Shown here: positions 1 through 24,688 of the stretch, piece after piece
Numbering within the stretch: position 1 is the first letter of the stretch
Layout of the letters: each line of letters starts with the position of its first letter
DNA from: Bacilli bacterium
GTDB taxonomy: Bacteria > Bacillota_I > Bacilli_A > RF39 > UBA660
Assembly: GCA_900757295.1 (NCBI GenBank)
Contig: CAAENH010000086.1
Coordinates: 1 to 24,688 of the forward strand
Direction of reading: 5' to 3'
DNA length: 24,688 nucleotides
The notes under the pieces: generated by a model
What the model was told of the DNA's origin: nothing
Database searches by the model: none
The model's input: only the letters and a program-made list of their open reading frames with translations
Made by a program: the position numbers and the translations under genes

Positions 1-1
1 A

Positions 2-667
2 AAAGCAAGCTTTCAAGATTTTAATTTAGTATATGAATTTATTAAGAAAAAAAACATTCATAATTATTCTTATTATGATAATTTATATAAAGCTTTCTCA
101 GAAAATAATGTAGACTTATTTTTATTAAAAGTTAATTATGAAGAATATATGGAAATAGCAAAAGATTTATATGATCAAGAATTAGATCATAATAAAATAT
201 GTAATGAAAAATTAAAAAACTATAGCAATAAAACAAATTTAAATAAAAAACTAGTTTCTGACAAGAAACTAATAACTTATAAAAATGCTGTAATGGAAGC
301 AAGCAGAAAATTTTCTGATAGCGAAATTATTGAATACATAGCTGGAGCTATAACTGTTAAATATCAAAACAAAGTTTATTTAATTGATAGCGGTTATAAT
401 ACAGCATATAGACATTTAAATCCTAATTACTACTTATTTTATAGTTTGATAGAATATTATAAAAGTGATTTCTCTACTTTAAACTTAAATGGAATTTCAG
501 GAGACTTTTCTAAAGAAAATAAATTTTATGGCTTAAATGAATTTAAATTAGGATTTAATCCTAAATTATATGAATATATTGGAGAACTTGATTTAATAAT
601 AAATGATAAAGTATATAATAACTTATTAATGACTGGAAAATTACATAAAGAATTAGATAAAAATTAA
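2..667 (+). CDS. FemAB/MurM-family peptidoglycan aminoacyltransferase, C-terminal part (5' end off window)
   Basis: The frame is open from base 2, so the gene starts before the window; an internal Met at 149 is not the likely start. About 221 residues are visible. The C-terminal third carries hallmarks of the FemABX fold: a beta-strand segment with YLIDSGYNTAYRHLNPNYYL, then NLNGISGDF followed by FYGLNEFKLGFNP, and the closing EYIGELDLIIN. Known family members use aminoacyl-tRNA to add the amino acids of the peptidoglycan cross-bridge at the cytoplasmic face of the membrane. The part before residue 100 is Lys/Asn/Glu rich, like the coiled-coil arm of the family. It is the only plus-strand gene here and converges on the next gene with a shared terminator. 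Which residue it transfers cannot be read from this fragment. Confidence 0.85.
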   Translation, partial: KASFQDFNLVYEFIKKKNIHNYSYYDNLYKAFSENNVDLFLLKVNYEEYMEIAKDLYDQELDHNKICNEKLKNYSNKTNLNKKLVSDKKLITYKNAVMEASRKFSDSEIIEYIAGAITVKYQNKVYLIDSGYNTAYRHLNPNYYLFYSLIEYYKSDFSTLNLNGISGDFSKENKFYGLNEFKLGFNPKLYEYIGELDLIINDKVYNNLLMTGKLHKELDKN

Positions 668-690
668 AGATTTATGCTTTAATTTTTTTT
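659..690 (+). terminator. Intrinsic terminator between convergent genes
   Basis: An 11-bp perfect stem (659-669 with 677-687, 7-nt loop) is followed by a T run to 690. It overlaps the stop codon of the FemAB-type gene at 665-667 and the stop of the minus-strand gene at 679-681. An A-rich left flank means it could also work on the minus strand. Confidence 0.75.
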
Positions 691-1668
691 ACATATATTT
701 TCTCTATTAGAGTAAAATTCATGATGTAAGTCATTTATTTTTTTAGAAATATCATTAGTAATTTCAATATAATTATCATTACCGTGATATGTTAATATCG
801 CTATTATATAAGGATTATCATCATATACTATCCCTAAATCATTATAAATATAATCATAATAACCATATTTATGTGCTACATCAACATTTAAATCTGGATA
901 TTTTATACCATTAACTTCAGCCTCAACTAAATACTCTTTTAATTCTTTTCCTAAAGTTTCGTTTTTTTCAATGAATTGATAAATAGCTTTTAAATATATA
1001 GAAGCATCTGAAACATTAATACTTCCAAAATTATCTCCACCAGTTAAAGTTAATGTAGCTCCAAGAGAATTACCATATGATTTTAATGTATTAAATCCTA
1101 TATATCTTATTAACATTTGATGAGCAGAGTTATCACTATAAATTATTGCATATTTAACTAATTCTCTTAATGAAATTTCATCACCAATATTGTGCTTATT
1201 CATTCCTTTACTATTACTATTAACATCATTTGATGTATATTCTAATGTCTCATCTAAATCTAATTCATTCAAAGCAGCTTTATTATATATATATAATGCA
1301 TCTAATAGTTTAATAGTACTTGCAGCATAATAAGTTTCTTTTGAGTTATAAACATACTTAAATCCAGTAGAAATATCTTCATATTTAACACTTAATTTAT
1401 AATTTTTCTTTATATATTTATCTAAACTATCTATATCTTGAATAAGTTGATCAGATAATTCACTTTTATCATATGGCTTTTTCATACAAGCCTCATATTT
1501 TTTATTAGATTCTGTATTACTAACTATATTATCATATGTTTTCTGGATATTATTCCCAATTTCTAAAGTTATTTCTTTAACTTTATCATACAAATTAGGA
1601 CAAAAAGTAAATATTAAAATTAAAATTATCATTAATAAAGCAAATCTAGCCCATGGTTTTAATTTCAT
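679..1668 (-). CDS. Membrane-anchored class A beta-lactamase-fold serine hydrolase
   Basis: 329 aa. Residues 5-23 form one hydrophobic segment with a basic N-terminus, then an extracytoplasmic region. The penicilloyl-serine transferase motifs are present in order: YYAASTIK gives Ser117 and Lys120 (SxxK), YSDNSAHQ gives SDN at 178-180, and HKYGYY at 266-271 takes the place of KTG. A class A omega-loop Glu is not evident. This suggests a cell-wall-active DD-peptidase-like or degenerate enzyme rather than a resistance beta-lactamase; that is inference from the motifs. It stands alone as a transcription unit between the tuf terminator and the convergent FemAB-type gene, both consistent with a wall role. 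The ATG at 1668 follows GGATGTGAT, a usable ribosome binding site. Confidence 0.8.
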   Translation of the reverse strand: MKLKPWARFALLMIILILIFTFCPNLYDKVKEITLEIGNNIQKTYDNIVSNTESNKKYEACMKKPYDKSELSDQLIQDIDSLDKYIKKNYKLSVKYEDISTGFKYVYNSKETYYAASTIKLLDALYIYNKAALNELDLDETLEYTSNDVNSNSKGMNKHNIGDEISLRELVKYAIIYSDNSAHQMLIRYIGFNTLKSYGNSLGATLTLTGGDNFGSINVSDASIYLKAIYQFIEKNETLGKELKEYLVEAEVNGIKYPDLNVDVAHKYGYYDYIYNDLGIVYDDNPYIIAILTYHGNDNYIEITNDISKKINDLHHEFYSNRENICKKN

Positions 1669-1692
1669 TTAATCACATCCACATTATTATCT

Positions 1693-1701
1693 ATTATAAC
1701 A
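1693..1701 (-). promoter_or_regulatory. Extended -10 promoter of the serine hydrolase gene
   Basis: On the minus strand the sequence reads TGTTATAAT, a perfect -10 with the TG extension, about 25 bases upstream of the ATG. No good -35 is seen at 17 bp, as is usual for extended -10 promoters. Confidence 0.55.
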
Positions 1702-1718
1702 TAAAATTTTTTAAAACA

Positions 1719-1750
1719 AAAAAGTAAGTAATAAATATTACTTACTTTTT
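1719..1750 (-). terminator. Terminator of tuf / str operon
   Basis: A 14-bp perfect stem (1719-1732 with 1737-1750) with a 4-nt loop lies just after the tuf stop. Its minus-strand 3' arm ends in a T run that continues beyond the stem. Confidence 0.85.
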
Positions 1751-1761
1751 AAATAGTGTAA

Positions 1762-2931
1762 TTATTCAACTATTTCAGAAACTACACCAGCACCAACAGT
1801 ACGTCCACCTTCACGGATAGAGAATTTTGTACCATTTTCTAATGCTACTGGAGCAATTAATTCAACTGTCATATCGATGTTATCACCTGGCATAACCATT
1901 TCAACACCAGCAGGAAGTTCAATAACTCCTGTTACGTCAGTTGTTCTGAAATAGAATTGTGGTCTGTAATTTGAGAAGAATGGAGTATGACGTCCGCCTT
2001 CTTCTTTAGATAATACATAAACACTAGCTTTGAATTTATGATGAGGTGTAACACTTCCTGGTTTAGCAAGAACTTGTCCACGTTCTACATCTTCACGAGA
2101 AATACCACGTAATAATGCACCAGCATTATCTCCAGCTTCAGCATAATCTAAAGATTTTCTAAACATTTCGATACCTGTAACAACAGTCTTCTTAGTTTCT
2201 TTTAGACCAACGATTTCAACTTCGTCGTTAAGATTTAATCTACCACGTTCAACACGTCCTGTAACAACAGTACCACGTCCTGAAATAGTAAATACATCTT
2301 CAATACTCATTAAGAATGGTTTATCAGTGTCTCTTACTGGAGATGGAATATATTCATCAACAGCAGCGATTAAGTCACGAACTGATTGTTCAGCTTCAGG
2401 ATCACCTTCAAGAGCTTTTAAAGCAGATCCTTTAATGATTGGACATTCAGTATCATATCCATATTCACCTAATAATTCACGGATTTCCATTTCTACTAAT
2501 TCTAATAATTCTGGATCATCAACTTGATCACATTTATTCATGTAAACAACGATTTTAGGAACACCAACTTGACGAGATAGTAAGATATGTTCTCTTGTTT
2601 GAGGCATAGGTCCATCTGCAGCAGATACAACTAAGATAGCTCCATCCATTTGAGCAGCACCTGTGATCATGTTTTTAACATAGTCAGCATGTCCTGGGCA
2701 ATCTACGTGAGCATAATGACGTTTTTCAGTTTCATACTCAACGTGAGCAGTATTAATTGTAATACCTCTTTCTCTTTCTTCTGGTGCTTTGTCGATATTT
2801 TCATATGCAACATATTCTTTACTAAATAATTTAGTAATAGCAGCAGTTAAAGTAGTTTTACCATGGTCTACGTGTCCAATAGTACCAATGTTAACATGTT
2901 CTTTTGAACGGTCAAATTTTTCTTTTGCCAT
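1762..2931 (-). CDS. tuf: Elongation factor Tu
   Basis: 389 aa starting [20 protein letters not shown]. The G1 motif GHVDHGKT, the effector loop ERERGITI, G3 DCPGHAD, and G4 NKCD are all intact, followed by domain 2 ([13 protein letters not shown]) and domain 3 ([12 protein letters not shown]). EF-Tu carries aminoacyl-tRNA to the ribosomal A site with GTP. The start is the ATG at 2931, preceded by AGGAGG; an in-frame Met 20 codons upstream has no role. It is the last gene of rpsL-rpsG-fusA-tuf, 68 bases after fusA, and probably has its own promoter in that gap. Confidence 0.98.
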
Positions 2932-2962
2932 TTTCTTTCCTCCTTTTAAAATGTCTATACAT

Positions 2963-2991
2963 ATTTTATCTAATCCTTGCGTAAAATTCAA
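2963..2991 (-). promoter_or_regulatory. Possible tuf-specific promoter
   Basis: The fusA-tuf gap contains TTGAAT (2986-2991), a 17-bp spacer and TAAAAT (2963-2968). An extra tuf promoter would fit the high demand for EF-Tu. The match is moderate and the window has many AT-rich near-matches. Confidence 0.5.
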
Positions 2992-2999
2992 GGGTTATT

Positions 3000-5072
3000 T
3001 TAGTTTACGCTGTTTTTCTTTATAATTTCATCAGCGATTGATTTTGGAACTTCTTCATAATGATCTCTTTCCATTTGGAAGTTTCCACGTCCTTGAGTGT
3101 TGCTTCTTAAATCAGTAGCATAACCAAACATTTCTGATAATGGTACCATAGCTGTGATTCTTAAAACATTACCAATAGATTCTTGTCCCATTGGACGACC
3201 ACGTCTACTAGTTAAATCACCCATAACATTACCCATATATTCTTCTGGTACATCAACAACAACTTTCATTATTGGTTCTAGAAGAACTGGTTTACATTTA
3301 TTTTTAGCTTCTTTTAAAGCTAAACTTGCAGCAATTTTAAATGCCATTTCTGATGAGTCTACATCATGGTATGAACCATCATATAATGTAGCTTTAACAT
3401 CAACAACAGGATATCCAGCTAGCATACCACCAGCCATAGCTTCTTGTAATCCTTTGTCAGTAACAGGAATATATTCTCTAGGAACTACACCACCAACAAC
3501 TTCATCAACAAACTCATATCCTTTATCTTTATTTGGCTCAAACTTAATCCAAACATGTCCATATTGTCCACGTCCACCTGATTGTTTAATATATTTACCT
3601 TCACATTCAGCAGCTTGAGTAATAGTTTCACGGTAAGCAACTTGTGGTTTACCTTTATTACATTCAACATTAAACTCACGTTTCATACGATCAACAATAA
3701 CATCTAAATGTAATTCTCCCATTCCAGATAATACTGTTTGACCAGTTTCAACATCAGTTTTTACTCTTAATGTTGGATCTTCTTCAACTAATTTTTGAAT
3801 AGCAATTGCCATTTTATCTTGATCATTTTTACTTTTAGGTTCTATAGCAATATCAATAACTGGTTCTGGGAATTCCATACCTTTCATAATACAGAAGTTC
3901 TTTTCATCACATAGTGTATCTGCAGTAGTAGTATTTTTTAAACCAACAGCAGCAGCTATTTCACCAGCATAAACTTCAGAAATTTCTTTTCTTTGATTTG
4001 CATGCATTTGTAAAATACGACCAATTCTTTCTTTAGCATCCTTAGTTGAATTTAATACATATGATCCACTAGTTAATTTACCAGAATATACTCTAAAGAA
4101 AGATAATCTACCAACAAATGGATCTGCAGCAATTTTAAATGCTAATGCTGTAAATGGTTCTGAATCACTTGGGTGACGTAAAACATCATTACCAGCTTTA
4201 TCAACACACTCAATTGCAGGAATATCAGTTGGAGCAGGTAAATAATCTACTACAGCATCTAGTAATGTTCTAATACCTTTATCTGATAAAGCATCAGCAC
4301 ATAAAACTGGATGGAATTCTGCAGTTAAAGTAGCTGTTCTAATAGCAGCTTTAATTTCTTCATCAGTTAATTCTGCACCATCTAAATATTTCATCATTAA
4401 TTCTTCATCAAAATCAGCAACGCTTTCAATTAATAAAGTACGATATTCTTCTACTTTTTCAATCATGTCAGAAGGAATTTCTATTTCTTCCAACATTTCT
4501 TGTTCTGTTCCATCATATTTATAAGCTTTTTTAGTAATTAAATCAATATAACCACTAAATTCAGATTCAGCACCAATTGGTAAAATAATTGGAGCAGCTT
4601 TACAGCCTAAACGTTCTTTAATAGTATTTAAACTAAAATAGAAGTCAGCTCCCATTTTTCCCATTTTATTAGCACAAATCATTCTTGGAACTTTGTATTC
4701 ATTAGCTTGGCGCCAAACAGTTTCAGTTTGAGGTTCAACACCAGCTTGAGCATCGATTAATGCAACAGCACCATCTAATACTCTTAAAGATCTTTGAACT
4801 TCAATAGTAAAATCTACGTGACCTGGAGTATCAATTATATTTAAACGATATCCATTCCAATGACATGTTGTAGCAGCAGAAGTGATAGTAATACCACGTT
4901 CTTTTTCTTGTTCCATCCAGTCCATAGTAGACTCACCATCATGAGTTTCACCAATCTTATGGTTAACACCTGTTAAGAATAAAATTCTTTCAGTAGTTGT
5001 AGTTTTTCCGGCATCAATATGAGCCATGATACCAAAGTTTCTTAATTTATCAATAGAAACATCTCTTGCCAT
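3000..5072 (-). CDS. fusA: Elongation factor G, with altered G4 motif
   Basis: 690 aa, usual length. It is the translocation GTPase. Seen in order: G1 HIDAGKTT (18-25), G2 RGITIT (59-64), G3 DTPGH (81-85), G5-like IGAES, domain II, and domain IV with YHDVDSSE. The G4 motif reads [11 protein letters not shown]: residue 138 is Gly (codon GGA at 4659-4661) where the family has Asp (NKxD), the residue that reads the guanine base. The rest of the domain aligns normally. ATG 5072 is preceded by AGGAGA inside the end of rpsG, 9 bases after its stop, so translation is probably coupled. Confidence 0.97.
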
Positions 5073-5081
5073 AAGTATCTC

Positions 5082-5549
5082 CTACCATCTATAATGTGCA
5101 AATGCTTTATTAGCTTCAGCCATTTTGTGAGTATCTTCACGTTTTTTGAAAGCTCCACCAGTTTCATTTGCAGCATCAATAATTTCATTTGCTATTTTTT
5201 CAGCCATGCCTCTACCATTTCTTAATCTAGCATAATTTACTAGCCAGCGTAAAGCTAATGTTTGAGCACGATCTTCACTAACTTCAATTGGTACTTGATA
5301 GTTAGAACCACCAACACGACGATTTTTAACTTCTAATGCTGGTTTAATATTTTCAAGTGCTTGATTATACACTTCAATTGGATCTTTACCAGTTTTTTCT
5401 TTGATTATATCAAATGCTTCATATAAAATCTTTTGAGCAGTACCTTTCTTACCATCTTGCATAATTTGATTAATAAGTTTAGTAACTACTTTAGAATTAT
5501 AAATAGGATCTGGTAAAACATCTCTTTTTATTGCACGTCTTTTACGCAT
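5082..5549 (-). CDS. rpsG: 30S ribosomal protein S7
   Basis: 155 aa, standard length, beginning [15 protein letters not shown] and ending in AFAHYRW. The rRNA-binding segment [12 protein letters not shown] and the [13 protein letters not shown] helix are typical. S7 nucleates assembly of the 30S head next to the E site. It lies 25 bases after rpsL, with AAGGAAGGAG before the ATG. In other bacteria S7 can repress its own operon; I see no clear binding structure in the short gap. Confidence 0.98.
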
Positions 5550-5574
5550 AATGTGTTTTCTCCTTCCTTATTTT

Positions 5575-5985
5575 TTATTTAGGTCTTTTTGCTCCGTATT
5601 TACTACGACCTTGTTTTCTATTTTGAACACCTTGAGTATCTAAAGCTCCACGAACAATGTGATAACGAACACCGATTAAGTCCTTAACACGTCCACCACG
5701 AACTAATACAACACTATGTTCTTGAAGATTATGTCCTTCACCTGGAATATAAGTATCTACTTCACGTCCATTAGAAAGTCTTACACGAGCATATTTTCTT
5801 AATGCTGAGTTTGGCTTCTTAGGAGTACGTGTTCCAACACGAGTACAAACGCCACGTTTTTGAGGACTGTTTTTATCGGTTTCTTTTCTAGTCATGCTGT
5901 TAAATCCTACATTTAATGCTGGGCTTTTACTCTTAGAAGGTTTATTTTTTCTTCCTTTTTTTACAAGTTGATTAATAGTTGGCAT
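5575..5985 (-). CDS. rpsL: 30S ribosomal protein S12
   Basis: 136 aa, the long form usual in Bacillota. S12 is part of the decoding centre. The streptomycin loop [11 protein letters not shown] (54-64) has the normal lysines. The second conserved loop reads [13 protein letters not shown]: Ile104 (codon ATC, 5674-5676) replaces the near-invariant Pro of KDLPGVRYH, two residues after the Asp that is methylthiolated in some bacteria. First gene of the str operon, with GAGGAGG upstream of the ATG and a strong promoter plus a 5' leader hairpin. Confidence 0.98.
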
Positions 5986-6040
5986 AATATCCTCCTCTCA
6001 TATACACACATCCTGGTGTATCATATATTGTTTTAAATAC

Positions 6041-6060
6041 GGTTCTACCTAGGTAGAACC
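6041..6060 (-). promoter_or_regulatory. Perfect 20-bp palindrome in the rpsL leader
   Basis: GGTTCTACCTAGGTAGAACC is identical to its reverse complement. It begins about 13 nt after the predicted transcription start, so the mRNA would fold an 8-bp stem with a CUAG loop. A second weaker hairpin (6002-6007 with 6016-6021) lies just before the ribosome binding site. No T run follows either, so they are not terminators. Confidence 0.6.
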
Positions 6061-6079
6061 ACAATTAAAAATCATAAAT

Positions 6080-6109
6080 AATATAACATTTATTACAATG
6101 AAAAGTCAA
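6080..6109 (-). promoter_or_regulatory. str operon promoter
   Basis: TTGACT (6104-6109), 18 bp, TATATT (6080-6085), or 17 bp to TTATAT. It sits between the 118-aa gene and rpsL and predicts a leader of roughly 85 nt. Confidence 0.75.
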
Positions 6110-6112
6110 GAA

Positions 6113-6469
6113 TTATTCACTATAATTTTTGGTTTTATATTCTTTACATTTTACAAAACCTTTGTATTCATAAACTAATTGATTTTTCTTCACAATCACA
6201 TAACCGTCACATTTATCATTGTTTACTTTTAAATCTTTAATTAGTCCACTGTCTTTCAATTCTTCAAAAGACACTCTTAACTCTTTACCATCCTTAGGAT
6301 AAGCAAAGCTCTTTTCTACATATTTTTTTGTTGCATTTACTAAATTATTTTCCATATCAGTATATACTTTATTCTTTTTATTAAAAATAATACCCAAGGT
6401 AGTTAATAATGCCACAATTAGTACCAAAATGATTCCCCAAATAACAGTTAGTCTCTTCATTTCTTTCAC
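6113..6469 (-). CDS. Small membrane-anchored protein with paired cysteines, pilin-like
   Basis: 118 aa from a GTG at 6469 (AGGGTG 8 bases upstream); an internal ATG at 6460 has a weaker site. Residues 8-29 are one membrane helix after a basic N-terminus, so the rest should be outside. A polar helix (35-55) is followed by FEELKDSGLIKDL and a C-terminal part with Cys87 in DKCDGYV and Cys108 in FVKCKEYKT. That arrangement resembles the C-terminal domain of type IV pilin-like proteins of Bacillota, but no prepilin cleavage motif is visible. It lies 15 bases after the 54-aa gene, probably in one operon, in the place where rpoBC usually are. Function unknown. Confidence 0.65.
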   Translation of the reverse strand: MKEMKRLTVIWGIILVLIVALLTTLGIIFNKKNKVYTDMENNLVNATKKYVEKSFAYPKDGKELRVSFEELKDSGLIKDLKVNNDKCDGYVIVKKNQLVYEYKGFVKCKEYKTKNYSE

Positions 6470-6484
6470 AATAACACCCTATTC

Positions 6485-6649
6485 TCACTCTTTTTCATGA
6501 ACGTATTCTTCTTTTGTAAAATCATTTAAAGGCTGATCATTATGATATAAATTATATATTAATATTGTCACAAGCAATAAGAATCCAAGTAAAATAGACA
6601 TAAAAACTATCATCATAGTTAATCCCCAACCATTTTGATTTTTTTTCAT
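6485..6649 (-). CDS. 54-aa single-pass membrane protein
   Basis: The ATG at 6649 follows a strong GGAGG six bases upstream, and the frame runs 54 codons to TGA at 6485. The product starts MKKNQNGWG, has a membrane helix at about residues 10-33, and ends in an acidic tail (DFTKEEYVHEKE). With a positive N-terminus it is likely oriented tail-out. It has a -10 box just upstream and is followed at 15 bases by the 118-aa membrane protein, suggesting the two act together. I recognise no family. Confidence 0.65.
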   Translation of the reverse strand: MKKNQNGWGLTMMIVFMSILLGFLLLVTILIYNLYHNDQPLNDFTKEEYVHEKE

Positions 6650-6671
6650 AAAAATACCTCCATATAAAATT

Positions 6672-6699
6672 ATTATATTGTATTTTCTAAAAATTTAAA
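6672..6699 (-). promoter_or_regulatory. Promoter of the small membrane-protein pair
   Basis: A perfect TATAAT (6672-6677) sits 22 bases before the ATG. The best -35 is poor (TTTAAA, 16 bp). It lies right after the rplL terminator, as expected for a new unit. Confidence 0.5.
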
Positions 6700-6710
6700 A
6701 GTAAAACATT

Positions 6711-6738
6711 AAAAAAGCAAAGGATTGAACCTTTGCTT
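6711..6738 (-). terminator. Terminator of rplJL
   Basis: A 9-bp stem (6715-6723 with 6730-6738) with a 6-nt loop, followed on the minus strand by six T. It lies just after the rplL stop and separates rplJL from the genes beyond. Confidence 0.88.
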
Positions 6739-6745
6739 CTAAGCA

Positions 6746-7111
6746 TTAAGCTAATTCTACAGTAGCTCCAGCTTCTTCTAATTTTGCTTTGATTTCATTT
6801 GCTTCATCAGCACTAACGTTTTCTTTGATGTTTCCACCTTTGTCAGCTAATCCTTTAGCTTCAACTAATCCTAAACCAGTAATTTCACGAATAACTTTGA
6901 TAACAGCAATTTTAGCTGCTCCAGCATCTTTTAAAACTACAGTTTTAGCAGTATTTTCTTCTGCAGCTTCTGCAGCAGGTGCAGCAGCTACTGCTACAGC
7001 AGATGGATCTACTCCAAATTCTTCTTTCATAGCGTCAACTAATTCTTTTACTTCAAGAATAGTCATTTCTTTTAATGAATTAATGAAATCTTCTTTACTT
7101 ATTTTTGCCAT
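6746..7111 (-). CDS. rplL: 50S ribosomal protein L7/L12
   Basis: 121 aa. N-terminal dimerisation helix region (1-33), Ala-rich flexible hinge (about 36-52), and the C-terminal factor-binding domain with [20 protein letters not shown]. Multiple copies bind L10 to form the stalk that recruits EF-Tu and EF-G, both encoded nearby. It follows rplJ by 15 bases (AAAGGAAG before the ATG) and is followed by a strong terminator rather than rpoB. Confidence 0.98.
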
Positions 7112-7126
7112 TTTTATCTTCCTTTC

Positions 7127-7621
7127 TTATTTTTCTTCTAATTGTTCAGCGTATAGATTTAAGCCAATAGATAAATTTCTAACATGCTCAATCATACCTC
7201 CAGCTAGCATTGTAAGCAAGCCTTCCATAGATGGGATAGCTGCATATTCGTTAATAACATTAACATCAGCAACAGCTCCACTGATAATACCAACTCTAAT
7301 TTCTACATTGCTGTGTGCTTTTGCAAATTTAGAAATTGCTTTGATTGGTTCTAACAAGTCTTTACCAAAAATTATAGCATTTGGTCCTTCTAAGAATTCA
7401 TCTAAGTTAATATTTAAGCTATCTAAAGCTCTTTTAGTTAAAGTGTTTTTATAAACTTTTAATTCACTTTGAGAATTTCTTAGTTCACGTCTTAATTCGC
7501 TTAAATCAGAAACTGTTAAACCTTGATAAGTAAATAAAATTACAGCTTCACTATTTTTAATGCTTTCAGTAATCTCGTTAACAATTTCATTTTTAGCCTT
7601 AAGGTTTTCTGTGCTTGCCAT
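7127..7621 (-). CDS. rplJ: 50S ribosomal protein L10
   Basis: 164 aa, normal length. The N-terminal half binds rRNA at the stalk base (FTYQGLTVSDLSELRRELR) and the C-terminal helix carries L7/L12 dimers. The ATG at 7621 is preceded by AAGGAGG. Upstream are a consensus promoter, a leader with an antiterminator option, and an intrinsic terminator just before the ribosome binding site, so rplJL is very likely under attenuation by the L10-L12 complex, as known in Bacillota. Confidence 0.97.
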   Translation of the reverse strand: MASTENLKAKNEIVNEITESIKNSEAVILFTYQGLTVSDLSELRRELRNSQSELKVYKNTLTKRALDSLNINLDEFLEGPNAIIFGKDLLEPIKAISKFAKAHSNVEIRVGIISGAVADVNVINEYAAIPSMEGLLTMLAGGMIEHVRNLSIGLNLYAEQLEEK

Positions 7622-7640
7622 CTTTTTCCTCCTTATAATA

Positions 7641-7671
7641 TTTTAAAAACTTTCCCACGACAAAGGGAAAG
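7641..7671 (-). terminator. Attenuator terminator in the rplJ leader
   Basis: CTTTCCC pairs with GGGAAAG (7650-7656 with 7665-7671), 8-nt loop, followed on the minus strand by GTTTTT. It lies within 30 bases upstream of the rplJ start, inside the leader, so it must be conditional. Confidence 0.8.
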
Positions 7672-7761
7672 CTTACAAAAAACAATATGTTTAAATTAAG
7701 TTTTCCTCGGTAGGATTATTAAGCTTTCGCCCCTACTGTCAATGGTAATTCGTTTTTTAAC
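7667..7761 (-). promoter_or_regulatory. L10 leader (ribosomal protein autoregulatory RNA)
   Basis: GTAGG (7732-7736 on the complement) pairs with CCTAC (7710-7714) around an internal GGGGCGAAAGC element, followed by CGAGGAAAA, in the style of Bacillota L10 leaders. Within that element GAAAGCTTA (7720-7728) is perfectly complementary to TAAGCTTTC (7667-7675), the 5' arm of the attenuator stem. The two pairings exclude each other. Likely logic (inference): excess L10-L12 stabilises the leader fold and frees the terminator; otherwise the 9-bp antiterminator forms. Confidence 0.75.
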
Positions 7762-7767
7762 AATTTT

Positions 7768-7796
7768 ATTATATTTGATAAGTTCTTAAATGTCAA
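7768..7796 (-). promoter_or_regulatory. Consensus sigma-A promoter of rplJL
   Basis: TTGACA (7791-7796), exactly 17 bp, TATAAT (7768-7773): a perfect match. The -35 lies inside the last codons of rplA, so rplJL has an independent start overlapping the upstream gene. Confidence 0.85.
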
Positions 7797-8484
7797 AAGA
7801 ATTCTTATCAATTTTAATTCCAGGACCCATTGTTGTAGAAATACTAACATTTTCAACAAAAGTTCCTTTTACAGCTTGTGGTTTTGATTTAACTATAGTT
7901 TTATAAATATAATTAATATTTTCTAATAATTTAGTTTCATCAAAAGATACTTTACCAATAATACTATGGATATTTCCGTATGAATCAGTTTTGTATTGAA
8001 CCATACCCTTTTTAATATCTTCTACAGCTTTTGCTGTGTTCATAGTTACAGTACCAGTTTTAGGATTTGGCATTAAACCTTTAGGTCCTAAAACACGTCC
8101 TAATTTACCTAAAATAGGCATCATTTCAGGAGTAGCAACGATAACATCAAAATCGAACCAATTTTCTTTTTCAATTTTTTCAATCATATCAGCATCGCCA
8201 ACATAATCTGCACCTGCATCTTTTGCAGCTTGAGCAGCATCTCCTTTAGCAATAACTAAAACTTTTCTAGTTTTACCAGTACCATTTGGTAATACTAAAG
8301 AACCTCTTAATTGTTGATCAGCTTTTTTAGGATCAACATTTAATTTAATAGCTACTTCAATAGAACTATCAAAACTTGTAACACTAGATTCTTTAGCAAG
8401 TTTTATCGCTTCTTTAACATCGTAAAATTTTGATTTATCAATGTTTTTTGAAGCTTCCACATATTTCTTACCGTACTTTTTCAT
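7786..8484 (-). CDS. rplA: 50S ribosomal protein L1
   Basis: 232 aa. L1 forms the mobile stalk at the ribosomal E site and represses its own operon in many bacteria. Typical segments: [32 protein letters not shown], and [17 protein letters not shown]. The start is ATG 8484 (AGGAGG, 7-base spacing) rather than the TTG one codon before, which is too close. It lies 42 bases after rplK in the same operon. The rplJ promoter overlaps its 3' end; no terminator intervenes. Confidence 0.97.
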
Positions 8485-8526
8485 CAATTTCCCTCCTAAC
8501 TGTGGTTTATTAGCGGATTTTAATTA

Positions 8527-9108
8527 TTATTCTTCAGTTTTATCTTTTTCGTTAATTACTTCAACTTCTTTTAATTCACCAGAAGCTTCTTCTTCCATTT
8601 GTTCTAATTCTGCATCACGTTTAGCCATTTCTGCTTCATGTAAATTTGCTTCTGCTTCTTGGTTAGCTAATTCAGAATCATTTAATCCTTCAACAGCAAC
8701 ACCCATATTTCTAGCAGTACCTTCTACAATTCTCATAGCAGCTTCTACATCATATGCATTTAAATCAGGTAACTTAGTTTCTGCAATCTTTCTTAAATCT
8801 TCTTGAGAAATAGTTGCAACAACATGGTTAGCACCTTTTTGACTACCTTTTTGAATATTTGCAGCTTTCTTAATTAAGAATCCAGCTGGTGGAGTCTTTA
8901 GAACAAAATCGAATGATCTGTCTTCATATAATGAAATTTCAACAGGAACTATATCTCCCATTTTATCTTTAGTAGCATCATTAAATTTAGTACAGAATTC
9001 TTGTAAATTAATTCCAGCAGGGCCTAACACTGTTCCAACTGGTGGAGCTGGTGTTGCTTTTCCAGCAGGAATTTGTAACTTAATTTTCTTTACGACTTCT
9101 TTTGCCAC
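8527..9108 (-). CDS. rplK: 50S ribosomal protein L11 with acidic C-terminal extension
   Basis: 193 aa against about 141 for the family. Residues 1-141 are normal: [20 protein letters not shown], then the rRNA-binding C-terminal domain ending [17 protein letters not shown] tail of some 50 residues follows ([20 protein letters not shown] and on), Glu-rich and predicted helical or coiled coil, with no similarity I recognise. The start is GTG 9108 (AAGGAGGTG 7 bases upstream); a longer reading to 9174 runs through the leader hairpin and is not credible. L11 sits at the GTPase-associated centre with L10-L12. First gene of rplK-rplA, with its own promoter. Confidence 0.95.
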
Positions 9109-9139
9109 GAAAAACACCTCCTTGTAATATTTTCGAGGA

Positions 9140-9176
9140 AAGTGGTATAGGGCAAATCCGCATTTCCCTCCCACTT
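9140..9176 (-). promoter_or_regulatory. Hairpin in the rplK leader, candidate L1-binding site
   Basis: AAGTGG/CCACTT (outer stem), an asymmetric internal loop, then GGG/CCC and AAAT/ATTT with a bulged base and a GCGG loop. L1 is known to repress rplK-rplA by binding a stem with an asymmetric loop in this leader in other bacteria. Placement and shape fit; identity as an L1 site is inference. Confidence 0.5.
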
Positions 9177-9210
9177 AACACTTATATAAAAATATATAAC
9201 TGCACTATTG

Positions 9211-9239
9211 ATATTAGCACACTTACTTCTAATATTCAA
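9211..9239 (-). promoter_or_regulatory. Promoter of rplK-rplA
   Basis: TTGAAT (9234-9239), 17 bp, TAATAT (9211-9216), just downstream of a terminator and about 100 bases before the GTG start. Confidence 0.6.
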
Positions 9240-9252
9240 GCAAAAATTCAAT

Positions 9253-9277
9253 AAAAAAGCAGGACTAATATCCTACT
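9253..9277 (-). terminator. Intrinsic terminator upstream of rplK
   Basis: AGTAGGA pairs with TCCTGCT (one G-U pair that forms only in the minus-strand RNA), 6-nt loop, then six T. It insulates rplK from the secE-nusG unit. Between it and the next terminator (about 9278-9367) I see no gene. Confidence 0.75.
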
Positions 9278-9367
9278 TAATAATATATTGAAATTTTATT
9301 ACTTTCATTACATTTTATTCTTATCAAAAACGCGTTAAATATTTTATAACTGAAATATTCAATTTAT

Positions 9368-9393
9368 AAAAAAAGAAATCCTAAAGATTCCTT
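9368..9393 (-). terminator. Terminator of the TasA-like gene
   Basis: An 8-bp stem (9373-9380 with 9386-9393) overlaps the stop codon and is followed by T residues on the minus strand. Confidence 0.75.
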
Positions 9394-9937
9394 ATCTAGT
9401 AGCCACAGCTTCAGCAGTTACTATACTACTAAAACTTTTATTTGCAGCATTTGAAGAGGTTGCACTTTCAATTACCCAATTTCTTACATATAAAGTTGTA
9501 CTCGTATTAGCTCCTAAAACACCACTAGCAATTTTATAGGAACTAGAGAAATTAGAAGAAGTAGTGTTCACAGTTGAATAACCAGTCAAAGTTTTCACAC
9601 TACTACCAACAGAAACTCTAACTAAATTAGACGCTAATGTTGATGTTTTCAAAACATTGTACATTACATTATACGTAACTTTTGTTTTACATGTATTGCT
9701 TATAGTTAATGTGAAAGGATCAGTAATCAAACCTTCAGCATCTGACATAGGAGCCGTATTGCTAAGAGACATTGTTCCTCTTCCGCTAAAATTAACTTTA
9801 AAGCAATCATAAGTAGCTGTATTAGTTCCAGTTTGAGTAAAATTGCTAGTCCATAAAGCATATGCTACGCCAATACCCGCAATAATTAATACCCCACAAA
9901 TTATATATATTAACTTTTTATTGATATTTTTATCCAT
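9392..9937 (-). CDS. TasA/camelysin-like secreted surface protein
   Basis: 181 aa. Residues 8-28 are a hydrophobic segment (IYIICGVLIIAGIGVAYALW) followed at once by SNFTQTGTNTATYDC. This matches the layout of TasA, camelysin and related exported proteins, whose signal peptide runs into the first beta strand. The rest is Ser/Thr/Asn rich and beta-strand prone, with only two cysteines (44 and 83), which may form a disulfide. There is no sortase motif and no SipW-type peptidase gene nearby. The ATG follows AGGAGA and lies 20 bases after nusG, so it is probably expressed from the secE promoter and ended by its own terminator. Fold assignment is by overall pattern only. Confidence 0.6.
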   Translation of the reverse strand: MDKNINKKLIYIICGVLIIAGIGVAYALWTSNFTQTGTNTATYDCFKVNFSGRGTMSLSNTAPMSDAEGLITDPFTLTISNTCKTKVTYNVMYNVLKTSTLASNLVRVSVGSSVKTLTGYSTVNTTSSNFSSSYKIASGVLGANTSTTLYVRNWVIESATSSNAANKSFSSIVTAEAVATR

Positions 9938-9957
9938 TAATATTATCTCCTATAAAA

Positions 9958-10491
9958 TTACAATTTGCTAACTTGAAACAATTCTACTTCAACAGGTGTT
10001 TCTTGACCAAATAAATCGATTAATACATTTAAACGTTTATTTTCTAAGTCAACACTATCAATAACGCCTTCCATTCCTTTAAATGGTCCATCAATAATAC
10101 TAACTTTATCGCCTTTTTTCATTTCAGATTCAGCATCAATACGGCTCATTCCCATATTTGCTAAAACTCTATCTATTTCTTGAGGAAGTAATGGTGTAGG
10201 TTTTGCACCTTTACCAGAAGATCCAATAAAACCAGTTACACCTGGAGTATTACGAACAATATACCATGCTTCATCGCTCATAACCATTTCTACTAAAATA
10301 TATCCAGGAAACATCTTTTTCTTTTTTTCTTTTTGAACACCATCTTTAACTTCTACTTCAGTAGTTTCTGGTACTATAACTCTATAGATGTAATCTTGCA
10401 TTCCCATAGATTCAGTACGCATTTCTAATTTTTCTTTAACTTTACTTTCATGTCCACTATAAGTATTAACAACATACCATAATTTTTCCAT
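9958..10491 (-). CDS. nusG: Transcription termination/antitermination factor NusG
   Basis: 177 aa. NGN domain from WYVVNTYSGHESKVKEKLE through MFPGYILVEM and VRNTPGVTGFIG, then a linker, then the KOW domain (KKGDKVSIIDGPFKGMEGVI). NusG binds RNA polymerase and couples it to the ribosome or to pause control. Its ATG is one base after the secE stop, and its ribosome binding site (AAAGGGGG) lies within secE, so the two are translationally coupled. Confidence 0.97.
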   Translation of the reverse strand: MEKLWYVVNTYSGHESKVKEKLEMRTESMGMQDYIYRVIVPETTEVEVKDGVQKEKKKKMFPGYILVEMVMSDEAWYIVRNTPGVTGFIGSSGKGAKPTPLLPQEIDRVLANMGMSRIDAESEMKKGDKVSIIDGPFKGMEGVIDSVDLENKRLNVLIDLFGQETPVEVELFQVSKL

Positions 10492-10492
10492 A

Positions 10493-10699
10493 TTAAATTA
10501 CCCCCTTTACTAATGATATAATTACATTTAATAATTCAAATAATAAAGCTACAACTACTACTAAAGCTATAGTTGCAATAGTATATTTAAGCATTTCTTT
10601 AAATGAAGGCCATTTAACCTTTTTCATCTCTGCTTTTATACTAGAAATAAAACCTTCTTTATTACTTTTTTTTACTTTTTTTTCTTTGTTTTTCTTCAT
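10493..10699 (-). CDS. secE: Preprotein translocase subunit SecE
   Basis: 68 aa, the short single-helix form of Gram-positive bacteria. A Lys-rich start, the conserved amphipathic segment AEMKKVKWPSFKEMLKYT, and one membrane helix (about 44-65). It clamps SecY in the Sec translocon. The usual rpmG is not found just upstream; a promoter follows the Clp gene instead. Confidence 0.93.
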   Translation of the reverse strand: MKKNKEKKVKKSNKEGFISSIKAEMKKVKWPSFKEMLKYTIATIALVVVVALLFELLNVIISLVKGVI

Positions 10700-10728
10700 G
10701 AAACTCCCTCATTTTTTATCAAAATAAA

Positions 10729-10744
10729 AACACTATCTCGTGTT
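10729..10744 (-). other. Short hairpin with T run at the start of the secE leader
   Basis: AACAC and GTGTT pair around GAGATA, followed by TTTATTTT on the minus strand. It lies almost at the predicted +1 of secE, so it could end transcripts coming from the Clp gene, or just protect the secE mRNA 5' end. The stem is only 5 bp. Confidence 0.35.
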
Positions 10745-10750
10745 AGCAAT

Positions 10751-10779
10751 AATATAGCACAAGACAATGTTTTTTTCAA
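10751..10779 (-). promoter_or_regulatory. Promoter of secE-nusG
   Basis: TTGAAA (10774-10779), 17 bp, TATATT (10751-10756), with a TG one base before the -10. Confidence 0.7.
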
Positions 10780-10790
10780 GAGTAAACAGA

Positions 10791-12923
10791 CTAAATTATT
10801 TTATTAATTTCAATATTTTTTATTGCTCTATCCAATTCTCTAAAACCATATCTTTGATAATTAGCTTTATTTAAGATTTCTTCTTCATCAACATCTTTTA
10901 TATTTTTATTAATATACTTTATTGCACTTTTTTTATCAATACTATTATAAGTAATAACTTCATCAATTCTATTAACAATCTCTTTGCTTAAGTATGGATT
11001 ATTTAAGGTGATTTTAGAAAAACCTACTGTACTACTAATATTTTCATTAGAAGTCATAAAAATAATAGATTTATTAAACATTACCTTCTCATTATTAGAA
11101 AGGGTTATAAATCCTTCATCTAATATTTGCAAAAATAAATTTATAACCTTAGGATTAGCTTTTTCAATCTCATCTAATAATATTATTGAATAAGGATTTA
11201 GCTTTACTTGTTTAAATACATAATCATCATTATAACCAACATAACCAGCAGAAACACCTATAAGTTTATTAACAGATGTATCTAAATTATACTCACTCAT
11301 ATCTAATCTAATAAAATTAATATTTAAAGCTTTAGCAAAAGTCTTAACCGTAAAAGTTTTTCCAACTCCAGTAGGTCCTACCAGTAATAAAGATAAAGGT
11401 TTAATTACACTTTTATTATTTAAATAATTTTTATAATTTAATAATATTTTATTTATAGCTTCATCTTGGCCAATAATATTATTTATCAAACATTTTTTAA
11501 CATTATTATATAACTCAGTTTTATTTTCTAATAGTGGTATATTAGTTTTATTTTCTATTACTTCTAAAATATCTTTCTTTTGAATTTGTAAACTATATGT
11601 ATTATTCAAATTATCTATTTCTTTAGAAATTCTATTTTCTTCGGTTTTATACTTTAAAGCTTTAGTATAATCATTGTTAATAACACTATTTTTCTTTTTA
11701 TTTAAAACTTCTTGTAATTTTTTCTTTAAGTTATTACACTCATTATTATTTAAGTTATGAAGCTTTACTTTAGCACAAACAGAATCAAGCACATCTATAC
11801 ACTTATCAGGATTATTTTTGTTATATATATATTTATTAGCAAAATAAATGATATCTTTAATATTTTTATTAGAAATTTTAATATTATGGTGTTTTTCATA
11901 TTCTTTTTTTATAGCCTTTAAAATTATTTCTGTTTCTTCATCAGTTGGTTCAGATATTAATATTTTTTGAAATCTTCTTTCTAAAGCTTTATCTTTTGCA
12001 ATATATTTTTCATATTCTTCAGTAGTAGTTGCACCAATACATTTTATTTGACCTCTTGCTAAATAAGGTTTTAAAATATTTGATGCATCAATAGCTCCCT
12101 CAGCACCTCCAGCATTTACCAAAGTATGAATTTCATCAATAAATAAAATAATATCTTTCTCATTAACAACTTCTTCAATTATTTTATTTAATCTTTCTTC
12201 AAATTCACCGCGATATTTTGTCCCAGCAACTAAACTAGACATTTCTAACATAATAATTTTTTTATTTATCAGTTCATCTGTAACTTGCTTTTTTTCAATA
12301 CGTCGCGCCAATTCTTCAATAATAGCAGTTTTACCTGTTCCAGCTTTACCGACAAGTAAAGGATTATTTTTATTTTTTCTTAATAATGTTTCTATTATTA
12401 AATCAAGTTCTTTTTCTCTAGCTACAACTTTTTCATCTAAATTAACACTTTTATTTAAATTTTGACCAATTTCATAAATCACCAACTTATTAATATGCTT
12501 AATTGATGAATTTTTCAATTCCTTATATAGCTGATCTAAGTTAATATTTAGGCTCATCATTATTCTTATTGCTATACCTTCAGCTTCTTCTAGTAAACTT
12601 AAAAATAAATGAGTAGTAGTAACAATGCCCTTATTATCTTCTTTAGCATCTTCTAAAGCATTATCAATAACCCTTTTTAATAAAGGTGTATATAAAGAAA
12701 ATTCACTTTTTTTACTACCGGTTCCAACAATATTAATTAATTCATTCTTAAAAATTTTATAATTCAAATTATTATTATTAAGTATTTTAGTCAGCTTATC
12801 ATTATTTGAAAGTATTGCTAAAAGTAAATGTTCACTTCCAACATAAGGATGTTTTAGTTCTTGCATTTCATTTTCTGCTTTTTTAAATATTTTTGCTATT
12901 TCAAAATTAAAGTTATCAAACAT
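10791..12923 (-). CDS. clpC: ClpC-like AAA+ protein unfoldase, compact form
   Basis: 710 aa, shorter than the usual 810-850. Clp N domain (1-145, with VGSEHLLLAIL and TTHLFLSLL); D1 with Walker A GKAGTGKT (192-199), Walker B FIDEIHTL (261-268) and arginine finger region ERRF (315-318); a coiled linker containing a UVR-like segment DYTKALKYKTEEN (418-430); D2 with Walker A GPTGVGKT (516-523) and Walker B LLDEIEKA. The ClpP-docking tripeptide VGF is at 633-635, so it should feed ClpP. The D2 small domain stops soon after YGFRELDRAI, lacking the normal C-terminal end. RBS AGGAGGAAT. No ctsR or mcsAB neighbours. The gap before it holds TTGACA (12981-12986) but only a weak -10. Confidence 0.88.
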   Translation of the reverse strand: MFDNFNFEIAKIFKKAENEMQELKHPYVGSEHLLLAILSNNDKLTKILNNNNLNYKIFKNELINIVGTGSKKSEFSLYTPLLKRVIDNALEDAKEDNKGIVTTTHLFLSLLEEAEGIAIRIMMSLNINLDQLYKELKNSSIKHINKLVIYEIGQNLNKSVNLDEKVVAREKELDLIIETLLRKNKNNPLLVGKAGTGKTAIIEELARRIEKKQVTDELINKKIIMLEMSSLVAGTKYRGEFEERLNKIIEEVVNEKDIILFIDEIHTLVNAGGAEGAIDASNILKPYLARGQIKCIGATTTEEYEKYIAKDKALERRFQKILISEPTDEETEIILKAIKKEYEKHHNIKISNKNIKDIIYFANKYIYNKNNPDKCIDVLDSVCAKVKLHNLNNNECNNLKKKLQEVLNKKKNSVINNDYTKALKYKTEENRISKEIDNLNNTYSLQIQKKDILEVIENKTNIPLLENKTELYNNVKKCLINNIIGQDEAINKILLNYKNYLNNKSVIKPLSLLLVGPTGVGKTFTVKTFAKALNINFIRLDMSEYNLDTSVNKLIGVSAGYVGYNDDYVFKQVKLNPYSIILLDEIEKANPKVINLFLQILDEGFITLSNNEKVMFNKSIIFMTSNENISSTVGFSKITLNNPYLSKEIVNRIDEVITYNSIDKKSAIKYINKNIKDVDEEEILNKANYQRYGFRELDRAIKNIEINKII

Positions 12924-13011
12924 AAATTCCTCCTATAATTAATATATGTTTTATATTTTAAACATTTATTCAAAAAACTTTGTCAAATTAATAAGAAAGC
13001 AAGTCGACAAT

Positions 13012-13110
13012 TTATTTTTGATTTCTAGATATATTTAAAATAATTCCTATACTAACCATACTTACTAATAAACTAGATCCACCATAGGATAGAAAAGGTA
13101 ACGTAACACC
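13012..13110 (-). pseudogene. Detached copy of the ftsW 3' end
   Basis: Minus-strand translation from 13110 gives 32 residues to TAA at 13012: GVTLPFLSYGGSSLLVSM, then VSIGIILNISRNQK. It matches the last 32 residues of the intact FtsW at all but five positions and has exactly the same length. There is no start codon or ribosome binding site, and an in-frame TAG lies just upstream, so it is not expressed as a gene. At DNA level 69 of the inner 80 bases match 14886-14965. Confidence 0.85.
13076..13110. repeat. 35-bp perfect direct repeat, copy 1 (candidate att core)
   Basis: Identical to 14931-14965, in the same orientation. It is the ftsW segment encoding GVTLPFLSYGG. Identity stops abruptly at 13110 on the inner side; towards 13031 the match to the other copy falls to 34 of 45. 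Confidence 0.8.
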
Positions 13111-13133
13111 CTAATATTTTATGTAGGAAACAT

Positions 13134-13188
13134 TTACAAAATGACTGAAAAATGATAGTAATGTTTCAAAATAACTGAAATATTATAG
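13134..13188. repeat. Two 25-bp direct repeats at 30-bp spacing
   Basis: 13134-13158 and 13164-13188 match at 21 of 25 positions (shared pattern TTnCAAAATnACTGAAA). They lie between the recombinase 3' end, partly overlapping its stop, and the candidate att core, where recombinase arm sites would be expected. Confidence 0.55.
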
Positions 13189-13677
13189 TTCTTCTAATAG
13201 CTCTGGAAATTTTAAATAAACATACACTTTTTTATCTTTGTCAATTTCAATTCTATCCACAAGCCTTTTTATTTGATCTTTAGTAGGAGTTTTTAAAGAC
13301 ATATAATCTAAAACTGAATTTTTGCATTTTTTAAAATTAGTGCTATTTAATGGTTGATTTTCATTAACTTCTTTTTTCTTATTTAATTCTTCTAATTACA
13401 TATTAATTCTAGTTATTTCTTTATTTGTTTTGTCGTAAATTCTTTTATACATTTCTTCATCAACTAAGCCTTTAATCTTGTCCATATATAGATTATCTAT
13501 GGTTGATTTATGAGAATTTAATAGATTATTTTCAATTTCACTTAGAAATGATGCTATTGTTCTTGTACTCTTTAAATAATCTGCAATAATATTTTTTGTT
13601 GTTTTATTTAAAGAAGTACTAGTTTGTTTAGATATATCATATAGTTCATCAGCAACTCTTAAAGTAATTATTTTCAT
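13183..13677 (-). pseudogene. Serine recombinase C-terminal remnant fused to a ribbon-helix-helix-like start
   Basis: One frame runs from ATG 13677 to TAA 13183, broken by TAA at 13396-13398. The last 70 codons after the break (ending LVDRIEIDKDKKVYVYLKF plus a short tail) resemble the C-terminal end of large serine recombinases, and residues from about 52 (NLYMDKIKGLVDEEMYKRIYD) resemble their coiled-coil. The first 45 residues (MKIITLRVADELYDISKQTS) look instead like a ribbon-helix-helix DNA-binding protein. The catalytic resolvase domain and the zinc region are absent. It reads as a deletion that joined two genes, followed by a nonsense mutation. The 93-residue front part could still be translated (GAAGTGAT before the ATG). 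Family call from pattern only. Confidence 0.6.
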
Positions 13678-13860
13678 TTCTTATCACTTCTTTCTTTATT
13701 TTATTTGCTAAATTGTGAATCATTTTAGGTTTTATTTTTTCTCAAAACTATTTATTTTTTATAATGGGCATAAGGAGAACGACACCACAAATCTTATTCT
13801 TCCTTTTAAACGAAAAGAAAAGAGTGGTGGATAGTACTACCTGTCAAGTACACACAAAAT
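13678..13860. other. Non-coding stretch inside the candidate element
   Basis: No supported gene. A 32-codon plus-strand frame (13764-13862) lacks a ribosome binding site. The segment 13765-13855 is richer in G and C than its surroundings, with an internal TAGTACTA palindrome and TTGACA on the minus strand but no -10. It looks like relic sequence from the element. Confidence 0.45.
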
Positions 13861-13889
13861 AAAAGAGTATTGAACTTTGTCAACACTCT
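13856..13889 (-). terminator. Second terminator after the 281-aa gene
   Basis: A 10-bp stem (13864-13873 with 13880-13889, one G-U pair), 6-nt loop, then TTTTATTTT on the minus strand. Confidence 0.75.
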
Positions 13890-13892
13890 GAA

Positions 13893-13917
13893 AATAGAAA
13901 GTATTAGACTTTCTATT
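13893..13917 (-). terminator. First hairpin at the end of the 281-aa gene
   Basis: A perfect 10-bp stem (13893-13902 with 13908-13917), 5-nt loop, overlapping the stop codon. Only two T follow before other bases, so the downstream hairpin is the stronger terminator. Confidence 0.55.
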
Positions 13918-14761
13918 AAGATATTTTTTTAATATTACTAAAATAATAATTATTATTATCATCAAGATTAAATGTATACTGATAATGACCATATTTTTTA
14001 TAATTAGTATTATCTAAAGTAAAGTTTGAATTTGTTTCCACTAATTTCTGTTTTCTAATATCACGATATACATTATTATCAGAATCAACAACAGCTAGAT
14101 AGACATCAGCATAAAGTTTATTTGAAGAAGTTCTAGCTTCAGCAAAATAAGTTTCAACATTTATTTCATCAACATTACCACATTCGCCAAGAGCATAAAA
14201 TACTTCATTTGTGTCATCTGCAATTAACTGAGGACAATATTCTTCACCAATAAGATCAATTTTAGGTAAATCTGATGAACCATAAAGTTCATTATACTCT
14301 TTTGTTAAAAATGAATAAGAAATTGTTGCACTATTTAAATTAATAACTTCATCTGAAACATCACTATTTAACTTACTTCTAATAAGATCATAGCCACTTT
14401 GAATACCATTACTATAATCAAATTTATTAGTTTCAAGATTAACAAGAGCATAAAGTTTATATTGTTGTGGAATATCTTTAACATTTAGATTATCTTTAGA
14501 ATATATGTACTCTCCACTTGTACTATTAGATGGACCCATAGATTCTAATAAAGTTATTTTATTAGATATTTGCTCTAATCTGGCGTAATCTGTTATTTTT
14601 TGGGGTGTAGAATCTATATTTTCCTTTACCTTATTTACTATTCCATCACTTTTTTTAGTTGGTAAATCAAAGAAAATTTTCCATACAGCTATTATTCCTA
14701 CAATAATTACTAAAATAATAATTATTGCTATTAATCCTCTATTCTTTTTTTTAGTTTCCAT
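13916..14761 (-). CDS. Membrane-anchored extracellular protein of unknown function
   Basis: 281 aa. METKKKNRG, then a single membrane helix (10-31), then a polar domain that should be outside the cell. The domain is rich in Asp, Asn, Tyr and Ser, has cysteines at 176 (EEYCPQL) and 194 (GECGNV), and ends in a beta-strand-like stretch (YGHYQYTFNLDDNNNYYFSN). I recognise no family. It has its own promoter, a good ribosome binding site (AAGGAG) and two terminators, so it is an independent unit. It lies between ftsW and the recombinase remnant, inside the interval bounded by the ftsW direct repeats, so it may be cargo of that element. It could equally be a native gene that was trapped. Confidence 0.75.
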   Translation of the reverse strand: METKKKNRGLIAIIIILVIIVGIIAVWKIFFDLPTKKSDGIVNKVKENIDSTPQKITDYARLEQISNKITLLESMGPSNSTSGEYIYSKDNLNVKDIPQQYKLYALVNLETNKFDYSNGIQSGYDLIRSKLNSDVSDEVINLNSATISYSFLTKEYNELYGSSDLPKIDLIGEEYCPQLIADDTNEVFYALGECGNVDEINVETYFAEARTSSNKLYADVYLAVVDSDNNVYRDIRKQKLVETNSNFTLDNTNYKKYGHYQYTFNLDDNNNYYFSNIKKIS

Positions 14762-14785
14762 ATTTATTACTCCTTATTCAATTAA

Positions 14786-14814
14786 AGTATATCAATTGTT
14801 TATTTGCTTTTCAA
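14786..14814 (-). promoter_or_regulatory. Promoter of the 281-aa membrane protein
   Basis: TTGAAA (14809-14814), 17 bp, TATACT (14786-14791), about 25 bases before the ATG. Confidence 0.7.
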
Positions 14815-14866
14815 TTAATTTATTTAGACATAAACTATATTGACAAAAATTTAACATAATGCAGTT

Positions 14867-15958
14867 TTAATAGCAGTTTTGTGACACATTTAAAATTATT
14901 CCTATACTAGCCATAGAAACTAAAAGAGACGATCCACCATAGGATAGAAAAGGTAACGTAACACCTGTAACAGGAATTAAACCAATAACAACACATAAAT
15001 TTAACAATGCTTGTATTAAAATGCCAAATGATAATCCAAAAACTAAATATTTAGCAAATAAATCATTACAAGACATTGCTATTTTAAGACAACGATAAAA
15101 AATTATAAAAAAGAAAAAGCAAACTATCAAAACGCCTAAAAAGCCAAATTCTTCTGAAATAATCGAAAAAATAAAATCAGTTTGAGGTTCTGGAAGATAA
15201 AAATGTTTTTGAATTGAGTTGCCAAACCCCATTCCAAGTAAACCACCTGGACCTATTGCATATAAACTTTGAATAATTTGAAATCCACTACCTAAAGGAT
15301 CCTTCCATGGATCTAAAAAGGAAACAATTCTAGCCATTCTATAAGGTGCAACAATAATAAGGGCAACTATCCCTAACAAACCTGCACATCCTATTTTTAC
15401 AAAAAAAGAAACTTTTACTCCCGATACAAATAAAATACAAACTAAAGTAAGAACAATAACCATTCCTGTTCCAAAATCTGGTTCTAACATAATAAGGCCA
15501 AAAAATAACAGTATTATTCCTATTATTGGCAAGACACCCTTTTTTATATTTCTAATTTCTTTATTATTATTTGCTAAATATTTTGAAACAAAAATTATTA
15601 AACCAATTTTAGCAAATTCACTTGGTTGAATTCCAAATCCTCCAAAACCAAACCAACTTCTTGAACCATTTCTAACCGTACCTATTCCCGGTATCAAAAC
15701 TAAAACTAACAACAGAAAACATACACCTATAATCAAATTAGATTTTTTCTTATAAAAATTATAATCTATTTTCGAAATAAAAAGCATCATAATTATTCCT
15801 AATATATAAAATATACCTTGTGCTTTTAAAAATTTAAAAGGATCATTAAATTTATATTCTGCCCAAATATTACTAGATGAATAAATCATCAGTAATCCAA
15901 AACCTGCTAATAAAATGACCGCTAAAAATAAAATTATATCAAAGTATCTTTTTTTCAA
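14867..15958 (-). CDS. ftsW: FtsW, SEDS-family peptidoglycan glycosyltransferase
   Basis: 363 aa from a TTG start. The in-frame GTG three codons earlier is part of the ribosome binding site AAAGGTG, so TTG 15958 is preferred. About ten membrane helices. SEDS signatures: GSRSWFGFGGFGIQPSEFAK, then MLEPDFGTGMV, then QSLYAIGPGGLLGMGFGNS with the loop LPEPQTDFIFSIISEEFG, and VTGVTLPFLSYGGSSLLVSM near the end. FtsW polymerises lipid II at the septum with a class B PBP such as the one at 21562-23466. RodA is the alternative, but the motif set and partners favour FtsW. Its last 33 codons also exist as a diverged copy at 13012-13110. A terminator precedes it. Confidence 0.88.
   Translation of the reverse strand: MKKRYFDIILFLAVILLAGFGLLMIYSSSNIWAEYKFNDPFKFLKAQGIFYILGIIMMLFISKIDYNFYKKKSNLIIGVCFLLLVLVLIPGIGTVRNGSRSWFGFGGFGIQPSEFAKIGLIIFVSKYLANNNKEIRNIKKGVLPIIGIILLFFGLIMLEPDFGTGMVIVLTLVCILFVSGVKVSFFVKIGCAGLLGIVALIIVAPYRMARIVSFLDPWKDPLGSGFQIIQSLYAIGPGGLLGMGFGNSIQKHFYLPEPQTDFIFSIISEEFGFLGVLIVCFFFFIIFYRCLKIAMSCNDLFAKYLVFGLSFGILIQALLNLCVVIGLIPVTGVTLPFLSYGGSSLLVSMASIGIILNVSQNCY
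14931..14965. repeat. 35-bp perfect direct repeat, copy 2 (candidate att core within ftsW)
   Basis: Identical to 13076-13110. Here it is inside the intact ftsW frame; the coding tail on its left (14867-14930) differs from the detached copy mainly at silent positions, including Ser codons of the two different codon families. Confidence 0.8.
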
Positions 15959-15997
15959 TATAATCACCTTTATATAATCATATGAATTTTTACAAAT

Positions 15998-16036
15998 AAA
16001 AAAACATTAAATTTTATTTTATACTTAATGTTTTTT
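15998..16036 (-). terminator. Terminator of the kinase/HPt-receiver operon
   Basis: A 12-bp perfect stem (15999-16010 with 16025-16036) with a 14-nt loop that contains the stop codon; T-rich on the minus-strand 3' side. Confidence 0.75.
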
Positions 16037-16796
16037 CTATAACATTTCGAATATTGCTTTCATTAAAAGGCTTAACTATCATATCAACAATTGGATATGT
16101 AAAAGCTCTTTCAATTTGTTCTTTATAATCATTACCAGTAATTATTGAAACTGGTATTACTTTAAATAGATCGGTTTCTTTTAAATAATCTAATACAGCA
16201 AACCCATCCATTTTAGGCATATTTAAATCAAGTAACATACAAGCTATATTATGATTATAATCTTTTTTAATTATATCAATAGCTTCTTCTCCATTACTAG
16301 CAACTAATATTTTATAATCATTATGTAATATTCTTTCAATAAAATTTTGAATTATATTAGAATCATCAACAATTAAAATTGTTTTTTGATTTAGGTCAGT
16401 CACATTACTATTTATATTATTTAATTCAGTTTTATCATTACTATTTAAATACTGTTTAGATAATTCAATCATTTTATTAGTTTCATTAACTAACTCAGTA
16501 TAATTATTATTAACATATAATCTATCATTTGCTTTACTTTTTAATTCATGATCATACGCTAACTCTGCAAGTTTAGTAAATCCCAAATATTTAGCATCGC
16601 TTTTTAAAGCATGTACTTCAATAGCATAATTTGCCATATCTCCTATGTTTTTATAACGATTCATTCTATCTACTAAAACATTTACTTCTTCTAAAAAGTC
16701 GTTCATAGTGGCATCATACATATCCATTTCACCAAACAACTCTAAACTTTTTTTAACATCTACACCATTATTTATTAGAATATTTACATTTCTCAT
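16014..16796 (-). CDS. HPt-receiver phosphorelay protein
   Basis: 260 aa. An N-terminal HPt domain (about 15-115) has His62 in the motif EVHALKSDAKYLG. After an Asn-rich linker comes a receiver domain (138-260): acidic pair Asp144/Asp145, phospho-acceptor Asp190 in LLDLNMPKMDG, Thr220, and Lys242 in VKPF. No DNA-binding or enzymatic output follows. It lies 54 bases after the hybrid kinase gene, with AGGT upstream of the ATG, and shares its terminator region. The natural path (inference) is kinase His to kinase receiver, to His62 here, to Asp190 here or to a receiver elsewhere. Confidence 0.9.
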   Translation of the reverse strand: MRNVNILINNGVDVKKSLELFGEMDMYDATMNDFLEEVNVLVDRMNRYKNIGDMANYAIEVHALKSDAKYLGFTKLAELAYDHELKSKANDRLYVNNNYTELVNETNKMIELSKQYLNSNDKTELNNINSNVTDLNQKTILIVDDSNIIQNFIERILHNDYKILVASNGEEAIDIIKKDYNHNIACMLLDLNMPKMDGFAVLDYLKETDLFKVIPVSIITGNDYKEQIERAFTYPIVDMIVKPFNESNIRNVIEKTLSIK

Positions 16797-16850
16797 TTTA
16801 TATACCTACTTTCGCTTTATCACAATATGTGAAATATTTTTTTGAAACTA

Positions 16851-18671
16851 CTAATTTAAAAATTTAGTTAAAATTCTTTTTAACTCATCTTTTACAATTG
16901 GCTTTGCTAAATAATCATCAAAGCCATCGTCCAAATATTTTTCTTTCATTCCTTCAATAGCATTTGCCGTGAGGACTACTACAGGAATTTTAAAATTTGG
17001 AATTTCTTTTAATTCTTTTAAGGTTTCACATCCACTTTTACCTGGCATCATATCATCTAATAAAATCAAATCATAATTTTCATTATTCTTTATTTTATTA
17101 ATAGTATCATTACCATTATCACAAGTGTCAATTTGTACTTCATATATTTGTAATAATCTTTTAGCAACTTTCAAATTCATATTATTATCATCTACTAATA
17201 ATATTTTTTTATCTTTGTAAGTACTTAAAGATTTGTTTAATGCAATTTCGTTTTCTTCTTTTATAGTTGGATTAGCTACAATCTTTTGATCTATAGCCAC
17301 AATAAAATCAGAACCTTTTTGATATTCACTTTTTACAACTATTTTGCCGCCCATCATTGTTACCAATTTTTTAGTAATAGCAAGTCCTAATCCTGTTCCT
17401 TCAATAGTTGAATTTTCTTCATCTAATCTTTCAAATTTAGTAAACAATTTATCAATATTTTCTTTCTTTATACCTCTACCAGTATCCTTAACAGAAATAA
17501 TCAAACGACAACTATCATTTGCAATTACAGATGTCACATCAAAATTAATAACACCACTATCTGTATATTTAGCAGCATTAGTCAACAAATTTAAAATAAC
17601 TTGTTTAACTCTTAATTGATCACCATATAAATATTGCGGTAGATCCTTAGCAATATTTACTTTTAAATCAATTGGTTTAGCTCCAATTTTAACCTTAGTA
17701 AGATTAACTAACTCTTTTAATACTTTTGAAATATCATATTCATTATCAACAATTTCAATTTTATTTGCTTCTATTTTAGAAATATCTAAAATACCATTAA
17801 CAATTTCTAAAAGCGTAGATGAAGCACTGATAATATCATCCACTTCTTCCATAGCTTCTTTAGACAAACTTTCTTCTTTTAGACTTTCTGAAAAACCAAC
17901 AATAGCATTTAACGGCGTGCGTATTTCATGAGACATACTTGATAAAAACTCACTTTTAGCCATATTAGCTTTATCTGCTTGATTTTTTAAAATATTTAAT
18001 TTTTCAATCATTTTTACATCGGGATTTTCAATTGTAAAATACATTAAACAAGTAATAAAAGTGGTAACAGTAGAAACAACTAAAAATTGTGGATAATTTA
18101 ATTGAATCAAAGCACCAATAATAATCATTAAAATATATAACAAAATTGGAGTATATTTCTTTTTCTTTAAATATTTAAATCTAATAAATATTCTAGAAGC
18201 TAACAATATTATAAAAACAGCACACACTCCATAAGTAAATAAAGCTGCCGGACCACTAGAAAAGACATAGTCAGTTCCTCTACTAAAATTTAAAGGTAAT
18301 ATTATTATGATAATACAACTAATAAAACAAATAATCATAGAAAAAATAACTGATCTTTGAACATTAGTTGAAACATTTTCTTTGTCATTTATAGAAACTA
18401 CATAGATATAAACTAATAATATCGATTGCCATAAAATAAGAGACATCAAAAACAATTTACCAAATAATAAATTCAATGCTGGATACAAATCCATATGATA
18501 TATAAACCATACACTAATTATATCAATTAATAAGATTATTATAGCACTTATTATAAGATACTTATAAATTGTCGTTTCAATACTTTTTATACGTTCTTTA
18601 AAAAAGTACATTATACAAATTAATGATATATATAGTAAACTACAGATTTGGAAAGTAAAGCTACCTACCAT
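16851..18671 (-). CDS. Hybrid sensor histidine kinase with 7-helix membrane input
   Basis: 606 aa. Seven hydrophobic segments between residues 6 and 213 form the input module, with little outside the membrane. A short coil leads to HisKA with His248 in SMSHEIRTPLNAI, then HATPase_c (N box NLLTNAAKYT, G1 DTGRGI, G2 GTGLGLAI), then a receiver with Asp494/Asp495, acceptor Asp539 in LILLDDMMPGKSG, Thr568 and Lys590 (LAKP). The start is ATG 18671 (AAGGTGAT upstream); the reading to 18746 would run through the plsC terminator and this gene's own promoter. Its partner is the HPt-receiver gene next to it. The signal sensed is unknown; a lipid- or membrane-related cue is only a guess from the input module. 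Confidence 0.93.
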   Translation of the reverse strand: MVGSFTFQICSLLYISLICIMYFFKERIKSIETTIYKYLIISAIIILLIDIISVWFIYHMDLYPALNLLFGKLFLMSLILWQSILLVYIYVVSINDKENVSTNVQRSVIFSMIICFISCIIIIILPLNFSRGTDYVFSSGPAALFTYGVCAVFIILLASRIFIRFKYLKKKKYTPILLYILMIIIGALIQLNYPQFLVVSTVTTFITCLMYFTIENPDVKMIEKLNILKNQADKANMAKSEFLSSMSHEIRTPLNAIVGFSESLKEESLSKEAMEEVDDIISASSTLLEIVNGILDISKIEANKIEIVDNEYDISKVLKELVNLTKVKIGAKPIDLKVNIAKDLPQYLYGDQLRVKQVILNLLTNAAKYTDSGVINFDVTSVIANDSCRLIISVKDTGRGIKKENIDKLFTKFERLDEENSTIEGTGLGLAITKKLVTMMGGKIVVKSEYQKGSDFIVAIDQKIVANPTIKEENEIALNKSLSTYKDKKILLVDDNNMNLKVAKRLLQIYEVQIDTCDNGNDTINKIKNNENYDLILLDDMMPGKSGCETLKELKEIPNFKIPVVVLTANAIEGMKEKYLDDGFDDYLAKPIVKDELKRILTKFLN

Positions 18672-18695
18672 AAATATCACCTTATCTTTAATCAC

Positions 18696-18726
18696 ATTGT
18701 AACACAAAAAATAATTTTTTTGCCAA
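18696..18726 (-). promoter_or_regulatory. Promoter of the hybrid kinase operon
   Basis: Extended -10 TGTTACAAT (TACAAT at 18696-18701), with TTGGCA (18721-18726) at a long 19-bp spacing. It lies between the plsC terminator and the kinase start. Confidence 0.55.
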
Positions 18727-18757
18727 AAAAAAGAAAATTGTGTCAAATTTTCTTTTT
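18724..18757 (-). terminator. Terminator of plsC
   Basis: A 12-bp stem (18728-18739 with 18746-18757) with the TGA stop in its 6-nt loop, followed by a T run on the minus strand. Mostly A-T pairs. Confidence 0.75.
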
Positions 18758-19450
18758 ACTTAACGCTAAAACTTTATCATGAGTATATTCAGTTAATTTA
18801 TTTGCGTTTAATTTTTTTCCATCAACATTTTCTGGATCAATCATATCACCAAAAGTTATACTTACATCGTCTGTTGGAATACACCATTTATTAATTTTAT
18901 TCATTTTAGGAATGTCAATGTAAGTAGGGACTATTAAAGTTCCAGTTTTGTTTACTGCCATAAAACCACCTTTTTTAAATTCTTGAATTTCATTATTCAA
19001 ATAACTACATTCACCTTCAGGAAAAAGAATTAAGTTATCATTTTCTAAATGTTGTTTCATTGTATTAATTTGTTCTTTAACAGTAGAAATATCTTCTGTA
19101 TATCTATCAACAGAGATACAATTAATTGCAGGCAAATATTTTTTTAGAAAAGGAACTTTATAAAGCTCCTTTGCAGCTGCAAAAGGTACAGTTTTATTTA
19201 AAGCGGCAATAAGTAAAAACACATCAAAGAAACTTCTATGATTAGCAGCAATTAAAAGTCTTTTATTAAAATCTAATTTATCATAACCATTTACTTTCAA
19301 ATTAATGTTACTTATTTCAACTATTTTTTTAGATATATATTTACAAACTTCATCATTATTATTAACATCATCATTTAATTTAGATGAATTAACAACTAAT
19401 TCCTTTATAAATTTTAAAAATGTTAATAATGCTTCATATTCTTCTTTCAT
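18743..19450 (-). CDS. plsC: 1-acyl-sn-glycerol-3-phosphate acyltransferase (PlsC family)
   Basis: 235 aa. The acyltransferase motif I ANHRSFFD carries the catalytic His71 and Asp76 (HX4D); motif III is ILFPEGECS (141-149); VPTYIDIP matches the late conserved block. The family adds the second acyl chain to lysophosphatidic acid at the cytoplasmic membrane face. There is no N-terminal membrane helix; an amphipathic start may bind the membrane. Its ribosome binding site AGGTGA overlaps the TGA stop of the upstream phospholipase-like gene, so the two are translationally coupled, linking phospholipid cleavage and synthesis. Strong terminator at the stop. Confidence 0.9.
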   Translation of the reverse strand: MKEEYEALLTFLKFIKELVVNSSKLNDDVNNNDEVCKYISKKIVEISNINLKVNGYDKLDFNKRLLIAANHRSFFDVFLLIAALNKTVPFAAAKELYKVPFLKKYLPAINCISVDRYTEDISTVKEQINTMKQHLENDNLILFPEGECSYLNNEIQEFKKGGFMAVNKTGTLIVPTYIDIPKMNKINKWCIPTDDVSITFGDMIDPENVDGKKLNANKLTEYTHDKVLALSKKKI

Positions 19451-19454
19451 ATTT

Positions 19455-20393
19455 TCACCTATACTTTATAAAAGATAATTTTTTTCCACATTCATCTCCA
19501 GTTATTGCAGATCTATTTGGTATTATCTTTTTTATTTTTTCTAAATTAATATTATTCTCTTTTAATAAATTTTCTAAATCACAAAATACGTTTAATGTGT
19601 TATCTAAAGATTTATTATAGATATCCTCAAAGTTATCAAAACTTTTTTCTAAACTATATTCATTAATCCATAAATGATGTCCATCATTTTTATATTGTTC
19701 CAACTCTTTAAGATTATCAGGATTATAAAAAAAGTCATCAGCACCCATTCTAACAATTGGGTCTGTAATTTTTGCAAAATAGTATTTTAATTTGTAAGGG
19801 TCATATCTATATAAATGAACATAATCTTCCAATGATTTAAAAGATTTACTAAATTTTTTTCCAATACTTTTTATTTTATAAGTATCAAAAGCAGCTTTAT
19901 CTACACACTTTTTGATATCTAAACTAGCAATATCTATATAATGAAAATCCTTATATAATTTATACTCTCTCATATTTTCTTTTAGCCCATTATATAAAAA
20001 CTTAGTATCATATAATGTTTCTATTTTCCCATGCAACCATTTTTCTCCTTTTACAGGAAGATAATCCCTAGCATATTGCATTATAAATGGATGGAAATAA
20101 CTATCTAAAATATGATGAGATAAATAACCATATAAAAATAATTTAACCTGTTCTTTATCATATATAGAACCATCATTCATAGAATATTTTAAATAATTAT
20201 AAACAAACTCTTGTAACCTATGATTACTTAATATTAATGAAATATTTCTATTATTTAAAAAATTATAAATCTCTAAATATAACAGCAAATCATGTCCCTG
20301 AGCAAAAATATTAGCATTTATACTATTTATTTTTAAATCGCTACTATTTAAACAATCTTTAAAAAAAGCATTGTGAACAATAGGGCCGGCCAT
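19455..20393 (-). CDS. Zinc-dependent phospholipase C family protein
   Basis: 312 aa. The metal-binding pattern of the family is visible: His7 (GPIVHNAF), His34-Asp35 (FAQGHDLL), HHxxD and a further His in GYLSHHILDSYFHPF (89-103), and His121/Glu125 in LHGKIET. Known secreted members cleave phosphatidylcholine with three Zn ions. This one has no signal peptide, so it is probably an intracellular member of unknown substrate. It is the first gene of a two-gene operon with plsC, under a near-consensus promoter. RBS AAAGGGGG before ATG 20393. Confidence 0.85.
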   Translation of the reverse strand: MAGPIVHNAFFKDCLNSSDLKINSINANIFAQGHDLLLYLEIYNFLNNRNISLILSNHRLQEFVYNYLKYSMNDGSIYDKEQVKLFLYGYLSHHILDSYFHPFIMQYARDYLPVKGEKWLHGKIETLYDTKFLYNGLKENMREYKLYKDFHYIDIASLDIKKCVDKAAFDTYKIKSIGKKFSKSFKSLEDYVHLYRYDPYKLKYYFAKITDPIVRMGADDFFYNPDNLKELEQYKNDGHHLWINEYSLEKSFDNFEDIYNKSLDNTLNVFCDLENLLKENNINLEKIKKIIPNRSAITGDECGKKLSFIKYR

Positions 20394-20429
20394 ATTAATC
20401 CCCCTTTAATAAACTTTTAAAGTGAAGTT

Positions 20430-20458
20430 ATAATACTACTTTTTGTTAATAATGTCAA
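20430..20458 (-). promoter_or_regulatory. Promoter of the phospholipase-plsC operon
   Basis: TTGACA (20453-20458), 17 bp, TATTAT (20430-20435): near consensus, immediately after the mraY terminator. Confidence 0.8.
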
Positions 20459-20482
20459 AGAAAAAACACTTATATAAGTGTT
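20457..20482 (-). terminator. Terminator of mraY
   Basis: AACACTTATATAAGTGTT (20465-20482), a perfect palindrome directly abutting the TAG stop, followed by TTTTCTTT on the minus strand. Confidence 0.8.
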
Positions 20483-21475
20483 CTAAATCCATACTCCATA
20501 AGTAATAGCTGCCATTGCAAGTAATAAACCAACTACCCAAAATACTTTTACAATATCTTGTTCAGGCCAACCTAATTGTTCAAAATGATGATGTAATGGT
20601 GCCATTTTAAATACTTTCTTATGAAATTTTTTGATTGCAACGATTTGAATTAAAGAACTTAATGCTTCTACAACAAATACACCACCTATTAAAGCTAAAG
20701 AGAGTTCATGTCTAGTAAGAATAGCAATTGTAGCCAAAGCAGCACCTAATGCTAAAGACCCCATATCTCCCATAAAAACCTTAGCAGGATGACTATTAAA
20801 TAATAAGAAACCTAGTAACGATCCTACTAAAATAAAGCAGAATATTGCTAATTCTTGATTTCCTTGCATCCAAGAAGTGTTCCATGATAATAGTCCAAAT
20901 GCTAAAAAGGCAATTGATGATAATCCACCAGCTAAACCATCTAAGCCATCAGTTATATTTACAGCATTTGATGTTCCAACTAATAAGAATAAAATAAACA
21001 AGCCAAATCCCCAACCAAGTGGAATTGTTAATCCTAGTGAAGTTATTTCAATAACTGATTTACCACCATTTTTCATAAAAATATAAAAGAATACAATAGC
21101 AATTAATAATTGAAAGAAAAACTTCGTAGATATTTTCAAACCCTTATTATTTTTGTATTTAATCTTTAAAAAATCATCAACAAACCCTAATATAGCATAA
21201 GATAAAAATACAAATAAAAGAATAATTAAATTGTGAGTTATGTTAATACTTCCTTTAAGATATAATAAAAAAATAGAAATAATCGTTGGAATTATAAAGA
21301 TAAAACCACCTAATGTAGGAGTACCGTTTTTAGCTAAATGTGTTTTTGTTATTTTTAAACTAACACTTTGTTTTGCATTTAATTTTCTTAACCATGGAAT
21401 AATAATTATTCCTGTTAATATTGATAAAATAAAGCCAAGCATCATTGCCATTGTAGCTTTAGCAAGTACTAACAT
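20483..21475 (-). CDS. mraY: Phospho-N-acetylmuramoyl-pentapeptide-transferase
   Basis: 330 aa, about ten membrane helices. MraY transfers phospho-MurNAc-pentapeptide to undecaprenyl phosphate, giving lipid I. Family motifs: the early loop KTHLAKNGTPTLGG, FVDDFLKI with the catalytic-site Asp pair, NITDGLDGLAGG, VFMGDMGSLALG, and the His loop MAPLHHHFEQLGW. ATG 21475 with GAGGTG upstream. It follows ftsI as in the dcw cluster, but murD, ftsW and murG do not follow; a terminator ends the unit. Confidence 0.97.
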   Translation of the reverse strand: MLVLAKATMAMMLGFILSILTGIIIIPWLRKLNAKQSVSLKITKTHLAKNGTPTLGGFIFIIPTIISIFLLYLKGSINITHNLIILLFVFLSYAILGFVDDFLKIKYKNNKGLKISTKFFFQLLIAIVFFYIFMKNGGKSVIEITSLGLTIPLGWGFGLFILFLLVGTSNAVNITDGLDGLAGGLSSIAFLAFGLLSWNTSWMQGNQELAIFCFILVGSLLGFLLFNSHPAKVFMGDMGSLALGAALATIAILTRHELSLALIGGVFVVEALSSLIQIVAIKKFHKKVFKMAPLHHHFEQLGWPEQDIVKVFWVVGLLLAMAAITYGVWI

Positions 21476-21500
21476 TTAAAACACCTCACTTATGTGCATT

Positions 21501-21529
21501 ATTATACTACTAATATTATTATTTTTTAA
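21501..21529 (-). promoter_or_regulatory. Possible mraY promoter
   Basis: A perfect TATAAT (21501-21506) with a weak TTAAAA 17 bp upstream, in the 86-base gap between ftsI and mraY. Read-through from ftsI is equally likely since no terminator is seen. Confidence 0.45.
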
Positions 21530-21561
21530 TAATTTTTTTACTAGATTTACAATAATTTACG

Positions 21562-23466
21562 TTAATTTAATAATAACTTAACTGTGCTGTTTTCTTTAAC
21601 ATACATATTACCAGCCGGAGACTGATATGTAACTTTATCTCCAGTACCAGAATATTCAATTTTAAAACCTTTTAAAAGTTCACTGGCTTCTTTTACAGAC
21701 TTATTTAAAACATCTGGTAAAATAACATATTTCTGATCTAAATAATTATATTCTTTAGCCATCCCATTACTATCTGGCTTAATATTTAAAATATTTATTG
21801 CATCTAATAAAACATTTTTAGCGATTGGGGCAGATACTGTTCCTCCGTATTGGGTAATACCCTGAGGATGATCAACTGCAACATAGACTACTATTTCTGG
21901 ATCATTAGCTGGCATAAAACCCATAAAAGATAAAATATAATTTCCACTCATATATCTGCCGTCTTGTACTTTCTGGGCAGTTCCTGTTTTCCCACCCACA
22001 CGATAATTTTCGATATAAGCATTTCTACCACTTCCATTAGCAACCACACTTTCTAAAGCATGCCTTACTAATGCTGAAGTATCCTCACTTATAACTTGGG
22101 CTTCTTTATTAGCCGTAACTGCTTTAATAACACTATTAGTTTCTGGCTCTTTTAAAGCTCCAACTATATAAGGTGTATATAATGAACCTCCATTTATCGC
22201 AGCACTTACAGCTTTTACTTGTTGAATAGGTGTTACAGAAATACCTTGACCAAAGCTAGTAGTAGCTAATTCAACCGGGCCAACATTTTGCTCTTTAAAA
22301 AGAATACCACTACTTTCGCCGTTCAAATCTATACCTGTTTTTTTACCAAAGCCAAACTTATGAATATAATTAAATAAAGTTGATGTTCCAAGTCTTTGAC
22401 CCATTACAACAAATCCTGGGTTACAAGAGTTTTCAACGACTTGTAAAAATGTTTGTGTTCCATGTCCACCAGATTTCCAACATTTTATTCTTGACCCTTC
22501 TACTGTAATACCTCCAGTATCTGTATATTGATCTTCAAAAAGATTAACAGTTTGTTCTTCTATAGAAGCTGTTAAAGTTATAATTTTAAATGTACTACCA
22601 GGTTCATAAGTCATCCATATAGGCAAATTTCTATTTATAGTTTCGCTATCATATTGTTTATAATTATTAGGATCAAAATTAGGTCTACTGCTCATTCCTA
22701 GTATTTCGCCAGTTTTAGGATTCATTGCAACTATTAAAGCATGTTCTGGATTATATTTAGCGATTACATTATCAAGTTCTCTTTCTATAGATTGTTGGAT
22801 ATCAAGATCAATAGTAAGTTCAATATTTACTCCGGCTTGAGGCTTTTCATAAACTTCATTTAATTTCAAGCGATTACCTTTACCATCACTAAAATATTTA
22901 ATTGCACCATCACTACCTGTTAAATATTTATCATATTCTAATTCAATACCAGATAAGCCTTGATTATCAATTCCAACATATCCTAAAACATGCGACAATA
23001 AAGAACCGTATGGATAATACCTTTTAGATTCTTTCACCAAATACACACCATCATAATTTAAATCTCTTATTTTTTCTGCAGTTTCATAATTTAATTGTCT
23101 ACCTTCTGGATGAACTCTTTCCATAGATGTTTTTTTATTTACATGTTTATCCATATCTTCTTTAGACACACCTAATATATCTGCTAATTTTTTTGAAACT
23201 TCATCTTTATTTTTTATTTGATTAGGTATTAATACTAAGCTAGTTGTTGTAATATTTGTTGCTAATTCTTTACCATTACGATCAGTAATTACTCCCCTAT
23301 CTGCTGTAATAGGTAAATTTCTACTCCATAAAGATTCAGCCAAATTATTTAATTTATTATATTTAAAAACTTGAATGTAAAAAACTCTAGCAATTATAAA
23401 AACAAATAGTATTAATGTAATTAAAAAAATATAACGAATTCTAATATGTATATTATTTTGAAACAT
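21562..23466 (-). CDS. ftsI: Class B penicillin-binding protein with PASTA domain (septal transpeptidase)
   Basis: 634 aa. One N-terminal membrane helix (12-32); PBP dimerisation domain (RGVITDRNG, then RYYPYGSLLSHVLGYVG); transpeptidase with Ser291 and Lys294 in PGSTFK, SCN at 347-349, and KTG at 493-495 in GGKTGTAQK; one C-terminal PASTA domain (about 575-634, VILPDVLNKSVKEASELL). It cross-links septal peptidoglycan with FtsW. The PASTA end places it with PBP2B/SpoVD of Bacillota; SpoVD cannot be excluded, but mraY follows directly as in dcw clusters. ATG 23466 has AGGTGAT upstream. No ftsL-like gene precedes it; a TATAAT (23482-23487) in the gap may be its promoter. Confidence 0.93.
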   Translation of the reverse strand: MFQNNIHIRIRYIFLITLILFVFIIARVFYIQVFKYNKLNNLAESLWSRNLPITADRGVITDRNGKELATNITTTSLVLIPNQIKNKDEVSKKLADILGVSKEDMDKHVNKKTSMERVHPEGRQLNYETAEKIRDLNYDGVYLVKESKRYYPYGSLLSHVLGYVGIDNQGLSGIELEYDKYLTGSDGAIKYFSDGKGNRLKLNEVYEKPQAGVNIELTIDLDIQQSIERELDNVIAKYNPEHALIVAMNPKTGEILGMSSRPNFDPNNYKQYDSETINRNLPIWMTYEPGSTFKIITLTASIEEQTVNLFEDQYTDTGGITVEGSRIKCWKSGGHGTQTFLQVVENSCNPGFVVMGQRLGTSTLFNYIHKFGFGKKTGIDLNGESSGILFKEQNVGPVELATTSFGQGISVTPIQQVKAVSAAINGGSLYTPYIVGALKEPETNSVIKAVTANKEAQVISEDTSALVRHALESVVANGSGRNAYIENYRVGGKTGTAQKVQDGRYMSGNYILSFMGFMPANDPEIVVYVAVDHPQGITQYGGTVSAPIAKNVLLDAINILNIKPDSNGMAKEYNYLDQKYVILPDVLNKSVKEASELLKGFKIEYSGTGDKVTYQSPAGNMYVKENSTVKLLLN

Positions 23467-23525
23467 GTAATCACCTAAAAAATTATATGTTTATAAAACA
23501 ATAATATTATTAAAATTAATTATAT

Positions 23526-24688
23526 CTATTTTTCTTCAGGAGTTCTTATAAACTTAGGATATTGTTTATAATGCAATAACTTTTCTTTATACATATATTT
23601 CTCTGCTTCATTTATCAAGTTTTGAATTGATATTGGATTTTCTCTCCAACAATATCCCACTGATGCAAGTGGATAAGCAAAAGATTTTAGATAATTCTTG
23701 AATGCCTTAATATGTTTTAAAGCTTGTTCTTCATTTTCTTTATCCATGATAACAATAAATTCATCACCACTTCTGCGATAACATAAATATTTGCCAAAGA
23801 AATCTTTTAATATTTTAGTAAATTTACAAATATACTTATCTCCCTCTTCATGACCTTTTATATCATTAATTCTTTTTAAGCCATTTAAATCAGCAAATAA
23901 AACAGCAACATTATTTTTATCTTTTCTTAAAACATATTGTTCACAAAAATTAATATAAGAATTCATATTAAGTAACCCAGTTGACTTATCATAATAAGCT
24001 TGCTCTTCTAAAATTCTTTTTCTTTCTAGTTCTAAACTATAAGTTTCATGAATATTAGTTACTTTTAACAATAAATTTTTATTATCCTTAGTATAATCAG
24101 TTGACTTTGATATTTCTAAACAAACATATTTAAACTCATCAGCAATTTTACGTCGATATTTCAATTCTAATTTCTTATTAGTTTTAAAATATTTTTTTAA
24201 CATTTGAACATTCAAAGCTTTCATAAACTTTTCTTCATCCTGTTTAAATATATTTCCTTCTGCAACAAAATTATTTATCCAAGTTGAAAAATTAATGCTA
24301 CTATCAGAACTTTCATCATCTAGTATTTTTATTATAGAAAAGCTATCATTAGACAAATTTATTTTTAAAACTTTTACATAACTTTCTAATAATATTTTAG
24401 TAATATCTCCTATATTTTTATCATCTAATTTGAAAGTATATAATATATTTGGATTATTTTTATCAAAATCAGTAGGTTTTATTGTTTCAAAATAAATCCA
24501 TTTATATAAACCGTTAACTTTCATTCTTAGTCTTCTAATTATTTTATCTTTAGCAATCTTTCTACTGACATAGTTTAAGTCAACTAATTTAATATATTTA
24601 TTTCTATCTTCTTCGTAAATATTGTTTAATATTTCTTCACAATAATTACTAATATTATCACTTGTACCATGATACATATTTTTTATAA
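23526..24688 (-). CDS. GGDEF diguanylate cyclase with tandem PAS-like domains (5' end off window)
   Basis: At least 386 codons; the frame stays open through the window end, and the first visible Met (24677) falls inside a PAS-like domain, so the N-terminus is missing. Two similar sensor modules follow each other (about 10-85 and 130-212, counted from that Met), each with a basic segment like RRLRMKVNGLYKWIYFE or KLELKYRRKIADEFKYVCLE. The GGDEF domain runs from 229 to the end: YDKSTGLLN, metal-binding Asp263 in FADLNGLKRIND, and the active loop RRSGDEF (SGDEF for GGDEF, a common active variant). No RxxD inhibitory site precedes the loop. It should make cyclic di-GMP in the cytosol. No PilZ or EAL gene is nearby. 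Confidence 0.9.
   Translation of the reverse strand, partial: IKNMYHGTSDNISNYCEEILNNIYEEDRNKYIKLVDLNYVSRKIAKDKIIRRLRMKVNGLYKWIYFETIKPTDFDKNNPNILYTFKLDDKNIGDITKILLESYVKVLKINLSNDSFSIIKILDDESSDSSINFSTWINNFVAEGNIFKQDEEKFMKALNVQMLKKYFKTNKKLELKYRRKIADEFKYVCLEISKSTDYTKDNKNLLLKVTNIHETYSLELERKRILEEQAYYDKSTGLLNMNSYINFCEQYVLRKDKNNVAVLFADLNGLKRINDIKGHEEGDKYICKFTKILKDFFGKYLCYRRSGDEFIVIMDKENEEQALKHIKAFKNYLKSFAYPLASVGYCWRENPISIQNLINEAEKYMYKEKLLHYKQYPKFIRTPEEK

Follow-up and report, generated by a model that had tools for sequence, protein, structure and literature searches.

The 3′ end of an ftsW/spoVE-type gene in the window (the whole 24,688-nt stretch of DNA analysed here) very probably preserves the fossil of an insertion made at a specific site by an element encoding a large serine recombinase (LSR), with the outer of two ftsW ends, or tails, displaced. 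The outer tail would be the native one and the present end of the gene foreign; support for this reading in the window comes from analogy with related genomes. The features concerned are listed in Table 1.

Table 1. Features of the window at and around the ftsW/spoVE 3′ end
Feature	Position	Strand	Basis or remark
Clp-type ATPase gene; follows ftsW in relatives and marks the native downstream side	10791..12923	-	
Outer tail, probably the displaced ftsW 3′ end	13012..13110	-	Frame intact, without start
Putative crossover dinucleotide GG, right junction (attR)	13109..13110	-	
Element right-end remnant, P-type half site	13111..13185	-	Aligned to G058 right end
LSR C-terminal remnant, pseudogene	13186..13545	-	tblastn with full-length LSRs and with remnant pieces
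ORF281, 281 aa, N-terminal hydrophobic stretch, linked to inner tail	13916..14761	-	
Inner tail, present functional ftsW end	14867..14963	-	Resembles the G004 outer tail (74/84 bases), to which the ORF281 homologue there is linked
Putative crossover dinucleotide GG in ftsW, Gly codon of V-T-G/V-T	14964..14965	-	
ftsW/spoVE-type SEDS gene, 366 aa, insertion target	14867..15967	-	NCBIfam, Pfam PF01098

The duplicated gene end in the window

A preliminary description of this DNA reported a duplicate ftsW tail, and the duplication is real: two 99-bp copies, equal in length codon for codon (33 codons each, with no indels between them), agree at 78/99 bases. The outer copy (13012-13110, minus strand) translates to GVTLPFLSYGGSSLLVSMVSIGIILNISRNQK, and the inner copy (14867-14965) to GVTLPFLSYGGSSLLVSMASIGIILNVSQNCY. 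The first 35 bases of both tails form the identical block that had been described, and all 21 of the 21 mismatches lie within the last 64 bases, a clustering with a probability of 2.5e-5 by position alone. The earlier count of 34 matches among 45 bases outside the block also holds, for tail bases 36-80, and the statement that most changes are silent holds narrowly, since 8 of the 13 differing codons are synonymous and 5 nonsynonymous. Directly upstream of the outer tail the similarity ends (TATTAG followed by GGTGTTACG, against TTACA followed by GGTGTTACG).

The SEDS protein of the window exceeds the cut-offs of both NCBIfam models, scoring higher with spoVE (454.4 bits; cut-off 448.8) than with ftsW (418; cut-off 337.5), and there are usually two further SEDS genes per genome. 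Because the gene passes both models and has paralogues, its description as an essential division gene is unproven, and we regard it as doubtful.

The serine-recombinase C-terminal remnant described between the tails is genuine: from 13545 down to 13186 it corresponds to the C-terminus of full-length LSRs, and its last 70 residues have 67-72% identity to those of G058, G133, G192, G269, and G009 (67-70 aligned residues). A stop codon splits the remnant, neither piece is recognised by Pfam, and the 93-aa ORF at 13396-13677 begins with some 49 residues that have no match to the LSR. The right-end remnant lacks about 20 bp near the core in comparison with the G058 right end. A blast of 11 element left ends against the window gave short matches only, which we take as chance; the sole long match among the 13 loci searched is in G269.

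The intact gene described between the tails is the 281-aa ORF at 13916-14761. Neither Pfam (near cut-off) nor PADLOC gives a match to this ORF281, and its relatives in a large database number five proteins, two of them at 67-69%, of G004 type. A frameshifted homologue lies in G004 directly before clp and behind the same type of tail, so the unit could belong to the old chromosome of the genus instead of being element cargo. The side and orientation of clp are unchanged in L001, L002, L006, G005, and G004.

ftsW insertions in related genomes

Intact LSR-encoding elements occupy the ftsW site in relatives and measure 7.9-14.6 kb; those complete on a single contig are in G005 (10.2 kb), G007 (11.2 kb), G133 (8.7 kb), G152 (7.9 kb), and G192 (14.6 kb). 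They cut ftsW at the Gly codon of V-T-G/V-T, and nine full-length LSRs end 57-89 bp ahead of a displaced tail that starts at this codon. As read from the relatives' sequences, the arrangement is ftsW, left end, cargo, LSR, right end, and tail. The one copy of the LSR scanned, that of G058, has the Resolvase (PF00239), Recombinase (PF07508), and zinc ribbon (PF13408) domains. As regards a phage origin, a scan of viral contigs with one query gave eight distant LSR relatives at 32-35%. Left and right element ends pair in groups, which occur across different species.

Tails starting at the Gly codon outside ftsW occur in at least 33 of 291 genomes, three of these being contig-edge cases; this is a lower bound in bins of unknown completeness, 57 of the 291 having been searched again with a longer list of matches. 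Decayed tails such as those of L053, L061, and L065 were detected only by a looser local search, and L003/G003 is not counted among the LSR cases, as its tail copy reaches into the ftsW body. Among 22 sequences on the body side of ftsW, 19 continue into element sequence after GG; the contigs of G140 and G097 end at or before the codon, and in G272 the junction was not found.

The crossover lies 31 codons ahead of the last ftsW residue, so that LSR-intact elements truncate FtsW. All eight such elements with a readable left junction do so and bring no tail, FtsW ending after 0-12 element-encoded residues; for G106, the ninth of the LSR loci, a search turned up no ftsW body. A restored ftsW together with a further tail is present in the window and at G008, G276, G240, G129, G269, L053, L061, and L065, and on separate contigs in G004, G094, and G235. 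These restored genes with swapped tails are accompanied by LSR-less or decayed units of tail and cargo, sometimes as arrays; arrays of further, decaying tails and right ends also stand behind an intact LSR in G005 and G141. At extra-tail loci the preceding ORF ends about 21-84 bp before the next tail. Additional right-end matches with weak scores were seen in L014, L017, L046, L060, and L063.

The preliminary description had the element itself bring in the tail in one step. If the left end of the element were an ftsW tail, integration would swap the tail and leave the gene whole, which accounts for the restored genes with further tails at all the loci just named. However, the left end is not a tail in any of the eight readable LSR-intact elements, and no intact LSR, nor a left end immediately following the new tail, is found in the sequence seen at any restored-ftsW locus (in G094 and G235 there is little sequence before the orphan tail). 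The arrival of a tail is thus not observed, and we consider the one-step route unlikely.

The alternative that the ftsW end was simply duplicated in tandem where it stands, the copies diverging afterwards, has a possible parallel in L003/G003, where a copy of ftsW residues 277-364 begins far upstream of the codon and the first 83 tail bases are identical. In the window, by contrast, the codon cut in 19 relatives is precisely where the outer copy begins, and remnants of the LSR and the right end precede it. Past base 35 its two tails differ as tails of different genomes do (37/52 matches, against a mean of 35.1/52 for 36 pairs of tails from different genomes). We rejected tandem duplication for the window on account of the precise breakpoint that it has in common with LSR elements, and give it almost no weight.

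Misjoining of an empty ftsW site and a circular molecule at the 35-bp repeat, in assembly or binning, is likewise very improbable. Two G140 contigs do break at the core, exactly at GG on both sides, and most of the relatives' records are metagenome-assembled genomes. Yet a 207-aa form of ORF281 occurs on 11 contigs, the longest of 506 kb, and an FtsW that shares the end seen in the window (rounded identity 100%) on two contigs and in 39 member sequences; five elements are whole on one contig, and the same-species variants described below are separate records.

The predicted crossover site

The dinucleotide GG is common to all 19 left junctions read and to all undecayed right junctions; the right junction of G094 is GA. 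When the element ends are rejoined, the summed dyad score reaches 160 at GG, whereas the 16 other offsets give 63-104; the sum is over 15 elements that fall in fewer end groups and are therefore not independent. By element, GG alone is best in nine of the 15 and tied in three, and another offset is better in three. On the bases shared by the junctions and on this symmetry of the rejoined ends, the predicted recombination core is GG.

The 35-bp block had been put forward as the core. The length of the identical block differs between loci: It is 35 bp in both the window and G004, 69 bp in G129 (one mismatch), and 83 bp in L003, and in others it is at control level. We rejected the block as the recombinase core because its extent varies in this way.

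Possible tail exchange between species

Two relatives have variants that correspond, at the protein level, to an empty site. The truncated FtsW proteins P0021 and P0022 of G007 agree with P0012 of the same species over the body at 329/332 and 328/332 residues, and P0012 ends in the orphan tail of G007. Similarly, the ftsW body of G004 is identical to that of P0013 over 321 compared residues, and the tail of P0013 is the orphan tail of G004. The tail that G004 carries on its own ftsW is that of P0069 (31/31), and the bodies of these two agree only at 255/321. By these comparisons, the ftsW of G004 carries a tail that is shared with another species. At the DNA level, a search of 386 family genomes for the donor gave no near-identical match outside G004, the best by E-value being 83% over 105 bases. 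The restored ftsW and the orphan tail of G004 are on different contigs.

The window and G004 resemble each other reciprocally: the inner tail of the window is like the outer tail of G004 (Table 1), and its outer tail is like the inner tail of G004 (73/84 bases). The proposal that the outer tail is native and the inner one foreign gains protein-level support from G007 and G004, though not from the window's own species, for which no strain was seen that has either an empty site or an ftsW ending in the native tail. The predicted empty site of that species, with ISRNQK directly before clp, was not found. Taken as a whole, the preliminary description is partly supported: a serine-recombinase element integrated into the 3′ part of ftsW, the outer tail occupies the place of a displaced native one, and the inner tail can be of other origin; the 35-bp core and a tail brought by the intact element do not find support.

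Possible routes to the present arrangement

The arrangement read in the relatives is the one expected if the LSR recombines an attP site made of right end, GG, and left end with an attB site made of ftsW body, GG, and tail: FtsW is cut, and its native tail comes to lie behind the element. G269 carries such a right end/left end junction of attP type. For the window we infer that a unit comprising a foreign tail, ORF281, an LSR fragment, and a right end came to sit between body and native tail, so that FtsW ends in foreign sequence and the native tail is an orphan beside clp.

The most likely route to this state, which we propose tentatively, is excision with a choice of right junctions. Use of the far junction (second right end and second tail) would take the first tail and its cargo along; in a new host, a later exit by the near junction would leave the first tail, the cargo, and the second right end before the host tail. 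A GG crossover alone gives no identical 35 bp, as seen in the window and in G004, and a later gene conversion that equalised the first 35 bp of both tails of the window must be added. The LSR and right half site would then have decayed, and the window copy is probably immobile as a consequence.

A patch of homologous recombination competes with this route, and is compatible with a preceding LSR insertion: a relative's ftsW, tail, and ORF281 would have overwritten most of an element inserted at GG and restored the gene, leaving the LSR end, the right end, and the native tail. A single step would then cover both the restored ftsW and the loss of the 5′ part of the LSR, the ORF281 unit matches the chromosomal order of G004, and mosaic tails with varying breakpoints are explained. 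Against this, the spacing of about 21-84 bp between ORF and next tail in the other extra-tail loci is too regular for random illegitimate junctions, and the G269 junction points to site-specific chemistry. We consider such a patch rather unlikely for the window.

More broadly, it is quite possible, if short of probable, that the ftsW/spoVE 3′ end is a recombinase-driven exchange site in this bacterial family, where LSR elements pick up and drop tails and neighbouring cargo (often an ORF6N gene matching the candidate defence family PDC-S05), circulate both between species, and build integron-like arrays behind a cell-wall synthesis gene. Since FtsW is without its last stretch while an element is in place, insertion and excision would switch the protein off and on. 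A mobile element would here alter the sequence of a conserved host protein, beyond only breaking or sparing a host gene. With this site the LSR targets known to us come to include a cell-wall synthesis gene, and several diverged LSR groups use one short conserved coding site (V-T-G/V-T of a SEDS protein). It also provides a natural setting in which to study how a bacterium copes with truncation of FtsW/SpoVE and whether its excision is under regulation.

Comparison with known systems

We found no paper on ftsW or spoVE as an LSR or integrase attachment site in a literature search that was weak, covering few subscription papers and no bioRxiv preprints. Among proteins of solved structure, TnpX (6.4e-30) and SPbeta YokA (6.1e-14) come closest in sequence, though the relation is distant; LSRs of this type likewise have Resolvase, Recombinase, and zinc-ribbon domains. 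The attachment sites of TnpX and YokA differ from the ftsW site. Integron cassettes are also tandem units of gene and half site behind one anchor point, although the integron recombinase is a tyrosine integrase, whereas those here are serine recombinases. In contrast to cassettes, each unit here begins with a copy of the host gene end.

The SCCmec and other cassette chromosome elements, with the LSRs CcrAB and CcrC, use a site in the 3′ region of rlmH, and an enterococcal counterpart, ECC, is known (PMC6222049). Like the present elements, they are LSR-encoded islands that occupy one fixed position in a conserved gene's 3′ region, vary in cargo, and have remnant att sites beside the target gene (PMC6222049). 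The target here is ftsW/spoVE, not rlmH, LSR-intact elements truncate the protein, and copies of the gene bear tails shared with other species. The G058 LSR scores 119.9 bits with the CcrB model and 109.1 with CcrC, short of the cut-off of 900.

Diverged groups of LSRs that share one conserved site inside coding sequence are described in passages of PMC10083194, for a Mg-chelatase-type gene and a prolyl isomerase; ftsW and spoVE have no occurrences in its main text. Exchange of gene ends between species, as proposed here, is absent from the passages on those LSRs (PMC10083194). Finally, unlike gene-reconstituting genomic islands, as part of PMC12884075 presents them, the LSR-intact elements here leave ftsW unreconstituted, and where ftsW is restored its tail comes from elsewhere.

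Two ftsW tails in the window

The ftsW tail system is real and recurrent, and the copy in the window is a fossil. The preliminary description proved accurate as to the two tails, their coordinates, and their 35-bp identity: All 21 mismatches between the inner tail (the present 3′ end of ftsW) and the outer, displaced one lie beyond the first 35 bp, and eight of the 13 differing codons are silent changes. There is no ftsW sequence upstream of the outer tail. The gene order is ftsW - inner tail - ORF281 - remnant of a large serine recombinase (LSR) - outer tail - clp - secE - nusG. The 93-aa ORF lacks a recombinase match over approximately its first 49 residues, which by eye resemble a small DNA-binding (antitoxin-like) N terminus fused to the remnant.

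Features of the window
Feature	Position	Location
Short motif protein	9392-9937	near nusG
Outer (displaced) ftsW tail	13012-13110 (-)	next to clp
93-aa ORF, second half recombinase	13396-13677	between the two tails
Further recombinase piece, after a stop		between the two tails
ORF281 (281 aa)	13916-14761	between the two tails
Inner (present) ftsW tail	14867-14965 (-)	

Displaced tails in related genomes

We scanned a species-genome collection with the window FtsW and used the best 80 of at least 421 relative-encoding stretches; they come from bins of uncultured bacteria bearing titles such as Bacilli, Tenericutes, and Erysipelotrichaceae. Among these 80, four (L005, L007, L060, and L080) have ftsW cut at the same codon, the Gly of V-T-G|V-T, with the tail absent from the locus; L015 ends at the contig edge. 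Whole-genome searches located the missing tails ∼10 and 11 kb downstream on the same contig in G005 and G007 and on other contigs in G009 and G010. The order in G005, with genes assigned by eye, is ftsW body - 10.2 kb element with the LSR gene last - tail - ORF6N - Nudix - AAA - clp - 245-aa ORF - secE (stretch end).

A tail query matches 288 of the 291 genomes in the family of G004. A second search covered 57 genomes, 47 with best E-values of ∼1e-9 to 4e-14 and 10 having four matches; in 29 of them a tail match starts at the Gly codon or at most four residues off, the frame being no longer than 69 aa. Adding G004, G008, G009, and G010 brings the count to 33 of 291 genomes, which is a lower bound. 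The G004 match starts seven residues ahead of the Gly, and its ftsW likeness starts at the core, the GG of that codon. Three tails lie at a contig edge, at the core or 3 bp ahead of it (G140, G097, and G153, the last with an additional decayed tail further along); non-ftsW sequence precedes the displaced tail in the remaining 30. G018 (L221, C14:16418-21011) has an extra ∼3.6 kb interruption of the ftsW body near query residue 218, plus the Gly-codon cut.

Junctions and element ends

Element sequence directly follows the Gly codon in 19 of 22 body-side sequences, the resulting truncated FtsW ending, for example, in VTG, VTGVALLLHS, or VTGYALLLYS before a stop. Of the other three, G140 stops at GG, G097 stops earlier, and the pattern used found no junction in G272. 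The left and right ends sort into matching groups. Four species with different tails (G068, G088, G101, and G259) have a common left end over the available 62-77 bases, and their right ends coincide in the final 43-45 bases, a sign of recent transfer.

The dyad score, taken over 22 pairs in the rejoined ends of 15 elements, sums to 160 at GG versus 63-104 at offsets 1 to 8. The optimum is GG alone in nine elements, a tie in three, and elsewhere in three (G192, G210, and G152). The body contig of G140 terminates ...AACAGG and its tail contig opens GGAGTAAC, breaks at GG that would be expected if several junction states coexist.

A fixed 35-bp recombination core, as had been proposed for the window, is not borne out, because the mosaic likeness of the tails differs from locus to locus. 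Inner and outer tails start with an identical run of 35 bases in both the window and G004 (where the alleles are others) and of 83 in L003, and the two G129 tails have one mismatch in their first 69 bases. Tail pairs of G008, G269, and G276 match at 25-28 of the first 35 bases, compared with a control mean of 26.3 and maximum of 30 (36 pairs of nine tails); G240 and G094 show their likeness toward the 3′ side (50/52 and 48/52). This mosaic fits gene conversion, or homologous crossovers among the duplicated tails. The L003 copy (9796-10074) is a 5′-truncated ftsW (residues 277-364) whose tail equals the intact gene's over 83 bases but has its own last residues; it is not of the element type and may reflect a duplication or, as a contig end is close, an effect of assembly.

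Which tail is native

The following comparisons are among the 120 listed of 2539 FtsW homologues under threshold, protein records with no genomic context attached. P0012 and the truncated P0021 of G007 have bodies identical at 329/332 residues, and P0012 ends in the orphan tail of G007. The P0013 body equals that of G004 over the 321 residues compared, and P0013 terminates in VSRNCY, like the orphan tail of G004. The tail of G004's own ftsW is that of P0069, P0070, P0073, and P0081 (31/31), on bodies matching at only 254-255/321. In G004, whose two tails sit on different contigs, the outer tail is therefore native, and the inner tail is common to another species. Near-identical bodies with different tails recur in P0069/70/73/81 versus P0072/82/90 (328-331/332) and in P0052/80/83/84/85/93 versus P0071/110/112 (at most two differences in listed pairs), as well as in P0030/P0034 (322/332).

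In the window, the inner tail is similar to the outer one of G004, and ORF281 or its homologue comes next in both; the tail-ORF281 unit may thus be old chromosome of this genus. Past the G004 tail on its downstream side, a stretch of ∼70 bp (L004 4167-4239, G004:C75 end) recurs at 76%-87% identity in nine other listed genomes (G058, G032, G009, G111, G117, G083, G251, G381, and G389), several times near contig ends, possibly marking the border of a different mobile element.

Tail arrays and cargo

Second or third tails are not confined to the window and G004: They are also present in G008, G276, G240, G129, G269, G094, G235, G153, G141, L053, L061, and L065. In 22 genomes where no restored ftsW is in view, the displaced tails read through in frame; among genomes of this kind, no ftsW body was found for G106, G053, and G016. 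Those of G272 and G295 are altered. Where ftsW is restored, the displaced tail is often decayed, by frameshift (G269), motif loss (G235 and L061), or a changed first or second codon (G094, G240, and L053); it is intact in the window, G004, G008, G276, and G129. The next tail begins ∼21-84 bp after the preceding ORF.

G269 has an attP-type junction, with a right end meeting a left end between a tail-cargo unit and the remnant of an element. In G005 and G141, the order after an intact LSR is tail 1 - ORF6N - decayed tail, with a second right end recognisable in G005; near/far excision would require such a structure. Site-specific insertion with tail exchange is well supported; the route of exchange we infer.

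The ORF6N product hits the PADLOC candidate family PDC-S05 (1.6e-92). Of the 69 loci whose downstream sequence covers at least 1 kb, eight have ORF6N within 1.5 kb downstream of the ftsW stop, against four further segments at other places in these loci.

Target gene and recombinase

The window gene scores above the cut-offs of both the SpoVE and FtsW models, and two further genes of the SEDS family are usual per genome (in G007, one RodA-like and one scoring between FtsW and RodA, both under equivalog cut-offs); truncation may therefore be survivable. From the general topology of SEDS proteins, the part lost would be the last transmembrane helix. By eye, murG and murB lie downstream of ftsW in G269 and murC in G240. 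By eye, proteins near nusG that combine a hydrophobic N-terminal stretch with a W..F.Q.G.N...DCF-like motif make up a variable locus, perhaps of surface proteins: The window has one short copy, and relatives have two long neighbours (L006 9969-12572; L115 5505-8112).

The LSR is full-length in nine loci (524-539 aa), with 57-89 bp between its end and the core. In G009, a second, distant serine recombinase (∼25% identity; L113 2846-4360, minus) follows the displaced tail ∼2 kb further downstream. The G133 element encodes, by eye, a long VirD4/TraG-type coupling-protein-like product (L188 7483-9510, minus) with a DNA methyltransferase-like one near, which suggests that the element is mobilizable. 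Nearest to the window remnant are the LSR copies of G058/G133/G192/G269/G009. Relative to G058, the window right end lacks ∼20 bp near the core, so the window element is predicted to be inactive. The G058 LSR has Resolvase, Recombinase, and zinc-ribbon domains; it scores far under the cut-off of the NCBIfam Ccr models, and its best solved relative is TnpX.
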